This document shows, piece after piece, positions 1 to 64,000 of a stretch of 64,000 nucleotides of DNA. Under the pieces are notes generated by a model. The model saw only the letters and a list, made by a program, of their open reading frames with translations, did not search any database and had not been told where the DNA came from. Position numbers and translations under genes: made by a program. Within the stretch, counting starts at the first letter, position 1. Every line of letters starts with the position of its first letter. This DNA is from Salinibacterium sp. SWN248 (GTDB taxonomy: Bacteria > Actinomycetota > Actinomycetes > Actinomycetales > Microbacteriaceae): NCBI RefSeq assembly GCF_015864575.1, contig NZ_JADYWW010000001.1, positions 1,945,719-2,009,718 on the forward strand, in the 5' to 3' direction.

Positions 1-399
1 GGCGTGGGAGTGAATGATCGGAATGGACTCGGTGAGAGCCACTAAGCCGTCGCTGATACTGACGAGCGGATCGGCATCCGTGCTCGAGAAAATCGGGAAT
101 GAACGCCCCTCATCGGGCAAGCGGCGACCGCGGCGAATGACCACGATCGTGGCGGCGGCAAGCGGGATCGCGACAGCGCTGGGAGCGGCAACCCAGAACG
201 ACGAACTCATCAGACCGTAAGCGCCCCAGACGGTGTAGCCAAAGACCAACAGCCACTGCGTGGTCTCCGAAATACCGGCAAGACGCACCGCGTCGTTGCG
301 GCTCTGCCACGTGATGCGTGCCTGAGGAACCCACATGAGGAACGAGAAAACGGTGCCCGCGAATCCGAGTGCGTTAATAGCGATTTCGGTGATGTTCAT
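1..399 (-). CDS. PQ-loop / SemiSWEET-like membrane protein, 3' end outside the window
   Basis: Translating the minus strand from the ATG at 397-399 gives an open frame of 133 codons with no stop before the window edge, so the C-terminus is missing. Residues about 10-90 form three hydrophobic segments. The first contains WVPQARITW, the Pro-Gln pair typical of PQ-loop/SemiSWEET transporters, which work as small dimeric sugar or solute carriers. A charged tail follows the third helix (VVIRRGRR). The hydrophilic extension of about 40 residues after the helices is longer than in a minimal SemiSWEET. The substrate cannot be read from the sequence. Confidence 0.6.
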   Translation of the reverse strand, partial: MNITEIAINALGFAGTVFSFLMWVPQARITWQSRNDAVRLAGISETTQWLLVFGYTVWGAYGLMSSSFWVAAPSAVAIPLAAATIVVIRRGRRLPDEGRSFPIFSSTDADPLVSISDGLVALTESIPIIHSHA

Positions 400-595
400 A
401 CCGGTTGATCTGATCTTTCTGACGGCCTAGGGAAGAACTCCCGAAGGGGCACGATTGCCGGGCATCAACGCGATGTCACGCTCATTCTAAGCACAAATTA
501 TGTCGTGCACCAGCACCCCAAATGCGGCACTTTTTCGCTACTCGCCAGCGTTACAGAATTGCGGTGGACACGAGGGCCACCGCTCCCTTTGCTCG

Positions 596-3019
596 TCAGG
601 AAGCGTTCCACTTCCAATCAGCCACTTCGGGCATGTCTTCGCCGTGTTCGCGCGTATATTGCTGCGCGTGCAGACGGGTGTCGTGCATCTCTTGCCAGAA
701 CGCAGCATGCCTCGAGGTGAGGCCCGGCACGCGCTCGAGCACGTCAATCACCAAGTGATAGCGGTCGAGGTCGTTGAGCATCACCATGTCGAACGGTGTC
801 GTCGTCGTACCCTCGTCTTTGTACCCGCGCACATGCAGATTGGCGTGCCCGGCTCGCTTATACGTGAGGCGATGGATCAGCCACGGATAACCGTGGTGCG
901 CAAAGATCACGGGCTTGTCTGTTGTGAAGATCGCGTCGTATTCGGCGTCGCTGAGACCATGCGGATGCTCCGACTCGCTGTGCAGGCGCATCAAGTCGAT
1001 GACGTTGACGACGCGCACTCGCAGCTCAGGGATCCGCTCGCGCAAGATTTGCGCGGCCGCCAACGTTTCTAGGGTCGGGACGTCGCCGGCGCAGGCGAGT
1101 ACGACATCCGGTTCTTCACCAACAACTTCGGTGCCTGCCCAGTCGAACAGGCCGATGCCGCGCGTGCAGTGCTCGATGGCAGCCGGCATATCGAGCCAGT
1201 TGTTTTCGGGATGTTTGCCCGCGATGACGACATTGATTTTGTCGACGGAACGAAGGCAGTGGTCGTAGGTGGCGATGAGGGTGTTGGCATCACACGGCAG
1301 ATAGGCGCGCACCACATCGGGCTTTTTGTTCATGACCAGGTCAAGGAAGCCGGGGTCTTGATGCGAGGCACCGTTGTGATCTTGACGCCACACGTGCGAG
1401 CTCAGCAGATAATTGAGCGACGACACTGGTCGACGCCACGGAATCGCGTTCGCGCCCTCAAGCCATTTGGCGTGCTGGTTGAACATCGAATCGACGATAT
1501 GAATGAACGCCTCGTACGAATTGAACATGCCGTGGCGGCCAGTGAGGAGGTATCCCTCGAGCCAGCCCTGACACTGATGTTCGCTGAGCATCTCCATAAC
1601 GCGCCCCGCGCGAGCAAGATGATTGTCGGCATCGATGGGCAGGAACTCGGCATCCCACTGTTTGTCGGTCACGTCGAAGACCGCGCTCAGTCGATTGGAT
1701 GCCGTGACGTCGGCCCCAAAGATGCGGAAATTGTCGGGGTTGTCGCGCACCACATCGCGCAGCCACTCCCCCAGCGCGCCCGTTGCCGAGCTCGTCGTTT
1801 CACCAGGGTTTGGCACGTCGACGGCATAGTCCCGAAAGTCGGGCAGCCGCAACGGTGCTCGCAGCAGTCCGCCATTGGTCACCGGGTTGGCACTCATACG
1901 GCGATCGCCAGTCGGCGCGAGCGCGGTGGTTAGCGCGCGCGGTGCGCCGCTCTCGTCGAAGAGTTCCTCAGGACGATACGACTCCATCCATTCCTGAAGC
2001 TGCAGGAGATGTTCCTCGGTATCGCGCACACTCGCGAGCGGCACCTGATGGGAACGCCAGTTGTTTTCGACAGGATGTCCGTCGACCACTTGTGGGCCCG
2101 TCCAGCCCTTGGGCGTGCGCAGAATGAGCATCGGCCAGGCCGGGCGCCCCTCGAGCGTTCCTGCTGCGGCATCCGCTTTGATCCGAGCGATGTGATCGAC
2201 GATGTCATCGAGAGTCGCTGCCATGCGTTCGTGCACGGCGCGAGGGTCCTCGTCGTCAAACCCGCCCGAGACAACGTAGGGCGTATGCCCGTAGCCACGC
2301 ATCAGGTCGCACAGTTCATCTTCAGGGATGCGGGCCAGCACAGTGGGGTTCGCGATCTTGTAACCGTTGAGGTGCAAGATCGGCAGCACGACACCATCAC
2401 GTTCGGGGTCGATGAACTTGTTCGAGTGCCAGCTCGTCGCGAGCGGCCCGGTTTCGGCCTCGCCATCGCCGACAACTGCCGCGACAAGAAGATTCGGGTT
2501 ATCGAAGGCTGCGCCGTAGGCGTGCGACAGGGCATAGCCCAGCTCGCCACCCTCGTGGATGGAGCCGGGAGTTTCGGGAGCCGCGTGGCTCGGAATGCCA
2601 CCCGGGAACGAAAACTGTCTGAACAGCTTGCGGATGCCATCCGCGCTCTTATCAATATCGCCGTACGTTTCGCTGTAGGTGCCGTCGAGGTACGCACTCG
2701 CGACAACAGCGGGGCCGCCGTGTCCGGGGCCAGCAACAAAGATCGTGTCGGTGTCGCGTTCCTGAATAATGCGGTTCAGGTGAGCCCACACAAAGTTCAG
2801 GCCGGGCGTTGTGCCCCAGTGACCGAGGAGTCGGGGCTTAGTGTGCTCGCGGCGGAGGGGTTCACGCAACAGAGGGTTGTCGAGCAGATAGATCTGGCCG
2901 ACCGCAAGATAGTTCGCTGCTCGCCACCACGCGTCCAGTTGGTCGAGAGTGTGGGGCTGCACTTCGGCGGCACGAGGGCCACACCACGGCTGACGGGCGA
3001 CGGGTTCTTGAACAGGCAC
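596..3019 (-). CDS. xfp: Xfp-type phosphoketolase
   Basis: This is a thiamine-diphosphate enzyme that cleaves xylulose 5-phosphate and/or fructose 6-phosphate with phosphate to give acetyl phosphate plus an aldose phosphate. The protein is about 807 residues, the usual family length. Near the N-terminus is [15 protein letters not shown], followed by [11 protein letters not shown] and the ThDP/Mg motif [11 protein letters not shown]. The C-terminal half carries the family blocks [16 protein letters not shown] and [12 protein letters not shown]. The frame is open back to 3097, but GTG at 3017-3019 has an AGAGAG-type ribosome site and gives the conserved start region. Catabolic phosphoketolase fits a heterofermentative bypass or a supply of acetyl phosphate. 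It stands alone, with no ackA or pta alongside. Confidence 0.95.
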
Positions 3020-3197
3020 GAGATTCTCTCTTTTCTTCACGATGATGTGGTTGAGGTCATCCGTTCGATCGCTACTCAACTCTCGTTGAGGGCGCACCGC
3101 CAGTGTAGGAGCAGACCTCAGCTCTGTGGGCCGAATTCAGCGAGTCTGAGGGTACGCCGATACCGCGCACAGCGGCTCAGGCAGTTACCCTCAATAC

Positions 3198-3893
3198 ATG
3201 AGTTCCCGAAGCGCACGACAGCAGGGTGCGCTGGCGTCATGGAACGACGAACGTGGCTTCGGTTTTATTTCCGTTGACGGCCCGAGCAGCGCCAACGGCG
3301 CGGGCAGCACTGGTAGCGGCAACCGCACCGGCGAAAGCGTCTTTGCCCACATCTCTGCCTTCCCACGCCGCGACGCCCGCCCGGCGCCCGGCGAACGGGT
3401 CAGCTTCACAGTCGAAACCACGAACGACGGCAAGACTCGAGCGCGCAACATCCGCTACCTCTCCGCTTCAGGCCGCCCCATCCGCGCCCGCAAGAGCCGC
3501 CCGGGAACAATGAGTTACGTCGTATTGGCCACCTTCGCGATCGCGATCAGCATCGTCACCGCAATCGGTGCACTCCCGTGGCTCTTCGCAGCGCTTTACC
3601 TCGTGATGAGCGTCATCACTTATGCCTCCTACGCCACCGACAAAAAGGCGGCCCAAACTAGGCAATGGCGGGTCACAGAAAGCGCTCTGCTCGGGCTCGG
3701 ACTCTTCGGCGGCTGGCCCGGAGCCATCGTTGCCCAACAGCGTCTTCGCCACAAAACTCAGAAGCCAATGTTCCGCCAAGCCTTCTGGGGCACCGTGGTT
3801 CTCAACATCCTGGTATTTGCGATCCTGACAACCGCATTGCGCGAACCTGTTATCGAACTCTTTCGCTTGATCGTGACCGCAACCGCGCCCTAG
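3198..3893 (+). CDS. cold-shock domain / DUF1294 membrane fusion protein
   Basis: The protein has 231 residues. Residues 8-75 form a cold-shock OB fold (ALASWNDERGFGFISVDG, then VFAHISAF) with an RNP-1-like GFGFI stretch, so it probably binds single-stranded nucleic acid. Residues 105-225 are a DUF1294 domain: two or three membrane helices around YASYATDKKAAQ, then a GGWPGAIVAQQRLRHK block. The combination is known in bacteria, but its function is not established. The start is probably leaderless: TACCCT at 3186-3191 ends six bases before the ATG and no ribosome site is visible. Confidence 0.85.
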   Translation: MSSRSARQQGALASWNDERGFGFISVDGPSSANGAGSTGSGNRTGESVFAHISAFPRRDARPAPGERVSFTVETTNDGKTRARNIRYLSASGRPIRARKSRPGTMSYVVLATFAIAISIVTAIGALPWLFAALYLVMSVITYASYATDKKAAQTRQWRVTESALLGLGLFGGWPGAIVAQQRLRHKTQKPMFRQAFWGTVVLNILVFAILTTALREPVIELFRLIVTATAP

Positions 3894-3903
3894 CGACCAG
3901 CCG

Positions 3904-4194
3904 TTAGGCCAGCGAGAGAAAGAGTTTCTCGATCTCTTCTGATTGAGGCGAGCCTTCGGCATCCGGATTGATGAGGCACTCCTTCATCGCTTCGGAAATC
4001 ACGAGGAACCCTGCCCGGTCGAGAGCTTTTGAGACTGCAGCCAGCTGGTGCACGACGTCGCGGCATCCGGCTCCCGTCTCGACCGTGGCGATCAGTGCGC
4101 CCAGTTGTCCCTGAGCGCGACGCAAGCGATTCGCAATTTTCTTCTGCGCGTCAGGATCGGCTACCGACACTGATTCGGATGTGGAGGAATCCAT
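3904..4194 (-). CDS. cstR: CstR-type persulfide-sensing repressor (CsoR/RcnR family)
   Basis: A 96-residue all-helical DUF156 repressor (IANRLRRAQGQLGAL, then GCRDVVHQLAAVSKALDRA). Two cysteines, C44 and C73, are 29 residues apart, as in CsoR and CstR. The CsoR copper-ligand His four residues before the second Cys is Ala69 here. Loss of that His with retention of both cysteines is the CstR pattern, in which the thiols form di- or polysulfide links and release DNA. The gene is divergent from a persulfide dioxygenase/rhodanese operon with two palindromic operators between them, which supports the sulfur assignment. A CsoR-like metal sensor is the less likely alternative. Confidence 0.85.
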   Translation of the reverse strand: MDSSTSESVSVADPDAQKKIANRLRRAQGQLGALIATVETGAGCRDVVHQLAAVSKALDRAGFLVISEAMKECLINPDAEGSPQSEEIEKLFLSLA

Positions 4195-4219
4195 AGTTGT
4201 CTCGCTTCTCTCGTGTGAG

Positions 4220-4272
4220 TTGACAGTTTCGATACCCCGTGGGGTATAGTCTGAGCATACCCCCTAGGGTAT
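4220..4272 (+). promoter_or_regulatory. sulfur-operon promoter overlapped by two CstR-type operators
   Basis: A -35-like TTGACA (4220-4225) and a -10-like TATAGT (4245-4250) are separated by 19 bp. A perfect 7-2-7 palindrome, ATACCCCGTGGGGTAT, covers 4232-4247 (spacer plus -10). A second, ATACCCcctaGGGTAT with 6-bp arms, covers 4257-4272. Their centres are 25 bp apart, between the divergent regulator and the operon. C/G-tract palindromes with AT flanks are the known operator type of CsoR/CstR proteins. Binding of both sites by the regulator at 3904-4194 is inference. Confidence 0.8.
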
Positions 4273-4305
4273 TGCAACGGATAGCCAATCAACGGAAGCA
4301 GAGTT

Positions 4306-4491
4306 ATGTGCAGAGCAGTCACGTGTCGCGTATGCGACAAAACAACGTGGGCCGGATGCGGAGACCACATCCAGTCCATCAAGCGCAGCGTGCCAGCATC
4401 CAACTGGTGCAACGGCAAGCACTCTCAGTCGGAGATTGACGCCGCAAAGTCCACTCAGGGCGGCTTCTTTGCCCGCCTTTTCGGTCGTTAG
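4306..4491 (+). CDS. small cysteine-rich protein, TWAGCG family, copy 1
   Basis: A 61-residue protein and first gene of the persulfide operon, with an AG-rich ribosome site (GGAAGCAGAG). It has the pattern MC-x4-C-x2-C, then TTWAGCGDHI and a further Cys at 35, ending in a short basic tail (FFARLFGR). The pattern is shared with the gene immediately downstream. The Cys spacing suggests metal binding or a sulfur acceptor/carrier thiol. No enzyme domain is visible. Placement downstream of the CstR operators implies induction by reactive sulfur. The function is unknown to me. Confidence 0.8.
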   Translation: MCRAVTCRVCDKTTWAGCGDHIQSIKRSVPASNWCNGKHSQSEIDAAKSTQGGFFARLFGR

Positions 4492-4499
4492 GAAATCAC

Positions 4500-4613
4500 A
4501 TGTGCGCACAAGTTACTTGCCAGAACTGCAGTAAACCCACTTGGGCTGGCTGCGGAGAACACATCGAGGATGCCCTCGCCAACGTTGCCGAAAGCGATCG
4601 TTGCCACTGCTAA
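4500..4613 (+). CDS. tiny cysteine-rich protein, TWAGCG family, copy 2
   Basis: This 37-residue ORF is too short for ordinary ORF calling. It starts at ATG 4500, eight bases after the stop of the previous gene. It repeats the same signature, MC-x4-C-x2-C followed by TWAGCGEHI, and ends in CHC, giving six cysteines in 37 residues. Similarity in the first 20 residues to the upstream protein shows a tandem duplication with a shortened C-terminus. Conservation of the Cys pattern between the copies is the evidence that it is translated. It probably shares the metal- or sulfur-binding role of its neighbour. Confidence 0.75.
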   Translation: MCAQVTCQNCSKPTWAGCGEHIEDALANVAESDRCHC

Positions 4614-4691
4614 CACGCAGACACCGTTAACGACCCACCGTCGCTAACGCCATCCCTCCCCCGGACATAGCGAACACTCACTGGAGTAAAC

Positions 4692-6101
4692 ATGCTTCTC
4701 GAACGCATCTATGACACCGACCTCGCTCAGGCTAGCTACTTCATCGGTTGCCAAGCCAAGGGCGAAGCGATCGTTGTTGACCCCCGCCGCGACCTCGATG
4801 TTTATCTTGAGATTGCCGCCAAGAATGGGATGACCATCACGGCCGTCACCGAAACTCACATTCACGCTGACTACCTTTCCGGCACTCGCGAGCTCGCCGC
4901 TCGCACCGGTGCGGAGATTCTGGTGTCTGACGAAGGTGGCCCCGACTGGACCTACGGAAGCGCCTTCGACGGTGCTGTGCGCATGAAAGACGGCCACATC
5001 ATTATCCTCGGCAACATCACGCTGAAGGCTGTTCACACTCCCGGGCACACGCCTGAACACCTTTCTTTCTTGGTCACCGATGGTGCGCAAGCGGACGCTC
5101 CCGGTTTCATGCTGAGCGGAGACTTCGTCTTCGTGGGCGACCTCGGCCGCCCCGATCTCCTTGATGAAGCCGCTGGCGGCATCGACACTCGCTTCGGCGG
5201 AGCGAAGGACATCTTCGCTAGCCTGCGCGACCGCTTCCTCACTCTCCCCGACTATGTGCAGGTTTTGCCTGCCCACGGTGCCGGTAGCGCTTGCGGCAAA
5301 GCTCTCGGTGCAATTCCGACAACCACTGTCGGTTACGAGCGCGCGTTCGCGTGGTGGAGCCACTACGTCGAGAACAACGACGAGCAAGGCTTCATCGACG
5401 AGCTGCTCAACGGTCAACCGGATGCTCACGCCTACTTTGGGCGCATGAAAGTGCAGAACCGTCAGGGCCCGAATGTCATGGGCACCGTTAGCCCGCTGCG
5501 CGAATACACGACCGAGGAAGTCGCGACCGCGCTCGATGCCGACAGCGCCATTCTCATCGACACCCGTCACAACAGCGAAGTTCACCGTGGCACTGTGCCG
5601 CGATCCCTCAACGTTCCGGGCCCCGAGAAGGCCGCAAGCTACGGCGCCTGGGTGTACAACCCCGACACGGAGACGCGGCCCGTCATCCTGCTTGCCGACG
5701 ACCTTGAACACGCGCAAGAGTTGCGCGATCACCTCGTGCGCGTGGGCATCGACACCGTGTCAGGCTTCGTGACGACACTCGATGGGCTCACCCTCGTGGT
5801 GCCCGAGCTCGTCGACCCCGCCACCCTCAATGACGTTGATCGTGTGCTTCTCCTCGACGTTCGCAACAAAACCGAGTTCGCCGAGGGACACATCCCCGGA
5901 GCAGAACAACTGAGCGGCGGCCGCGTCATGTGGTCGCTCGACCAGCTCCCCCATGAGGGAACCATCGTGACCTATTGCCAAAGCGGAGTGCGCAATAGCG
6001 TGGCCGCGAGTGCCCTGCGCCGCGCGGGCTACCACGTTGCCGAACTCGATGGCTCGTACCTTGGTTGGCTGGCAACTGCCAGCGCAGTACCCGCGGTGTA
6101 A
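4692..6101 (+). CDS. persulfide dioxygenase / double-rhodanese fusion (CstB- or Blh-like)
   Basis: A 469-residue protein. Residues 1-230 are a metallo-beta-lactamase fold of the ETHE1 type: THIHADYLSG (H56, H58, D60), VHTPGHTPEH and GDFVFVGDLGRPD supply the mononuclear iron ligands. Residues about 265-350 form a rhodanese homology domain without an active Cys. Residues about 370-460 form a second rhodanese with the catalytic loop YCQSGVRN (C429). The family oxidises glutathione or low-molecular-weight persulfides to sulfite, and the rhodanese handles the sulfane sulfur. The TGGAG ribosome site is well placed. The neighbouring exporter would remove the sulfite formed. Confidence 0.92.
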   Translation: MLLERIYDTDLAQASYFIGCQAKGEAIVVDPRRDLDVYLEIAAKNGMTITAVTETHIHADYLSGTRELAARTGAEILVSDEGGPDWTYGSAFDGAVRMKDGHIIILGNITLKAVHTPGHTPEHLSFLVTDGAQADAPGFMLSGDFVFVGDLGRPDLLDEAAGGIDTRFGGAKDIFASLRDRFLTLPDYVQVLPAHGAGSACGKALGAIPTTTVGYERAFAWWSHYVENNDEQGFIDELLNGQPDAHAYFGRMKVQNRQGPNVMGTVSPLREYTTEEVATALDADSAILIDTRHNSEVHRGTVPRSLNVPGPEKAASYGAWVYNPDTETRPVILLADDLEHAQELRDHLVRVGIDTVSGFVTTLDGLTLVVPELVDPATLNDVDRVLLLDVRNKTEFAEGHIPGAEQLSGGRVMWSLDQLPHEGTIVTYCQSGVRNSVAASALRRAGYHVAELDGSYLGWLATASAVPAV

Positions 6102-6110
6102 CGCGCCCTC

Positions 6111-6899
6111 ATGGAGCCGAATCTGATCATCGCGCTGGCCCTCGCCGTGCTCGTGGGAGTTTCTCTCGGGATGCTCGGCGGGGGCGGCTCGATCCTCACC
6201 GTGCCGATCCTCACCTACGTTGCCGGCTTTGAGCCGCAGCAGGCGATTTCGGCTTCGCTATTTATCGTGGGCGTCACGAGCGCCGTCAGCGTTTTTCATC
6301 ATGCTCGAGCAGGGCGCGTTCGCTGGCGTACCGGATTGATTTTCGGCGTCGCTGGAATGGCAGGCGCTTTTGCCGGAGGCATCGTCGGCGGCTATATCCC
6401 TGGCACAGTCCTGATGGTGCTCTTCGCCGCCATGATGGTCGCCACCGCGACGGCCATGATCCGCGGGCGAAAGAAGGTACCGGCAGGATCAATTCACGAG
6501 CCCACACAGCTCCCGGTCATCCGCATTATTCGAGACGGCTTCTTTGTCGGCATCGCCGCCGGGCTCGTGGGTGCTGGGGGCGGATTCCTCATCGTGCCCG
6601 CGCTCACTCTTCTCGGCGGGCTTCCGGTGGCGGTCGCCGTGGGCACCTCGCTACTGATTATTGCGATGCAGTCGTCGGCAGGGCTTGTCGCCCACCTCTT
6701 TACCGTTGACCTTCCGTGGCCAACCATCTTCGCGTTCACCGCGATCGCCGTTGCGGGCTCGTTTGTGGGTGCCGCTCTCGCGGGGCGCATTCCCGAAACC
6801 GCTCTGCGCAAGGGATTCGGAATCTTCGTTCTCGCGATCGGAGCCTTCGTGCTCGTGCAAGAAATCCCGCAATTTATTTCGCTTGTGACAGGAGCGTGA
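6111..6899 (+). CDS. TauE/SafE family sulfite exporter-like permease
   Basis: A 262-residue integral membrane protein with about eight helices and an internal repeat: GMLGGGGSILTVPILTY near the N-terminus and GLVGAGGGFLIVPALTLLG in the second half. This is the twin-glycine signature of TauE/SafE permeases, which export sulfite, sulfoacetate or related anions. It starts nine bases after the dioxygenase stop, so it is co-transcribed. Sulfite made by the dioxygenase is the likely cargo, inferred from context. Confidence 0.9.
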   Translation: MEPNLIIALALAVLVGVSLGMLGGGGSILTVPILTYVAGFEPQQAISASLFIVGVTSAVSVFHHARAGRVRWRTGLIFGVAGMAGAFAGGIVGGYIPGTVLMVLFAAMMVATATAMIRGRKKVPAGSIHEPTQLPVIRIIRDGFFVGIAAGLVGAGGGFLIVPALTLLGGLPVAVAVGTSLLIIAMQSSAGLVAHLFTVDLPWPTIFAFTAIAVAGSFVGAALAGRIPETALRKGFGIFVLAIGAFVLVQEIPQFISLVTGA

Positions 6900-6902
6900 C
6901 CG

Positions 6903-7430
6903 GTGTCGACTACAACGCCAACTAAAGCTCCCACCGTGGGCTCCCTCGTCGAGGGCTACAGCATCCCTGTCGTGAACGAGCGCGCAGTTCGCGTCGCTGC
7001 GAGCATCCTCTTTCTTGGCGGTGCCGTCTCGATCGGCTTCGCGTTTGTCGAGCATTCTGCGGTGCCGCTTCGCCCCTTCGGCGTGTTCTTCATGATGGAT
7101 ATGCTCCTGCGCGTCACGGTGGGTGATCGCTGGTCACCCACGCTCGCGCTTGGTCGCTTCATCGTTCGCTCGCACGAACCGAACTGGGTTGGCGCCCCTC
7201 AAAAAGAGTTCGCTTGGTGGCTCGGCTATGGTCTTGCGCTGATCTCCTGCGCCGGCATGGGGGTGCTTGGCGCTCCGCTAGAAGCGACCCTCGCACTCTG
7301 CAGCCTGTGCCTCACCATGCTGTTCCTCGAAGCCGCTTTCGGCATCTGCATTGGTTGCTCACTTCAACGCCTGCTTTCGAAAACTCCACCCCAATACTGC
7401 CCAGGCGACACGTGCCGGGTTTCCGAATAA
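6903..7430 (+). CDS. DUF4395 membrane protein with CIGC motif
   Basis: A 175-residue protein with a GTG start three bases after the exporter stop. Four membrane segments are visible, with the DUF4395 features VPLRPFGVFFMMDML and a C-terminal FGICIGCSLQRLL followed by a Cys-containing tail (PPQYCPGDTC). The CxxC inside a membrane segment is shared with the second DUF4395 protein at 29529-30095 (YCLGCQLY), which lies next to a thioredoxin. In this operon it sits between a sulfite exporter and a rhodanese lipoprotein. The biochemical role is not known; a membrane thiol or sulfur-relay partner is my inference. Confidence 0.85.
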   Translation: MSTTTPTKAPTVGSLVEGYSIPVVNERAVRVAASILFLGGAVSIGFAFVEHSAVPLRPFGVFFMMDMLLRVTVGDRWSPTLALGRFIVRSHEPNWVGAPQKEFAWWLGYGLALISCAGMGVLGAPLEATLALCSLCLTMLFLEAAFGICIGCSLQRLLSKTPPQYCPGDTCRVSE

Positions 7431-7454
7431 CCACTCGTTCCACAAGGAGAAATA

Positions 7455-7817
7455 ATGTTCCGTCCCCTCGCCGCTCTCGCCGGTTCCCTCGTCGTGCTGG
7501 CTTCCATCGCTGGATGCTCAGCCGCAGGCGATTCCGTCGAACTCAGTGCTGACACCATACTCATCGACGTTCGAACCCCGGCCGAATATGCGGCAGGGCA
7601 TCTTGAGGGCGCTAACCTCCTCGACCTCAACGGAGGCGAATTTGCTGCAGCACTTCCCACTCTCGACCCCGAGGCTGAGTACGCCGTCTATTGCAAGTCA
7701 GGCAACCGTTCCGGTCAGGCCGTCGCGCTGATGGAAGACGCGGGCTTTGAGAACGTTATTGATCTTGGCTCCATCGGTGAAGCAGAAGCATCCACCCAGA
7801 TCGCAGTTGTGCAGTAA
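7455..7817 (+). CDS. rhodanese-like lipoprotein
   Basis: A 120-residue protein. The signal peptide ends in the lipobox LASIAGC, so the mature protein should be anchored outside the membrane. Residues 30-115 form one compact rhodanese domain: LIDVRTPAEYAAGHLEGA, then the active-site loop YCKSGNRS, whose Cys carries a persulfide. It is the last clear gene of the sulfur operon, with the ribosome site AAGGAG. It probably acts on sulfane sulfur at the outer face of the membrane. Confidence 0.9.
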   Translation: MFRPLAALAGSLVVLASIAGCSAAGDSVELSADTILIDVRTPAEYAAGHLEGANLLDLNGGEFAAALPTLDPEAEYAVYCKSGNRSGQAVALMEDAGFENVIDLGSIGEAEASTQIAVVQ

Positions 7818-7834
7818 CTCAACTCCATCCGTTC

Positions 7835-8830
7835 GTGGCCGCACATTCAAGCAATCTATGGATGCTGCGGCTCCGAACCACTGCGGTGAACAGAACGCCC
7901 GCTTCCAGTACGCACTTCAGCGCCGACAACCGGTTTGACCGCGCCACCGCGGGGTTTTCCCGCGTCGTGGTGCCCGCCGCTCTAGGCGACGTTGTTGTGC
8001 ACGTGGATCCGAATGCTGCTGCGCGCTCAGATACCGCCACTGTGCTTCTCCACGGTGCCGCAGGTTCGTGGACCACATGGTTGCCCCTCATCCGCGCCGC
8101 TCACAGCGCGCAGGAACCATTGCAGAATGTGGTTGCGATCGATCTTCCCGGCTGGGGTGAGAGCGGAAGTGTCCGCCCTGGCACCTCGGTCGAAGACATG
8201 GTGGATGCAGTGGCCCACGTCACGAGAACCCTTGGCTTTGCGAGGTGGAACGTCTTCGGTCACTCTCTGGGAGGGCACCTCGCGCTCACGCTGGCGGCTC
8301 GGTATCCGGAGCGCACGTTGAGCGTGACGGCCATCTCGGTGACCGGACCTAGCGCGCTGGCGGTCCTGCGGCATCCGATTCGGCGGTTCACCGTTCTGCC
8401 GCTGTTGGCAGGGATGTTCGGTGCCATGCGGTTACTTTCCGCACTCGGTCCTGCCGGACGAGTGGTCGTGCATGCGTTGCACCGCATGAGACTCCTCGCA
8501 CCGCTCAGCGCTCCCCTTTTTGAGAACCGACGTGAGCTCGACAGTTCAGTATTCGATTCACTCGCCGCCGAAATCCGTCCGCGCTCGTTCGTTCAGGGTG
8601 CTGAGGCAGCGGCTCGTTACGACGAGCGAGAGTGGTCGAACATTGAGTGCCGAGTCACGCTGGTTCGTGGCGAACGAGACGCCTTTGTGAGCGCCACTGA
8701 CGATGCCTGGTTTGCGAAAGCTCTCCCTCATGCCACCCAGCAGGTGCTGGCGAATGTCGGCCACTTTGCGCACATAGAAACTGTTGGAGTGCGAACGTCA
8801 ACTCCTCGGTCACGACAACTGGCTGCTTAG
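7835..8830 (+). CDS. alpha/beta-hydrolase fold protein
   Basis: About 331 residues from the upstream-most start (GTG 7835). An ATG at 7862 is equally possible, because the first 40 residues look non-conserved. An oxyanion-loop LLHGAAGSWTTW, nucleophile elbow FGHSLGGHLAL (Ser), an acid in VRGERDAFV and His in VGHFAHIE make a complete catalytic triad. A cap region lies between residues 170 and 240. The substrate is unknown. It follows the rhodanese gene by 17 bases and could be co-transcribed, but nothing in it suggests sulfur chemistry. The tail after the His (VGVRTSTPRSRQ) replaces the usual final helix. Confidence 0.8.
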   Translation: MAAHSSNLWMLRLRTTAVNRTPASSTHFSADNRFDRATAGFSRVVVPAALGDVVVHVDPNAAARSDTATVLLHGAAGSWTTWLPLIRAAHSAQEPLQNVVAIDLPGWGESGSVRPGTSVEDMVDAVAHVTRTLGFARWNVFGHSLGGHLALTLAARYPERTLSVTAISVTGPSALAVLRHPIRRFTVLPLLAGMFGAMRLLSALGPAGRVVVHALHRMRLLAPLSAPLFENRRELDSSVFDSLAAEIRPRSFVQGAEAAARYDEREWSNIECRVTLVRGERDAFVSATDDAWFAKALPHATQQVLANVGHFAHIETVGVRTSTPRSRQLAA

Positions 8831-8978
8831 CGCAGGCTTGCAGCACTGCGGCAGTCTGCAAGAGAGGATCACGCGCGGTGTCGCTGAGATCAAGCAACTC
8901 GGTGCGATGAAGCACCGCGAGGGAGCACCTCTCAGCCCTGCGAGTGGCTAGCGTTGTCGGTAGATAGTTTTTCTGTGG

Positions 8979-9875
8979 ATGAAGGCGGTACTGGTGCTCC
9001 AACTCGACAACATCACCAAGAGCTTCGGGGTGCGCCCTGCACTCGACGGGGTGACCTTTGCTGTGCGCGACGGGCGCATGACGGGTTTCGTTGGTGGCAA
9101 CGGCGCGGGCAAAACGACGACCATGCGCATCCTGTTGGGCGTTCTCAATGCGGATGCCGGTGAGATTCACCTCGACGGCAAACCTCTGGGCGCAGAACAA
9201 CGGCGTCGCTTCGGCTACATGCCCGAAGAACGTGGGCTGTACCCGAAGATGAAGGTGCGGGAGCAGCTCGTCTACCTCGCTCGGCTCCACGGCTTCACGC
9301 AGGCCGCGGCTGGCCGCAACGCTGACAGCCTGCTTGAGGAACTCGGCCTCGGTGAGCGTCGCGATTCCACCCTCGAGAGCCTCTCGCTCGGAAATCAGCA
9401 GCGCGCGCAAATCGCAGCATCTCTCGTGCATGAGCCTGAAGTACTCGTGCTCGATGAGCCGTTCTCGGGGTTGGATCCCCTCGCCGTCGACACCGTTGTT
9501 GAGGCGCTCAAGCAGCGGGCGGCATCCGGCGCATCGGTGTTGTTCTCCTCGCACCAACTCGAAATCGTCGAGCGGCTCTGCGACGACCTAGTCATCATTG
9601 CGGATGGCAGCATCCGGGCATCCGGAGAACGCGAAGCGTTGCGCACCCAACACTCGGCACCGCGCTACGCCATCGCGTGCAGTAGCGACCTCGGCTGGCT
9701 TCGCGGCGAACCCGACATCACTGTGGTCGAGCTCGATGGCGGCCGCGCCACTTTCGACGCTGCCGAGCCCGCCGCGGCGCAGCGCGTCTTACGACGGGCA
9801 CTCGCCGACGGCGACGTCACCTCTTTTTCACCTCAGCGCGCATCCCTCGCCCAAATCTTCCGAGAGGTCATCTAA
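8979..9875 (+). CDS. ABC transporter ATP-binding protein (NatA-type)
   Basis: A 298-residue ATPase. Walker A is GGNGAGKTTT, the signature is ESLSLGNQQRAQIA (LSLGNQQ instead of canonical LSGGQ), Walker B is VLVLDEPFSGLD and the switch His is in SSHQLEIVE. The last 80 residues are the DUF4162-type C-terminal extension common in NatA/drug-export ATPases. Its stop overlaps the start of the permease gene by one base. Substrate unknown; Na+/drug or peptide export is typical for the class. Confidence 0.92.
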   Translation: MKAVLVLQLDNITKSFGVRPALDGVTFAVRDGRMTGFVGGNGAGKTTTMRILLGVLNADAGEIHLDGKPLGAEQRRRFGYMPEERGLYPKMKVREQLVYLARLHGFTQAAAGRNADSLLEELGLGERRDSTLESLSLGNQQRAQIAASLVHEPEVLVLDEPFSGLDPLAVDTVVEALKQRAASGASVLFSSHQLEIVERLCDDLVIIADGSIRASGEREALRTQHSAPRYAIACSSDLGWLRGEPDITVVELDGGRATFDAAEPAAAQRVLRRALADGDVTSFSPQRASLAQIFREVI

Positions 9876-10981
9876 TGAACGCCACTACTGCTGACCGCCG
9901 CTCCCCGCGCTTTGCGCACTCGGTTGCGCTTGTGGCCGAACGAGAAATCACCACACGACTGCGCTCCAAAAGTTTTCTCATCACCACCGGCATCCTGCTC
10001 CTTCTCGTTCTTGGCGGAGTGATTGCCGGCGGAATCATGTCGAAGAGCGTCTCAACCACACCGGTGGCCGTCGTCAGTTCGGTGTCGTCCGAACTCTCGA
10101 ACATCCCCGGACTCGAGATTACGGTCGTGGACAACCGCACTGAAGCCGAAGCCCTTGTCACCGAGGGAACCGTGGATGCCGCGGTCGTGCCGTCGGAGGA
10201 AGGGTCCACGATTCCCGTTACCGTCATCGCCGCAAGCGATGCGCCGTCGTCGCTCATGCAGGGGCTCGGCGTGAGCCCGGAGCTGATCCTCCTCGATCCG
10301 AGCGACACGAGCTACCTTCTGAGCTATCTCGCTGCGTTCGGCTTCGGCATCATCTTCTTCGCTTCGGGCATGACGTTTGGCCCGATGATCGCCCAGAGCG
10401 TTGTGGAAGAAAAGCAGACACGCATCGTGGAGATTCTGATGTCGGCAGTGCCCGTTTCGGCGCTCATGGCCGGAAAGGTCATTGGCAACTCGCTACTGGC
10501 CTTCGCTCAAATCATCGCGATTGCGGTGCTGGCGATCGTCGGCCTTTCGGTCACCGGCCAGGCTGAGCTGCTGGCACTTTTGGGCGCACCGCTGCTGTGG
10601 TTCGTCGGATTCTTTATCATCGGTTTCATCCTGCTTGCAGCGCTCTTTGCCGCTGTCGGTGCGATGGTGTCTCGTCAAGAAGACCTCGGAACAACGATGA
10701 CGCCCGTGACGATGCTCATCATGTTGCCGTACTTCGCAATCATCTTCCTGCACGACAACCCCGTCGCTCTGACGATCATGTCGTACGTGCCGTTCTCTGC
10801 ACCGGTGGGGATGCCGATGCGCCTCTTCCTCGGAACCGCCGAATGGTGGGAGCCACTAATTTCCCTCGCGATACTCGTCATCACGGCCGGGCTCGCCATT
10901 CTTCTGGGCTCGCGCATCTACAACAACTCACTGCTGAAGGTGGGAAGCCGGGTGAGCTGGGCTCAGGCCATCAAGGGCTAA
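9875..10981 (+). CDS. ABC-2 type permease (NatB-like)
   Basis: A 368-residue membrane protein. It has a cytosolic N-terminus, helix 1 at residues 28-50, a large extracytoplasmic loop (about 55-150) and then five helices. It contains VVEEKQTRIVEILMSAVP, the coupling segment conserved in ABC-2 permeases of the NatB/YhaP group. It is translationally coupled to the ATPase upstream (taATG overlap). The 3' end overlaps the convergent M23 gene by four bases. Confidence 0.92.
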   Translation: MNATTADRRSPRFAHSVALVAEREITTRLRSKSFLITTGILLLLVLGGVIAGGIMSKSVSTTPVAVVSSVSSELSNIPGLEITVVDNRTEAEALVTEGTVDAAVVPSEEGSTIPVTVIAASDAPSSLMQGLGVSPELILLDPSDTSYLLSYLAAFGFGIIFFASGMTFGPMIAQSVVEEKQTRIVEILMSAVPVSALMAGKVIGNSLLAFAQIIAIAVLAIVGLSVTGQAELLALLGAPLLWFVGFFIIGFILLAALFAAVGAMVSRQEDLGTTMTPVTMLIMLPYFAIIFLHDNPVALTIMSYVPFSAPVGMPMRLFLGTAEWWEPLISLAILVITAGLAILLGSRIYNNSLLKVGSRVSWAQAIKG

Positions 10982-11829
10982 CGAACGGTGATGTGCTCGT
11001 TGTCTGCCGGCATCGCGTCGCGCTCTTCTGATTCCTCGTCAACTGACACGGAACCGAAAACCATCGGTATTCCGTGCGCGGTCCAGACAGAGGCGCGATC
11101 CATCAACTGAGCGTGCACGTGGGGCTCGCTGGAGTTGCCTGAATTTCCGCAGGCGCCGATGGGCTGACCAGCTGTGACCCTGTCGCCAACACCTACGATC
11201 GCTGATCGCTGCTTCAGGTGGGCAACGAGGGCGAACACCCCGTCATCACCACGAATGGTGATGGTGTTTCCCACGATGAAACGCGGGCCGCCTAGTTCTC
11301 TGAGCGTGCCTTCGACCATCATGTAGCCGAAACCAAGCAGTGATGCACGGGCTCGGTGGTCTCGCTGCGAGTCGGCAACACGCACCACGACCCCGTCGAT
11401 CATCGCTCGTACCGGCTCGCCAAACGCGGGATATTCGGTGGGGTATCGCAACACGATCCCGGTGCCAAATTCGGGCCTCACCCGATCTGCGGGGTCGCAG
11501 ACGAGGTCAACAGCGTGCGTCTGGCCGTAAGCGCGAACCCCGTGGCTTGGCACGCGCGTTGCGGGACTGTTCAATGCCATCCACCGGCCGGTCACCGGCG
11601 ACGTCACTGTCCGTGGCTCCCACGTGGGCAGGAGTTTCACCCCGGGAATGACTACGGCGAGAACGAGCAGCATCCCCAGAATCCCCACCAAGGGCAGCAC
11701 CGATGCCACCGTTTTTACCGGGACAAACGGAATAACCTGGGCGCCAATTGTGCCCACAAAGATCGCAATAACCGACACGAAGAGCAGCACGCCCCGCGCC
11801 CGGTAAATCGCACTGATCAGCCCATTCAT
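10978..11829 (-). CDS. membrane-anchored M23 family metallopeptidase-like protein
   Basis: A 283-residue protein with two N-terminal membrane helices (residues 12-30 and 40-66). A LytM/M23 domain lies at about 90-265: the zinc ligand pair THAVDLV (H, D), HLKQRS and the final PHVHAQLM (HxH). All catalytic positions of a D-Ala/Gly endopeptidase appear present, so cell-wall cleavage or remodelling is plausible. Its start overlaps the stop of the ASCH gene (ATGA), placing it last in a rimK-ASCH-M23 operon. Confidence 0.85.
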   Translation of the reverse strand: MNGLISAIYRARGVLLFVSVIAIFVGTIGAQVIPFVPVKTVASVLPLVGILGMLLVLAVVIPGVKLLPTWEPRTVTSPVTGRWMALNSPATRVPSHGVRAYGQTHAVDLVCDPADRVRPEFGTGIVLRYPTEYPAFGEPVRAMIDGVVVRVADSQRDHRARASLLGFGYMMVEGTLRELGGPRFIVGNTITIRGDDGVFALVAHLKQRSAIVGVGDRVTAGQPIGACGNSGNSSEPHVHAQLMDRASVWTAHGIPMVFGSVSVDEESEERDAMPADNEHITVR

Positions 11830-12308
11830 AGCGTTGCTTTCTTTGCCGTGGATGCGCTCGTGCGCGCCTCTGAATCGTCGGCGGTTAGCTGGCGAACCAC
11901 TCTGAATCTCTCCAGCACCACGATGGTGTCATCGTTAACTGTGAACGCTGGGTCGCCGAGGTACGCACGCATGTCGTCGCCGTGCCAATAGCGTTCGTGA
12001 CCAGCGCGCCACTGCGCAACCGAGGAATAGCCTTCGCCTTCGTCACGAGCGTGCTCCCACCCCACGTCGGCAAGCCGCCTCTGCTCGACAGCCATAATTT
12101 CGATCACGGCAACGGGGTCGTCTTGCGAATCCACCACAGCGCAGCGCTCACCTGCCGCAGGCAGAGGGTCGTTTTCTATGCCGTATTCCACCAGAGTCGA
12201 CGTCGTCGACGTTTTCTCTCCGGCCAGAATGGCCGCCACCAATGTGTCGCGCATCGGCCCGGGAAAACCGAATTCTGAGCGCGGCAAATCGCTCTCGTTG
12301 CTCGCCAC
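11826..12308 (-). CDS. ASCH domain protein
   Basis: A 160-residue protein of the ASCH (PUA-like beta-barrel) superfamily: FPGPMRDTLVAAILAGEKTS, DPVAVIEI, and the family block around GEGYSSVAQWRAGHERYW. ASCH proteins bind RNA, and some hydrolyse acetylated nucleosides such as N4-acetylcytidine. The conserved Lys of GEKTST, typical of the active group, is present. It begins two bases after the rimK-like gene and overlaps the M23 gene by four bases, so the three are co-translated. The specific substrate is unknown. Confidence 0.88.
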   Translation of the reverse strand: MASNESDLPRSEFGFPGPMRDTLVAAILAGEKTSTTSTLVEYGIENDPLPAAGERCAVVDSQDDPVAVIEIMAVEQRRLADVGWEHARDEGEGYSSVAQWRAGHERYWHGDDMRAYLGDPAFTVNDDTIVVLERFRVVRQLTADDSEARTSASTAKKATL

Positions 12309-12310
12309 TT

Positions 12311-13501
12311 CTAGTCTTCGGTAACAGGCTGCGGCGGAAGCTTGCGCACCTTCGCGCGGCGGCGGCGGCGTGCCGGGATCATTGCGCGCATCTCTTCGAG
12401 CTTGCCAAAGCAGAGCAGGCGGTCGTTCGCTTCGAGCACAGTGCTGCGCCGGGGGTTCGGCACAACGTTGGAGCCGCGGTGCAGGGTGAGCACGGTGATG
12501 TCTTTCTCGCCGAGACCCGATTCGCCCAGCTGCTTGCCCACAAAATCCGCGTCGCTTCCGACAACGATTTCGGCAACGCCATAGCCGGTTGACACGCTGA
12601 GACGCTGGCGAACATCGATCTCGGGGAATGCCACCTGGTTGGCGATGTAGTCAATGATCGCGCCCGCGACATCCAACCCGGTTGCACGCTCAATGCCCTC
12701 AAGCCCGGGCGAGGAGTTGACCTCCATCACGAGCGGGCCATCTTTGCCCTCCAGCATGTCGACACCGGCAACCCGCAAGCCCATGATTTGGGCGGCCTTT
12801 ACTGCGGCGCGGTGGTACTCCGGCGTGAGTTCAACAGCTTCGACATTGCCGCCGCGGTGCACGTTCGACCGGAACTCATCGCCAACCGCAACGCGACGCA
12901 TCGCCGCAACAACGCGGTCACCGACAACGAGGGCGCGGATGTCGCGGCCCTTGCTCTCAGAGATAAAGCTCTGAATAAGCACGTTCTGTTTCGTCGAATG
13001 CAGGGTCTCGATGATCGCCTTGGCGACCTGAGTGTCCGGAGCGAGAATCACGCCGATGCCCTGCGTGCCTTCGAGCAGCTTGATGACGACGGGCGCACCG
13101 CCGACGCGCTCGATGGCCATCTCGACATCCGCCCGGTTGTGCACAAAGGTGGTCGCCGGCATGGCGATGTCGTGGCGAGAAAGAATCTGGGTGGCACGAA
13201 GCTTGTCGCGCGAGTTCGTAATTCCGCTCGAGGTGTTCGGCGTGTAGACATCCATTTGCTCGAACTGGCGAACAACAGCCGTGCCGAAGTAGGTGATGGA
13301 GTTGCCAATGCGGGGCAGGATGGCGTCGTAGTCCGAGAGCAACTTGCCGCGGTATTGCAGGTCGGGCTCCTCACCCGTGAGGTCGATTGCGAAGCGCAAA
13401 GTGTTGAGAACCTTCACCGTATGCCCACGCTGCTCAGCGGCCGCCCGAAGTCGCACAGTGGAATACGCCTGCGGCGCACGGGAGAGGATAGCGAGTTTCA
13501 T
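12311..13501 (-). CDS. rimK: RimK-family ATP-grasp ligase with C-terminal RCK_C (TrkA-C) domain
   Basis: About 396 residues from the ATG at 13499-13501, which has a GGCAGG ribosome site. The longer frame to 13543 adds non-conserved residues. Residues 1-290 match RimK (MKLAILSRAPQAYST, PRIGNSITYFGTAVVRQFE, KLLEGTQGIGV, VMEVNSSPGLEGIE). This ATP-grasp ligase adds glutamates to ribosomal protein S6 or related C-termini. Residues about 305-385 form a TrkA-C/RCK_C ligand-binding domain (IVVGSDADFVGKQLGES), suggesting small-ligand control. The RimB-like retropepsin starts three bases away on the other strand. Confidence 0.9.
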   Translation of the reverse strand: MKLAILSRAPQAYSTVRLRAAAEQRGHTVKVLNTLRFAIDLTGEEPDLQYRGKLLSDYDAILPRIGNSITYFGTAVVRQFEQMDVYTPNTSSGITNSRDKLRATQILSRHDIAMPATTFVHNRADVEMAIERVGGAPVVIKLLEGTQGIGVILAPDTQVAKAIIETLHSTKQNVLIQSFISESKGRDIRALVVGDRVVAAMRRVAVGDEFRSNVHRGGNVEAVELTPEYHRAAVKAAQIMGLRVAGVDMLEGKDGPLVMEVNSSPGLEGIERATGLDVAGAIIDYIANQVAFPEIDVRQRLSVSTGYGVAEIVVGSDADFVGKQLGESGLGEKDITVLTLHRGSNVVPNPRRSTVLEANDRLLCFGKLEEMRAMIPARRRRRAKVRKLPPQPVTED

Positions 13502-13504
13502 CGA

Positions 13505-14008
13505 ATGACCTGCCAAGATAAGGGGGTGATAGAGCCCACCCATTCAAACACGATCGCAGGCTGGCGTGAGTGGGTTTCCTTACCCGATCTCGGCGTGCCG
13601 TGGATTAAAGCCAAACTCGATACTGGGGCGCAGAGTTCTGCCCTCCATGCCGACGATATCGAAGAATTTGTGCGCGCCGATGGCAGCGAATGGGTGCGTT
13701 TTCGCGTCCGTCCGTGGCAGAGGTCCGACAAGGATGACGCTGTCGTCGAATGCGCTATCCACGATCGCCGCACCGTGCGAAGCTCCTCGGGGCACCGTGA
13801 GGATCGCATCGTCGTGTTGATCGATGTGGTGCTGTGCGGCCACACCGTCACGGCAGAAACAACGCTCACGAATCGCGATGAAATGGGCTTCCGGATGCTC
13901 GTGGGCCGCGAAGCGCTCAGCCAAGAGTTTCTGGTCGACTCAGGCAAATCATTTCTCGGCGGTCGCCCGCCCCGTGTCACGCGACGTCGCAACCAGGGTC
14001 AGGGCTAG
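13505..14008 (+). CDS. RimB-like retropepsin (ATP-dependent zinc protease family, PF05618)
   Basis: A 167-residue protein. The core begins at AGWREWVSLPDLGV and carries the aspartic-protease-like motif KLDTGAQSSALHA, with later NRDEMGFRMLVGREAL. The family includes RimB, which trims or cleaves RimK-made polyglutamate tails. ATG 13505 and GTG 13526 are both possible starts; a much longer frame upstream is only the antisense of rimK. The divergent arrangement with rimK, with starts three bases apart, makes a shared regulatory region and opposing activities likely. Confidence 0.85.
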   Translation: MTCQDKGVIEPTHSNTIAGWREWVSLPDLGVPWIKAKLDTGAQSSALHADDIEEFVRADGSEWVRFRVRPWQRSDKDDAVVECAIHDRRTVRSSSGHREDRIVVLIDVVLCGHTVTAETTLTNRDEMGFRMLVGREALSQEFLVDSGKSFLGGRPPRVTRRRNQGQG

Positions 14009-14079
14009 TCGGGCTGCTGGCTCGTCATCATCGTGCTGATCATTAGCCGCAGCCAAGGGCAGCCCGAAGGCGCAGCGGC

Positions 14080-15360
14080 ATGAGAAAGTTGTGGCCCCAG
14101 CGGCCGCTCACGCGAGTCATCGCCGCCGTTGTTGCGACCGCGCTGCTGGCTGCCGCGACCTTCGGCATCATCGCGGCCGTACAGTCCGCGGCGTTTGCGG
14201 CTACCTTCGTCCGCGCCCACGGCACCGACCTCGTGCTTCACGGCGAGACCTTCGAGTTCGCCGGTGCCAACAATTACTATCTCGGGCACAAGCCCGAGAG
14301 CACGGTGGTCGCGCTGCTTGACGACGCTGAAGCGGCAGGGCTCAGCGTCATCCGAACCTGGGGGTTTCAGGACTACGGAGACACCGACGGTTCGGGAGTT
14401 GCACCGCACGACTTCGAGGGTGTGTGGTACCAGGTGTGGGATGAGGCTGCCGGCGCCCCGGTTGTGAACACGGGAGCGACCGGACTCGAGCACCTTGACA
14501 TCGTGGTCGCCGAGGCAGAAGCACGCGGCATCAAGCTCGTCATCCCCTTCACGAACAACTGGAATGCTTACGGCGGCATTGACCAGTACGTTCAGTGGGC
14601 TGGCCTCGACGAGCACGCCGATTTCTACACCGACGAACGTATTCGCGGCTGGTACAAAGACTGGGTATCGACGGTGCTGAATCGCACCAACACGATCACG
14701 GGCGTGCAGTACAAAAACGATCCGACGATCCTTGCCTGGGAACTCGCGAATGAGCCCAGCTGTGCAAGTTCAGGCGTCTTCGCCGACGGGGAATGCGACA
14801 CTTCAACCATCACCGAGTGGGCGGATGAGATGAGCACCTACGTGAAGTCAATCGACCGCAATCACCTGCTCAGTGTGGGCGACGAGGGATTCTTCTGCGG
14901 TGACGAAGACTCCTGGACGCTGAATCAACAATTTGGGGCATCTGGTTACGGCGCCGGCTTTGGCGAAAACTGTTCCAACGGCGTCGACACCGTTGCCCTC
15001 GCAGCTCTGCGCCACATCGACATCATGTCGGTGCATCTCTACCCCGACACCTGGCAGGTCTCTACAGAATGGGGCACTGGCTGGATCGAGAAGCACGCCG
15101 AGGCCGCAGCAGAACTTGGCAAGCCCGTGTATCTGGGCGAGTTCGGGGTGAAGGATGGGTCAACCCGGGCTGACACCTACGCGACGTGGTTAGCAACAGT
15201 GCGCGACGGCGGCGTGGATGGTGCCCTCTTCTGGATGCTGGCATCCGACCAAGAAGACGGAAGCCCGTACCCGGACTACGACGGCTTCACCGTGTACTGC
15301 CCGAGCGATGCGTGCTCGGTTGCCGGAGATCACGCGGCGGTGATTCAGGGCGAGAACTAG
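14080..15360 (+). CDS. secreted GH5 family glycoside hydrolase (mannanase-like)
   Basis: A 426-residue protein. The N-terminal signal peptide (residues about 1-41) ends near AAFAATF. The catalytic TIM barrel shows FEFAGANNYYLG, VIRTWGFQDYG, acid/base Glu in LAWELANEPSC, VHLYPDTW and nucleophile Glu in VYLGEFGV, the GH5_7 mannan endo-1,4-beta-mannosidase pattern. No carbohydrate-binding module follows. Four or more Cys in the mature part could form disulfides. It probably degrades plant or algal mannan outside the cell. Confidence 0.9.
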   Translation: MRKLWPQRPLTRVIAAVVATALLAAATFGIIAAVQSAAFAATFVRAHGTDLVLHGETFEFAGANNYYLGHKPESTVVALLDDAEAAGLSVIRTWGFQDYGDTDGSGVAPHDFEGVWYQVWDEAAGAPVVNTGATGLEHLDIVVAEAEARGIKLVIPFTNNWNAYGGIDQYVQWAGLDEHADFYTDERIRGWYKDWVSTVLNRTNTITGVQYKNDPTILAWELANEPSCASSGVFADGECDTSTITEWADEMSTYVKSIDRNHLLSVGDEGFFCGDEDSWTLNQQFGASGYGAGFGENCSNGVDTVALAALRHIDIMSVHLYPDTWQVSTEWGTGWIEKHAEAAAELGKPVYLGEFGVKDGSTRADTYATWLATVRDGGVDGALFWMLASDQEDGSPYPDYDGFTVYCPSDACSVAGDHAAVIQGEN

Positions 15361-15437
15361 CCGTTTCTCACACGCACTCACCTAGTCGACCATAGTGACC
15401 TGATTGCGCTCCCAGTCGTTCTGAGTATCGTGACCCC

Positions 15438-16571
15438 ATGAGCATCGACATCCCCTCTCATGAAGACCTAGTAGCACTTTCGCAGCAGCGCAACGAGGCA
15501 AGCGTTTCGCTGTATGTCTCGCCAGGATCGACCGATGGCGGGCCACCGATCGGTCGCGACACTGAGGCGGCGCGACTCGCGCTCCGCTCGGCAGCCACGG
15601 AAGCGATGGCAGAGCTCGGCGTGCTTGGCGTAGAAAAAGCTGAGTTAGACGCGATCGGCCAGTCGCTAGGAGCCTTGGATCACGACACCGGTTTTTGGGC
15701 TTCTTCTGCGCGTTCAGTCGCTGTCTTTGTCTCGCCAGAGATCACCCAGTCGTTCCGCCTGCGCAATGAACTTCCCACCCTCGTTGCCGTTGGTGATCGA
15801 TTCGATCTTGGCCCGCTGCTGCGTGCAACCACGTTCGGTCACTCCGGCTATGTGCTGGCCGTAACACTGGGCAGTGTGCGACTTCTCTCGCTCAACGCCG
15901 ATGATTCGAGCGACGAGATCGCGTTGCCCGAACTCCCCGAGGATCTCGGCAGAACGCTTGAAACCGCCGACAATCACGGCAAGGCAGACACTCCTCGAGC
16001 GGATGGCGCCTTGGGGTCGAAGGTGGAACTTCGTCGCTACTGCTCGCTGATTCAGGAGGCGGTGCTCTCCGTCATGGGCAACTCGGGGTTGCCTTTGGTA
16101 CTTGCCGCATCCTCCGACCTGAAGCCCGCCTATCGTGAAATCTCTACCTATCGCGGACTGCTCTCATCAGCCATTGACGCGAATCCCAGTTCGCTCTCGA
16201 TCGACGATCTTGAGGATCGCGGCCGTGCCATTCTTGCCGAACACCACACCGACGAGCTCGCGTCGTGGCGCACGAAGTTCGGCAACAAACAGAGCAATGG
16301 ACTCGCTAGTTCGCAGTTGAGCGATGTTTCCCACGCCGCCACCGCCGGACTCGTTGACACGCTTCTGTTCGATCTGGCTTCGACCGACGAGGGCAGTATC
16401 GACGAGTACGGCCAAATTGTGTTCGCCAGCGAGCCCGGCCCGAGCACGTACGGTCTCGTTGACGAGCTCGCCGCGCGCGTCTTGAGAACCGGTGGCACCG
16501 TCAAGGCTGTTCGACGCGATGACCTTCCCGACGACTCGCCCGTCGCCGCAACATTCCGCGGACCGCTCTAG
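15438..16571 (+). CDS. baeRF family protein (bacterial archaeo-eukaryotic release-factor-like)
   Basis: A 377-residue protein. VSLYVSPG near the start, a central domain with YRGLLSSAIDANP, and a C-terminal eRF1 domain-3-like segment (TVKAVRRDDLPDDSPVAATF) match the baeRF families, which are related to peptide-chain release factor eRF1/pelota. Such proteins are suspected to work in ribosome rescue or stress. TATCGT at 15426-15431 ends six bases before the ATG with no ribosome site, so the mRNA is probably leaderless. A strong terminator follows. Confidence 0.75.
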   Translation: MSIDIPSHEDLVALSQQRNEASVSLYVSPGSTDGGPPIGRDTEAARLALRSAATEAMAELGVLGVEKAELDAIGQSLGALDHDTGFWASSARSVAVFVSPEITQSFRLRNELPTLVAVGDRFDLGPLLRATTFGHSGYVLAVTLGSVRLLSLNADDSSDEIALPELPEDLGRTLETADNHGKADTPRADGALGSKVELRRYCSLIQEAVLSVMGNSGLPLVLAASSDLKPAYREISTYRGLLSSAIDANPSSLSIDDLEDRGRAILAEHHTDELASWRTKFGNKQSNGLASSQLSDVSHAATAGLVDTLLFDLASTDEGSIDEYGQIVFASEPGPSTYGLVDELAARVLRTGGTVKAVRRDDLPDDSPVAATFRGPL

Positions 16572-16584
16572 GTCTCGAATGCTG

Positions 16585-16627
16585 AAGGGCGCTGCAGCGG
16601 AGGTTTACCCTCGGCTGCAGCGCCCTT
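16585..16627 (+). terminator. 14-bp stem terminator after the baeRF gene
   Basis: A perfect 14-bp stem pairs 16585-16598 (AAGGGCGCTGCAGC) with 16614-16627 and has a 15-base loop. It starts 13 bases after the baeRF stop. A run of T is lacking on the plus side. Its position between a plus gene and the convergent SDR gene suits both directions. Confidence 0.8.
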
Positions 16628-16716
16628 CGGCGTGTTTGGCGCGCAATGCACTCAGTGGGCGCCGTGCGCCCACCGGTCCACCGCAACGGATGCGCCGGTG
16701 CACGCTCCTTCGAGAG

Positions 16717-17502
16717 TTACTGGTGGGCGCCGCCGTCGATACGAATCTCGGTGCCGGTCACAAATGCGCCATCTTCACTAGCGAGCATGGCGACGACTCC
16801 GGCAACTGCTTCGGGCCCCGCGTACCCTTCCTTGATCGCTGGGCTCATCTTCATGAACAGCGAGTAATCGGCGTCTTCAGGAATACCAGGCCCCATGCTC
16901 TGCTTGCTCTCGCCGACGCCTTCGGTCATTCCTGAAGAGATCGATCCGGGCTGAACGGCGGTAAACCGGATTCCCTGCTTCGCGTACTCAGCGGCAAGCG
17001 CGTGCGTCATCGACTGAACTCCGCCCTTGCTCGCGGCGTACGCGGACATGTAGGGGTGACCAAAAGCCGCCGAGGTCGAGCTGAAATTTACGACCGCGGA
17101 TCCGTTGCCCTCGAGCAGCGCGGGAATGGTCTCCCGAATCATGAGGAAGGTACCGACCAAGTTGACGTTGAGTACCTGCTGAAAGAGTTCAAGGGACGTC
17201 GAGTGGGTGTGCGACGAGCGCAGGATGCCAGCAGCGTTGACGAGAACATCGAGTCCACCCAGCGTTCCTAGAGCAGTTGCGACAGCGGATTTCACCGACT
17301 CCTCGTCGGCAATGTTCACTACGACGGTGGAAAGGCGCGCTCCAGCTTCGCCCGCTTTGCTGACCGTGTCGGCCAATCCTGCTTCGCTCACGTCGGCGGC
17401 AACGACGTCGCCGCCCTCGGCGAGGAGTCGAAGCACGGTGGCTTGGCCGATGCCTGAGCCTGCGCCGGTGACAATGGCGCGACGTCCGGAGAACCTGTTC
17501 AT
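16717..17502 (-). CDS. SDR family oxidoreductase
   Basis: About 261 residues from ATG 17500-17502, which has a GAAAGG ribosome site. It has the classical short-chain dehydrogenase motifs: TGAGSGIGQ for cofactor, AAD at the end of beta-2 (NAD preference likely), NAAG, and the catalytic Ser with YAASK (Tyr/Lys). The substrate is unknown. It is divergent from a TetR gene with a palindrome between them, so it is probably the target of that regulator. Confidence 0.9.
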   Translation of the reverse strand: MNRFSGRRAIVTGAGSGIGQATVLRLLAEGGDVVAADVSEAGLADTVSKAGEAGARLSTVVVNIADEESVKSAVATALGTLGGLDVLVNAAGILRSSHTHSTSLELFQQVLNVNLVGTFLMIRETIPALLEGNGSAVVNFSSTSAAFGHPYMSAYAASKGGVQSMTHALAAEYAKQGIRFTAVQPGSISSGMTEGVGESKQSMGPGIPEDADYSLFMKMSPAIKEGYAGPEAVAGVVAMLASEDGAFVTGTEIRIDGGAHQ

Positions 17503-17546
17503 TGGGTGCCTTTCTAGGTGGGTGTTGGCCCCACGGTACGGCAAAG

Positions 17547-17561
17547 TGGCACAATGTGCCA
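17547..17561. promoter_or_regulatory. palindromic operator between SDR and TetR genes
   Basis: TGGCACAATGTGCCA is a perfect 6-3-6 inverted repeat lying 45 bases upstream of the SDR start and 47 bases upstream of the TetR start. This is a typical position for a TetR-family autoregulatory operator. Binding is inferred. Confidence 0.7.
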
Positions 17562-17608
17562 TAGTGACAGTTGATGCAGTTCACCATTCAGCGCGTACGC
17601 TCCTCTAT

Positions 17609-18250
17609 ATGAATGCAGAACCTCTCAGCCTTACGGAGCGTCGCAAGCGCGACACTCAGCTTGAGATAGCTCGCACAGCCGCGCGACTCTTCTCCGACCG
17701 CGGCGCAGCCGCAGTGACCGCCGAAGAGATCGCCCAGCAGTCCGGTGTTGCCGTACGCACCTTTTACCGGTATTTCAGCAGCAAGGAAGATGCCGTAGCT
17801 CCTCTTTTGACGATCGGCGCGGACCAATGGCACGCGCTCGTCGCCGCAGCCGACCCTGACGAAAATGTGCTCGCCGCCCTCGAACACACGATCTCCGCCG
17901 TACTTACCCCTCGCAATGCCGAGGAAATCGAGGGGCTGCGCTGGACACTTGGTCTGCTTCACGCCGCCACCAGCGACGCCGCTCTGCAACACGTGTGGCA
18001 CCGCGTGAACTCCGACTCAGAGGTGCAACTCAGGTTGGTCCTTGCCCCCGTAATGCCGGCGGATACAACCCCGTTGACTCTGCGCTTGCTCGCCGCAGCG
18101 GCCACGAGCGCTCTGCGCATCGCCCTCGAAGCCAGCGCTGAAGCCGATCGCACCATGAAGGATCCCAGCGTGCTCGCCTCGCACGCGTTGGACGCGTTCA
18201 GGCAGCTGACCAGCGGGCTAGATTTCGCACCGACCCCGAGAGCTAGTTAG
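17609..18250 (+). CDS. TetR family transcriptional regulator
   Basis: A 213-residue protein. The N-terminal helix-turn-helix is clear (ARLFSDRGAAAVTAEEIAQ, then VAVRTFYRYFSSKEDAV). The C-terminal ligand domain is diverged. The start at ATG 17609 is supported by TACGCT at 17596-17601, seven bases upstream, which suggests a leaderless transcript; the frame extends further upstream but without conserved sequence. It likely represses the divergent SDR gene and itself through the palindrome at 17547-17561. Confidence 0.9.
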   Translation: MNAEPLSLTERRKRDTQLEIARTAARLFSDRGAAAVTAEEIAQQSGVAVRTFYRYFSSKEDAVAPLLTIGADQWHALVAAADPDENVLAALEHTISAVLTPRNAEEIEGLRWTLGLLHAATSDAALQHVWHRVNSDSEVQLRLVLAPVMPADTTPLTLRLLAAAATSALRIALEASAEADRTMKDPSVLASHALDAFRQLTSGLDFAPTPRAS

Positions 18251-18285
18251 CCACGCCACTCTCGCCCCAGCAGCAGATTCTGCTG

Positions 18286-18810
18286 CTACCAACCCATCGT
18301 GCCCGGCGCGCCCTTGAACGGCCCGACGAGGTTCTTGGTGATCCACCCGCCGTAGAAATCTCCCTCTTGGGAGGTCACTAGCTCGCCGTCGATCTCGCAC
18401 GAGTCCATCTGGCCCGGGTAGAGCGCAACTCGGGGCCCCAAGGCATCGAATCCTCGAGCAGGGTCGGGGTAAGTCCACCCCGCACGTTCGGCCACGACTC
18501 CCCCGGCGACCACGTCAAAGTAGTGCGCTTCACCCTTGAACTCACAGAAGCTTGTGCCCGCCACCGGCCGGAGCGCTCCGTCTACGAAAGACTCGATGGG
18601 CAAGTAGTAGACGGGCGGATGACTCGTCTCCAGCACGCGAACAGTACCGGTGGTATCCGCAATCACTTCCCCGCCCAGTCGCACCACAACCCGCTGCGAC
18701 ATGTGCTCCACGCGTGGAGGACGCGGGTAGTCCCACACCGACTCTTGCCCCGCTTTCGGCGTGATGGGCTTGGGACGGGGAAGGCGGCGAGGTGCGGGTG
18801 CGGGCGTCAT
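18286..18810 (-). CDS. DUF427 domain protein
   Basis: About 174 residues from ATG 18808-18810, which has an AGGATGG ribosome site. It contains the DUF427 features VVVRLGGEVIADT, HPPVYYLP, STOP-region TSFCEFKGEAHYFDV and VAWTYPDP-like RAGWTYPDPARGF. DUF427 proteins are small beta-rich proteins of unknown catalytic role, common in Actinobacteria. It is convergent with the TetR gene. No promoter or partner is obvious. Confidence 0.88.
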   Translation of the reverse strand: MTPAPAPRRLPRPKPITPKAGQESVWDYPRPPRVEHMSQRVVVRLGGEVIADTTGTVRVLETSHPPVYYLPIESFVDGALRPVAGTSFCEFKGEAHYFDVVAGGVVAERAGWTYPDPARGFDALGPRVALYPGQMDSCEIDGELVTSQEGDFYGGWITKNLVGPFKGAPGTMGW

Positions 18811-18861
18811 ATACCCATCCTGCCGTTGGCTGCTGGGATGCTCCTGCACGAGTTTGTGCTG

Positions 18862-19620
18862 CTAGCGCGACGCCGTTTCGAGGGCGCCCGGAACGCGAGC
18901 CGTGCGATGAGTATCGACGGCAATCACAGTGCCCACGATCACGAGAGACAACGCCATCGAGGCAAGCACATCACTCGTCCAGTGGTAGCCGAGATAGAGG
19001 CGACTGGCCGCTGTTCCGATGACAAAGATAACGGCCGTAACGTATGAAAGAGCGGCGATCCGCGGTGCATGGCGGCGCGAGAACACAAGAAACGTGAGGA
19101 TCAGAAAGAAGTCTGCAACGCCCAAAACATGCCCCGAGGGAAACGAGAAAGTCATGTCGTGGCCGTAGAGCATGAGGTCAAGTGGCGGGCGGTCGCGCTG
19201 CACCACGCGAGTGATGATCTGCACAATGATGACGCCGGTAAGCGTGCCGGCAGCGAGCAAGAATGGTCGCCAGGAATGCTCAGCGCGGATGCCCCACGTG
19301 AGCGTCACCGCCAGCACGATAATCGGCAGCGCGATTGGCCCAAATATCTCGGTGAAGATGATCATCAGGAGAGTCAGGCTCTCTGATTGGTTCGACGCGA
19401 GCCATGTCTGGATCGCGGTATCCATGGGCTCAAGCACGGTGGGCTGCAACACCGCCCACCAGAGAAAGCCGAGGGCTGCAGCCCCTGTTGTCACCAAAAT
19501 GCCGGCGACGACATACAGTCGCTTCTTCGTCGAAGTGGTCACGAGTCGCTCTTCGCTAAAGAGTCTGGAATGCAGTCGTGCTCGACGGGAATTGTTCATA
19601 GATGATGCGGGATCGTTCAT
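18862..19620 (-). CDS. PAP2 family membrane phosphatase (first of two)
   Basis: About 252 residues from the ATG at 19618-19620; a longer frame to 19680 adds doubtful sequence. Six membrane helices are visible, with the three PAP2 phosphatase signatures RVVQRDRP, SFPSGH and SRLYLGYHWTSD. These enzymes hydrolyse phosphatidic acid, undecaprenyl diphosphate or related lipids on the outer face. The DUF1206 gene runs away on the other strand. Confidence 0.9.
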   Translation of the reverse strand: MNDPASSMNNSRRARLHSRLFSEERLVTTSTKKRLYVVAGILVTTGAAALGFLWWAVLQPTVLEPMDTAIQTWLASNQSESLTLLMIIFTEIFGPIALPIIVLAVTLTWGIRAEHSWRPFLLAAGTLTGVIIVQIITRVVQRDRPPLDLMLYGHDMTFSFPSGHVLGVADFFLILTFLVFSRRHAPRIAALSYVTAVIFVIGTAASRLYLGYHWTSDVLASMALSLVIVGTVIAVDTHRTARVPGALETASR

Positions 19621-19692
19621 GCTCCGGCTTCCGAGTGTGTCGTGGGGATAGGAGATAGTAACCCGAGAGGTGCTTCGCATACACTGTCCGTC

Positions 19693-20502
19693 ATGAATGA
19701 TGTTTCAGCGACTGGCGCAGCCCGCAGCGCACACAACAGCACGGCTCTTCGTGTTCTTGCACGACTTGGTTTTGCCGTCAATGGTCTTGTTCATATCTTG
19801 ATCGGCGCTCTGGCCATTGGCATCGCGACGGGTGGCGGGAGCACGGATGCGGATCAGTCGGGCGCATTCCGCCAGCTGGCATCCAGTCCGGGCGGTGTCT
19901 TTCTCCTGTGGTCCGTTGTGATTGGCATGTTTGCGCTCGGCCTCTGGCTGCTCATTTCGGCCTTCTTGATGAAGGGAGGCGATTCCAAACGCCAGTGGGC
20001 ACGACGCGGTGCGGAAGCCGCTAAGGGGCTCACCTACTTCGCTCTGGGTTCAACGGCGATTCCTTTTGCACTGGGCGGCTCTAGCGATTCCTCCAGCAGC
20101 ACGAGCAGTCTCAGCGCTGATCTGATGGCCAACCCCGTTGGCCTCGTTGTGCTTATGGTGGCGGGAGTGGCCGTCGTGGGTGTCGGAGCGTATTTCGTCT
20201 ACAAGGGCGCAACAAAGAAGTTCACCGAAGACATCTCGCTTCCTCGTGAGCCTCTCCGAAAAGCCATCCTGGGGCTCGGCGTCTCTGGGTATGTAGCCAA
20301 GGGCATCGCTATCGGCATCGCGGGAGTGCTTGTGGTGGTCGCGGCTATTACGCACGACCCCAGCAAGTCCTCGGGCTTGGATGGCGCACTGACGAGTCTC
20401 ACTGAGTTGCCGTTCGGCGTGGTGTTGTTGATCGTCATCGCGATCGGACTCATCGCTTACGGACTCTATTGCTTCGTTCGCGCTCGGTTCGCTCGCTTAT
20501 AG
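19693..20502 (+). CDS. DUF1206 multi-repeat membrane protein
   Basis: A 269-residue protein with six helices arranged as three DUF1206 repeats (FAVNGLVHILIGALAI, GLTYFALGSTAIPFAL, GVSGYVAKGIAIGIAG). TACACT at 19680-19685 ends seven bases before the ATG and no ribosome site is present, so it is probably leaderless. DUF1206 proteins are actinobacterial and their function is unknown. Confidence 0.9.
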   Translation: MNDVSATGAARSAHNSTALRVLARLGFAVNGLVHILIGALAIGIATGGGSTDADQSGAFRQLASSPGGVFLLWSVVIGMFALGLWLLISAFLMKGGDSKRQWARRGAEAAKGLTYFALGSTAIPFALGGSSDSSSSTSSLSADLMANPVGLVVLMVAGVAVVGVGAYFVYKGATKKFTEDISLPREPLRKAILGLGVSGYVAKGIAIGIAGVLVVVAAITHDPSKSSGLDGALTSLTELPFGVVLLIVIAIGLIAYGLYCFVRARFARL

Positions 20503-20548
20503 ATCGCGCTCGCCTCGCGAGCATTGAGCGTGCACGATGTTCGCGTAT

Positions 20549-21280
20549 TTACGCCCCGGTACCAACACCAGCGCTGGTGCCAGCGGCATTATTTTCTGGC
20601 CCGCCCCGCTTCCCTTTGTGGATGCGGCGCTCACCATCGATCTTTGCCGCGAGCGGTGCGGCCACCACGATAGCGATCCCCACCCCGAGCAGAAGGGCAC
20701 CGACCGTATCGGTGAGCCAGTGGGCTCCCAGGTAGGTACGACTCAACATCATGAGCACCGTGTAGATCGTTCCCGCGATCCACACCCATACCCGTGGGAA
20801 AAGGATCGCCAGCACGAGTGCCATCACGGCGGCATTACCGACGTGCCCAGAGGGGAACGAACCAAAGTCCACCGTCACGAGGATGGTGTCGGGGCGGGTT
20901 CGTGCGAAAAGATGCTTGAGCAGCTGAACTGAACCGCCCGTGAGCAGCGTCGCGATGGTGAAATACAGGGCAGCCCACGGGCGTTTGATGAGCAGCAGAG
21001 CAATGATGATCACGCCGGGAACGATGAAACTCGCAACGATCCCCGCGCCGAGAAAGTTCATCATGAGCGATAGCGACTGCCAGACCGGGTTTCGACAATC
21101 GGCAAGCACGGCCATCCACCGCTCGTCGATGCCGAGGGGCATCCCCTTGTCTCGCAGGACGATAAGTGCTCCCAGGGCGATTACGAGCCCGAGGGAGGCG
21201 AGACCACTGATGAGCGGCCACAGACGACGGACGCGATGGGCGCGTTCGTCCGCTTCAACTTCGGGATGCGTGTTCACCAT
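20549..21280 (-). CDS. PAP2 family membrane phosphatase (second of two)
   Basis: A 243-residue protein. The membrane-embedded phosphatase motifs are complete: KHLFARTRP, SFPSGH and SRTYLGAHWLTD. The long loop after helix 1 carries GIDERWMAVLADCRNP. The C-terminal 30 residues are basic and glycine-rich. On the minus strand TAGCAT (21287-21292) lies six bases before the ATG, suggesting a leaderless start. It faces away from a diacylglycerol kinase gene, a reasonable partner in lipid-phosphate turnover. Confidence 0.9.
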   Translation of the reverse strand: MVNTHPEVEADERAHRVRRLWPLISGLASLGLVIALGALIVLRDKGMPLGIDERWMAVLADCRNPVWQSLSLMMNFLGAGIVASFIVPGVIIIALLLIKRPWAALYFTIATLLTGGSVQLLKHLFARTRPDTILVTVDFGSFPSGHVGNAAVMALVLAILFPRVWVWIAGTIYTVLMMLSRTYLGAHWLTDTVGALLLGVGIAIVVAAPLAAKIDGERRIHKGKRGGPENNAAGTSAGVGTGA

Positions 21281-21464
21281 GACGCAATGCTAAAACTTTG
21301 TTCGGCGGGTTGCCTACCTTCGCAGAACTCCCTCGCCCGCAAGCGACTAGAGTCATCTCACTGTCGACTCCGGCCGGCACACAACGGCGGCAGCCACACT
21401 GTCCGACGACCACCTAGCCACACCTGCGCCCCGCGGTGCAGCCCGACACGATAGAGGGAAACCG

Positions 21465-22460
21465 ATGACCGCGAAGTCCACCAGAGGTGCATCGTCGCCG
21501 CACTCCGCCGCCGTGGTCTACAACCCCATCAAGGTTGATCTGGATGCCATTAAGGCAGCGGTCGCAACTCTCGAAAGCGAGACGGGCTGGGCGCCGAGCA
21601 CGTTCCACGCCACCAGCAAAGAAGATCCTGGTGTCGGTGCAACGAAAGAGGCTCTGGATGCTGGCGCCGACGTCGTGATCGTTGCGGGCGGCGATGGCAC
21701 TGTGCGTGCTGTCGCGGAAGCCATTCACGACAGTGACGCTGCTCTGGCCCTCATGCCCTCGGGTACCGGTAATCTCTTTGCGCGCAACCTGGGCCTCCCC
21801 CTCGACGATATTGAGGGCGCGGTTCGAACCGCCTTCACCGGGGTCGATCGAGGAGTCGACATCGGGCTCATTGACATCCGCGATGAGAACGAGAAGGTTT
21901 CGAAGCACGCGTTTGTCGTCATGGCCGGCCTGGGGCTTGACGCCAAGATGTTGGCCAACACCGACGATGATCTCAAGAAAAGAATCGGCTGGCTGGCCTA
22001 TGTGAGTGCGATCGCGAAAGCCCTCACCGACAGCAGCGAACTGCGCTTGAACTATCGTCTCGACTCTCGGCGTTCACGGTCTGCACGCGCCCACACCGTC
22101 ATCGTGGGAAATTGCGGTTCACTGACGGCTAACGTTCTGTTGCTTCCGGATGCTGCCCCCGACAACGGATTCTTTGACGTCGCGGTGATGCGCCCTCAGG
22201 GCATCATCGGGTGGGTTCAAATTCTGGTGAAAGTGCTGTGGGAGAACGGAGTGCTTCGCCGCATCAGGGGTGGGAATCGCCTCACCACCAGGGACGTGCG
22301 AGCGCTGAGCTATGTGAAGGCGAAGCAATTGACGGTTCGCCTGAGTACAGCGGAAGAGATCGAGCTCGACGGCGATGGCTTCGGCAGGGCTATCGCTTTC
22401 AAGACGCGCATCAAAGCGGGCGGATTGCGGATTCGGATGCCGCAGGTCGAATCGGAGTAG
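21465..22460 (+). CDS. diacylglycerol kinase family lipid kinase
   Basis: A 331-residue protein. It has the ATP-binding motif VIVAGGDGTVRAV, MPSGTGNLFARNLGLP and a C-terminal ELDGDGF block, as in DgkB/YegS-type soluble lipid kinases. It phosphorylates diacylglycerol or a related lipid at the membrane surface. It lies divergently next to a PAP2 phosphatase, which could catalyse the reverse reaction. Confidence 0.9.
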   Translation: MTAKSTRGASSPHSAAVVYNPIKVDLDAIKAAVATLESETGWAPSTFHATSKEDPGVGATKEALDAGADVVIVAGGDGTVRAVAEAIHDSDAALALMPSGTGNLFARNLGLPLDDIEGAVRTAFTGVDRGVDIGLIDIRDENEKVSKHAFVVMAGLGLDAKMLANTDDDLKKRIGWLAYVSAIAKALTDSSELRLNYRLDSRRSRSARAHTVIVGNCGSLTANVLLLPDAAPDNGFFDVAVMRPQGIIGWVQILVKVLWENGVLRRIRGGNRLTTRDVRALSYVKAKQLTVRLSTAEEIELDGDGFGRAIAFKTRIKAGGLRIRMPQVESE

Positions 22461-22490
22461 CCAGACGCAGGGACAGGGCCGAGTGCTGAG

Positions 22491-23705
22491 TTAGCTCGGC
22501 TCGCCCGGCTCCACCACCTCTGCCGCCGTCTCAGACTCAGCTTGCTCGGCTTGCTGTTTTTGCTGTTCGTGCTCGGCGTGTTCCAGCCGCGCGTTCAGAG
22601 CCGCGAGGATGCGGGCAAGGTCCATGGAGATCGCCGCGGAGGCGCCCATTGTCGTCGCGTTTGCGTCGGCTTTGCGGGCATCCAGTTCAGCGGTCAAGGC
22701 GGCAAGAGCATCGGCGGCGAGAGCGTGTGCCTCTTCCCGTTCTTCCACCGAATCCCAGTCGCGTAGTGCTGTTGCGAGAGCAGCCAGCGATGCGCTCAAC
22801 GCTGGTCGCAATTCGGGCCGCAGCTGCACCTTGATTGGCGTGCCCCAGACAGCACCGGTGAGCACATCTGTGATGTCGCGCACATGGAAGGTCACGTTTT
22901 CTAGCGCCGCGAGATCTTCATAATCCGCTTTCACGTCGCGGCGATAGCGGCGGGCGCGCGGGTTTGCTTTGCGACTTTCGTCGGCGAGCAGTACTGCTTC
23001 GCGGACCTCGCCAGATACGGCGAGAAGGGAATCTTTGCCGGACGCCCAGCCGTCGCGTTCCGGCGGCCAGCTCTCGGCGAGGGCCTCAGCGATCTCGGAG
23101 AGATGGTCAGAGAGCACCGCGCGAAAGTTCGAGAGCTGCTGATCGACCGCGTTGTGGGTGAGCGCGGGAAAGATCAAGAGGTTGACGAGCAGCCCAACGA
23201 CGATACCGAGAGTCGCCTGCTCGAGGTAGCCGAGCGAGTAGTCGTCGGCATCCGGCCCGCCAATGATGAGCACGAAAAGTACTGTGACGGGGATGTATTC
23301 GCGATTAGCGCCGAACCAGCCCGTGGCCGCGACGAGCGCCCCGGCACCGACGGCGAGGGACATCGTGAGCACGCTCGGCGAGCTGAAAATAATCACGGCT
23401 CCCGCAAGTACGATCGCGACGGCAAGGCTTCCCAGAGTTTGAGCCGCATTCCTCATCGACCCCATGAGCGTGGGATACATCGCAACGATCGCGCCAAGAG
23501 GGGCGTAGTAGGGGTAGTTGTCGGCCACGCCCGGCAGGTAGGGCGCGATCGTCCACGCGATTGCGACGGCAAGGCCGGTTTTCGCGGCCTGCAGCATGCG
23601 GGTTCGGGTGATGTCTGACCGCATCCGTCCCGCCGTTTTCTTGACGGGCTGCAGTTTATTCTTCACCGGCTGCAGCCTGATGTCGTCGAGTCGAAGGCGT
23701 TTCAC
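22491..23705 (-). CDS. FUSC family / aromatic acid exporter-like membrane protein
   Basis: About 404 residues from GTG 23703-23705, which overlaps the upstream response-regulator stop as GTGA, implying translational coupling. Residues 20-165 hold six helices (PYYAPLGAIVAMYPTLMGS is the FUSC hallmark). The rest is a long cytosolic helical region with a coiled coil and an Ala/Glu-rich tail. Relatives include aromatic-acid exporters (AaeB, YqjA/ArAE). The frame extends back to 23795 inside the upstream gene, but that part is a shadow. Confidence 0.82.
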   Translation of the reverse strand: MKRLRLDDIRLQPVKNKLQPVKKTAGRMRSDITRTRMLQAAKTGLAVAIAWTIAPYLPGVADNYPYYAPLGAIVAMYPTLMGSMRNAAQTLGSLAVAIVLAGAVIIFSSPSVLTMSLAVGAGALVAATGWFGANREYIPVTVLFVLIIGGPDADDYSLGYLEQATLGIVVGLLVNLLIFPALTHNAVDQQLSNFRAVLSDHLSEIAEALAESWPPERDGWASGKDSLLAVSGEVREAVLLADESRKANPRARRYRRDVKADYEDLAALENVTFHVRDITDVLTGAVWGTPIKVQLRPELRPALSASLAALATALRDWDSVEEREEAHALAADALAALTAELDARKADANATTMGASAAISMDLARILAALNARLEHAEHEQQKQQAEQAESETAAEVVEPGEPS

Positions 23706-24382
23706 GCGTTCACCGTGATCTCGGCGGTGCCAGGAGACGGTTCCGGATGCTCGATTCTGACGCGATCGGGCCGGAAGCCGTGCTCGATCCCCCACAGCAC
23801 CGCAGTGGTGCGGCTCGTCACGCTGATGGCGCGGTAGCAGCTGCGAATGTAGGTCTTGATCGAGTTGATCGAAAGGTGGGTGCGCTCTGCGATCTCCAAA
23901 TTCGAGAGACCTTGGGTGATGAGGGCAAGCACTTCTGCTTCACGCTCGGTGAGGCCCTCCTCACGGCCGGGCCAGTCTCCCGCTTGGACAGTGGGAATGT
24001 TGGGGCCGCCAAGATGCACGCGTTCAGTGCCCACGTGGATAGCTTCAAGAGCCGCCACAAGTTTGGATGCGGGCAAGCCCTTCGACACGTAGCCGTCGGC
24101 ACCATTGCGCAGCACCGCCGCGATGTGTGCTGGATCCAAGTTCCACGAATACACAACGACCGCGCCGATCGAAGAATTCGCGGCAAGCTGATGCACTACG
24201 GCTCGGTCACCTTGAGTGCCCGCAAAGGTGTCGTACAGGGCGATGTCAACGCGCTCATCCACCTGTTTATTGAGGTCGAGCTCTACGACACGGATGCGGT
24301 TGGTATACGACCGCAGCATCCCGACGACACCACGGGCCACCACCTCGTAATCGTTGACGAGGGCAACATGCAGAGCATTCAT
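23702..24382 (-). CDS. LuxR-type response regulator
   Basis: A 226-residue protein. The N-terminal receiver domain starts HVALVNDYEVVARGV and has the probable phospho-Asp in DIALYDTF and Lys in GYVSKGLP. The usual acidic pair is partly changed (ND), so phosphorylation may be atypical. The C-terminal LuxR HTH is complete (LTEREAEVLALITQGLSNLEIAE, then INSIKTYIRSCY). No histidine kinase gene is adjacent. It is coupled to the FUSC gene. A TATCGT hexamer on the minus strand (24389-24394) six bases before ATG suggests a leaderless start. Confidence 0.88.
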   Translation of the reverse strand: MNALHVALVNDYEVVARGVVGMLRSYTNRIRVVELDLNKQVDERVDIALYDTFAGTQGDRAVVHQLAANSSIGAVVVYSWNLDPAHIAAVLRNGADGYVSKGLPASKLVAALEAIHVGTERVHLGGPNIPTVQAGDWPGREEGLTEREAEVLALITQGLSNLEIAERTHLSINSIKTYIRSCYRAISVTSRTTAVLWGIEHGFRPDRVRIEHPEPSPGTAEITVNA

Positions 24383-24419
24383 ATGTCAACGATAAGTGTC
24401 GCTGCCTGACCGTGGGGAA

Positions 24420-24441
24420 ACTTCACCCCTAAGGGTGAAGT
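24420..24441. repeat. 22-bp perfect inverted repeat upstream of the LuxR regulator
   Basis: Arms ACTTCACCC and GGGTGAAGT of 9 bp flank CTAA. It lies 38 bases upstream of the regulator start and about 110 bases before csbD. It is a candidate operator for the LuxR-type regulator, or a small hairpin. Confidence 0.6.
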
Positions 24442-24473
24442 CATGCAGGTACCGCCCAGAATATTCTCAGCCT

Positions 24474-24517
24474 GTGGCGTGCCTGCCGCTCTACGCCAGC
24501 GCTGGCAGGCACGCCAC
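24474..24517. repeat. 14-bp perfect inverted repeat upstream of csbD
   Basis: GTGGCGTGCCTGCC (24474-24487) pairs perfectly with 24504-24517 around a 16-base loop. It is in the csbD 5' region, 37 bases before the start, so it would form a stable hairpin in the leader RNA if transcription begins upstream. Confidence 0.65.
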
Positions 24518-24553
24518 GCCAACCCCAACTCCCCCACACGAATAGGAACTCTC

Positions 24554-24727
24554 ATGAGCGCATCAGACAAGGTCGAGAACGCCGCCGAGGACTTCACCGG
24601 CAAGGCAAAAGAGGCGGCCGGCAAGGTCACCGATAACGAAAAGCTCGAAGCCGAAGGCCGTGCTGACCAAGCGAAAGCCGACCTGAAGAAGGCCGGCGAA
24701 AACGTGAAAGACGCGGTTTCGGAATAG
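24554..24727 (+). CDS. CsbD-like stress protein
   Basis: A 57-residue, highly charged helical protein (KVENAAEDFTGKAKEAAGKV, then ADQAKADLKKAGENVKDA) of the CsbD family, general-stress proteins abundant under osmotic or stationary-phase stress. The length is typical. It is followed after 52 bases by a small membrane protein, so the two are likely co-transcribed. The leader contains the 14-bp inverted repeat described separately. Confidence 0.9.
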   Translation: MSASDKVENAAEDFTGKAKEAAGKVTDNEKLEAEGRADQAKADLKKAGENVKDAVSE

Positions 24728-24779
24728 CCGTTACCGCTCCCTGCAGTCTCCCCCACTAGTTCTTCCCGAAAGGCACATC

Positions 24780-24941
24780 ATGAACACCCTTCTCATCATC
24801 GTCGCAATTATCGCCGTTGCACTGCTCCTCACCGGCGGACTCGTGCAGTCGCTCAACTTCCTCCTTTGGGTCGGAATTGTGCTGGCTGTCATCGCCGTCA
24901 TCGTCTTCCTCGCTCGCAAGCTCACCGGTGGTCGGGTCTAA
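24780..24941 (+). CDS. small two-helix membrane protein
   Basis: A 53-residue ORF read directly from the sequence, with an AAAGGC-type ribosome site. Two hydrophobic helices (LLIIVAIIAVALLLTGGL and LLWVGIVLAVIAVIVFLAR) with a basic C-terminus resemble the small stress-linked membrane proteins often found beside csbD (DUF1328/YtjA-like in general shape). No catalytic residue is present. It is probably expressed with the CsbD protein upstream. Confidence 0.7.
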   Translation: MNTLLIIVAIIAVALLLTGGLVQSLNFLLWVGIVLAVIAVIVFLARKLTGGRV

Positions 24942-25009
24942 CACCAATAGTTTGCAGAGCTAGCTGAAGCAGTTCATCAGCCCTCCCCCCAGAGAACGAT
25001 GAACTGAAC

Positions 25010-25043
25010 GAGGTGCGCGCAACCCCCTGGTTGTGCGCACCTC
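25010..25043 (+). terminator. rho-independent-like terminator after the csbD operon
   Basis: A 15-bp stem pairs 25010-25024 with 25029-25043 with one G-T pair and a four-base C/T loop, then a pyrimidine run TCTCTTA. A second short inverted repeat (AGTTCATC 24971-24978 with GATGAACT 24998-25005) precedes it. Confidence 0.75.
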
Positions 25044-25075
25044 TCTCTTAACCACGCACGACCCGAGGATCACGA

Positions 25076-25276
25076 ATGTGTAAAAAAGCTAACGCTCGCT
25101 CTACGAACACCCCGCAACTTCCCGCTGTGGCGGCTGAACCCCCGTGTGAAGGGGATTCGGATGTGATCGCGCCGCCGTTCCCGCCGCTCTCAGCGAGCGA
25201 GCACGCAGCACTCCACGCGAACGACGACCCGATCGCCGAGTGGATAGAAGAACTCGCTCCTACGACCGGGCCTTAA
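25076..25276 (+). CDS. small hypothetical protein, proline-rich
   Basis: A 66-residue ORF with a GAGGAT ribosome site at good spacing. It is rich in Ala and Pro, with an acidic C-terminal helix (DPIAEWIEELAP). Two Cys are present (residues 2 and about 39). No family is recognised. The stop abuts the convergent spermidine-synthase-like gene. Translation is plausible from the start signal only. Confidence 0.45.
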   Translation: MCKKANARSTNTPQLPAVAAEPPCEGDSDVIAPPFPPLSASEHAALHANDDPIAEWIEELAPTTGP

Positions 25277-25978
25277 CTAGGCGCGTTTCGTCGCGACGTA
25301 CACGGTGTTGGATGAGACCCCACCGGTGAGAGCATTGTCAAAGTCGACCGCATGCGCGATCGGGTTCTCGAACACCTGGCCGAGGCGCTCCATGAATTCA
25401 TCGTCACTCGGGTCATCCGACCACAGAGCAAAGACTCCGCCGTCAGTGAGATGAGCGCGCACGCGACGAAGACCAGCAACGGTATAGAGGTCGGCGTGGC
25501 TGGGGTCGAGCTGGTGCCGGGGTGAGTGGTCGACATCCAGAAGGATCACGTCGTAGGGCTCGGTCGGCTCGGCGCGCATCACGGCGAAGAAATCGGCGTG
25601 GGTGAGAGTGGTGCGGCTGTCGCCGGTAAGTTCTGCGGATACCGGGAGCAGGCCACGATTGTGCCAATCGATCACGGCCGGCAGCGCATCGATCACTTCG
25701 AGCGACGCCACTCGCGAGTCGGCCAGAGCCGCGACGGCCGTGTAGCCGAGACCGAGTCCTCCATTGACGACGCGCAATGCGTCTCCGTTAGCCGCCGCAA
25801 GCCCAAGATCGGAAAGCGCGATTTCGGCCACAGTGAAGAGGCTCGACATGAGGTATTCCTCACCGAGCTTGACCTCATACACGTCAACATCGAGCGTTGG
25901 CTCACGTCGGCGTCGCAGGTTGAGTTCCCCCATCGGGGTCTCTTGAAAGTCGAGCTCTTCGAAGCGGGAGATAGCCAT
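25277..25978 (-). CDS. spermidine synthase-like methyltransferase-fold protein
   Basis: A 233-residue Rossmann-fold protein. ALRVVNGGLGLGYTAVAA is the cofactor loop, ASLEVIDALPAVI follows, and VILLDVDHSPRHQLDP is the catalytic-region acidic loop. It resembles the spermidine synthase/SpeE-like superfamily of Actinobacteria, where true aminopropyl transfer is often unproven. The N-terminal beta domain of real SpeE is short here. AGCCTA on the plus strand at 25985-25990 gives TAGGCT six bases before the ATG, suggesting leaderless expression. Confidence 0.75.
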   Translation of the reverse strand: MAISRFEELDFQETPMGELNLRRRREPTLDVDVYEVKLGEEYLMSSLFTVAEIALSDLGLAAANGDALRVVNGGLGLGYTAVAALADSRVASLEVIDALPAVIDWHNRGLLPVSAELTGDSRTTLTHADFFAVMRAEPTEPYDVILLDVDHSPRHQLDPSHADLYTVAGLRRVRAHLTDGGVFALWSDDPSDDEFMERLGQVFENPIAHAVDFDNALTGGVSSNTVYVATKRA

Positions 25979-26033
25979 GGGTTGAGCCTACGTGTCGACG
26001 ACCGTCGCCGACACCGCGCGGGTCTGGGCAGCT

Positions 26034-26612
26034 CTAGGCTGCAGCACCAGCAGCTGTTGCCTCCGGCACTTCGACGAGCTGTCCCGTGGAGACATCGTAA
26101 ATGTAGCCATAGACCGGAATGCCGCTCGGCACCAGAGGGTGAGCTTTGATTCGGGTGACGTCTTCGAGAACGCTCTCGGCCTGGTCCGCGATGGTGAGCC
26201 AGTCAATATATTTGGCTTCGGCCGAGCCGGGACCGGTGCCCACGTCTTCGAATCCGGCATCGCCCAAAGCAGCGGTCTCAAGGCTGTTGGCCAGAAGCCC
26301 CCGCATTACGTCATCGGTGAAGAACTGCATCCCGCAGTTGGTGTGGTGAATCACGAACCACTCCTTCGTGCCGAGGAGTTTGTACGAAATCACGAGTGAC
26401 CGGATGGCGTCGTCGGATGCGCGTCCTCCCGCATTGCGGATGACGTGTGCGTCGCCCTCACTCAAGCCGGCGTATTGCGCAGGGTCGAGGCGCGCATCCA
26501 TGCAGGTGAGGATCGCGAAGCCACGAGCGGGCGGCAAAGCGAGTTCGGATTTGTCGCCAAAGTTTTCGGCATAGGCGGCGTTGGCGGAGAGAACTTCGTC
26601 GAGCACTGACAT
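26034..26612 (-). CDS. beta-class carbonic anhydrase
   Basis: About 192 residues from ATG 26610-26612, which has an AAGGAG ribosome site; a longer frame to 26660 lacks support. Zinc ligands are Cys in [10 protein letters not shown], then His and Cys in HHTNCGM. The Asp-Arg dyad of CMDAR is intact. It interconverts CO2 and bicarbonate in the cytosol. The C-terminal [15 protein letters not shown] matches the small actinobacterial beta-CA group. Confidence 0.92.
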
Positions 26613-26824
26613 GGTGCGCTCCTTCGTGGGTTCGGGGTTAGTGACGGATGTCGTTGACACGTCGCGAGCATAATCACCGATCCCGGGTAACGGCCGATTG
26701 TTTCGCTACGCTGCAGAGCTGCGCCTCACCGTCAGCTTTCTGTGGAGGCGCGCGAATATCCGAATTCGCCGTGATCCGTGGCTCCACTCTGGCCGACACC
26801 GCGACTGCTCCCTATGCTGAGGAA

Positions 26825-27562
26825 ATGACAACACTTGCGTGGGATGGCTATATCAATGCCCGAGATTTGGGCGGCTTTCCCACGGCGTTATCACGCAGCG
26901 GCGTGACAGCAGCGGGTCGAATCGCCCGCGGACCGCGCCGAGAGCGGTTGACCGCGGCCGGATGGGATGATGCGCGGGCCTGGGGTTTGGCATCCGTTAT
27001 TGACCTCCGCTGCGAGCACGAGGTTGGCCCGGGTGAGGGCGATCACGTGATTTCAGACGCGGCACTCGATGGCGTCACGATCGTCAACGCCCCCACTGAA
27101 GATCAGAACGATCCTGAGTTCTGGGAGACCTGCGCCCCCATTCTCGACTCCCCCGAATACTGGGCCCACAATTGGCGACTGCAACCCCACCTGGTGCTTA
27201 GCGCTCTCGAAGCAATTGCCGGTTCGACACCGGGCACTCTTGTGCATTGCAGCGCAGGGCGGGATCGCACCGGGATGATCAGCGCGCTCCTTCTGGGCAA
27301 CGCGGGGGTTGATCCCGCCGCCGTCGCCGCCGACTATGCAACCTCCGTGCACGCAATGGCCGCCGTTGAGCAGCTTGTTCCCGGCGCCGAGCCAGAAGAG
27401 ATCCGCTCACCCGCTGAGGTGGACGAATGGATGCGCGACAAACTCCCCATTGTTCACGACACTGCCACGCGAACCCACGAGGTCTTCGACCTGCTCGGTG
27501 TCTCGATTGCGACGCGTTCGGCATTGCGCAGGCTGCTGATCGCCGAGCAGCCCACGCAATAG
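26825..27562 (+). CDS. tyrosine/serine phosphatase (PTP-like, DUF1706/PF13350 type)
   Basis: A 245-residue protein. NARDLGGFPT near the start and the P-loop VHCSAGRDRTGM mark the Y_phosphatase3 family, with Cys as nucleophile and Arg as phosphate ligand. The upstream extension of the frame is not conserved. TATGCT at 26813-26818 is six bases before ATG, suggesting leaderless translation. These enzymes dephosphorylate phosphotyrosine, phosphoserine or phosphoinositides; the true substrate is unknown. Confidence 0.88.
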   Translation: MTTLAWDGYINARDLGGFPTALSRSGVTAAGRIARGPRRERLTAAGWDDARAWGLASVIDLRCEHEVGPGEGDHVISDAALDGVTIVNAPTEDQNDPEFWETCAPILDSPEYWAHNWRLQPHLVLSALEAIAGSTPGTLVHCSAGRDRTGMISALLLGNAGVDPAAVAADYATSVHAMAAVEQLVPGAEPEEIRSPAEVDEWMRDKLPIVHDTATRTHEVFDLLGVSIATRSALRRLLIAEQPTQ

Positions 27563-27577
27563 TCCAACGGTCGGGGT

Positions 27578-28549
27578 TTAGGGCGTCTCCGGAACTTCCG
27601 GCCCTTCCGGCGGTGCGGCCGGTGCCGCTGCATTTCGGTGCCGCTCGGGCTGCGGTTTCTGATGACCCATTTCTCCTCCGATGCGACCGCCGAACGGCCG
27701 ACCGTGGTCGGCGTATTCTTCGCGGAAGAACCCGAGGCGCCACTCGCCCATTTCCATCCGCGCGCCCGTTCTGAGCGTGCGCGCGCCGGGATCCTGACCC
27801 GTAAGCGGGCGCGATCCGCCACCCACGGCACCGATGGCGTGAAGCACGTACTCGTCATCGTCATCGTGCCGGATTTCGGCGTGGAACGGCTCGAGGCCGG
27901 GAAGCTGCAGGTCTGCGGCAGAAGACGATCCAATAGTGGTGACTTCTGATCGCAACTCGAACTCCCGCGGCACTTGGCCGTTCCAGTTTTCGGAGCCGAC
28001 GACAAAGAACAGTCGAGGTCGCCCCGCACCAGCCGTGTAGTGCGTCGTGGTGATCTGTTTGCGAACAAACCGATCGAACGTCGGCACCAGCGGCAGCAGC
28101 GTGCTTGGCGGAAACTGCATTTCGGATGCTGGAGACGCAGTCGAATCGCGCCGCCGCAGTAGCGGTGCAATCGCAGCGCGACTCCCCAGCGCGATATGAG
28201 GAGAGCCGGTGAGTACTCGCTGAGTAACGGAGGGCTTGATAGCACCGACGCGAGCGATGAGCCCGAGCGGTCCCGAGAGCGCGACAGTCAGCCCGCGGTC
28301 GGCGAGAGCTTTGGCCGCGATACGCACGTCCTTGAGCTTGACTGTTCGCGCCTGCAGGAACAGCTCTGGCTTGCTCGAGAATACGTCGATTTCCATGCCG
28401 TTGGCGTTGATCGTGCCCGTCATTTTTTCTGTCTCGAGCGGTGGTGCTGCTGACTCCCCGCTGCCCGGTGACGCGGCATCCGCATCGTCAAGTATTGGTT
28501 CGATGAGCGAGAACGCCAGATCGATGTCGAACCTCGTTGAGGTGCTCAT
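27578..28549 (-). CDS. FHA domain protein
   Basis: A 323-residue protein from ATG 28547-28549, two bases after the preceding gene's stop. Residues about 190-290 form an FHA phosphothreonine-binding domain (EVTTIGSSSAADLQL, then PFHAEIRHDDDDEYVLHAIG). The N-terminal 150 residues form a separate conserved-looking domain (MTGTINANGMEIDVFSSKP, then DVRIAAKALADRGLTVALSG) that I do not recognise. The C-terminus is Pro/Ala-rich. It probably reads Ser/Thr kinase signals, but no kinase gene is near. It forms an operon with the 87-residue gene. Confidence 0.8.
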   Translation of the reverse strand: MSTSTRFDIDLAFSLIEPILDDADAASPGSGESAAPPLETEKMTGTINANGMEIDVFSSKPELFLQARTVKLKDVRIAAKALADRGLTVALSGPLGLIARVGAIKPSVTQRVLTGSPHIALGSRAAIAPLLRRRDSTASPASEMQFPPSTLLPLVPTFDRFVRKQITTTHYTAGAGRPRLFFVVGSENWNGQVPREFELRSEVTTIGSSSAADLQLPGLEPFHAEIRHDDDDEYVLHAIGAVGGGSRPLTGQDPGARTLRTGARMEMGEWRLGFFREEYADHGRPFGGRIGGEMGHQKPQPERHRNAAAPAAPPEGPEVPETP

Positions 28550-28551
28550 CG

Positions 28552-28815
28552 TTACGGGGCGGTCGGTTCGGAGCCGGATCCCTCGCTGGTGGTCACCCGC
28601 AGGGTGCCGTTGAGTTTCCAGGTCGCGCGGGGCGCATCCTGGCCAACATCGCGGGGAACTTCGACGGTCATGTCGATGAAGTTGTAGTCGATGACAGCAC
28701 TGCGACCGGTGAGATACGACCACATCTCTTTGCCAAGATCTGTCCAGTCTTGGATGTTGTGGGCGTCGGGGCCTGAACCGGTTTCGGCGGCTGCTGGGCT
28801 GTTGAGATCAGACAT
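28552..28815 (-). CDS. small conserved protein paired with the FHA gene
   Basis: An 87-residue protein from ATG 28813-28815, with an AAAGGA ribosome site. It contains WTDLGKEMWSYLTGRSAVID, FIDMTVEVPRDVG and ATWKLNGTLRVTTSE, a soluble alpha/beta composition with no membrane segment. The regular alternation in the second half suggests beta strands. No named family is recalled with certainty. Two-base spacing to the FHA gene argues for a joint function, possibly a partner of its N-terminal domain. Confidence 0.7.
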   Translation of the reverse strand: MSDLNSPAAAETGSGPDAHNIQDWTDLGKEMWSYLTGRSAVIDYNFIDMTVEVPRDVGQDAPRATWKLNGTLRVTTSEGSGSEPTAP

Positions 28816-28999
28816 GGTTTCGTCCTTTTCACTCGCGTTGAGGAATCGGGCAACCATCGTGATCGGTAGCCGCCCACTGTAATGCCACGATAATCGCGTG
28901 CCTCAGACGGCGGAAGAGTTGCGGCCCAGGTCACGGCATTCTCACTGGGAAGGATGGCGTGCCGAGCGGATGCTCGCGCTCCGCTTATTACGCTGCGAG

Positions 29000-29461
29000 T
29001 TAGGCGAGTTGCTGCGACGGGATCGCCGGAATCAGGCGCCGGGCAGTCACGACAACAAAGATGATCAGCAACACAAAAATGGCGCCGTCGGCCGCGATGT
29101 AGAAGTAATGCCAGAGTGAGCCCCCGGTGTCTACGCCGGCAACCACGGCATCCGTTCGGGCATTAAGTGGTGGGCGAATGACGAGGATCTGAGTGAGCAG
29201 CACTACCCAGAGCCCCACGAGTAGACCCCATTGCACGCGCGTCGCGCGCGGACGGATCATGGCGAGCGTGAGCAGCGCACCCAGCACCAGCGCGGTGGTG
29301 TTCATCGCGAAGAAGACTAGGCGTCCGATGCCGAGCCCTAGCTCCAGAGTGATCCCCGGTGCTTGAAACTTCAGCGGAGTTTCAAGGAACGAGATACCGA
29401 TGATCAGACCCAACCAGATTGCGGGAATGACCAACCGAAGGGTGAGACTCGTGCGTTGCAT
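29000..29461 (-). CDS. four-helix membrane protein of unknown function
   Basis: A 153-residue protein with four hydrophobic helices (residues 8-28, 44-68, 76-95 and 115-140) and the segment FLETPLKFQAPGITLELGLG in the first loop. No catalytic motif is visible. TACGTT lies six bases before the ATG on the minus strand, with a weak GGGAG. It lies downstream of the thioredoxin/DUF4395 pair and may belong to the same unit. Confidence 0.75.
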   Translation of the reverse strand: MQRTSLTLRLVIPAIWLGLIIGISFLETPLKFQAPGITLELGLGIGRLVFFAMNTTALVLGALLTLAMIRPRATRVQWGLLVGLWVVLLTQILVIRPPLNARTDAVVAGVDTGGSLWHYFYIAADGAIFVLLIIFVVVTARRLIPAIPSQQLA

Positions 29462-29528
29462 GCTCCCAACGTATCGGAGAATCGCAAGCCGCCTCCGGCC
29501 ACTCGGAACGGCTCAGGTTGGTGCGCCG

Positions 29529-30095
29529 TTAAGCGGCGGAGCGAGCGCGACCAACCAGCCCGGCACGCACGAGCAGCACATAGAGCTGGCATCCGAGGCA
29601 GTAGTCGAAGACTGAGTTGAGGAACGCGGCGATGAACGCCATGCCCGCGAAGATGACTAGAGCGTAGGGCACAGCCGCGAGGTGCAGCACGATGCCGAGA
29701 ACCGTGATGACGAAGCCGACGCCCTGCGAGAACGTGGGTGGTCGCGGGTCTTCGAGGTGGCTGGGCGCGCTGAGGCGCGGACGGATCGCGGCCTTGAAGA
29801 AGACTCCATACGGGTGACGCTGGATGCCAGCGAAAGCGCCCCACGCGAACAGAGCCGTGATGAGGCTCAGGAGAATGAAGGCCGGCTGGCTAGCGCGCTC
29901 GGCGAGTGTGGCCGGGAGCGCTGCTGCGGCATCCAATCCGAGGCCGATCACGGTCAGCAGCAACACGGCGGTGATGCCGGCGCCGAAGCGGGGACCGCGC
30001 GGGTCGATTCCGGCCTGGCCCGGCTTGGCTGCAAGAGCTGTTTTGGAGTCGGAGAGTTGCGTCGTTCCGGCGGCGCGGGTGTCATTCGAAGTCAT
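29529..30095 (-). CDS. DUF4395 membrane protein with CLGC motif, thioredoxin partner
   Basis: A 188-residue protein with four helices after a 35-residue soluble N-terminus (IDPRGPRFGAGITAVLL). HPYGVFFKAAIRPRL and NSVFDYCLGCQLYVLLV are DUF4395 features. It follows the thioredoxin-like gene by 69 bases. Its paralog in the sulfur operon (6903-7430) has CIGC at the same place. A role passing thiol or disulfide electrons across the membrane with the thioredoxin is inferred from this pairing. Confidence 0.85.
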   Translation of the reverse strand: MTSNDTRAAGTTQLSDSKTALAAKPGQAGIDPRGPRFGAGITAVLLLTVIGLGLDAAAALPATLAERASQPAFILLSLITALFAWGAFAGIQRHPYGVFFKAAIRPRLSAPSHLEDPRPPTFSQGVGFVITVLGIVLHLAAVPYALVIFAGMAFIAAFLNSVFDYCLGCQLYVLLVRAGLVGRARSAA

Positions 30096-30164
30096 GGGAG
30101 TCGCTATCTGTGGTGCTCCGTGTGGGAGCGCTGTCTCGGGGTGGACGGGTGCGGAAACTGTTTG

Positions 30165-30629
30165 TTAGACCAGCGCGGGGCTGAGCATCCGGTCCAGTTC
30201 GGCACGGACGTCGTTGATCTTGGGAGCTCCGCCGATGCGGGCCTGCAGCACACCGTTGCCATCAAGGATGAACGTGGTCGGAGACTGCAACAGGTTGAAC
30301 TGGTTGGCGATCTCGGGACGCGAGGTGACATCCACATTGACGTGAACAACGACGCCGGTTCCGTCATCGAACTCGCTGGCAAGGGCGCTCAGCTGAGTGT
30401 GGACAGTAGGGCAAATCGCGCAGGCTGCGGTGGAGAACTGGACCAGCGTGACGCGACTGCCGAACGGGGCGGCACCGGGAATCGAAATGCGATTCTCTTC
30501 GGATGCGGCGGTCGAGGCGTCGGTTCGAGTGTGCTTAATGCGGCCGGTACGGGCACGCCAAACTAGGCCAAGCACAGTGGCGAGAGCCACGAGGCTAAGA
30601 AGCACAGTCAGGGTTTCCACAGCGTTCAC
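30165..30629 (-). CDS. membrane-anchored thioredoxin-like protein
   Basis: A 154-residue protein. An N-terminal helix (residues 5-25) is followed by a thioredoxin fold at about 55-150 with the active site TAACAICPTVH (CAIC) and cis-Pro in QSPTTFIL. An extracytoplasmic or membrane-proximal thiol-disulfide exchange role is likely. It is co-oriented with the DUF4395 gene. The GTG start has an AAAGG element directly upstream. Confidence 0.88.
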   Translation of the reverse strand: MNAVETLTVLLSLVALATVLGLVWRARTGRIKHTRTDASTAASEENRISIPGAAPFGSRVTLVQFSTAACAICPTVHTQLSALASEFDDGTGVVVHVNVDVTSRPEIANQFNLLQSPTTFILDGNGVLQARIGGAPKINDVRAELDRMLSPALV

Positions 30630-30746
30630 CTTTCGAGGTTATTGCGAGTTCAGGGCCGTCGCCGTTGTGTGACGCGAAGTTACTGACGCGACGTCGTACG
30701 GGGACGGTTGGTTACCAAGAGAACAAGCCGAATAGGGCTCCGGATA

Positions 30747-30782
30747 TTCCACAGGCCGCCAGAAATCTGGCGGCCTGTGGAA
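30747..30782. repeat. 16-bp perfect hairpin with AAAT loop
   Basis: TTCCACAGGCCGCCAG (30747-30762) pairs perfectly with 30767-30782 around AAAT. It lies 69 bases beyond the SDR stop (minus strand) and 118 bases before the thioredoxin gene start. It lacks a T-run on either side, so it may be a factor-assisted terminator or another structural element. Confidence 0.7.
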
Positions 30783-30850
30783 CGAGCTGTGCTGATCGGG
30801 CGCGTCTTGCGGGCTCTGGGAGTCTTGCGAGCCTGATCAGTCGAGCAGCA

Positions 30851-31651
30851 TTAGATGCTGTTGTGGTCCTTCACGGAGGCTTCGAGCTCGGTAAGACCGG
30901 GAGCCAGCGCTGCGTCGACAGCGAGCGGGTCAACGAGGTTGAGGTCCTGCATTCCGCGCGCACGCTCATGGGTGGCGTTGATCTCATGTTCGTCGGCCGC
31001 CAAACCTGCCATTACGCGCTCGACAACGCCAGAGACAGGCCCGCGCTTCCAGTCAGCGTTCTGGCTGCTCATCATCTCGGTGTCGGTGGCACCGGGGTAA
31101 ACCGTGGCCACGTGCACGCCCGTGCCGTGCAGTTCGCGACGCATCGCTTCACCGAACGCGGCCAGACCTGACTTGGTGGCGGCGTAGACGGCGTAGAACG
31201 GCATCGCGACAAGGGCGATCTCGCTCGAGATGTTCAGGATGAGGCTCCCGTTGGCTGCACCGCTGGTGCGCAACTGAGGCAACAGTGCCTGCGTAAGCAG
31301 CACCGGTGCGGTGAGGTTGAGGTCGATCATCGCGGTGGCTTCTGCGGCGGTGGACTCTTCGAGTCGTCCAGCACGCACGTTGCCGGCGTTGTTCACGAGA
31401 AGGTCAATGGTGTCCCACGACTTCACGGCGTCAGCGACGTTCTGCGCGCCATCCGCCTGACCGAGGTCCTGAACCAGAATTTCGGATGTTCCACCGGCGT
31501 TCTTTACGAGGTCGGCAGTCTCCTGCAGGGTGGCTTCCTTGCGGCCAACGAGCAGCAGGTGTGCACCCTTGGCAGCGAATTCGAGGGCGATAGCCTGACC
31601 AATTCCTTGGCCAGCTCCGGTGATGATTCCGCGACGGTTGTTGAGATCCAT
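30851..31651 (-). CDS. SDR family oxidoreductase, copy 1 of the flanking pair
   Basis: A 266-residue protein from ATG 31649-31651. Classical SDR motifs: TGAGQGIGQA, LLVGRKEA (Arg after beta-2, consistent with NADPH), NNAGNVRAG, ILNISSE with YAATKSGLA (Ser, Tyr, Lys). Copy 2 at 42402-43202 differs by only a handful of residues over the first 200 and more in the last 60. The copies flank the sugar-catabolism island in the same orientation. Its upstream region has the palindrome ACCGTACGGT. Substrate unknown; a polyol or ketose is suggested by location only. Confidence 0.9.
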   Translation of the reverse strand: MDLNNRRGIITGAGQGIGQAIALEFAAKGAHLLLVGRKEATLQETADLVKNAGGTSEILVQDLGQADGAQNVADAVKSWDTIDLLVNNAGNVRAGRLEESTAAEATAMIDLNLTAPVLLTQALLPQLRTSGAANGSLILNISSEIALVAMPFYAVYAATKSGLAAFGEAMRRELHGTGVHVATVYPGATDTEMMSSQNADWKRGPVSGVVERVMAGLAADEHEINATHERARGMQDLNLVDPLAVDAALAPGLTELEASVKDHNSI

Positions 31652-31668
31652 TGTGGGGATCCTTCCTA
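31053..31668. repeat. long direct repeat, left copy
   Basis: About 616 bases covering most of the SDR gene and its ribosome-site region match 42604-43219 at a constant offset of 11,551. I count roughly a dozen differences by eye, about 98% identity. Both copies have the same orientation. Confidence 0.85.
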
Positions 31669-31750
31669 ATCTGGGGACGGGCCACGAGAGCGACCCGGAG
31701 AAAAACTCTCGTGCTGCTCGGGACGCTAGCACGGCATTCTGGGATTTACT

Positions 31751-31760
31751 ACCGTACGGT
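31751..31760. promoter_or_regulatory. palindrome upstream of SDR copy 1
   Basis: ACCGTACGGT is a perfect 10-bp palindrome 100 bases upstream of SDR copy 1. The promoter region of copy 2 has the related GTACCGAACGGTAC at a comparable distance. This looks like a shared TetR-type operator, although no TetR gene is nearby. Confidence 0.5.
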
Positions 31761-31931
31761 TCTATATCCCAGCGCACTCAGAATGCCAAGTCGCGCCAGA
31801 GCTCCCCAGCTCGAATCCTCGCCCGCTCGTCGTTGCGCGCAGAAGAGAGCTCGCTCCATTTCCTATTTCCTATAGTATCTTTGAATGCGCGGTTGCGTAG
31901 AACTGCAGCTCAACGATGAGGAGCGAGAACA

Positions 31932-33662
31932 ATGACCCGTTTGTGGAACGAACCAGCGGACTTTGCCAACGAGATGGTCGACGGATTCGTGCGGGCCAAC
32001 ACCAAGTGGGTCCGCAAAACTTCAGGCGGTGTGGCTCGCTCCACCCGCTCTGAAAACCCCGAAGTAGCCGTCGTCATCGGCGGTGGCTCCGGCCACTACC
32101 CCGCCTTCGCCGGACTCGTTGGACCAGGACTCGCGCATGGAGCAGCAATGGGTAACCTCTTTGCCTCACCCTCTGCCCGCCAAGTTGAAGCCGTCATCCA
32201 AGCAACCCAGCAGGGCCGAGGCGTACTCCTCAGCTACGGAAACTACGCCGGCGACGTTATGCACTTCTCCACTGCCCAAGCCGCTGCGCGTGCAGCAGGC
32301 ATCGAGTGCCGCTCAGTCGTCGTCACCGATGACATTTTCAGCGCACCGCCCACGGAGAAAGCAAAGCGCCGAGGAATCGCCGGCGACCTCACCGTCTTCA
32401 AAATCGCCGGCGCTGCAGCCGCAGCCGGACACGACCTTGACCATGTTGAGCGCGTCGCCCTTCTCGCCAACGAACGCACTCGCACCATGGGCGTTGCATT
32501 CTCCGGATGCACGCTCCCTGGCGCGTCGGAGCCGCTGTTTTCGGTGCCGGAAGGCCGCATGGCAATTGGCCTCGGCATCCATGGTGAACCAGGCCTCGAA
32601 GAGACCGACATCCCCACAGCGAACCAGCTCTCTGAACTGTTCGTGGAACGACTTCTCGCCGAGGCCGAAATTCCCGACGGCGTCGCTCCGCAGGGCGCTC
32701 GTGTGGTTCCAGTGCTCAACGGTTTGGGGTCAGTAAAGAACGAAGAGCTCTTCGTCTTGTTCTCGCGCATCGCCGAGTTGCTCGAGGCCGCCGGCATCAC
32801 CATCGTTGACCCGCAGGTTGGCGAATTCTGCACGAGCTTCGACATGGCCGGAGTCTCGCTCACGCTGTTCTGGCTCGATGACGAACTTGAAGAACTCTGG
32901 AACGCGCCAGCAAGCGCACCCGCTTTCCGCACCGGCTCCGCACAATCGGGCAACGTTGTTGCGGTCGAAGGCGACAACTCGGTGGTGGCTGACGACGCTA
33001 TTGCTGTGTCGACCGCAGAGTCACAAGCCGCAGCAGCCACGATCGCCACCATGCTCTCCGCCATGAGCACCCTGATCGACGAGAACGCCGACGAACTCGG
33101 ACGCTTGGATGCCGTAGCCGGCGACGGCGATCACGGTATCGGCATGCAGCGTGGCGTGAACGCTGCCGCAGCCGCCGCAGCACAGGCTGCAGAGCGTGGG
33201 GCTGGTGCACAATCCCTTCTCAACCGTGCGGCCGATGAATGGTCTGACCGCGCCGGTGGAACCTCGGGGGCTCTGTGGGGCGTAATCCTCAAGAGCGTAG
33301 GGGAATACCTCGGCGATACCGCCGAGATCACGGCTGACTCCGTCAGCGCAGGGGTAAGCGCTGCGAGCGATGCTGTGATGGCATACGGCGGAGCATCCGT
33401 GGGTGACAAGACTCTCGTCGATGCGCTGGTTCCTTTTGCGACCTCGCTCCGCGAGCGTGTAGCGGCCGGCGATCTTCTCGCTGCCGCTTGGGCTGAGGCT
33501 GCGCGGCAAGCGACTCTCGCTACCGAACGCACTAGCGGCATGATGCCGGGGCTCGGACGCGCTCGCTCCCACGGTGAGAAGTCTCTCGGCACCCCTGACC
33601 CCGGAGCAGTGTCACTGTCGCTCATCGTGACGATGCTCGGTACGCAGCTCGCTGATGCCTAA
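31932..33662 (+). CDS. dihydroxyacetone/erythrulose kinase, DhaK-DhaL fusion (LerK/DerK-like)
   Basis: A 576-residue ATP-dependent kinase. Residues 1-330 form a DhaK domain: [26 protein letters not shown] and [12 protein letters not shown], whose His forms the covalent hemiaminal with the ketose. Residues about 370-575 form a DhaL domain with the Mg-ATP Asp cluster AGDGDHGIG and GGTSGALWG. Fused kinases beside RpiB and TIM-like isomerases are the erythrulose kinases of tetritol pathways; ordinary dihydroxyacetone kinase is the alternative. First gene of the island operon, with a GAGGAGCGAG ribosome site. Confidence 0.88.
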
Positions 33663-33708
33663 CTCCCACCACCTTTTTACCACCCATCGCAGAGAAAGTA
33701 GAAACACT

Positions 33709-34170
33709 ATGTCCACACCATGGCGCGTTGTTATCGGCTCAGACGAGGCCGGATTCGACTACAAAGAGATCATCAAGCACGATCTGGAGAACAACCCGTT
33801 GATCAGTTCAGTGGTTGACGTTGGAGTATCAGCGGACGCGTCAAAGAACTACCCTGGCGTCGCCATCTCTGCCGCCGAAATCGTGGCTGCTGGTGAGGCT
33901 GACCGCGCCATCCTGATCTGTGGCACCGGTCTGGGTGTCGCGATCGCCGCCAACAAGGTTGCGGGCATCCGTGCGGTCACCGCGCACGATTCATTCTCGG
34001 TGGAGCGAAGCATTCTCTCTAATGATGCGCAGATCTTGTGCATGGGCCAGCGCGTTGTCGGCATCGAGCTTGCGCGCCGCAATGTTCGCGAGTGGCTCAC
34101 CTACGAGTTCGACGCGACGAGTGCGTCGAATGACAAGGTGCAAGAGATCTCTGACTACGAGAACGCTTAG
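33709..34170 (+). CDS. RpiB/LacAB-family sugar-phosphate isomerase (EryI-like)
   Basis: A 153-residue protein from ATG 33709. [15 protein letters not shown], the active-site Cys in [15 protein letters not shown] and [11 protein letters not shown] identify the RpiB fold. In erythritol and threitol pathways the homologue EryI/DerI converts erythrulose 4-phosphate to erythrose 4-phosphate. The order kinase-RpiB-TIM here matches those loci, so I prefer that over ribose 5-phosphate isomerase. It lies two bases before the next gene. Confidence 0.88.
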
Positions 34171-34172
34171 TC

Positions 34173-34991
34173 ATGTCTAGTCTCGGGAGCGTCAGGCCAG
34201 TGCAGGTTGGCGTCAGCTTGAAAATGTACTTCAGCCATGACCGCACCGTTGCGTGGTGCACCGCCGTGGCGGAAATCGCCCGCACTCACGACGCCGTGCT
34301 GTCGGGCGCTGCCGAGCTATTCGTTATTCCCACGTTCCCGTCAATTCCCGCCGCGCATCAGATACTCAATGGCGTTGCCCGAGTTGGTGCTCAAAACCTG
34401 AGCACGGAGGATGCTGGCGCCCTCACCGGCGAGGTGAGCGGCAGCGTTCTTGCCGAGGTCGGTTGCACGGTGGTCGAGGTGGGCCACGCGGAACGGCGAC
34501 GTCTTTTTGGCGAAACCGATCCAATCGTCCGCGCCAAGACTGCGGCAGCTCTGCGCAATAATCTGCGGCCCGTGCTCTGCGTCGGAGAGGCCCACCAGTC
34601 GACCGCCGCCGAGGCTGCAGCTGAGTGCATCCGCCAGCTTGATGATGCACTGATGGATGCTGACGCCGACGGCCATCGGGGCGCCATCACCGTCGCCTAT
34701 GAACCCCACTGGGCTATTGGCGCGCCCGAGCCGGCTTCAGCCCGCCACATTCAGGATGTCTGTACTCTTCTTCGCGAATATGCCGCCCGTTTGGAGCTCC
34801 ACTCAGGCTCCGCAGTGATCTATGGGGGAAGCGCCGGCCCGGGATTGCTCACCGAACTTGCCGGCACCGTGGATGGCCTATTCCTGGGGAGATTTGCACA
34901 CGATCCGGCCGCCATCCGATCGATCCTCGATGAAATAGGTAGAATCGCTTCCGATCGCACATCCGACCGTCCCGCCGTGGCCGGTCACTAG
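34173..34991 (+). CDS. triosephosphate isomerase-like protein (EryH-like)
   Basis: A 272-residue TIM-family protein. The catalytic Lys in VSLKMYF, His in VGHAERRRLFGE and Glu in VAYEPHWAIG are all present, with GGSAGPGLL phosphate binding. The sequence is clearly diverged from housekeeping TpiA (VSLKMYF instead of GNWKM). This form, next to RpiB and an erythrulose-type kinase, is like EryH, an erythrulose-phosphate isomerase. It follows rpiB by two bases and is tightly coupled. Confidence 0.85.
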   Translation: MSSLGSVRPVQVGVSLKMYFSHDRTVAWCTAVAEIARTHDAVLSGAAELFVIPTFPSIPAAHQILNGVARVGAQNLSTEDAGALTGEVSGSVLAEVGCTVVEVGHAERRRLFGETDPIVRAKTAAALRNNLRPVLCVGEAHQSTAAEAAAECIRQLDDALMDADADGHRGAITVAYEPHWAIGAPEPASARHIQDVCTLLREYAARLELHSGSAVIYGGSAGPGLLTELAGTVDGLFLGRFAHDPAAIRSILDEIGRIASDRTSDRPAVAGH

Positions 34992-35002
34992 GGAAGGCTC
35001 CA

Positions 35003-35719
35003 ATGACGACAGATTCGCTGTTCACATCGAACTCGTCGCCCTCCATCGAGCGCCGTGGATTGCGTGACCACGTGTATGACCGCGTGCTCGACGTGCTCCT
35101 AGGGCCCGGAGTTGAACCGGGCTCGCGCCTCTCTATTGACACCATTGCTCGAGACCTTGGCGTCTCCCCCACTCCCGTTCGAGAAGCCCTCGTACAACTC
35201 GAACGCACCGGCCTCGTCACCCGAGTAGCCAATAAGGGCTATACCGTTGCTGAACCATTGGCCGCCGACCAACTCGAAGCACTCTTCGATGCTCGGCTCG
35301 TCTTGGAATCGGGGTCTGCCGCAATTGCTGCGCGCAATCCCGAGAAGCTGCTCCCCGTTCTTGAGAAGGCCCTCACCCAACACCTCAAGCTCACCGCTGC
35401 AGTTCACGAGGCCTCTCTCGTTGGCGAGATCCCGTTAGAACTATTGCGCGACTACTTCGCCGCCGACTGGAACTTTCACCACCTCATTTTTGAGCACACC
35501 CACAACCCATTCTTGATCGACATGTCCGAAGCGATTTCCACGCGAGTGCACCGGATGCGTCAAACCGTTGCCACGGGTGTGAGCGACGCCGAAGAAGCCA
35601 CAGCAGAACACCGCGCCATCCTCGATGCCTTCCCCCACGGCCCCGAGGCTGTCGAAGCCGCCATGCGCAGTCACATCCTCAAAGTGCGTGATCGCGCCCG
35701 CGACGACTCTGTCCGCTAA
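35003..35719 (+). CDS. GntR/FCD family transcriptional regulator
   Basis: A 238-residue protein. Winged HTH at residues 15-80 (LRDHVYDRVLDVLLGPGVEP, VSPTPVREALVQLERTGLV), then the all-helical FCD effector domain with metal-site residues (DWNFHHLIFEHTHNP, and TAEHRAILDAF). FCD regulators usually sense sugar acids or sugar phosphates, so it is the likely repressor of this island. It starts 11 bases after the TIM-like gene, inside the operon. AT-rich motifs upstream of 31932 and 35995 are possible operators. Confidence 0.9.
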   Translation: MTTDSLFTSNSSPSIERRGLRDHVYDRVLDVLLGPGVEPGSRLSIDTIARDLGVSPTPVREALVQLERTGLVTRVANKGYTVAEPLAADQLEALFDARLVLESGSAAIAARNPEKLLPVLEKALTQHLKLTAAVHEASLVGEIPLELLRDYFAADWNFHHLIFEHTHNPFLIDMSEAISTRVHRMRQTVATGVSDAEEATAEHRAILDAFPHGPEAVEAAMRSHILKVRDRARDDSVR

Positions 35720-35994
35720 CTAGCTCCGATTCGAACGTCGGCAGACTCCGCCCGCGCTGTTTGACGCGCACTCGCTCCGAACGCCGCTCTGCGCGCTCGG
35801 CGCCGACTCCTGCACGTTCTCGGCGCCCACCCCGGTGCCTTGGGGCCTTCAGCTGGGCACTCTTTCTGGCGCGCCCGCCCGCTGTTTCCTCGGCCGCACC
35901 TTGTCACCTTGCGTGCAATTCGAAAAATGCTATATGATCTACGATTAGATGCATCGGGTGAATAAGCCCGAGAATCAACAAAGGAGTTGGCAAT

Positions 35995-36759
35995 ATGGAT
36001 TTCCCCACCGAACGCACCGTGATCGTTACCGGAGCAGTGTCCCCCCGTGGAATTGGCCGCTACACCGCGTCCTACCTCGCAGAGCGTGGCTGGAACATCG
36101 GAATCATCGATGTGGATCACGACAGCTCGGTCGCAGTAGCCGAAGAAATCGCATCCGCCTACGGCGTCAAGGCCCTCGGCTATGGCGCAAACGTGACAGA
36201 CCCTGAGTCTGTGGACGCCGCCATTACCTCCTTCGAAGCCGGCCTCCCTCAGATCGTGGCCCTGGCCAACATCGCGGGCGTCAGCTCCCCCGTTCCTTAC
36301 CTTGAGGTCACCCCTTCGGAGTGGTCGCGAGTGATGTCCATCAACCTCGACGGCGTGCACCACGTGTCGCAGCGTGTGGCTCGCATTCTGGTTGCCAACC
36401 GCATCGGCCGCATCGTCAACATTTCGTCGGTCTCCGCTCAACGCGGTGGCGGCACGTTCAGCAAGACCCCGTACTCGGCGTCGAAGGCTGGCGTTATTGG
36501 TCTCACTCGCTCGGTTGCTCGCGAACTCGGCGGGTTCAACATCACCGTCAACGCGATCTCGCCTGGCCCGATCGACACCGACATCATGGGCGGCACGCTT
36601 TCGGATGCTCGCAAAGACGAGCTCACTCAAGATCTGCTCACGAGCCGCATCGGTACGCCGCGCGATATCGCAGCAGCCATCCACTTCCTCATTGGCGAAG
36701 AGACTGGCTACATCACCGGCCAGACGCTCAACGTCGACGGCGGGCTTTACCTTCACTAA
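35995..36759 (+). CDS. SDR family dehydrogenase of the sugar island
   Basis: A 254-residue protein with AAAGGAG ribosome site. It has cofactor loop TGAVSPRGIGRYTA with an unusual insertion (VSP), Asp in GIIDVDHDSS (NAD preference), NIAG, catalytic Ser with YSASKAGVIG, and the C-terminal ITGQTLNVDGGLYLH typical of polyol/ketoacid SDRs. It probably oxidises the polyol (for example threitol) or an oxo-sugar to the ketose handled by the kinase upstream. It starts a second transcription unit after a 275-base gap. It is distinct from the two flanking SDR copies. Confidence 0.88.
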   Translation: MDFPTERTVIVTGAVSPRGIGRYTASYLAERGWNIGIIDVDHDSSVAVAEEIASAYGVKALGYGANVTDPESVDAAITSFEAGLPQIVALANIAGVSSPVPYLEVTPSEWSRVMSINLDGVHHVSQRVARILVANRIGRIVNISSVSAQRGGGTFSKTPYSASKAGVIGLTRSVARELGGFNITVNAISPGPIDTDIMGGTLSDARKDELTQDLLTSRIGTPRDIAAAIHFLIGEETGYITGQTLNVDGGLYLH

Positions 36760-36858
36760 CGATCGGCCTCACTTCAGCAGACGCTGAGGTCTCCGTTCCC
36801 TTTTCCCTTCTGCACTTTTGCCCGACTACGGTCGCGCCACAAACGTTAGGACAATGAC

Positions 36859-37797
36859 GTGTCCGCATATACCGCTGATACTTGGCCCATCACCAGCTGC
36901 ATGCTGGGGTTGGATACCACCACACGCGATGGAACACCGGCTCAGACTGCTGGCCCAGAGTTTTGGAGGAAGCAGCTCTCCAAGATTGCGAACCAGGGTT
37001 TCACCAATGTGGAGCTGTCGGATGCGTGGCTGAAGCCGGCTTTGTTGAGCAGCAGCGAGCGTTCCGAGCTGGTCTCAATCGCGGCTGAACTGGGAATGAA
37101 TATCCCGTCAGTTCACATTCAGCGTGTCAGCGTGATTGAGCCGGGCAAGGAAGCCGAAAACTTGGCTTACCAGCACGCATCGATTGAGGCTGCGGCCGAG
37201 ATGGGTATCAGCGTCTATTCAACGGGGCTGCACCAGCCGTTCAATCAGGCTCAGCGTGAAGCACTCTGGTTTTGGAATGGTCAGGGGCCGATTGACCCGG
37301 TCGGCGATACCGAGGTGTGGAACACTGCGGTCACTCGCATCCGAGAGCTCGCACGTCACGCTCAAGACCTCGGCATGATCACTTCGCTCGAGATGTATGA
37401 AGACACCTACATTGGCTCTTCAGACAGCGCTGTGCGTTTCGTTGAGGATGTCGGAACCGACCTCGTCGGCATCAACCCCGATGTCGGCAACCTGGTTCGC
37501 CTCCACCGCGAAGTTGAGGACTGGCGCGAGACATACGCCAAGACACTCCCCTACGCCAACTACTGGCACCTCAAGAACTACACCCGCGACGAGGCAGCCG
37601 ACCACTCGTATTACGCAACCGCCCCGAGCACGCTGCGTGACGGCGTTATCAACTACCGCGAGGTAGTCGAACTCGCTGTTTCGCTGGGATACAGCGGAAT
37701 TCTTACATGTGAGCACTATGGTGGCGATTCGATCAGCGTGTGCGGTGAAAACCAACGCCACTTGCGCGGCCTCCTCGCCGAAACCTTGGCGGGCTAA
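36859..37797 (+). CDS. xylose isomerase-like TIM-barrel sugar isomerase/epimerase
   Basis: A 312-residue protein from GTG 36859, which has an AGGA ribosome site. AP-endonuclease-2/xylose isomerase-like barrel: LGLDTTT, NVELSDAWL, SLEMYEDTYIG, NPDVGNL, YWHLKNYTRD and TCEHYGGDS. The Glu/Asp/His/Glu residues could make the metal site. Similar enzymes (OtnI, LerI, hydroxypyruvate-isomerase-like) act on four-carbon sugars and their phosphates. Exact reaction unknown. It follows the SDR gene by 99 bases. Confidence 0.8.
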   Translation: MSAYTADTWPITSCMLGLDTTTRDGTPAQTAGPEFWRKQLSKIANQGFTNVELSDAWLKPALLSSSERSELVSIAAELGMNIPSVHIQRVSVIEPGKEAENLAYQHASIEAAAEMGISVYSTGLHQPFNQAQREALWFWNGQGPIDPVGDTEVWNTAVTRIRELARHAQDLGMITSLEMYEDTYIGSSDSAVRFVEDVGTDLVGINPDVGNLVRLHREVEDWRETYAKTLPYANYWHLKNYTRDEAADHSYYATAPSTLRDGVINYREVVELAVSLGYSGILTCEHYGGDSISVCGENQRHLRGLLAETLAG

Positions 37798-37888
37798 GCC
37801 ACTGGTTTAGTCAGCCGCCACCGATCGACCCCTCGACTGTAGAGAAACCGCGAATCCCGAAAAGATTCTCGCCACAACCCTGGAGACA

Positions 37889-37933
37889 ATGATGACTCTC
37901 AACATCAACCCAACCGCTGGACTGTCAGCGTGA
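37889..37933 (+). CDS. 14-residue leader ORF coupled to the permease gene
   Basis: ATGATG with a TGGAGA ribosome site opens a 14-codon frame (MMTLNINPTAGLSA). Its TGA (37931-37933) overlaps the GTG start of the permease (37930-37932). The permease has no ribosome site of its own at that GTG, so the leader probably loads ribosomes for it. It could also be the relic start of a longer gene. Confidence 0.5.
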   Translation: MMTLNINPTAGLSA

Positions 37934-38910
37934 CCGCGACCGTAGCCGAGCAGCGAACGTCGCGCTCGGGGTGGAGCAAGTTTGTGGCCACGTATCGTAT
38001 TGAGGCAGCAATGTTGGGCGCACTTGTCCTGCTCGCTGTTGTCTTGACGATCATTGAGCCGCGCTTCTTGTCGTCGTCGAATATGCAGAACATCCTGTCG
38101 CAGGTGATGGTGCTCGGCATTATCGCGATCGGTCAAACGTTGGTGGTTCTCACCGGCGGCATTGACTTGTCGGTCGGCGGCATCGCCGCAGTTTCTATCG
38201 TGGTGGGCGGCTTGGTTATGCCGAGTGCTGGCGTTCTCGTTGGCGTGAGCGTGATGTTGCTCGTCGGCCTCTTAGCGGGGCTGGTCAACGGCATCCTCGT
38301 CGCCTATGTCAAGCTCGCCCCGTTCATCGTGACGCTCGGGATGATGTCGATCACGGCGTCACTGGCGTACGTGCTTTCTGATGGCCGCTCCATCTTCAAC
38401 CTGCCGGATGCCTTCGCATTTTTCGGCAAGGGAAACATCGCCGGCATCAAGTTTTATGTCATCGTCTTCGTCGTCCTTTATGTTGCGGCTCACTTCTTCT
38501 TGACGCGCAGCAAGCCGGGTCGTTTCATCTATGCAATCGGCTCCAACCCTGAGGCGGCTCGCCTGTCGGGTATTCGGGTTTCCTTTTATCAGGTGATCCC
38601 CTACGCCGTCACTGGCCTGCTCTGCGCTTTGGCCATGACGATCGAGTCGTCGAGGCTCGGCACCATCGACCCCAACACCGGTAGCGGTTTCGAGTTGACC
38701 ACGATCGCGGCGGTCGTTATCGGCGGCGCTTCGCTCATGGGAGGCAAGGGCAGCGTGCTCGGAACCCTGATCGGAATCTTCTTGATCGGCGTTCTTCAGA
38801 ACGGCCTCAACATCATCGGCGTCAATGCGTTCTGGCAGGGCACGGCGTTGGGAACCGTCATTATCCTCGCCGTCGTTCTCGACCGAGTAGTTCGCGTTCG
38901 CAAACGCTAA
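37930..38910 (+). CDS. sugar ABC transporter permease (RbsC type)
   Basis: A 326-residue membrane protein with about nine helices. NILSQVMVLGIIAIGQTLVVLTGGIDLSVG is represented here by the TLVVLTGGIDLSVGG block, and IGSNPEAARLSGI is the EAA-like coupling loop; both are diagnostic of ribose-type (CUT2) permeases. The GTG start overlaps the leader ORF. Gene order permease-binding protein-ATPase is unusual, because most CUT2 operons place the ATPase first or in the middle. Confidence 0.92.
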   Translation: MTATVAEQRTSRSGWSKFVATYRIEAAMLGALVLLAVVLTIIEPRFLSSSNMQNILSQVMVLGIIAIGQTLVVLTGGIDLSVGGIAAVSIVVGGLVMPSAGVLVGVSVMLLVGLLAGLVNGILVAYVKLAPFIVTLGMMSITASLAYVLSDGRSIFNLPDAFAFFGKGNIAGIKFYVIVFVVLYVAAHFFLTRSKPGRFIYAIGSNPEAARLSGIRVSFYQVIPYAVTGLLCALAMTIESSRLGTIDPNTGSGFELTTIAAVVIGGASLMGGKGSVLGTLIGIFLIGVLQNGLNIIGVNAFWQGTALGTVIILAVVLDRVVRVRKR

Positions 38911-38958
38911 TTTTTCACCCGCACAAACACAGCAACACACACATATCAAAGGAGAATC

Positions 38959-39960
38959 ATGCGTGTAACTAAACCCTTCATCGCCGCAGCGGCAATGGCA
39001 GCGTCAGCACTGGTGCTGTCCGGCTGTTCCATCGATGGAGCTGACTCAAGCAGTGCTAGTCCCGAGCTCACGGTTGCGGGGTGTGAGGCCTCGAGCGTCG
39101 CCTACATCACCTCCGCCACGAGCGTCGCATTCTGGCGTTCGCTTTCGGTCGGCATCCAGGATGCAGCTGCAGAAGCTAGCGCTGAGGTCACGGTCTATGA
39201 CTCAGACAACAGCCAAAGCAAGCAGCTTCAGAATGCTCAGGATGCCATCACTGCTGGCGTTGACGCCATCATCTTGTCGCCCACCGACACAGCCTCGGCT
39301 CCGGCAGTGCTGGAGGCAGCAACTGCCGCCGGCGTTCCGGTGATCATCGCTGATATCGGCACTGACAGTGGCGAGTACGTGTCGCTGATCAAGACGGACA
39401 ACGTTGCTGCAGCTGAGGGCGCTGGCGAAGAACTCGTCGCAGCCCTCCAGGCCGCGGGGTTCGACGAGGGTGAAGTAGGCATCATCGGAATCTCGCAAAC
39501 TCGCCAAAACGGCAAGGACCGGACTGAGGGATTCACCGGGCCTGTCGAAGCAGCTGGTTACACGATCGTTCCTCTCCTCGAGTCGGCTGACTACACCCGT
39601 TCTGAAAGCCTTGGCTTCACTCAGGACCTGTTGGCCGGTCACCCCGACCTTCTGGGTATCTTCACTGAGCACGACGAAGCCACCCAGGGCGCACTGACGG
39701 CTATCGATGGAGCAGACGTCCCCATCGTTGTCGGCTTCGACGGCAGCCCTGACACTCTGGCATCCATCAAAGCTGGCGACGTAGCCGCTGCAGCAATGCA
39801 GCAGCCGGTACTGATGGGCCAAGAAGCATTCACCGCCGCGTGCAGCTTCTTGGATGGCGAAAGCGTTGATGCAGAAATCAGCGTAGAAACGATCTTGGTC
39901 ACGACCGAGAACGTGCTCGCCATCGAAGACCAGGTACAAGACACCGTCTTCAAAGAATAG
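38959..39960 (+). CDS. sugar ABC transporter substrate-binding lipoprotein
   Basis: A 333-residue protein. The signal peptide ends in lipobox VLSGC, followed by a type-I periplasmic-binding fold (RbsB-like): YITSATSVAFWRSLSVGIQD, VYDSDNSQSKQLQNAQDAI, IILSPTDTASA, FTEHDEATQGALTA and VGFDGSPDTLASI. It captures a sugar or polyol for the adjacent CUT2 permease. Ribosome site AAAGGAG. Neighbouring enzymes suggest a four- or five-carbon substrate. Confidence 0.92.
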   Translation: MRVTKPFIAAAAMAASALVLSGCSIDGADSSSASPELTVAGCEASSVAYITSATSVAFWRSLSVGIQDAAAEASAEVTVYDSDNSQSKQLQNAQDAITAGVDAIILSPTDTASAPAVLEAATAAGVPVIIADIGTDSGEYVSLIKTDNVAAAEGAGEELVAALQAAGFDEGEVGIIGISQTRQNGKDRTEGFTGPVEAAGYTIVPLLESADYTRSESLGFTQDLLAGHPDLLGIFTEHDEATQGALTAIDGADVPIVVGFDGSPDTLASIKAGDVAAAAMQQPVLMGQEAFTAACSFLDGESVDAEISVETILVTTENVLAIEDQVQDTVFKE

Positions 39961-39975
39961 ACATCGAGAACTGGC

Positions 39976-41490
39976 ATGACTGTTAACATTCCGCTCCTCG
40001 AAGCTTCGGGGATTCAGAAGAGCTACGGTGCCACGCGCGCTCTGGCCGGTGTCAACTTTGACATCGGCCGGGGCGAGGTCGTCGCACTGGTCGGAGAGAA
40101 TGGCGCCGGCAAGTCAACGCTCGGCAAGATTCTTGCTGGCGCGACTGAGATGGATGAGGGCACGGTTTCCGTGAACGGCAAGCCAGTCTCGTTCCGCTCA
40201 ACTAAGGACGCTCTCGACCATGGTGTTGCGATCGTTCTTCAAGAGTTCAATCTCATTCCTGAGATGACTGTGGCAGAGAACTTGTTTCTCACCCGCCCCT
40301 CCGGCTACCGCTGGGGTTGGTGGAAGAGCCGCAAGTCGCAGGTTGACCAGGCGTCGCACGCTATTGCTGACGCCTACATGGATTTCGGTATTGATCCCGA
40401 AGCGTTGGTGTCTGAGCTGAGTGTGGCCCAGCAGCAGATCGTCGAGATCATCCGTTCACTTTCGGTGGATGCTCAACTCTTCATTCTGGATGAGCCTTCC
40501 GCCGCTCTTGGCCGCCGCGAGACAGATTCGCTGCTTCAGCTCATTCGTCGTCTTCGCGAAGATGGCCGTTCGGTCATTATCGTCACGCACCGTCTTGATG
40601 AGGTTTATGCGGTTGCTGACCGTATTTTCGTTCTTCGCGATGGCGTAGCGCGCGGAGAGTTTGATCCTGCCACTACCAGCACCGACGATCTCATTGCGGC
40701 AATGGTGGGTCGCGCACTCGATAAGGAGATGCACGAGGCACGCACCATCCAGGTTCCCGGTGAAGCTGTGCTCACGGTCGACAAACTTGTCGTTCAGGGC
40801 ACGTCATCCGAGTGCTCATTTCAGGTTCGCCGCGGCGAAATTGTGGGTGTCGCTGGGCTCGTGGGTTCCGGCCGCACCGAGCTGATTCGCGCTATTTTCG
40901 GGGCAGACCCGGCCATAAGCGGAACGGTTACTTTGGGCGGCACGTCGGGTGTCATCCGCTCGCCGCTCGCCGCCGTGCGCGCCGGTGCTGCCATGGTTTC
41001 TGAAGACCGCAAGACTCTTGGTCTCCACACCGCGCTCACCATTCACGACAATGTGGTGCTCTCCTATTTGGCGAAGCACGGCAAGTTTTGGCTCAACCGC
41101 AAGAAACTTGATGCGGATGTCGCCCGGCAGGTCGATGATCTGCGCATCAAGATCGGCGGAAGCTGGCTAGAAGCCGGTGTGCTCAGTGGCGGCAACCAGC
41201 AGAAAGTTGTGTTGGCGAAGTGGCTGCTCTCGAAGCCAGATCTGCTGATTCTGGATGAACCGACGCGAGGAATCGACGTGGGTGCTCGGGCCGAGTTCTA
41301 CCGTGTGGTTGACGATCTTGTCGCTCAGGGCATGGCGGTGCTGATGGTATCGTCCGAGATGCCTGAAGTGCTGGCACTCTCTGACCGCGTGCTTGTGATG
41401 AGCAAGGGCGCGATTGTCACGGAGCTCACCAGAGAAGAAGCGACCGAGGAACGAATTCTGTCCTTCACCGAGGTAATGGCCACCGCTTAA
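39976..41490 (+). CDS. sugar ABC transporter ATP-binding protein (RbsA type, two ATPase domains)
   Basis: A 504-residue tandem ATPase. Domain 1: Walker A GENGAGKSTLGK, signature LSVAQQQIVE, Walker B LFILDEPSAAL. Domain 2: Walker A degenerate GLVGSGRTELIR, signature LSGGNQQKVVLAKWL, Walker B LLILDEPTRGID. This asymmetry is standard for RbsA/MglA. It energises the permease encoded upstream and completes a CUT2 importer. Confidence 0.94.
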   Translation: MTVNIPLLEASGIQKSYGATRALAGVNFDIGRGEVVALVGENGAGKSTLGKILAGATEMDEGTVSVNGKPVSFRSTKDALDHGVAIVLQEFNLIPEMTVAENLFLTRPSGYRWGWWKSRKSQVDQASHAIADAYMDFGIDPEALVSELSVAQQQIVEIIRSLSVDAQLFILDEPSAALGRRETDSLLQLIRRLREDGRSVIIVTHRLDEVYAVADRIFVLRDGVARGEFDPATTSTDDLIAAMVGRALDKEMHEARTIQVPGEAVLTVDKLVVQGTSSECSFQVRRGEIVGVAGLVGSGRTELIRAIFGADPAISGTVTLGGTSGVIRSPLAAVRAGAAMVSEDRKTLGLHTALTIHDNVVLSYLAKHGKFWLNRKKLDADVARQVDDLRIKIGGSWLEAGVLSGGNQQKVVLAKWLLSKPDLLILDEPTRGIDVGARAEFYRVVDDLVAQGMAVLMVSSEMPEVLALSDRVLVMSKGAIVTELTREEATEERILSFTEVMATA

Positions 41491-41518
41491 TAGCTGGCCC
41501 GAAGAGAACGGATGCCCC

Positions 41519-42316
41519 ATGGCTCTCCCCACCGGCACGATTGTTGATCTCACCCTTCTTCTGGCAGAGGAACTCCCCTGCACATGGCCGGGCCACATGC
41601 CCTACCAACAGAAGACGTTCAACTTCTTTGAAGACGGCGGAACCACCGAGGCGCACCTACAATCTCATTGCGGCAGCTACCAAACGCGGTGGCTCCTCAT
41701 TGACGAGCACACGGGAACCCATATGGATGCGCCTGCGCACTTCCTGCCGGGTTCCCACACCGGCATCGACGGAGCATCCGAGGTCGGCGACATCACGGCA
41801 GAACATGTTCCCCTGGAGCAGTTGATGGGCCCCGCCGTCGTAATCGACGTCGAGTTCTTGGTGGATGCTGAGATGGCGCCCGGCGTCAGCCCGGCGATCA
41901 CAGCAGACCACATCCGGGATTTCGAGCGGGAGCACGGCGAGATCGCTGCTGGCGACATCGTGCTGTTCCGCGCCCGCTGGGACGAAAAGCATTATCGCGC
42001 TGGCCTCGACGGACGCGCGTACGCGCACAACGGCGTCATTCTCAAAACAGGTCCAGCCTGGCCCGCGCCGATCGCAGAAACACTCGACTACCTTATCTCC
42101 AAGGGTGTGCGCTGTGTCGGCACCGACGGCCCCAGCATGGGATCTGCGCACGACGGCAGCGGCGTGCACCTCGCCGGTCTCGGCAACGGCGCCGTGTTTA
42201 TCGAAGCGCTCGGCCACCTCGGCGCACTTCCTACCCGTGGCGCAGACTTCGTGTTCGCACCGCTTAAGGTTGCGCGCGGCACCGGCGCTCCGGGGCGCGC
42301 GTTCGCGTTCGTTTAG
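41519..42316 (+). CDS. cyclase family protein (kynurenine formamidase-like metal hydrolase)
   Basis: A 265-residue protein of PF04199. It has the metal-binding motif HTGTHMDAPAHF (His, His, Asp), a later FRARWDEKHY and VGTDGPSMGSAHDGSG. Members hydrolyse amides, lactones or isatins. In sugar loci, a lactonase role on an aldonolactone would fit, but that is inference. It starts 28 bases after the transporter ATPase gene and ends the plus-strand island. Confidence 0.85.
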   Translation: MALPTGTIVDLTLLLAEELPCTWPGHMPYQQKTFNFFEDGGTTEAHLQSHCGSYQTRWLLIDEHTGTHMDAPAHFLPGSHTGIDGASEVGDITAEHVPLEQLMGPAVVIDVEFLVDAEMAPGVSPAITADHIRDFEREHGEIAAGDIVLFRARWDEKHYRAGLDGRAYAHNGVILKTGPAWPAPIAETLDYLISKGVRCVGTDGPSMGSAHDGSGVHLAGLGNGAVFIEALGHLGALPTRGADFVFAPLKVARGTGAPGRAFAFV

Positions 42317-42343
42317 ACCAGCAGTCTGCTAGAGCCGACAGAG

Positions 42344-42378
42344 TTTCGAGGGGCACCAAAATGCGGCACCCCTCGAAA
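42344..42378. terminator. bidirectional terminator between cyclase and SDR copy 2
   Basis: TTTCGAGGGG (42344-42353) pairs with CCCCTCGAAA (42369-42378) around 15 bases, between convergent genes. The A/T ends on both sides fit termination in either direction. Confidence 0.75.
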
Positions 42379-42401
42379 TGGTTCTGGCTAGATGCTTCTG
42401 A

Positions 42402-43202
42402 CTAGATGCTGTTGTGATCCTTTACAGCAGCTTCCATGTCGGCAAGCCCAGGTGCCATGGCGGCGTCAACGGCGAGCGGGTCAGAAGCGTTGAGCTCCTG
42501 CATTCCACGGCCGTCGGGTGCCGATGCGTTGATCTCGTGCTCGTCTGAGGCAAGTCCGGTCATGACCTGAGCGACGACGTCAGAAACGGGGCGGCGCTCC
42601 CAATCAGCGTTCTGGCTGCTCATCATCTCGGTGTCGGTGGCACCGGGGTAAACCGTGGCCACGTGCACGCCCGTGCCGTGCAGTTCGCGACGCATCGCTT
42701 CACCGAACGCGGCCAGACCTGACTTGGTGGCGGCGTAGACGGCGTAGAACGGCATCGCGACAAGGGCGATTTCGCTCGAGATGTTCAGGATGAGGCTTCC
42801 GTTGGCTGCACCGCTGGTGCGAAGCTGCGGCAGCAGTGCCTGCGTAAGCAGCACCGGTGCGGTGAGGTTGAGGTCGATCATCGCGGTGGCTTCTGCGGCG
42901 GTGGACTCTTCGAGTCGTCCAGCACGCACGTTTCCGGCGTTGTTCACGAGAAGGTCGATGGTGTCCCACGACTTCACGGCGTCAGCGACGTTCTGCGCGC
43001 CATCCGCCTGACAGAGGTCCTGAACCAGAATTTCGGATGTTCCACCGGCGTTCTTTACAAGGTCAGCGGTCTCCTGCAGGGTGGCTTCCTTGCGGCCAAC
43101 GAGCAGCAGGTGTGCACCCTTGGCAGCGAATTCGAGGGCGATAGCCTGACCAATTCCTTGGCCAGCTCCGGTGATGATTCCGCGACGGTTGTTGAGATCC
43201 AT
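42402..43202 (-). CDS. SDR family oxidoreductase, copy 2 of the flanking pair
   Basis: A 266-residue protein with the same motifs as copy 1 (TGAGQGIGQA, NNAGNVRAG, YAATKSGLA). One clear change in the cofactor half is Gly64 to Cys (LVQDLCQADG). The last 60 residues differ at many positions, suggesting older divergence at the 3' end and recent gene conversion of the rest. It closes the island on the right. Confidence 0.9.
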   Translation of the reverse strand: MDLNNRRGIITGAGQGIGQAIALEFAAKGAHLLLVGRKEATLQETADLVKNAGGTSEILVQDLCQADGAQNVADAVKSWDTIDLLVNNAGNVRAGRLEESTAAEATAMIDLNLTAPVLLTQALLPQLRTSGAANGSLILNISSEIALVAMPFYAVYAATKSGLAAFGEAMRRELHGTGVHVATVYPGATDTEMMSSQNADWERRPVSDVVAQVMTGLASDEHEINASAPDGRGMQELNASDPLAVDAAMAPGLADMEAAVKDHNSI

Positions 43203-43219
43203 TGTGGGGATCCTTCCTA
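42604..43219. repeat. long direct repeat, right copy
   Basis: About 98% identical to 31053-31668, in the same orientation, starting inside the SDR gene and continuing 17 bases past the start codon. Sequence upstream of both copies then diverges. Confidence 0.85.
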
Positions 43220-43266
43220 TTGTGGGGACGGGTCGCGAAGGCGACCCGGAAACAAACTCTCGTTAT

Positions 43267-43280
43267 GTACCGAACGGTAC
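43267..43280. promoter_or_regulatory. palindrome upstream of SDR copy 2
   Basis: GTACCGAACGGTAC is a 6-2-6 perfect inverted repeat 65 bases before the SDR copy 2 start and 79 bases before the small plus-strand gene. It shares ACCG-N2-CGGT with the palindrome of copy 1, a probable common operator. Confidence 0.55.
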
Positions 43281-43358
43281 CATAAACATCTGGCCGCGCT
43301 CCGAATAGGTCGGTATTCTGTTCCTCACACAATGACGTGCAACGGAAAAGAGGAGCTC

Positions 43359-43574
43359 ATGCCTTACTTCACCGTAAATAAAAACGCCCAGCCCAACTCC
43401 GGCGACCACGAAGTTCATGATTTGGCATCAACTCGAGGCTGTCTGCCTAGTGTCGACAATCGCACCGATCTTGGCGAGTTCGCCTCGTGCAGCGATGCTG
43501 TGACTGCCGCGAAGAGCCAGCACCCGAAAGTCAACGGCTGCTACTGGTGCGCGATCACCTGCCACACGACCTAG
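43359..43574 (+). CDS. small conserved Cys/His protein (GCYWC type)
   Basis: A 71-residue protein from ATG 43359 with a strong AGAGGAG ribosome site. It has the pattern HEVHDLASTRGCLP, NRTDLGEF, CSDAVTAAKSQHP, NGCYWCAITCHTT: two His and six Cys in conserved-looking spacing. I recognise the HEVH to NGCYxC arrangement from many uncharacterised bacterial proteins. A zinc- or other metal-binding fold is likely; its function is unknown. It is divergent from SDR copy 2. Confidence 0.8.
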   Translation: MPYFTVNKNAQPNSGDHEVHDLASTRGCLPSVDNRTDLGEFASCSDAVTAAKSQHPKVNGCYWCAITCHTT

Positions 43575-43601
43575 CACTGCTGGCGCCAGTACTGTGTGAC
43601 C

Positions 43602-44456
43602 ATGCCGAACCGCATTCTCATTTCTGGCCCCGTGTCGTGGAACAGCATTGTCTATCTCGATCACTTGCCCGAACCTCGCCCGCACATGCAGTTCGCGTTA
43701 GAAGATTTCGAGACTGTCGGCGGCACCTCCGCCGGTAAGGCTCTGCACCTAGCCGGGTTGGGCCGAAGGGTCAGCTGCCTTACGGCGGCGGGTGAGGATG
43801 CGGCGTCTATCCGGCTACTCGCGGTGTTGGAATCGGCGGGGATTGAGCTGCGGTGCGTCACCGTTCCCGGCGCCAGTGAACGCCATCTGAATCTGATGAC
43901 GCGGGCCGGTGAGCGAGTGTCGCTCTACCTGTCGACCCCCGCCTTCGTCGAGCCAGATGTCGCGCAGTTTCGCGCGCTGGCCGAAGGTGCGGAGGCGCTT
44001 GTTATGGACCCATCGGAGACCTCTCGAGCGCTTCTCCCTGAGGCTGTGGCATCGGGTATCCCTATCTGGACCGATCTCCACGATTACGACGGCCGGTCAG
44101 ATTTTCACGAACCGTTCGTTCAGGCGGCGTCGCACCTCTTCATGAACGCCGATGGGATGCCGGACCCGCTGCCCTTCATGCGCGATCGGGTGAATGCGGG
44201 CGCAACGGTGGTCGTGTGCACGCTAGGTGCCGAGGGAGCTATGGCGCTCGACGCCGAGGGACTCCACCGAGTGGATGCCTCGCCTGCCGAAATCCGCGAC
44301 ACAAACGGCGCCGGTGACGCATTCTTCGCAGGCTTTCTGCACGCAACATTGTCGGGCTCCGACACGGATGGGGCACTCGCTTCGGCAGCCTCGCAGGCGG
44401 TAGTCGCGCTCGAGTCGAAGCACCTTCATCCCTGCGTTGAGAACACGCTTGGGTAG
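43602..44456 (+). CDS. PfkB family carbohydrate kinase
   Basis: About 284 residues from ATG 43602. GTG 43596 gives two more residues, but TACTGT at 43590-43595 makes a leaderless ATG more likely. PfkB signatures: VGGTSAGKALHLAGLG near the start and the catalytic RDTNGAGDAFFAGFL at the end. Substrate could be ribose, adenosine, fructose or another sugar. Its 3' end overlaps the convergent MFS gene by 31 bases. Confidence 0.9.
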   Translation: MPNRILISGPVSWNSIVYLDHLPEPRPHMQFALEDFETVGGTSAGKALHLAGLGRRVSCLTAAGEDAASIRLLAVLESAGIELRCVTVPGASERHLNLMTRAGERVSLYLSTPAFVEPDVAQFRALAEGAEALVMDPSETSRALLPEAVASGIPIWTDLHDYDGRSDFHEPFVQAASHLFMNADGMPDPLPFMRDRVNAGATVVVCTLGAEGAMALDAEGLHRVDASPAEIRDTNGAGDAFFAGFLHATLSGSDTDGALASAASQAVVALESKHLHPCVENTLG

Positions 44457-45724
44457 TCTTCGATTTTCTTCGCCGAAACCTGCCCCCGCGGCCATGATTC
44501 GCCAAACGCCTTCCACAGCATCGGCAGAAGCACGGCAGAAACGACCAACAAGACACCGCCGAACACTAGAAAAACAGTCGGCGCATCGGTCGCCGTCGCC
44601 AAAAGCCCTGCGAGCCCAGCGCCGACAGGAAGTGCGATACGAGCCAGCACTAGGTAGGTGCTGCTAACACGGCCGAGCATGTGAGGTTCGACGGTGGCCT
44701 GCCGGATGGTGATGGTCATCACATTCCACACCGTGACGGCTGCACCGTTGGACGCAAGCAATACCGATGCGAGCCAGAGGTCTCGTGTCCAGGTGAGGGC
44801 GATGATCGAGACCCCACTAACGAAAACGGAAATGGCTGCAGCACCTGGCGCGCCTAGTCCCCGAATGACCTGAATCGCGATGCGTGAACCGGCTAAGGAG
44901 CCGACTGCAGCCAGAGCCAGCATGATGCCGAACCCGATCTCGCCAGATTGCAAGTCGCGCAGCGCGTAGATCGCGGCAACTCCCCAAAACGCTCCGGATA
45001 CTCCTGCCCATACCGCCAAGAGTAGGGACATGACGCTAAGCAGTCGAGAGTGCATCACTACGCGAATCCCCTCGGCCAGCTCCTCGAAGAAATCCCGGAG
45101 GCGCCCTTGCCGAAGCACTCGATGCGGCACAGCAGTTTCGGGCGCACCCTCCACTTCGCCCAGCGACACCAACGCAAGGGCAGCGGCAGCCAGCACCAGC
45201 ACGTTCGCGAGTATCGGCAGTGGTTGAGCCACTGCGAACAGAATCCCGCCCAGCGCCCGCCCGACGAACATCTCGCCGACAATCTGCCCGGATTGCAGGT
45301 CAGAGTTCGCGCGTCCCAGATTGTCCGCAGCCACCAACCGGGGAAGGATCGCGTGTGATGCTGGATCCGAAACCGCCTCCCCCACCCCATACAGGAACGC
45401 GGCCGCGCACAGCATCGGGATATCGAGCGCCTCAAGGGCTATCGCGACCGCCACGACCGCCAACACGACCGCGCGCCCCGCCTGAGAGAACGCGATCAGC
45501 CGTCGCTTCCTTACCCGGTCTACGAAGACTCCGGCAACCTGCCCAAAGAGCAGCGCCGGCACGTACGTGAATACGGTCACCAACGCAATGAGTGTAGGGT
45601 TCTCGGTTACTTGAGTCGCCAGCAAGGGCAGTGCGACGAGACGGATGCCGTCGCCCACGTTGGTCGCAGTGACGGCGCCCCAGAAGACCCAGAACGGTCG
45701 CCCTTGCTTCTGCCCGCTGGACAC
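44426..45724 (-). CDS. MFS transporter (macrolide-efflux-like group)
   Basis: A 432-residue protein with twelve helices. The segment VFVDRVRKRRLIAFSQAGRA between helices 2 and 3 is the MFS motif A of the MefA-like group. GVGEAVSDPASHAILPRL and MLGRVSSTYLVLARI are also typical. The GTG start overlaps the stop of the ArsR-like gene by one base (TAGTG). It probably exports a drug or metabolite under control of that regulator. Confidence 0.9.
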   Translation of the reverse strand: MSSGQKQGRPFWVFWGAVTATNVGDGIRLVALPLLATQVTENPTLIALVTVFTYVPALLFGQVAGVFVDRVRKRRLIAFSQAGRAVVLAVVAVAIALEALDIPMLCAAAFLYGVGEAVSDPASHAILPRLVAADNLGRANSDLQSGQIVGEMFVGRALGGILFAVAQPLPILANVLVLAAAALALVSLGEVEGAPETAVPHRVLRQGRLRDFFEELAEGIRVVMHSRLLSVMSLLLAVWAGVSGAFWGVAAIYALRDLQSGEIGFGIMLALAAVGSLAGSRIAIQVIRGLGAPGAAAISVFVSGVSIIALTWTRDLWLASVLLASNGAAVTVWNVMTITIRQATVEPHMLGRVSSTYLVLARIALPVGAGLAGLLATATDAPTVFLVFGGVLLVVSAVLLPMLWKAFGESWPRGQVSAKKIEDYPSVFSTQG

Positions 45725-46260
45725 TATTCGCTTCTCGTCGGACTGCCTACCGAATAGGTGAATGCGCCGAGCGAGACAATATCTCCGCCGTCGACCTCCA
45801 GCTGCCGGATGGATGCCAGTGCACTCTCCAGCAGGGCGACTGCGGCTTCTTTGCCAGCAGCATCCAACCTCACCTGCGAGACGAACAGTCGCTGGGACTG
45901 GCTTGCTTCCATCTGCGTTGCCAAGGCCCGGAGCACCGCGGGTCGGGCACCCGGTTCGCTGCCATCAGGATCGCCGGCAATGGACGGTGCCGTGATCCCC
46001 CAGAGTTGCTGTCGTCCGCCCCGAACCGTGCGCTCACCAACCTGGCGCACAATGCTGGCATGCTCGAGCACGCGCAAGTGGTAACTAATGCTGCCCTTGT
46101 GAAGCCCTAATTCGGTCGCGAGCTCGGCCATAGTCCACTCGCGATCTCGCAGCAGCCGAAGCATGTCGAGCCTTGCAGCGTTGGCAAGGGCGCGCAGGTC
46201 GCCCGTGCCGGATGAATCGTCAGCCGGAACCGAGGCCGCGCCATCTACCGAATTCGTCAT
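45724..46260 (-). CDS. ArsR-like winged-helix regulator of the MFS gene
   Basis: About 178 residues from ATG 46258-46260; the longer frame to 46296 runs through the operator. Winged helix at 20-90: LRALANAARLDMLRLLRDRE, MAELATELGLHKGSISYHLRVLEHA. The C-terminal half is a likely effector or dimer domain (AVLRALATQMEASQSQRLFV). The regulator and transporter are co-translated, an efflux-control arrangement. Operator half-sites lie immediately upstream. Confidence 0.88.
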   Translation of the reverse strand: MTNSVDGAASVPADDSSGTGDLRALANAARLDMLRLLRDREWTMAELATELGLHKGSISYHLRVLEHASIVRQVGERTVRGGRQQLWGITAPSIAGDPDGSEPGARPAVLRALATQMEASQSQRLFVSQVRLDAAGKEAAVALLESALASIRQLEVDGGDIVSLGAFTYSVGSPTRSE

Positions 46261-46263
46261 CTC

Positions 46264-46291
46264 ATTAGTGTCAATGAGTGTCGACACTAAT
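46264..46291. promoter_or_regulatory. triple half-site operator upstream of the ArsR-like gene
   Basis: AGTGTC occurs at 46267-46272 and 46277-46282 and inverted as GACACT at 46283-46288. The last two make the perfect 12-bp palindrome AGTGTCGACACT, while ATTAGTGTC and GACACTAAT form a wider inverted pair. The site is 4 to 31 bases from the start codon, consistent with autorepression. Confidence 0.7.
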
Positions 46292-46338
46292 GTCAAGAAA
46301 TTGTGGACAAGCCCATTCGCGCGACGGCGAGGGCACCG

Positions 46339-47784
46339 CTACCGCGGCGTGCGCGACCGCTTCAGCGCCGCCATTGCCGCGCGGTCGAACCCGAAGGTAC
46401 GGCGAGCAACGAATCCGCCGATAGTTGTTCCAGCCGCCAAGCCGAGGCCGGTCGCGAGTGCCATCACCATGGAGGGCAGTGCATCGGTGACGCCGAACTC
46501 AGAATCCATGAGTGCGTAGATACCGCGGTACAGCGCGAGGCCAGGGAGCAACGCAATAATGCCGACCATGTTGGTGGCGCCTTCTGGCACTTTGAGCCAG
46601 CGGTAGAGAAGGTAGCTCACGACGCCGGCCGCTGTTCCGGCAATGGCAGGAGCAAGCCCGGGCGACGACGCCAAGGGCAGCACGAACCAGTAGACGGCGT
46701 ACACGAGGGCGGCACCCATCGCCATGATCGGGAGCAACCGCATCCGCACATAAGAGGCAAGGGCGAAGCCGACGGCGATGATGGCCGAGCCGACCATTCC
46801 CGAGATAACACTGCGGCTGTCCCCCAGCGTGTCACCGATCGCCACCGGAATTCCGAGGCGCAACGAGATGCTCAGCACGATTGAGATGCCGACAGCGAGA
46901 CCGAGCGTCATCATGATGACCTCCATGCCGCGAGCCGTGGCGGTGACGTAGTAGCCGCCGATCGCGTCACTCGCCGCAGACGTGAGGCCGACACCGGAAA
47001 GCAGCATGATGATTCCGGAGATCACAATCACGGTCGGGCTGTTCGATCCGGGAATATCGATCCCGATCGAGCGCAGCCAAAACATGAACACCGCAATGAC
47101 GCTAATAACGCCGGCAGCGGCCATCTGCGCGAAGAAGGCGGGGACAGACAAACGTTCAAGACGACGCGTCAGTATGTCTGAGAGGGCGGCGGATATTGCA
47201 GCTACAAGAACCAGCACAAAGCTGGCACCGAAGATCACAACAACACCTGCCGCGAGTATGCCCTTGCCAGCGGTGACGACCCAGCGTCGGTAGGGATGCG
47301 GCGTGGTGAGGATCGCGCCCAGCTCCTCGCGGGTCTCATCCACATCCCCAGGGCCGTCGGGCCCAGTGATCACGTCGATGAGCCAGTACACGTTCTGCAG
47401 TCGCGTGTAGTCAATGGTGCGCACTTTCACGATGCGCATGATCGACATGGGGTCTTCGTTCATCCCCCGGTGTATCGAGACGGTGAGCGACGTAAAGGTG
47501 ATGTCGACGTGCATCCCGGTAACGCCATATGCGGTGCTGATGCGCAGCACGGTCGCCACAACGTCAGCGGCGGATGCTCCGGTCGCGAGCATCGCTTCGC
47601 CCGCGCGCAAACACAGGTCGATGACCGAGCGCGCGTGACGCTGAGACAGCTGATGTTCGCTCCCCGGCAACGACAAGAGTTGCGTGGGCGCATTGTTGGA
47701 GCGCAGGGCTCCCCCGGCCATAGTGATGAGGGATCGACTGATCCGTTGCTGGAATGCGCGAAGTCGATTGTTGCCCGTAGTCAC
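46339..47784 (-). CDS. thrE: threonine/serine exporter family protein (ThrE)
   Basis: A 481-residue protein. The N-terminal soluble ThrE domain (residues 50-170: LCLRAGEAMLATGASAADV, then RIVKVRTIDYTRL) is followed by ten membrane helices, with both halves fused as in Corynebacterium ThrE. It exports threonine and serine using the membrane potential. The usual HxxxG-type features are not needed here, as the overall layout is diagnostic. It is divergent from the small ORF and DUF368 gene. Confidence 0.9.
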   Translation of the reverse strand: MTTGNNRLRAFQQRISRSLITMAGGALRSNNAPTQLLSLPGSEHQLSQRHARSVIDLCLRAGEAMLATGASAADVVATVLRISTAYGVTGMHVDITFTSLTVSIHRGMNEDPMSIMRIVKVRTIDYTRLQNVYWLIDVITGPDGPGDVDETREELGAILTTPHPYRRWVVTAGKGILAAGVVVIFGASFVLVLVAAISAALSDILTRRLERLSVPAFFAQMAAAGVISVIAVFMFWLRSIGIDIPGSNSPTVIVISGIIMLLSGVGLTSAASDAIGGYYVTATARGMEVIMMTLGLAVGISIVLSISLRLGIPVAIGDTLGDSRSVISGMVGSAIIAVGFALASYVRMRLLPIMAMGAALVYAVYWFVLPLASSPGLAPAIAGTAAGVVSYLLYRWLKVPEGATNMVGIIALLPGLALYRGIYALMDSEFGVTDALPSMVMALATGLGLAAGTTIGGFVARRTFGFDRAAMAALKRSRTPR

Positions 47785-47873
47785 CCCTCTAGGCTACGGG
47801 CTGCAACATGGGAATCGGTCCGCGACGGGACCAATATCCACCGCCACCTCAACTAAATCGACTACTCTGCACG

Positions 47874-47960
47874 ATGGTGAAAAAATCCACCGCTCCGGAT
47901 GCCGCACCCTGCGTTTCAGCTCAGGGCGGGCTCCCCAACAACTACGGCACGAACCACTAG
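47874..47960 (+). CDS. possible 28-residue peptide upstream of the DUF368 gene
   Basis: ATG 47874 opens 28 codons (MVKKSTAPDAAP to NNYGTNH, stop at 47958-47960). TACTCT at 47863-47868 is five bases upstream, compatible with a leaderless start. It ends 25 bases before the DUF368 gene. One Cys is present. Only the start signal and context support it. Confidence 0.3.
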   Translation: MVKKSTAPDAAPCVSAQGGLPNNYGTNH

Positions 47961-47985
47961 CCGCTGAGAAGAAAACGAGTAAGCG

Positions 47986-48936
47986 ATGACCCGAGTTCAC
48001 CCCGTCATCCGCACTGTCGGTGATGCCTTTCGCGGCATGCTGATCGGCTTCGCTGAGATCGTTCCCGGCGTCAGTGGCGGAACCATCGGCCTCCTCGTCG
48101 GCGTCTACGACACGCTCATCGATGGCGCCGGGCACCTCGCCCGTGGTGTGGCGCTCACGATCGCCGACGGCATCCGTGGTCGCGGACTTTCGCGCGCTGG
48201 CGCCCACTTCCGTTCGGTGCGATGGAATGTCGTGCTGCCCATTGGTATCGGGATGCTCGCCGCCATCGTCATCGGCGCTGCGCTGCTCGCTCCCCTGATC
48301 GAGCAGTACCCCACCGGCACCCGCGCAGTGTCTGCCGGACTCATCGCCGCGTCACTCATCGTGCCCGCCCGCATGGTCGGCGGGCGTTGGACGTTCCCCG
48401 AGGTTCTGATCTGCCTCCTAGCGGCCGGTGTCGCTGTTGCGCTCACGGGCTTGCCGCGTGGCGGGGAAGCGGATCCCACGCTCATCGTCGTCTCGCTCGC
48501 TGCGGCCCTCGCGGTGTGCGCCCTCGTGCTGCCCGGAGTTTCGGGCTCCTACTTACTGCTGATTCTGGGCATGTATGCGCCCACTCTCGCTGCGGTCAAC
48601 GACCGCAACTTTGGCTACCTCGGAGCCTTCGCCATCGGAGCCATCGTCGGTCTCGGCCTCTTCGTCTCGGGCCTGCAGTGGCTCCTCAAGAACCGCCGCC
48701 GCGTCACCCTCGTCATCATGACTGGCCTCATGCTCGGCTCGCTCCGCGCCCTTTGGCCTTGGCAGACCGAGTCCGGCGAAATACTTGCGCCCGAATCCGA
48801 CTTCGGAGTCGTACTGCTACTCATCGCCATCGGTGCCGCAGTCGTGCTCGGCATCATCGCTGCGGAAGCTGCCCTCACGAAGCGGCGGATGCTCTCGCCC
48901 GAGATCGTCGCTGATCCTGAGCCGCATAACGATTAG
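47986..48936 (+). CDS. DUF368 membrane protein (PopT-type polyprenyl-phosphate translocase)
   Basis: A 316-residue protein with about nine helices. The twin DUF368 signatures GFAEIVPGVSGGTIGLL and LVLPGVSGSYLLLILGMY are intact. DUF368 proteins were shown to recycle undecaprenyl phosphate across the membrane for cell-wall synthesis (PopT). A second copy lacking the first third lies at 50592-51212. No typical ribosome site is seen. Confidence 0.88.
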   Translation: MTRVHPVIRTVGDAFRGMLIGFAEIVPGVSGGTIGLLVGVYDTLIDGAGHLARGVALTIADGIRGRGLSRAGAHFRSVRWNVVLPIGIGMLAAIVIGAALLAPLIEQYPTGTRAVSAGLIAASLIVPARMVGGRWTFPEVLICLLAAGVAVALTGLPRGGEADPTLIVVSLAAALAVCALVLPGVSGSYLLLILGMYAPTLAAVNDRNFGYLGAFAIGAIVGLGLFVSGLQWLLKNRRRVTLVIMTGLMLGSLRALWPWQTESGEILAPESDFGVVLLLIAIGAAVVLGIIAAEAALTKRRMLSPEIVADPEPHND

Positions 48937-49159
48937 CAGAATTGAAGCCCAAAGCCATACCGCGGTGAGCGTTTCGCCACAGGCTAGTTAGTCCGCAACA
49001 GAGGGTGTGTAAGACACGACAGTTGGAGGTTTTCCAACGATGGTGGCCGGTGACGCCAGCTGCCCCGAGAGCTTTCAGGACGAGCTGTGAGAGGCCGTCA
49101 ATAAGCAATGTCAAGTGCGTCGAACTGGCTTGAAGACTGCGATGCGGCACAATGTCGAT

Positions 49160-50284
49160 ATGACATCACCTTCGGAATACGAATTGATCGCGTGGCGACA
49201 CGTTCAAGATTTTAAGGGGCGCACCATTTCGCGCACGGCCAGAAAAGCCGGCGAGAAAGTTGTAGAGGGAGTCAACGCATTTGGAAAACAAGCTTCCAAC
49301 TACCTCGAGAGCCACCCGAAGACGCAATCTGCTGTTGCGCGCGGACAAAACATCGTCGGAGCGGGCATCTCAGCAGCCGGCAGTGGGTTCCGAACCGTAG
49401 TCGATGCGGTGCCTGAGGGCGTCACTGATTGGAGTGGCTCAGCCTTCGACTCAATACGCAACACCACTGCTCGCGTCTCGCGAGCAGGATTGTCTCCCAA
49501 AAGGGTGATGGCACGCCACCGGAAGCGCGGACATGAGGTGAGTGCATTTGCAGACCTGCGCCATCTCGATTTGGAGCAAATTGATATCGTGCGTGGTCGC
49601 GGCGCTTCCTGGTACTACCCGGCAACCGCGGCTCTTTCGGGCATGGGAGCTGGACTTGTAATATCCGGGGGTGAGCTCGTCACAGTGGCTTCGGCTGGCG
49701 CAGCAGCTGCCCCTTCGGGAGCAGCGGTCGTCGGCGCTTTCACTGGCGATGCAGCTATCGTTCTGGGTCTTGCATCGCGGTCCGTAGGACACGTCTCATT
49801 GTTCTACGGCTACGATCCCGAGGAGCCCGCCGAAAAACTCTTCATCATGTCTGTTGTGAGTGCCGGATCAGCATTATCTGCAACCACTAAAACCGCGGCA
49901 ATGGCCGACATTTCGCGTCTGACTCAGGCGCTCGTGCGCGGGAAATCTTGGGAAGTACTTAATGCGTCGATCGTCTCAAGAGTCTCAACCGCATTTGCTA
50001 AACAGTTCGGTTTCCGACTTACGAAGCAAGGACTGGGAAAAGTCGTACCAGCAGCCGGAATTTTGATTGGCGGCACCCTCAATTGGTCAACGCTTGAGGG
50101 GATCGTGGACGCTGCCGATATAGCTTACCGTCGGCGTTTTCTCCTCGAAAAGTATCCATATCTAGCTGATGATGAGAGTTCGGACTTCGTCGTTAGCGAG
50201 GATCAGGAATCCGAACATGTTGATGATCACTCGATTAGCGTGCTCGACAACCTTGCCGACGCAGGCGGACCTGATTTGCGATAG
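49160..50284 (+). CDS. EcsC family protein
   Basis: About 374 residues from ATG 49160 (49115 and 49142 are alternatives). ALSGMGAGLVISGGELVTV, VLGLASRSVGHVSLFYGYDP and EEPAEKLFIMSVVSAGSAL match the EcsC domain, whose role is unclear (linked to secretion or competence in Bacillus). The N-terminal 110 residues are a helical region with no match. Codons are more AT-rich than in the neighbours. It lies between the intact and truncated DUF368 genes, which suggests insertion by recombination. Confidence 0.75.
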   Translation: MTSPSEYELIAWRHVQDFKGRTISRTARKAGEKVVEGVNAFGKQASNYLESHPKTQSAVARGQNIVGAGISAAGSGFRTVVDAVPEGVTDWSGSAFDSIRNTTARVSRAGLSPKRVMARHRKRGHEVSAFADLRHLDLEQIDIVRGRGASWYYPATAALSGMGAGLVISGGELVTVASAGAAAAPSGAAVVGAFTGDAAIVLGLASRSVGHVSLFYGYDPEEPAEKLFIMSVVSAGSALSATTKTAAMADISRLTQALVRGKSWEVLNASIVSRVSTAFAKQFGFRLTKQGLGKVVPAAGILIGGTLNWSTLEGIVDAADIAYRRRFLLEKYPYLADDESSDFVVSEDQESEHVDDHSISVLDNLADAGGPDLR

Positions 50285-50591
50285 TTGTTTTTGGGGTCTG
50301 CAGAGCACTCCCCAGCGATGCACAAGGTTGAATTCATCATTGTCGCCTCCCCGTCTCCGACCGAGACGCAGCTGAGGAGCGAAGATTTGAAATGTTTGCT
50401 TTCAGTCCACACTTCCCACTACTACTCTGGTGGTGCGGGCATCGAAGATCGTCACGATTTCAGCGCCCTCAAAGTACCCACCAAAACGTGTCTGCTGAAC
50501 TCTTACTGGAGTCGTTGTCTGTCGGTCAGCTCGGAGCACGAAGTATCGTGCTGCCAGCACCACGTCCTCTGAGTGCAGGCTGTCGCGGTTC
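50285..50591. other. non-coding stretch left of the DUF368 breakpoint
   Basis: 307 bases without a supported gene. On the minus strand, codons from about 50575 to 50405 read as a protein-like segment (YFVLRADRQTTTPVRVQQ, then FGGYFEGAEIVTIFDAR) that has no proper start and runs into the DUF368 remnant antisense. It may be the 3' relic of another gene. Confidence 0.4.
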
Positions 50592-51212
50592 ACTACCGTT
50601 TCAGCCGGCCTCATTGCGGCATCCCTCATCGTTCCGGCCCGCATGGTTGGCGGACGCTGGACCTTCCTCGAAGTCGTCGTCGGCTTGCTTGCCGCCGGCG
50701 TCGCCGTTGCTCTCACAAGCTTGCCGCGGGGCGGGGATGTCGAACCTGCGCTGATCGTGGTGTCGTTCGCAGCCGCTTTGGCGGTCTGCGCTCTCATCTT
50801 GCCCGGAGTATCGGGCTCCTACCTTCTGCTGATCCTCGGGATGTACGCCCCCACACTCGCGGCCGTCAACGATCGCAAGTTTGCCTACCTCGGCGCGTTC
50901 ATCGCCGGTGCGATTGTCGGTCTGGGCCTCTTCGTCTCGGGCCTGCAGTGGCTACTGAAGCACCGCCGCCGCATCACCCTCGTGATCATGACGGGCCTCA
51001 TGCTCGGCTCGCTGAGCGCCCTCTGGCCCTGGCAAACCGAGTCAGGCGAAGTCTTGGCGCCCGAAGGCGACCTCGGGCTCGTACTGATCCTCATCGCCAT
51101 CGGTGCCGCGGTCGTGCTCGGCATCCTGGCGGCAGAAACTGCTCTCATGAAGCTGCGGATGCTCTCGCCCGAGATCGTGGCTGATCCTGAGCCGCGCGGC
51201 GCTCAGGTGTGA
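50592..51212 (+). pseudogene. truncated second DUF368 gene
   Basis: From about 50598 the frame matches residues 115-312 of the intact DUF368 protein (VSAGLIAASLIVPARM, LILPGVSGSYLLLILG), and is strongly similar to the end. The first 114 residues, including the first EIVPGVSGG signature and several helices, are missing. The first in-frame ATG is 50643. Synonymous and conservative differences from copy 1 show an old paralog, not a recent duplicate. Sequence left of the breakpoint is unrelated and AT-richer. A translated fragment is unlikely to be functional. Confidence 0.8.
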
Positions 51213-51612
51213 CGGTCGTTCGCCTAAATGCGCGATGTCGAAAACCGTGAGATTTAATTCTTCTCATTCAATAAGGCGCTAGGTCATTTCGACACTTTGA
51301 GCATGTGGCGGCCTAACAACGTCACAGCTCGCTGCAGTCTAAACTCACTCAACCTTTGGGATTTTTCTGCGGATGCGACGGCCGTTCGTTTTGTAACGAT
51401 CCAGACGTGGGGATCGTTCGGACGTCAATACACGACCTAAGTCTTTAAGCCTGGCTGGAGCGTTACGGTTTTGCTCGTGAGCAACGAAAAACTTCCTCTT
51501 TCAGCCCGCCGCTTAGACCGACGCAACGCAGGTCGAGCCAGCCAGTTCGGAAAGGAGTCCTCCACACTCGATCTCAAAAATTCATCACGTTCCCGAGACC
51601 CACACAACGATC
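51213..51612. other. 400-base AT-richer intergenic region
   Basis: No convincing gene was seen. It holds an 8-bp inverted repeat, AACGATCC (51395-51402) with GGATCGTT (51411-51418). The 84-codon minus frame (51437-51691) overlaps the methyltransferase end and is not protein-like. Confidence 0.5.
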
Positions 51613-52743
51613 TCACCGGCTCGATGAGAGCGGGACTTCTTTGGCAATTCCTGTGTGGAGCGCTGGGATGATGGCGTTTCTCGCTAGCCACTCAACAACC
51701 GGGACACAAACTGCGTCACCGAAACCGGAGTAAATATCCCGTGTCTTTTGATCTGACAATTCGAAATAGGGCGCACCCATTAGCTTGGCGTATTCAGCGG
51801 GGGTCATCCAACGCACTCCCACCTTCCCTCGGCCCGCGAGAACTACAGCTTGGACTGACGACCCCCCGCTCGCAGTCCTGAGACAACCCGCGATGTCGTC
51901 GCGTCGGATCTCCCAGCGCGCCGCCCCATTCCGCATACGCCGAAAAGCGGTTCTGAAGGTTGGTTCATCCTGAGAAGCGAGGTGGGCCAAACGTGTTGAT
52001 TGGATTGCTGTCAACGAACTTGTAAAAGACGCAACCTTCGTCTTGTCCCACCAACGGATGTCGTGCTCATCCACCCGGTCAGCCAGTGCTGAGAAGCCAG
52101 ATGCAAGAAGCTCCGGGGGCTCAGGAAGCGCCGCCCGATGCGTGCGCAAAGCAGGATCCGCAAAAATCCACTCGAGGGCATGCGGACGCAATACCGAAGG
52201 GCGCGGATCCTCGATGACCTTTCCGAGAACTGCTAGCAAAAATAGCCGGGGCCGGGACTGCGGGACAAACCTTCGGGAATCGATTGACAGTACATCCACC
52301 GAGTACCCAAGCCCGTTTAGTGCAGATATCGCGGTTGAGATGTCTCGCCCTTGGTTGCTGTTCGCGAAACCAGTGACGTTCTCAATCGCGAGCACTTTTG
52401 GTTTAGACGTTCCTAGCGCAGAAATGTTTCTAATAAAGCTCCAATACGCCGCGCTAGATCCGGCATGAATGCCGCCCCGTGCGCCCGCTAGAGAAAGATC
52501 TGTGCAGGGAAATGAAGCCCAGCCAATATCTATTCCGCTAGGCATTTCCTCCGCAGAGACATCAGCAAGATCGCCAACGAGGAGTTCATGCCCTGATTCG
52601 TCATCTCCGAATTGCGAACGAAACAGAGCAGCCTTCTTCCGGGAAATATCGTTCGACCAAACGACTTCGATTCCAGCATTCTCAAGCCCTATTCGTGCCA
52701 ACCCGATACCGGCAAAGTATTCGCTGGCGCGCAACTTGCCCAT
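51613..52743 (-). CDS. C5-cytosine DNA methyltransferase
   Basis: A 376-residue protein from ATG 52741-52743, which gives the expected N-terminus MGKLRASEYFAGIGLARIG (motif I). GTG 52822-52824 and ATG 52806 are other in-frame starts. Motif IV is SFPCTDLSLAG (catalytic Cys80), motif VI is IENVTGF, motif VIII is QSRPRLFLL, motif IX is VRWMTPAEYAKLMGAP and motif X is SGFGDAVCVPV. The enzyme should make 5-methylcytosine. No restriction endonuclease or Vsr gene is adjacent; instead a GHKL-TIR gene is divergent. Base composition is lower in GC than the surroundings, in keeping with transfer. Confidence 0.92.
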   Translation of the reverse strand: MGKLRASEYFAGIGLARIGLENAGIEVVWSNDISRKKAALFRSQFGDDESGHELLVGDLADVSAEEMPSGIDIGWASFPCTDLSLAGARGGIHAGSSAAYWSFIRNISALGTSKPKVLAIENVTGFANSNQGRDISTAISALNGLGYSVDVLSIDSRRFVPQSRPRLFLLAVLGKVIEDPRPSVLRPHALEWIFADPALRTHRAALPEPPELLASGFSALADRVDEHDIRWWDKTKVASFTSSLTAIQSTRLAHLASQDEPTFRTAFRRMRNGAARWEIRRDDIAGCLRTASGGSSVQAVVLAGRGKVGVRWMTPAEYAKLMGAPYFELSDQKTRDIYSGFGDAVCVPVVEWLARNAIIPALHTGIAKEVPLSSSR

Positions 52744-52875
52744 TCTTGTGTTCTGCAACGCTTGCCGCCTCAACAATCCCGAAACTCGAGGGCCATGGCC
52801 AAACATTTGACCCGAAATATGCACTCTAGTCGCGTAGCTGGAATGTGGACTATTTCAGCTGTCTAGATTCGCCCC

Positions 52876-52904
52876 TTGACTCCGTCAGCGTGCGCACCGA
52901 TACT
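52876..52904 (+). promoter_or_regulatory. promoter of the GHKL-TIR gene
   Basis: TTGACT (52876-52881) and GATACT (52899-52904) are separated by 17 bp, a near-consensus housekeeping promoter. Transcription would start just before the GGAGG ribosome site (52912-52916), so the leader is only a few bases. It lies in the divergent region shared with the methyltransferase. Confidence 0.7.
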
Positions 52905-52922
52905 CTGGCAGCGGAGGTTCGA

Positions 52923-55097
52923 ATGAGTGATGAGAATTCTGTTGAGTTTAGCTTCAGCTGGCTTGCGCTTCGGCTGTTGGGGAGAGGACTGTACTCAAAT
53001 CCTTGGAGTGCATTATCCGAGCTTGTCGCTAATGGGTTCGATGCGGGCGCGGACACGGTCTATCTATACATAGACATGAAAGACAAGACAAAGGCAACTG
53101 TCGAAGTATTTGACAATGGCACGGGCATGGACGTTGACGGCCTAAAACTTTACGCGACAGTGGGTTACGACAAACGAGCCGCTGCGCAAGTATCACTCGA
53201 TGCTCAGATGAAAGACGATGACAGCGACGTCATCGAAAAGCCTCCGGCTACCGATTACATGGGCCGAAAAGGCATCGGCAAATTAGCCGCCTTATACCTA
53301 TCCCAGGAATTTTTCATACGAACGAAGACCAATACCTCAGACTCAACATGGACACTCGACGCTGGAGCGGCATCCAATGAGCCGGACGGGATCCCATCTC
53401 TACAACGCTCAGAAGGCTTGCCGCCGAGTCCAGTCTTGGGCAGGTGGGAGCCGTTCGATACGGGGACGTTCGTGAGCCTCCGCAACGTCGATTTGCGCGG
53501 GTACGGTGAGCAAGGGCTGAAGATGCTACGCGCTCGACTCGCGAACCAATTCCTGCTAAAAGCACGAGATAAGAATGAGTCGACTCGCGAGATCAAAGTT
53601 CGGGTAGATGGCAATGACGATACAAAAGAATCTGACTTTAAACGAGCTCAAAAACGAATCGCGTTCGGCAACTTAGCCTACGTGGAAACCAATTTTCCCA
53701 ACTATGCGGACATGCCTAAACAGCTCACTAACGAGGCAGCCGAAGTTCTCTTGCCCGCGCCAGGCTTGTTGGACAAAATGTACCGGCACGAACGCTCGAT
53801 CCATCGTTTTGTCGCAAGCCCCGATACGGCAAGCCCTGAATGGAAGAATATTGCGGAACGGGTTGATATCGAAAAGTCCGAGTTCGACGGGTACAAATAC
53901 GAACTAACTGGCTGGCTAGGTGTGCACGCGAGTATTGAGAAAGATGCGGCGCGACTGAACGACCCGTTATTCGACAAGAATCGTTACTATAACCCCGCAC
54001 AAATCCGACTCTACGTTCGAGGAAAGCTGGCGAGCGATCGCCTTCTCGGGCAACTCGGCCTCACCGGAACCTACACAAACTACATCGAAGGCGAGATTAG
54101 TTTCGACTTCCTAGACCACGATGAATTCCCCGACATCGCCACATCAAATCGCCAGGATTACGATGAAACCGACGGCAGAGTAAAGCTGCTTCGCGCATTG
54201 CTCAGGCCACTCGTGCGCGGGCTCGTCAGCAAGCGACAGAATCTCGCGAAAGAAATTCGGAAGCTCGAATCCGACCGCAAACAGAAAGCCGCAGCCGCGG
54301 GAAAAGAGCAATTCGCCAAGACGCTCAACAGCGACCTTGCCAGCATGAGCGAGCTATCGGAAGACACGAGAAACGAAATCCAATTTCTCGCAGTCAACAA
54401 AATCAAGGGGGCTGTAGAAGCCAAGACGGATTACCGGATTTTTATCTCGCACTCAAGTGCCGACGCTGCATTCACGAACTTCCTGTACGAACTCTTGCTT
54501 TCTCGTGGAGCCCAGCCGAACGAAATCTTTTACACATCGAAGCCCGATGAAATATCGCAATACAGCGACCCGAACGCGCTCGCGTCCGTGGTGCGAGAAT
54601 CAATCAGATCGGCAAATACACTTCTTTTCTACTTCGTGAGCCACAACTTTCGAGCGAGTCAATACTGCATGTTCGAGGGCGGAGCTGGCTGGGTTACCCG
54701 CTCAGTTAGGGAGTTCCTAATGCTCTCGACGACCTACAGTGAGATTCCGAGCTTCCTGACACAGGGCGAGTCCCAGATGAGTTTGCTGGATGGCACAGGT
54801 GGAATTACTCTCCGCCCAGACCTTCACAATTACATAATCGAATGCCTACTGAACCCGATGATTTCACACCTCAATCGAGGTCGAGAAATTGAGGGAACAA
54901 GGGAGATGAACCTATTCGAGAAGAGTGAGTTCCCGACGCAAGTTATCTTGGATCGTGAGAGTAAGGTGAAGGAAGATTATTTCGATCCAACAATTGTTGA
55001 GCACTGGGCTTCGCATATCGGGCCGAAAGCTACCGAATATATCGAGCTCCGCGCTAAAGCAAGCAGGCGGGCGAAGGCAGCCAGCGACGCTGAATAG
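52923..55097 (+). CDS. GHKL (Hsp90/MutL/MORC-like) ATPase with C-terminal TIR domain
   Basis: A 724-residue protein from ATG 52923, seven bases after GGAGG; an earlier GTG at 52845 lacks such a site. Residues about 10-220 form a Bergerat-fold ATPase: N-box SELVANGFDAGAD, DNGTGMD (64-70) and lid GRKGIGKLAAL (114-124). The middle (220-460) resembles a transducer domain, then a charged coiled coil (LAKEIRKLESDRKQKAAAA). Residues 504-620 form a TIR domain (YRIFISHSSADAAFTNF, CMFEGGAGW with probable catalytic Glu585). TIR domains of this sort cleave NAD+. With the divergent methyltransferase it looks like a self/non-self DNA sensor linked to a suicidal NADase. Confidence 0.88.
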   Translation: MSDENSVEFSFSWLALRLLGRGLYSNPWSALSELVANGFDAGADTVYLYIDMKDKTKATVEVFDNGTGMDVDGLKLYATVGYDKRAAAQVSLDAQMKDDDSDVIEKPPATDYMGRKGIGKLAALYLSQEFFIRTKTNTSDSTWTLDAGAASNEPDGIPSLQRSEGLPPSPVLGRWEPFDTGTFVSLRNVDLRGYGEQGLKMLRARLANQFLLKARDKNESTREIKVRVDGNDDTKESDFKRAQKRIAFGNLAYVETNFPNYADMPKQLTNEAAEVLLPAPGLLDKMYRHERSIHRFVASPDTASPEWKNIAERVDIEKSEFDGYKYELTGWLGVHASIEKDAARLNDPLFDKNRYYNPAQIRLYVRGKLASDRLLGQLGLTGTYTNYIEGEISFDFLDHDEFPDIATSNRQDYDETDGRVKLLRALLRPLVRGLVSKRQNLAKEIRKLESDRKQKAAAAGKEQFAKTLNSDLASMSELSEDTRNEIQFLAVNKIKGAVEAKTDYRIFISHSSADAAFTNFLYELLLSRGAQPNEIFYTSKPDEISQYSDPNALASVVRESIRSANTLLFYFVSHNFRASQYCMFEGGAGWVTRSVREFLMLSTTYSEIPSFLTQGESQMSLLDGTGGITLRPDLHNYIIECLLNPMISHLNRGREIEGTREMNLFEKSEFPTQVILDRESKVKEDYFDPTIVEHWASHIGPKATEYIELRAKASRRAKAASDAE

Positions 55098-55319
55098 AAC
55101 TTTCTCTGCCACGACTCGCGTGAAAAAGTTGCGGGCTAGTAGGACTGTGTTCTCGCGTCAAGTCAAGCCGTCATGAAGAGGCTCAATCGTTTTTGTTCGG
55201 AGCGCGGAAGCCGCGGCGAAGACCCTCTAACTGCCTGTTAGCGTTCGAAGCTTCTCCGCTGCCACACGGCTTTCGTTTCGGATAGACGAGGGAAGAATCA
55301 GTTGCCGCCAGAACGCATT
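55098..55319. other. intergenic region right of the defence pair
   Basis: 222 bases between convergent genes. I see no gene, tRNA or clear terminator. It is AT-richer than average near the LuxR stop. Confidence 0.4.
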
Positions 55320-56393
55320 TTATTTATGTCGCTGGTTATTTATCGGCGACGAAATGGGTCGACTCACTCCAAAACTAGTGAGCTTGCGCAACCGCAGCAC
55401 CGCCGCAGCACGACTAGTCACCTCAAGCACCCGAAACACCCCTTCGAGGTGCTTCTTCACGGTCGACTCCGACATGCCTAGTTCGCGCGCGAGCTCGTTA
55501 TTCGAACCTCCGGTGCGCGCGAGGGTGAGCAGCACTTCGGCCTGACGACGGGTGAGGCCCGCCACCAAGAGCGCGTTCGTGTCGGCAGCGACATCCTGTT
55601 GCCGGCGCAGCAGCAGCACCGTAGGGCCCAGCCGCACCGGATGCACGATGCAGTGCCACCGGTGCGTGCCGATGAGCACATCGTGACGAGAATCGTTGCC
55701 GGGCGCGTGCGCGGTGTCGGCGATGATCGACGCGAGGCTGTCGGGAACACGGGCTCCGGCATCCAATACCGTTGACGACGACGCCTCCACCACGCCATCC
55801 GAGCGCACTGAAACGACCGCCCAGGCGTAGCGATCCATCTCCGCATCCACGAGGCGGGAACGCTCCGCGTCGAGCGAAGAACGGTGGTGCATCGCGAGAT
55901 GACCGCTCAGGGCGTCCATGACGGCAACGTCGCGGTCGCTGAACTCCCCCATCTGCTCGCTACGGTTCAGGGCATAAGCGACCACGACATCCGGCGGCGA
56001 CGGCAACTGCGTCACCAGCTGAAAGCGCACACCGAACGGTCCATAGAAGTGGCGGTAGAGTTCGGTTTCGGTGAAAGCCGCGCCACCCGCAACATCGCAG
56101 AAGCGAATAGCGCCGAGCCCGCGCTCGGAGTTCGCGGCGGCGTTCAACGGGTGCTGGTGAAAGTACTTGTCGTACTCGGGCTTGAGCCGGGTCGCTTTAG
56201 CAATCTCGCTGGCGGGGGACATGACGTAGCGAAAGTCACTGGCGGCGAGCACCATGTCATTGAAGGATGCACTGTCGCAGTCGATGACTTCGCGCACAGC
56301 CTTGAGCACATCCGCAAATTCGAGGGGCGGATGCTGCGTAAGCCGACTGGCAACTCGCAGGACAGCTTGCGCATCAGAATCGCTGAGTCCCAT
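55320..56393 (-). CDS. LuxR family transcriptional regulator with GAF-like N-terminus
   Basis: About 357 residues from ATG 56391-56393. The N-terminal 230 residues look like a GAF/PAS-type sensor (FADVLKAVREVIDCDSASF, HFYGPFGVRFQLVTQLP), and residues about 285-345 form the LuxR HTH (LTRRQAEVLLTLARTGGSNNELAREL, then SESTVKKHLEGVFRVLEV). No receiver domain is present. A broken copy of the same gene lies 6 kb away at 62116-62400, on the other side of the ole operon. It may regulate that operon or the defence pair, but nothing proves it. Confidence 0.88.
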   Translation of the reverse strand: MGLSDSDAQAVLRVASRLTQHPPLEFADVLKAVREVIDCDSASFNDMVLAASDFRYVMSPASEIAKATRLKPEYDKYFHQHPLNAAANSERGLGAIRFCDVAGGAAFTETELYRHFYGPFGVRFQLVTQLPSPPDVVVAYALNRSEQMGEFSDRDVAVMDALSGHLAMHHRSSLDAERSRLVDAEMDRYAWAVVSVRSDGVVEASSSTVLDAGARVPDSLASIIADTAHAPGNDSRHDVLIGTHRWHCIVHPVRLGPTVLLLRRQQDVAADTNALLVAGLTRRQAEVLLTLARTGGSNNELARELGMSESTVKKHLEGVFRVLEVTSRAAAVLRLRKLTSFGVSRPISSPINNQRHK

Positions 56394-56470
56394 GCTCAAA
56401 TACCCTACCCGCGCGGCTACGCCGAAAGACGTATTGCACAACCACTCTGCCGGCGAGGAACCTTGATCTC

Positions 56471-57085
56471 ATGACAACTGCGCACTCATCCCTCATGCCC
56501 TTTTCCGTTCTCTGGGCGCGCAAAGCACGGCTCGCGGCGATCGTGCTCGCCATCAGCGCGACGCTCGCAGCGTGCTCCCCCGCCGCCGACCCCGCAGACT
56601 CCACCACGACTGAGGAAACGACGACAGCGGATGAGACCACGGGTGACGAGGAAACGACAGAGGAGCCCGCTACCGGCGGCCTCAGTACCGACGATGTCGG
56701 TAACGCCACACTCCGCATCAATGGCGTCGAGTTTCCGGACTTCACCGGGGACTGCGAGATCAGCCGCGGGTTCGGCGCCGAAGACGTGGGAGATCTCAAC
56801 GACGGCGACATCGTCACGATCATTGGCATCGACAACGTCGACGCCCACGAAGACATGCTGATGAACTACATCGCGCTCAACGAGGAGAGCTTCCGCTTCC
56901 GTGACCAAGAGGCGGCCGCTGGGGTCGGCAACAACGCCAACGGCACCATCTCGACGTTGACAGAGATCAGCGAGAGAACGCCCGATGGAAGCCGCGACAT
57001 CGTCGAAGTTCGCTTTGCCGGCGCCTTCGAAGACGGCACGCCGATCGAGGCAGATGTCGTCTGCGAACTGCAGAACAAATTCTAG
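56471..57085 (+). CDS. putative lipoprotein with Thr/Glu-rich linker
   Basis: A 204-residue protein. Signal peptide with lipobox TLAAC at about residue 35. Next is a low-complexity linker of Thr, Glu and Asp (TTTEETTTADETTGDEETTE), and then a beta-rich domain at about 75-200 (ATLRINGVEFPDFTGDCEIS, ending DVVCELQNKF) with two Cys that could pair. This layout matches many actinobacterial surface lipoproteins of unknown function. Confidence 0.75.
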   Translation: MTTAHSSLMPFSVLWARKARLAAIVLAISATLAACSPAADPADSTTTEETTTADETTGDEETTEEPATGGLSTDDVGNATLRINGVEFPDFTGDCEISRGFGAEDVGDLNDGDIVTIIGIDNVDAHEDMLMNYIALNEESFRFRDQEAAAGVGNNANGTISTLTEISERTPDGSRDIVEVRFAGAFEDGTPIEADVVCELQNKF

Positions 57086-57221
57086 TTCGCGTCCTCAGCC
57101 GCCGACTGTCTCGCGACACGCGCGAACGCCGCTCGCGCTACCAGAAGGCAAGGCTCAGCCAACTGGCGTAAACTAGGCCTCTTGCTTACTGAGCCCGCGG
57201 GGCTCGCTCGACGGAGGTTCC

Positions 57222-58244
57222 GTGGCCGGAAATGCCAACACGCGCTTCAACAATGTTTCCCTGTTGTCGGTCGCGAGCACACTACCCAGCCGGGTAACCA
57301 CATCAGAAGACCTTGAGGCGCGCCTCGCGCCGGCGTTTTCGCGCCTTGCGCTGCCCAGCAGACTTCTGCAACGGGTGGCCGGTGTACTTGAACGTCGCAA
57401 TTGGGCTCTCGGCGAAACATCCGACGACGCCACCGTCGCCGCGGGTCAACGCGCGCTAGCCGAAGCCGGAGTGGATGCCTCTGAAGTCGGTCTCCTTATT
57501 AACACCTCAGTCAGCCGAAAGCACCTTGAGCCTTCGGTGGCGGTGCGCCTGCACCATGGCCTCGGACTGCCCAGCTCGGCCATCAACTTCGACGTCGCGA
57601 ACGCGTGCCTCGGCTTCGTGAGCGGCATGAACCTTGCGGCGAACATGATCGAGTCGGGCCAGATCCGCTACGCGATCATCGTCAATGGCGAAGACGCCGA
57701 CGACATCCAAACCAATACGATCGACCGTCTCCTGAAGCAGGATTCCGATCGTGACGGCTTCATGAGTGAATTTGCCTCGCTCACGCTCGGTTCCGGAGCC
57801 GCTGCTGCCGTACTCGGACGCACCGACGAGCACCCGGCCGGGCATCCGATTCTCGGTGGCGTCACTCGCGCGGCAACGCAGTTCCACGAACTCTGTGTCG
57901 GCAGCGTCGACGGTATGTTCACCGACGCGAAAGCCCTTCTCAAAGGTGGCCTCGACCTCGTCGTTTCGGCGTGGAAAGAAGCATCCACCGAATGGGACTG
58001 GTCCGCCATGGATCTCTACGTCACGCACCAGGTGTCGTCCGTGCACACCAACGCGATCGTCAAGGCTGCGAAGCTCGACCGCGATCGCGTGCCCACCACC
58101 TTCCCGCAGTACGGCAACGTTGGCCCCGCGTCGATTCCCATCACCCTCGACGAAGCGCAAGGGTCTCTCAAGAAGGGCGACCGCGTTCTCCTGATGGGCG
58201 TGGGTTCCGGCCTCAACACCGCAATGATGGAGCTCGCATGGTGA
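57222..58244 (+). CDS. oleA: OleA: long-chain 3-oxoacyl synthase (beta-ketoacid Claisen condensation)
   Basis: A 340-residue thiolase-fold protein from GTG 57222 with GGAGG ribosome site. Catalytic Cys is in FDVANACLGF, His in YVTHQVSS and Asn in YGNVGPASIP, with GVGSGLNTAMMELAW at the end. OleA condenses two acyl-CoAs head-to-head to a 2-alkyl-3-oxoacid, the first step of long-chain olefin synthesis. Its last codons overlap the start of the fused oleBC gene by seven bases. Confidence 0.93.
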   Translation: MAGNANTRFNNVSLLSVASTLPSRVTTSEDLEARLAPAFSRLALPSRLLQRVAGVLERRNWALGETSDDATVAAGQRALAEAGVDASEVGLLINTSVSRKHLEPSVAVRLHHGLGLPSSAINFDVANACLGFVSGMNLAANMIESGQIRYAIIVNGEDADDIQTNTIDRLLKQDSDRDGFMSEFASLTLGSGAAAAVLGRTDEHPAGHPILGGVTRAATQFHELCVGSVDGMFTDAKALLKGGLDLVVSAWKEASTEWDWSAMDLYVTHQVSSVHTNAIVKAAKLDRDRVPTTFPQYGNVGPASIPITLDEAQGSLKKGDRVLLMGVGSGLNTAMMELAW

Positions 58245-60994
58245 CTGAAGCCGCTTCCCGCCCGCCGCACGACCTGCCCGGGCTCGACCCGCGCTTCAGC
58301 CGAGTTACCGCTGTACCCGGAAGTGGTCTGGATGCGGGACTCACCCGCGACTGGCACTACCTCGACACCGGCGACGAGTTGGCTCGCCTCGGCGTGCCCG
58401 TTGCCGGCACTATCTTGGCCGTTCACGGCAACCCGACGTGGTCTTACTACTGGCGCGAACTACTGACGCAATCGGTGCAGGCTGCTGAAGCCGAGGCTGG
58501 GGCTGGTGACGGGTCTGGGGCTACGGCACCCGCGTGGCGGATCATCGCCGTCGACCAGCTCGACATGGGCTTCTCGGAGCGCACCGGCATCCATCGTCCG
58601 CTCGCTCAGCGGGTCGCCGATCTGACCGCCTTCACCGATGCACTCTCTCTTGACGGCCCCGTCATCTCGCTCGGTCACGACTGGGGCGGCGTCGTCTCTC
58701 TCGGTTGGGCAGTCGATCACCCGGAGCAGCTCTCGGGCGTCATGCTGTTGAACACAGCGGTTCATCACGAAACCGGCAAGCCAATCCCCGCGCCGCTGCG
58801 GCTAGCTCGAGCACGCGGGATGCTGGCGGCATCCACCGTGCGCACCCCCGCGTTCTTAGAGACCACGCTGGCGCTCACCTCTGAACCGCTCGACCCAACG
58901 GTGAAGGATGCCTACCGTGCGCCGTACCGCACGGCAGCGCGTCGCGGAGGAATCGGCGGCTTCGTTGCCGACATTCCCGTTGATGCGCAGCACGAAAGCT
59001 ACAACGAGCTCGACCGCATCGCGACCGCCGTTGCCAAGATCGATCTGCCGGCGCTCATGCTGTGGGGGCCGCGCGATCCGATTTTCAGCGACTACTACCT
59101 CGACGACCTCATCGAGCGACTTCCGCACGCAAACGTGCACCGCTTTGAGCGTGCCGGACACCTCGTTGCCGAAGACGTTCCCTATGCAGAATCAGTGCTG
59201 ACTTGGCTCGGCGACAATGCCGCGAGTCTCGCGAACCCGGGCTCAGCCTCGCCGTCGCCGCGGGAAGCGCTCGCTGCAGCATCCGCATCCGCCGATGCAG
59301 ACGATTCGAGCTTCGTGCCGCTCTGGCGCAACCTCGATGAACGCGCAGACGACACCACCACCGCCGTGATCGACATGTCGACGCGCGGGCAACGCGGCCC
59401 CCAGCAGGTCAGCTGGCGACAGCTCTCGGACCGCGTAAGCCAGATCGCCGCCGGCCTCACCGCGATCGGTGTGACGAAGGGTCAGCGGGTCTCGTTGCTC
59501 GTACCGCCCGGCCCCACGCTCACTGCCGTGGTCTACGCCTGCCTGCGCATCGGCGCCATCATCGTCGTCGCGGATGCCGGCCTCGGTGTCAAGGGACTCA
59601 CTCGTGCCGTGCGCGGATCGTGGCCCGACTTCATCATCGGCGAAGCCCCCGGCCTCACCGCCGCCCGCACGCTCGGCTGGCCCGGAGTGCGCATCTCCAC
59701 CGCGAAACTGCCCAAGGTTTCCGCCGCAACACTCGGAGTTTCGTACAGCCTGCGCGACCTCATCACGCTCGGCGCCGACACTCCCCTCCCCGCCGAACCG
59801 CGGTCAGGGGATGACGCAGCGATCCTCTTCACCTCGGGCTCAACCGGCCCGGCCAAGGGTGTCGTTTACCGTCACGGCCAGCTTTCTGCGCTCCGCGATG
59901 TGCTCGCACGCCACTTCGACGTCACCGCCGACACCGGACTCGTCACCGGGTTCGCGCCCTTCGCCCTGTTGGGTCCGGCACTCGGCACACGATCAGTGAC
60001 ACCTGCGATGGATGTCTCCTCTCCCCGCACTCTCACCGCCCGCGCAGTCGCGGCTGCAGTGGAAGCATCCGGGGGCAGCATGGTGTTCCTCTCCCCCGCC
60101 TCGATCCTCAATGTCGTGGCAACCGCGGGAGATCTCACCGCGCACGACCGCAGCGAACTCGAGCGCGTGCGCACGTTCCTCTCCACTGGTGCACCGATCG
60201 GCGCAGAACTGCTCGCCTCGGCAGCCACCATCATGCCGAACGCAACACCGCACTCGCCCTACGGCATGACCGAATGTCTCTTGGTGACGGACATCACGCT
60301 CGACGGAATTCGCGCGGCCGCCGGTGGCGCTCATACCGGTGTGTGCGTGGGCAAGCCCATCGGCGAGAACCGCATTCGCATCAGCGCGCTCGACTCCGAT
60401 GGCGCCGCGACCGGAACCCCGAGCACTGAGCCCGTAGTTCTTGGCGAGATCATCGTCTCGGCGCCGCACCTCAAGGACCACTACGATCGCCTGTGGCTCA
60501 CCGATCGCGCCGCTGCGCGCGAGACCGCTGTCGACACCGATGACGTTGACGCACCGACCGCACCCGACGTGCCCTCCGCACGCTGGCACCGCACCGGAGA
60601 CGTTGGCCACCTCGATGAACTCGGCCGCCTCTGGGTCGAAGGCCGCCTTCCTCACGTGATTGTGACAGCAACGGGCCCGATCGCACCGGTCGGCGCCGAG
60701 CAGGATGTCGAGGGCGTCGCCGCCGTGCGCCGTGCTGCAGTTGTGGGCGTCGGCCCGCACAAGCTGCGCCAAGCAGTCGCGGTGGTGGAAACCATCTCGC
60801 CGACCCGCAAGCCTGGCCTCGCGGATCCCGAACTGACGGCAGCCATCCGCGCGAGCACGACCCTTCCGCTCGTGGCCGTACTTGCTGTTCCTCAGCTTCC
60901 GACGGACATCCGCCACAACTCCAAGATCGACCGCACACGGTTGTCCGAGTGGGCCGAGCGACTGCTGGCTGGCGGAAAGCCGACCGCACCATGA
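58238..60994 (+). CDS. oleBC: OleBC fusion: beta-lactone decarboxylase plus beta-lactone synthetase
   Basis: A 918-residue protein starting at ATG 58238. Residues 1-330 form a haloalkane-dehalogenase-like OleB: VHGNPTWSYYWREL, nucleophile Asp in LGHDWGGVVSLGW, with GHLVAEDVP at the end. Residues about 360-918 form an OleC adenylate-forming domain: ILFTSGSTGPAKGVVYRHG, SPYGMTECLLV, RWHRTGDVGHLDELGRLWV. OleC makes a beta-lactone from the 3-hydroxyacid and OleB removes CO2 to give the olefin. Fused OleBC is the arrangement known from actinobacteria. It overlaps oleD by ATGA. Confidence 0.93.
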   Translation: MVTEAASRPPHDLPGLDPRFSRVTAVPGSGLDAGLTRDWHYLDTGDELARLGVPVAGTILAVHGNPTWSYYWRELLTQSVQAAEAEAGAGDGSGATAPAWRIIAVDQLDMGFSERTGIHRPLAQRVADLTAFTDALSLDGPVISLGHDWGGVVSLGWAVDHPEQLSGVMLLNTAVHHETGKPIPAPLRLARARGMLAASTVRTPAFLETTLALTSEPLDPTVKDAYRAPYRTAARRGGIGGFVADIPVDAQHESYNELDRIATAVAKIDLPALMLWGPRDPIFSDYYLDDLIERLPHANVHRFERAGHLVAEDVPYAESVLTWLGDNAASLANPGSASPSPREALAAASASADADDSSFVPLWRNLDERADDTTTAVIDMSTRGQRGPQQVSWRQLSDRVSQIAAGLTAIGVTKGQRVSLLVPPGPTLTAVVYACLRIGAIIVVADAGLGVKGLTRAVRGSWPDFIIGEAPGLTAARTLGWPGVRISTAKLPKVSAATLGVSYSLRDLITLGADTPLPAEPRSGDDAAILFTSGSTGPAKGVVYRHGQLSALRDVLARHFDVTADTGLVTGFAPFALLGPALGTRSVTPAMDVSSPRTLTARAVAAAVEASGGSMVFLSPASILNVVATAGDLTAHDRSELERVRTFLSTGAPIGAELLASAATIMPNATPHSPYGMTECLLVTDITLDGIRAAAGGAHTGVCVGKPIGENRIRISALDSDGAATGTPSTEPVVLGEIIVSAPHLKDHYDRLWLTDRAAARETAVDTDDVDAPTAPDVPSARWHRTGDVGHLDELGRLWVEGRLPHVIVTATGPIAPVGAEQDVEGVAAVRRAAVVGVGPHKLRQAVAVVETISPTRKPGLADPELTAAIRASTTLPLVAVLAVPQLPTDIRHNSKIDRTRLSEWAERLLAGGKPTAP

Positions 60995-61956
60995 TCGTGC
61001 TCGTCACCGGTGCATCCGGATTTCTCGGTCGCGCGGTTGCCGCAGAAGCAGTCGCCGCGGGGCACGACGTGCGCACGCTGCAACGACGGCCTTCTGGCGT
61101 CGACGGTGTCACCGACTTCCTCGGTTCGATTACTGACCCGGAGAACGTCGCGACTGCGATGGAAGGCGTCGAAGGCGTCATCCACCTCGCCGCGAAAGTA
61201 TCGCTCGCCGGCGACCCGCACGCCTTTCACGCGGTCAACGTCGAGGGAACTCAACTCGTTCTTGCCGCGGCCGAAGCAGCGGGTGTTTCTCGCTTCGTGC
61301 AGGTGTCATCACCCTCCGTAGCGCACGCCGGCTCCGCGTTAGCCGGGGTTGGTGCCGAGCCTGCGTCACCCGAACACGCGCGCAGCGAATACGCGCGAAC
61401 AAAGGCGCAAGCCGAACTGCTCGCTCTCGCCAGCGATTCCGACCGGATGCGCGTGGTTGCCATCCGGCCGCACCTCGTCTGGGGTCCTGGTGACACCCAG
61501 CTCGTTGGCCGCATCGTCGACCGAGCTCGCCGTGGACGCTTGCCCCTCCTCAATGGCGGCACCGCCCTCATCGACACGACCTACGTCGACAACGCCGCAT
61601 CCGGAATTCTCGCTGCCCTGCACCGCGCCGACGTCGCCCACGGCAAGGCCTACGTTCTCACCAACGGCGAACCGCGTCCCGTTGCCGACATCCTGGCGGG
61701 CATCTGCCTCGCTTCGGGGGTTCAGCCTCCGCGCTGGAGTGTCCCGGCGGCCGTTGGACGCACCGCTGGCTCGCTCGTCGAACGAGTGTGGGCCGTGCGC
61801 CCCGGAGTCGACGAACCACCCATGACCCGCTTTCTTGCCGAACAACTTTCGACAGCGCACTGGTTCGATCAGCGCGACATCCGCGAGGCGCTGGACTGGT
61901 CGCCCGCCGTGAGTATTGACGAAGGCCTACGCCGACTCGCCCGTCACGAGCGTTAG
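60991..61956 (+). CDS. oleD: OleD: NAD(P)H-dependent 2-alkyl-3-oxoacid reductase
   Basis: A 321-residue protein from ATG 60991. Extended SDR: cofactor loop VTGASGFLGRAV, active-site SSPSVAHAG and YARTKAQAE (Tyr, Lys), VRPHLVWGPGD. It reduces the OleA product to the 3-hydroxyacid used by OleC. ATGA overlap with oleBC shows one translational unit oleA-oleBC-oleD. It completes a pathway from fatty acyl-CoA to internal long-chain alkene. Confidence 0.92.
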   Translation: MIVLVTGASGFLGRAVAAEAVAAGHDVRTLQRRPSGVDGVTDFLGSITDPENVATAMEGVEGVIHLAAKVSLAGDPHAFHAVNVEGTQLVLAAAEAAGVSRFVQVSSPSVAHAGSALAGVGAEPASPEHARSEYARTKAQAELLALASDSDRMRVVAIRPHLVWGPGDTQLVGRIVDRARRGRLPLLNGGTALIDTTYVDNAASGILAALHRADVAHGKAYVLTNGEPRPVADILAGICLASGVQPPRWSVPAAVGRTAGSLVERVWAVRPGVDEPPMTRFLAEQLSTAHWFDQRDIREALDWSPAVSIDEGLRRLARHER

Positions 61957-62004
61957 CGGGTACGCTCGGGGCACGAGCCACTCGGCTCACAGGAGGACAA
62001 CGTC

Positions 62005-62115
62005 ATGGCCGATAAATCACCCAAGAAATCATCCGGCAAGACTGTAGCCAGCAAGTCTCTCAAAGAGAAGCGCGCTGACAAGAAAGACAAGGCCGCCGGC
62101 AAGCGCAAGGACTAA
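62005..62115 (+). CDS. 36-residue Lys-rich protein
   Basis: A tiny ORF with a strong AGGAGGACAAC ribosome site, 49 bases after oleD. About one third of residues are Lys (MADKSPKKSSGKTVASKSLK, then EKRADKKDKAAGKRKD), with no hydrophobic stretch. It matches the general pattern of short basic actinobacterial proteins that start MADKK and contain SLKEKRA. Unknown function; nucleic-acid or acidic-polymer binding is possible. Confidence 0.7.
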   Translation: MADKSPKKSSGKTVASKSLKEKRADKKDKAAGKRKD

Positions 62116-62400
62116 CACTCGCTCAGCGGCGCGGGTGCTTCTGCAAACAGAAGCATCCTCCCCGCTGATGGGCAGTTGGGCACCAATACCGCAGCCCACG
62201 CGCCGCGCTCCATGTCCGCACTCAGCCGCGAATTAATCTGAACTACCAGTTGAAAACGTAGGTTGAACGGTGCGTAGAACTGGCGGTAGGGGTCGGTGGG
62301 GTGACATCCGCGCACTCAATAGGCGGATGCTCCGTGAACCGGCTCCGGAACTCGACCGGGAATGGTCCTGGCCTGAGAGAAGTCCTCAAAGAGAGACTGG
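62116..62400 (-). pseudogene. degraded LuxR-regulator copy
   Basis: In two minus frames the sequence matches the intact regulator at 55320-56393: RFTEHPPIECADV (compare RLTQHPPLEFADV), then after a frameshift and loss of about 80 codons, QFYAPFNLRFQLVVQI (compare HFYGPFGVRFQLVTQL), and after another loss, DMERGAWAAVLVPN (compare EMDRYAWAVVSVRS). The HTH is absent. It is a remnant, not a functional gene. Confidence 0.75.
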
Positions 62401-62545
62401 TCTTCACATCGTTATGGGTAGCCACCCCTGAAGCACGTCCACCAAGCCAAGTCAGCGCATCGAGCCAGTTTCCTATTCGCAGGCACGCGGCTCGAAGCTT
62501 TCCGAGGATCGTTGCGGAGAAAAGGAGCGTCGGTCCGCGTGCGTC
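62401..62545. other. intergenic region left of the SARP-type gene
   Basis: 145 bases between the LuxR remnant and the SARP-like gene. No gene or structural element was recognised. Confidence 0.4.
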
Positions 62546-63274
62546 CTACCGTCGCGCTGATGCCCTAGCAAGGCCTAGGTTTGCCACCAGCCCCGTAAGT
62601 TGCGCGGAAGGGGCGACCCCGAGTTCGGTATCCAGAATCGCTGTGTAGTGCTTGACGTGGGCCAACGCGTCGGAGATATTGCCCTCGGCGAGGAATGCGG
62701 CGACGAGCGCTCTGCGTGGGCTCTCACGCATCGGCTCCACCGCGATCGCGGCAAGTGCAGACTCGATCGCCTGCGCGAACTGACCCTTGCGACGGTACGA
62801 CGCGGACATCTGCTCGAGAGCGTGCAGCGCCGTCATCCGAAAATGTTCACGCTCGATGTACACCCAGTCGTCGTCCCAGTCGGGCAGGAGCTCGTGCGCA
62901 AACCAGCCAAGCGGCACCACCACGCCTTCGTCGGGGTCGTGACCAGACGCGAGTGTGTCGGCAACACGGATGACGAGGTCGACGTCGGCCTCCACCTCCG
63001 CACCGATCCATAGCATCTCGGCCTCGCCCTGAATGAGTTCGGGGAGCACCTTGCGCAGCCGCCACAGCGTAGATCTCAAGCAGGCGAATGCGTGATCCTG
63101 AGACGAATTAGGCCAGAGCACACCCGCGGCGCGTGATCGTGGCACCGGCTGATGCTGCAGTCCAAGGTAGGCGACGAGTCGCGTCGCACTGGCCGGAATC
63201 GGGCGTGGCCTCCCGTCCTGGGTTACAGCAAACCCATTTAGCAACGTGAGGTGCGTCCCACTTAGCGCGCCCAT
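62546..63274 (-). CDS. SARP-like regulator with BTAD domain
   Basis: About 242 residues from ATG 63272-63274, with a GGAG ribosome site; a longer frame to 63391 lacks conservation. N-terminal winged helix (LTLLNGFAVTQDGRPRPIP, ATRLVAYLGL, VLWPNSSQDHAFACLRSTLWRLRKVLP). Residues 110-240 are the BTAD tetratricopeptide-like activator domain (HALEQMSASYRRKGQFAQAI, ESPRRALVAAFL, LDTELGVAPSAQL). Single-domain SARP proteins switch on secondary-metabolite or secretion clusters. The genes beyond the window edge may be the target. Confidence 0.85.
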   Translation of the reverse strand: MGALSGTHLTLLNGFAVTQDGRPRPIPASATRLVAYLGLQHQPVPRSRAAGVLWPNSSQDHAFACLRSTLWRLRKVLPELIQGEAEMLWIGAEVEADVDLVIRVADTLASGHDPDEGVVVPLGWFAHELLPDWDDDWVYIEREHFRMTALHALEQMSASYRRKGQFAQAIESALAAIAVEPMRESPRRALVAAFLAEGNISDALAHVKHYTAILDTELGVAPSAQLTGLVANLGLARASARR

Positions 63275-63471
63275 GTCCCACTCTCCACGGTCATCGTCGG
63301 CCCCTCCACGGGTCATCAATCGCGTGCCCACCACTCGCGGCTGGACCTCCACTTTATGACTGTTTGTCCTAGTTTGCTTCGATTGCGTCACCGCACTGTC
63401 ACCGAGCGCTGTCGAGCGCGGAGATGCAACGGTGATGACGCGGTGATGGTCACGCGATCAACATCGATGCT

Positions 63472-63666
63472 ATGGATGAGGCACAACCACACGACGCCAT
63501 GCTCTTCATCGCGGTGTGGATCGAGGGCGGCCCGGAGCGGGCACTGCGAGTGAAAATCACCACCGTGGGCGATTACGCCGACGCAGACTTTTACGCCACC
63601 ACGGTTTCGGAGGCAGTTACTCGAGTGGAGCGGTGGCTACGCCGTCAAGAAATGTCGCAGCGGTGA
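63472..63666 (+). CDS. small hypothetical protein
   Basis: A 64-residue frame from ATG 63472. LFIAVWIEGGPERALRVKIT and YATTVSEAVTRVERWLRRQ read as beta strands then an amphipathic helix. No convincing ribosome site. The overlapping frame 63516-63875 is not protein-like. Confidence 0.45.
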   Translation: MDEAQPHDAMLFIAVWIEGGPERALRVKITTVGDYADADFYATTVSEAVTRVERWLRRQEMSQR

Positions 63667-63748
63667 CGCTGCCATCACGCAGCGGTAACACTGCAGGCGT
63701 CATCGTGAGTCTCGCAGCAGTCCACTACAGCGGTCGTTGGGAGCAATC

Positions 63749-64000
63749 ATGGAAACGGTTCACGGCACGTACGGCACGACAAGCGAGTCCTACCCCCCTG
63801 CATTTACGCCGCTTGTCGAGCCAAATCAACTCCGAGAAGCGGGCGCCGACCCTCTCCATTCCCAGTCCCCTATGACCTCGCCCTTCGCTGAAAGTTTCGC
63901 GACGCTCACCGAGGAAGAGTGGGAGGGCCAGGCACTCGAAGACCTCGCGAGCGAGATGGAGGATGAACAGTTCTCGGCTGCTGTCGACAGTCTGGTTAAT
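63749..64000 (+). CDS. acidic protein, cut by the window edge
   Basis: ATG 63749 with GGGAG ribosome site opens 84 codons with no stop up to base 64000. Low-complexity start (METVHGTYGTTSESYPPAF), then an acidic repeat-like part (PFAESFATLTEEEWEGQALE, DLASEMEDEQFSAAVDSLVN). This kind of segment precedes long hypothetical surface or toxin-like proteins in other bacteria, but I cannot name a family. It is divergent from the SARP-type gene. Confidence 0.55.
   Translation, partial: METVHGTYGTTSESYPPAFTPLVEPNQLREAGADPLHSQSPMTSPFAESFATLTEEEWEGQALEDLASEMEDEQFSAAVDSLVN

What the first reader, a model, noticed from the sequence alone, without database searches (positions are those of the whole stretch)
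4306..4613. Tandem tiny Cys proteins (TWAGCG family) heading a persulfide operon
Two adjacent ORFs of 61 and 37 residues share MC-x4-C-x2-C and TWAGCG-x-HI. Conservation of all these positions between copies implies selection. Their location suggests a sulfur carrier, persulfide buffer or metal-binding helper not described in the standard CstR regulon.
Basis: partly seen in the sequence, partly recalled or inferred. Interest (0 to 1): 0.65.

Follow-up and report, generated by a model that had tools for sequence, protein, structure and literature searches.

The report
Tiny cysteine proteins of sulfur stress
Two tiny, cysteine-rich proteins lead a bacterial operon that detoxifies reactive sulfur; they belong to an unnamed family of actinobacteria that often stands under the same kind of sulfur-sensing repressor, and they probably bind zinc and handle sulfur for the operon's enzymes.

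Summary
They are selected genes (dN/dS 0.14 and 0.13) of an unnamed family without a Pfam, NCBIfam or PHROGs model, found in 36 of 296 sampled actinobacterial genomes, own genome included.

The survey supports the sulfur link. A CsoR-family gene, rhodanese domain or TauE lies near the gene in 13 of 20 phylum-sampled loci and 0 of 19 control stretches. Of 82 CsoR-family rows in the loci, 79 lack the copper-ligand histidine. The operator published for Streptomyces CsoR stands upstream in 47 of 78 named loci, but in only 3 of 20 phylum-sampled ones.

Two features constrain mechanism. The first cysteine directly follows the start codon in 170 of 171 copies. The last ligand-like position is Cys37 in 62 and His38/39 in 108 of 170 copies, which fits a metal ligand better than a sulfur-carrying thiol. 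Best reading: a zinc-thiolate miniprotein that buffers or passes sulfane sulfur for rhodanese-domain enzymes. Zinc binding and sulfur transfer are inferred, not shown.

The parts
4306..4491 (+). ORF A: 61-aa TWAGCG-family protein, long type (C35-x-G-K-H, tail GGFFARLFGR)
4500..4613 (+). ORF B: 37-aa TWAGCG-family protein, short type (ends C35-x-C37)
4232..4247 (.). operator 1, ATACCCCGTGGGGTAT; fits ATACCn6GGTAT published for S. coelicolor CsoR
   Evidence: PMC7533328 passages
4257..4272 (.). operator 2, ATACCCCCTAGGGTAT
   Evidence: PMC7533328 passages
4220..4250 (+). possible promoter TTGACA-19 nt-TATAGT with operator 1 inside it (read by eye; the scan, limited to 16-18 nt spacers, found none)
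   Evidence: sequence; one search found 0 promoter-like sites
3904..4194 (-). divergent CstR-type repressor (CsoR family; C-x-C, no copper-ligand His)
4692..6101 (+). persulfide dioxygenase-type MBL domain with two rhodanese stretches
6111..6899 (+). TauE/SafE sulfite exporter
6903..7430 (+). DUF4395 protein
7455..7817 (+). single-domain rhodanese with a lipoprotein-like N-terminus (read by eye; YCKSG active-site Cys)

Best explanation
A and B are two members (long and short type) of an unnamed actinobacterial family of Cys/His miniproteins that belongs to the CstR (persulfide/polysulfide-sensing) regulon. SHOWN by sequence: they are selected genes; in most near relatives the family gene stands at a CstR-type operator and/or near a CstR-type repressor and rhodanese-domain enzymes (persulfide dioxygenase-rhodanese, CoA-disulfide-reductase-rhodanese, or a lone rhodanese), sometimes with thioredoxin; C2, C7, C10, C18, H21, C35 and one further Cys or His at 37-39 are kept. 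INFERRED: the fold is a beta-hairpin with a CxxC turn plus a helix whose start carries C18/H21, holding at least one zinc ion. After removal of Met1 the protein begins with a free, acidic Cys2, which with zinc-activated thiolates takes up sulfane sulfur when persulfides rise, buffers it and hands it to rhodanese domains; thioredoxin may reset it. So it would do what TusA-like carriers are proposed to do in Firmicute cst-type clusters, with an unrelated zinc-thiolate scaffold. The conserved GFFxRLFGR tail of the long type may dock it to a partner or to the membrane.
For: Regulon: 13 of 20 phylum-sampled loci versus 0 of 19 control stretches have CsoR, a rhodanese-domain gene or TauE (Fisher p 1.3e-5); so do 65 of 80 named loci within 8 kb. 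Regulator type: of 82 aligned CsoR-family rows in the loci (redundant copies included), 79 are C-x-C without the copper His, 2 are C-H-C (both in L094), 1 is a fragment. Operators: ATACCN6GGTAT within 150 bp upstream in 47 of 78 named, 12 of 19 relative and 3 of 20 phylum loci, with 0 for three control patterns; the window has two such sites, both in this promoter, expected 0.00. Partners: the shared feature of the partner enzymes is a rhodanese domain; L192 and L193 have only A-B-rhodanese at this place. Thioredoxin is the nearest tested gene downstream of 11 long copies. Chemistry: 168 of 171 copies read M-C at the start and 2 more have GTG-Cys; C35 in 170 of 170, and Cys37 (62) or His38/39 (108) in 170 of 170. 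Models: mean pLDDT 83.1 (A) and 82.1 (B), same topology.
Against: No zinc, persulfide or sulfur transfer has been measured. The Cys/His exchange shows that at least that position is not an obligatory sulfur carrier. 7 of 20 phylum-sampled loci have none of the counted genes within 8 kb; the operator is upstream in only 3 of 20 of them and, with a looser pattern, in 6 of 31 phylum-level copies. The 13 of 20 are not fully independent: three of the 20 loci come from one genome. Within 600 bp downstream no tested gene was found for 46 of 83 long, 19 of 34 short and 17 of 23 other copies (the caller misses some over-extended ORFs). No fusion to another domain was seen in the few open frames I looked at. 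pTM is low (0.56, 0.40) and no solved structure resembles the model of A.
Confidence: 0.4

Rival explanations
1. Zinc buffer: the proteins keep zinc available when sulfide and persulfides strip or precipitate it; sulfur is not transferred.
For: Seven kept Cys/His positions in about 38 residues, with Cys/His exchange at the last one. Exogenous sulfide causes a zinc-limitation response and lower zinc in S. aureus (PMC5480029, abstract and passages). A P-type cation ATPase (metal not assigned) occurs in 6 of 80 named loci.
Against: The commonest neighbour families are repressor, PDO, rhodanese, thioredoxin and TauE. I did not search for zinc transporters or Zur sites as such, and annotated only some of the 48 clusters seen in 5 or more loci.
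Confidence: 0.22
2. Adaptor: a structural-zinc miniprotein that docks to PDO, CoADR or rhodanese (tail GFFxRLFGR) and regulates or localises them.
For: Conserved C-terminal motif beyond a variable linker; the tail is low-confidence in the model (block means 59 and 57), as for a short binding motif.
Against: Most C-x-C copies lack the tail (49 of 62) and a number of them still sit in the same operons; partner enzymes vary.
Confidence: 0.2
3. Copper or other metal-stress helper regulated by a copper-type CsoR.
For: CsoR-family neighbours; Cys-rich protein; a P-type cation ATPase in 6 of 80 named loci.
Against: Only 2 of 82 CsoR-family rows have the copper-ligand His, both in L094. Copper genes were not searched for as such.
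Confidence: 0.04
4. Spurious ORFs or a leader peptide without protein function.
For: Very small ORFs at the 5' end of an operon.
Against: dN/dS 0.14 and 0.13, residues kept across classes, and solo copies away from any such operon.
Confidence: 0.01

Closest known systems
Streptomyces coelicolor ScCsoR circuit (CsoR-like repressor, PDO, rhodanese, sulfite transporter; PMC7533328, passages read)
   Same: Operator ATACCn6GGTAT with two sites in the promoter; CsoR-like repressor with PDO, rhodanese and sulfite transporter.
   Different: Described there as four genes; no TWAGCG protein is mentioned in the passages read.
Staphylococcus aureus cst operon (CstR; tauE, cstA, cstB, sqr; PMC5480029, abstract and passages read)
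   Same: Persulfide-sensing CsoR-family repressor controlling TauE and a PDO-sulfurtransferase.
   Different: Has the multidomain sulfurtransferase CstA and SQR, neither of which is among the genes examined here (3198-8830); no TWAGCG protein in the passages read.
Enterococcus faecalis cst-like operon (CstR, RhdA/RhdB, CoAPR; PMC9405070, passages read)
   Same: CoA persulfide reductase with a rhodanese domain under CstR; the same domain set lies beside a number of TWAGCG genes.
   Different: No small Cys protein in the passages read.
Bacillus licheniformis yrk cluster (CstR-like YrkD; DsrE/TusA homologues YrkE/YrkI; PMC9918477, passages read)
   Same: Small proteins proposed as sulfane-sulfur carriers in a CstR-type cluster with thioredoxin and TauE.
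   Different: Its carriers are DsrE/TusA homologues; A and B match neither in Pfam.

Membership tests
CstR-type persulfide regulon | CsoR-family repressor with two Cys and no copper-ligand His | tested here: met
   Window repressor C..A..C; 79 of 82 rows C-x-C without His
CstR-type persulfide regulon | operator ATACCn6GGTAT at the promoter | tested here: met
   Two sites, expected 0.00; motif from PMC7533328 passages
CstR-type persulfide regulon | target genes for rhodanese, PDO, sulfite exporter or persulfide reductase | tested here: met
   Pfam; neighbours
CstR-type persulfide regulon | derepression by persulfide/polysulfide | not testable with these tools
   needs experiment
TusA/DsrE/ThiS sulfur-carrier families | match to the family profile | tested here: not met
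   No Pfam or NCBIfam model above its cut-off for A or B; the weak hits (E 0.15 and 0.1) are to other families
TusA/DsrE/ThiS sulfur-carrier families | carries a persulfide or thiocarboxylate | not testable with these tools
   needs mass spectrometry
Zinc-finger-like metal proteins | conserved Cys/His ligand set with CxxC knuckle | tested here: met
   C7-x2-C10, C18-x2-H21, C35, then Cys37 or His38/39 in 170 of 170; the pattern itself required C2, C7, C18 and H21, but not C35 or 37-39
Zinc-finger-like metal proteins | fold match to a known zinc domain | tested here: inconclusive
   No Foldseek match at E 0.001, no Z of 2 or more among 28 chains in the second look; the domain is very small; only the model of A was searched
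Zinc-finger-like metal proteins | bound zinc | not testable with these tools
   needs metal analysis
Copper CsoR regulon (CopZ-like helper) | copper-type C-H-C sensor beside the gene | tested here: not met
   2 of 82 rows, both in L094; the window's own repressor has Ala there

The most novel reading that the evidence does not exclude
A new kind of sulfane-sulfur handling protein: a 37-61 residue zinc-thiolate miniprotein with an obligatory free N-terminal cysteine (amine plus thiolate possibly completing a second zinc site: seven side-chain ligands and one amine make eight), which carries or buffers persulfide sulfur for rhodanese domains across Actinomycetota, in place of TusA-type carriers.
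Probability: 0.25. Interest if true: 0.8.

Novelty: new variant of a known kind. Interest (0 to 1): 0.6.

Why it matters
CstR regulons are known for enzymes (rhodanese, PDO, CoA persulfide reductase, TauE, SQR). Here a protein family without a model in Pfam or NCBIfam tracks that regulon in many members of one phylum, and is easily overlooked: 35 of the 40 plasmid records listed show no annotated gene under the match (that gene table is incomplete by its own description). If it carries sulfur or guards zinc, it names the missing carrier or buffer step between persulfide and rhodanese in actinobacteria. The small size makes the question easy to test.

Tried and rejected
Copper helper: disfavoured, since 79 of 82 CsoR-family rows lack the copper His. 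PDO-specific helper (for example an iron chaperone): disfavoured, because a number of copies sit with CoADR-rhodanese or a lone rhodanese and no PDO nearby. Fusions as a clue to partners: of seven weak or long-frame matches fetched, three carry the motif, after long frames in which I recognised no other domain by eye. Known-family match: none in Pfam, NCBIfam or PHROGs above cut-off; phmmer and profile searches of PDB sequences gave only weak hits (best E 0.82 and 0.1). Fold search gave nothing usable. Degraded relatives were set aside: L220 (motif lost) and L211 (stop codon inside, H21 lost). The 10 genus names printed for the 84 plasmid records ('and 2 more' not printed) are actinobacterial by my own knowledge. 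The 80 named genome loci were ranked by similarity to the query, so they cannot show absence elsewhere.

Caveats of the counts: the 80 named loci are the best-scoring of at least 583 and include near-identical copies (L070-L073). The 20 phylum loci were picked by me from 40 matches in 36 genomes by contig position (18 genomes; three loci from G096). The 20 relative loci were also my choice. The 19 controls are arbitrary stretches of the same genomes (one of 20 requested lay beyond its contig); one control has a thioredoxin hit, a family not in the counted set, as has one of the 20 phylum loci. Neighbour profiles were built from the named loci, and the PDO and CoADR profiles cross-hit any rhodanese domain, so the labels PDO and CoADR overlap and I count them as 'rhodanese domain'. 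L044 and L046 were not matched by most regexes (L046 enters only); hence 78 of 80. In one search B copies share the operator of A, so 72 of 140 counts genes and not promoters; one search counts loci. The 91 rows of A2 were chosen by a pattern that fixes M1, C2, C7, C10, K12, W15, G17, C18, G19 and H21, so its 'invariant' list is by construction except for C35; the freer counts are those. dN/dS is a simple pairwise count, not a tree-based test.

Full report
Observation. In the own genome the TWAGCG DNA pattern occurs only here (2 matches, reversed control pattern 0), and the profile search also finds two copies. In the genus both reading frames are under purifying selection: dN/dS 0.141 for A (11 loci, own included, 55 pairs) and 0.126 for B (10 loci, 45 pairs).

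Family. No Pfam, NCBIfam or PHROGs model above its cut-off matches A or B (weak hits at E 0.15 and 0.1 to unrelated families), and no PDB chain matches convincingly. A profile of 18 members finds the family in 30 of 60 relatives and in 36 of 296 genomes of a phylum-wide sample (27 of 199 genera), own genome included in both. A scan of named genomes gave at least 583 encoding stretches, of which the best 80 were kept, all Actinomycetota as I read the titles, from Salinibacterium and Microbacterium to Nocardioides, Mycobacterium MAGs, Bifidobacterium and a Solirubrobacterales MAG. Plasmids carry it too (84 of 72,556 records); in the six plasmid stretches I opened, rhodanese, TauE, MBL-fold, DsrE-annotated, thioredoxin or metal-sensitive-regulator genes lie within the 12-16 kb shown, directly adjacent in some and several kb away in others. 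Phage and viral copies are rare (one phage record; five IMG/VR loci).

Anatomy. Among 169 distinct copies found with a pattern that allows alternatives, C7 is Cys in 169 (Cys or His allowed), C10 in 169 (Cys or His allowed), C18 in 169 (Cys, Ala or Ser allowed), W15 in 168, H21 in 168, K12 in 158 and C35 in 168. All 28 loci newly fetched by the profile search contain a copy fitting the motif, one with Phe for Trp. Two main types exist: a long one with C35-x-G-(x)-H and usually a tail of the form GF[FL]xRLFGR, and a short one with C35-x-C37, usually without tail. Two features stand out. First, Cys2 directly follows the start codon: of 171 distinct copies found without requiring Met, 168 read M-C, 2 V-C (both GTG codons) and 1 (L046) A-C. 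By established knowledge of methionine aminopeptidase, Met before Cys is removed, so the mature protein should begin with Cys. Second, the last ligand-like position is Cys37 in 62 and His38 or His39 in 108 of 170 copies, and none lacks both. Cys/His exchange is typical of metal ligands and is not expected of a thiol that must carry sulfur. That pattern fixed C2, C7, C18 and H21 but left C35 and 37-39 free.

Model. AlphaFold gives the same topology for both: strand 3-6, CxxC turn, strand 13-16, helix from 19 (mean pLDDT 83.1 for A, 82.1 for B; pTM 0.56 and 0.40). C7 and C10 lie in the turn of the hairpin, and C18 and H21 at the start of the helix, as in small zinc domains. No coordinates were available to measure distances, and the PDB comparison of A found no relative. 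The tail of A is low-confidence.

Operon and promoter. Upstream and divergent lies a CsoR-family repressor (Pfam Trns_repr_metal, E 4.5e-20) with two Cys and Ala at the copper-His position (sequence). Two ATACCn6GGTAT sites stand between it and A (4232-4247, 4257-4272), the only two in the window, expected 0.00. The form TACCCN4GGGTA occurs at four places in the own genome, two of them here; the reversed control pattern has three, so the other two are at chance level. S. coelicolor CsoR binds ATACCn6GGTAT, has two sites in its PDO promoter, and its binding is affected by hydrogen polysulfide (PMC7533328, passages). Downstream follow PDO with rhodanese domains, TauE, DUF4395 and a rhodanese with a lipoprotein-like start. 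The own genome holds three CsoR-family genes: this one, a second without the copper His, and one C-H-C copper type.

Survey. BLAST with the window genes finds a CsoR homologue in 56 of 80 named loci, a PDO/rhodanese homologue in 42 and TauE in 17. With profiles, 65 of 80 have CsoR, a rhodanese domain or TauE within 8 kb (45 CsoR plus rhodanese domain, 12 CsoR without it, 7 rhodanese domain without CsoR, 1 TauE alone), 13 of 20 in the phylum sample, 16 of 20 in the relatives sample, and 0 of 19 in control stretches of the same genomes (Fisher 13/20 against 0/19 p 1.3e-5). One control and one phylum locus have a thioredoxin hit, which is not in the counted set. Four of the nine phylum-sample loci from other classes have CsoR and a rhodanese-domain gene (L169-L172). 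Of 82 aligned CsoR-family rows in these loci, 79 are C-x-C without His, 2 C-H-C (both in L094), 1 a fragment. ATACCN6GGTAT lies within 150 bp upstream of a family gene in 47 of 78 named, 12 of 19 relative and 3 of 20 phylum loci (48, 13 and 3 for TACCCN4GGGTA); three control patterns gave 0 in all groups. Several copies without sulfur neighbours still have the operator (for example L037, L068, L076, L206). Against this, 7 of 20 phylum loci have neither repressor nor counted sulfur gene nearby, and a looser operator is found for only 6 of 31 phylum-level copies.

Partners. Nearest hit to the tested profiles within 600 bp of the 140 typed copies (83 long, 34 short, 23 other): a divergent CsoR upstream of 24 long copies, CsoR upstream on the same strand of 11; downstream of long copies another family gene (13), thioredoxin (11) or nothing tested (46); downstream of short copies PDO (9), rhodanese (4) or nothing tested (19) (over-extended ORFs make this an undercount). 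In two genomes of the genus that lack the repressor, PDO and TauE at this place, A and B stand with only the rhodanese (L192, L193; no PDO genome-wide at E 1e-60). The common denominator of the partner enzymes is thus a rhodanese domain, not PDO. Other clusters near the genes include a P-type cation ATPase (6 of 80 loci), a generic ABC ATPase (15) and a YgaP-like membrane domain (7).

Mechanism. I commit to a zinc-thiolate miniprotein that takes up and buffers sulfane sulfur and exchanges it with rhodanese domains, with Cys2 as the likely reactive thiol (0.4). Shown: selection, family, regulon, ligand pattern. Inferred: zinc, N-terminal Cys, persulfide, transfer. The zinc-buffer rival (0.22) draws on the zinc-limitation response to sulfide in S. 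aureus (PMC5480029, abstract and passages). The adaptor rival (0.2) draws on the conserved tail.

Comparison with the known. The regulon is a known kind. The small proteins are not in the CstR or CsoR operons as described in the passages read (PMC7533328, PMC5480029, PMC9405070, PMC9918477, PMC10318464). Searches for the motif and for small Cys proteins with persulfide terms returned no description in their listings (one search returned one malaria paper that I did not open). The library holds open-licence PubMed Central papers only, so absence is not proof. I therefore rate it a new variant of a known kind.

Noticed in passing
L070-L073, 7671-8824: A near-identical module (CsoR-family repressor, TWAGCG gene, overlapping class I SAM methyltransferase with TPMT- and TehB-like matches) occurs in four genera, once on a plasmid; the methyltransferase, examined in L070 only, could act on thiols or chalcogen compounds.
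   Followed up: partly
L192 and L193 (same genus as the window): Stripped operons: A-B-rhodanese with operator(s) in place, while repressor, PDO, TauE and DUF4395 are absent from the site.
   Followed up: partly
L219 (own genome, C1:696385-696612): A second CstR-like (no copper His) CsoR-family gene elsewhere in the own genome; its targets were not examined.
   Followed up: no
L082, L157: The TWAGCG gene sits between a divergent MMPL-type transporter and a tyrosine-recombinase-like gene, in L157 directly after a CsoR-family gene (names from reading the sequences).
   Followed up: no
L211 8286-8375; L220 842-961: Two degraded family copies: a stop codon inside the gene in a 1.4-Mb genome, and a copy that has lost the W-x-G-C-G motif.
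   Followed up: partly
L102, L104, L105, L037, L059, L094; L199 5388-7241: P-type cation ATPase genes within the 16-kb neighbourhood of some family copies; the transported ion was not assigned.
   Followed up: no
window 3198-3893: Cold-shock domain fused to a DUF1294 membrane domain next to the repressor; a gene of this type is also near the operon in the three Salinibacterium loci L033-L035.
   Followed up: no
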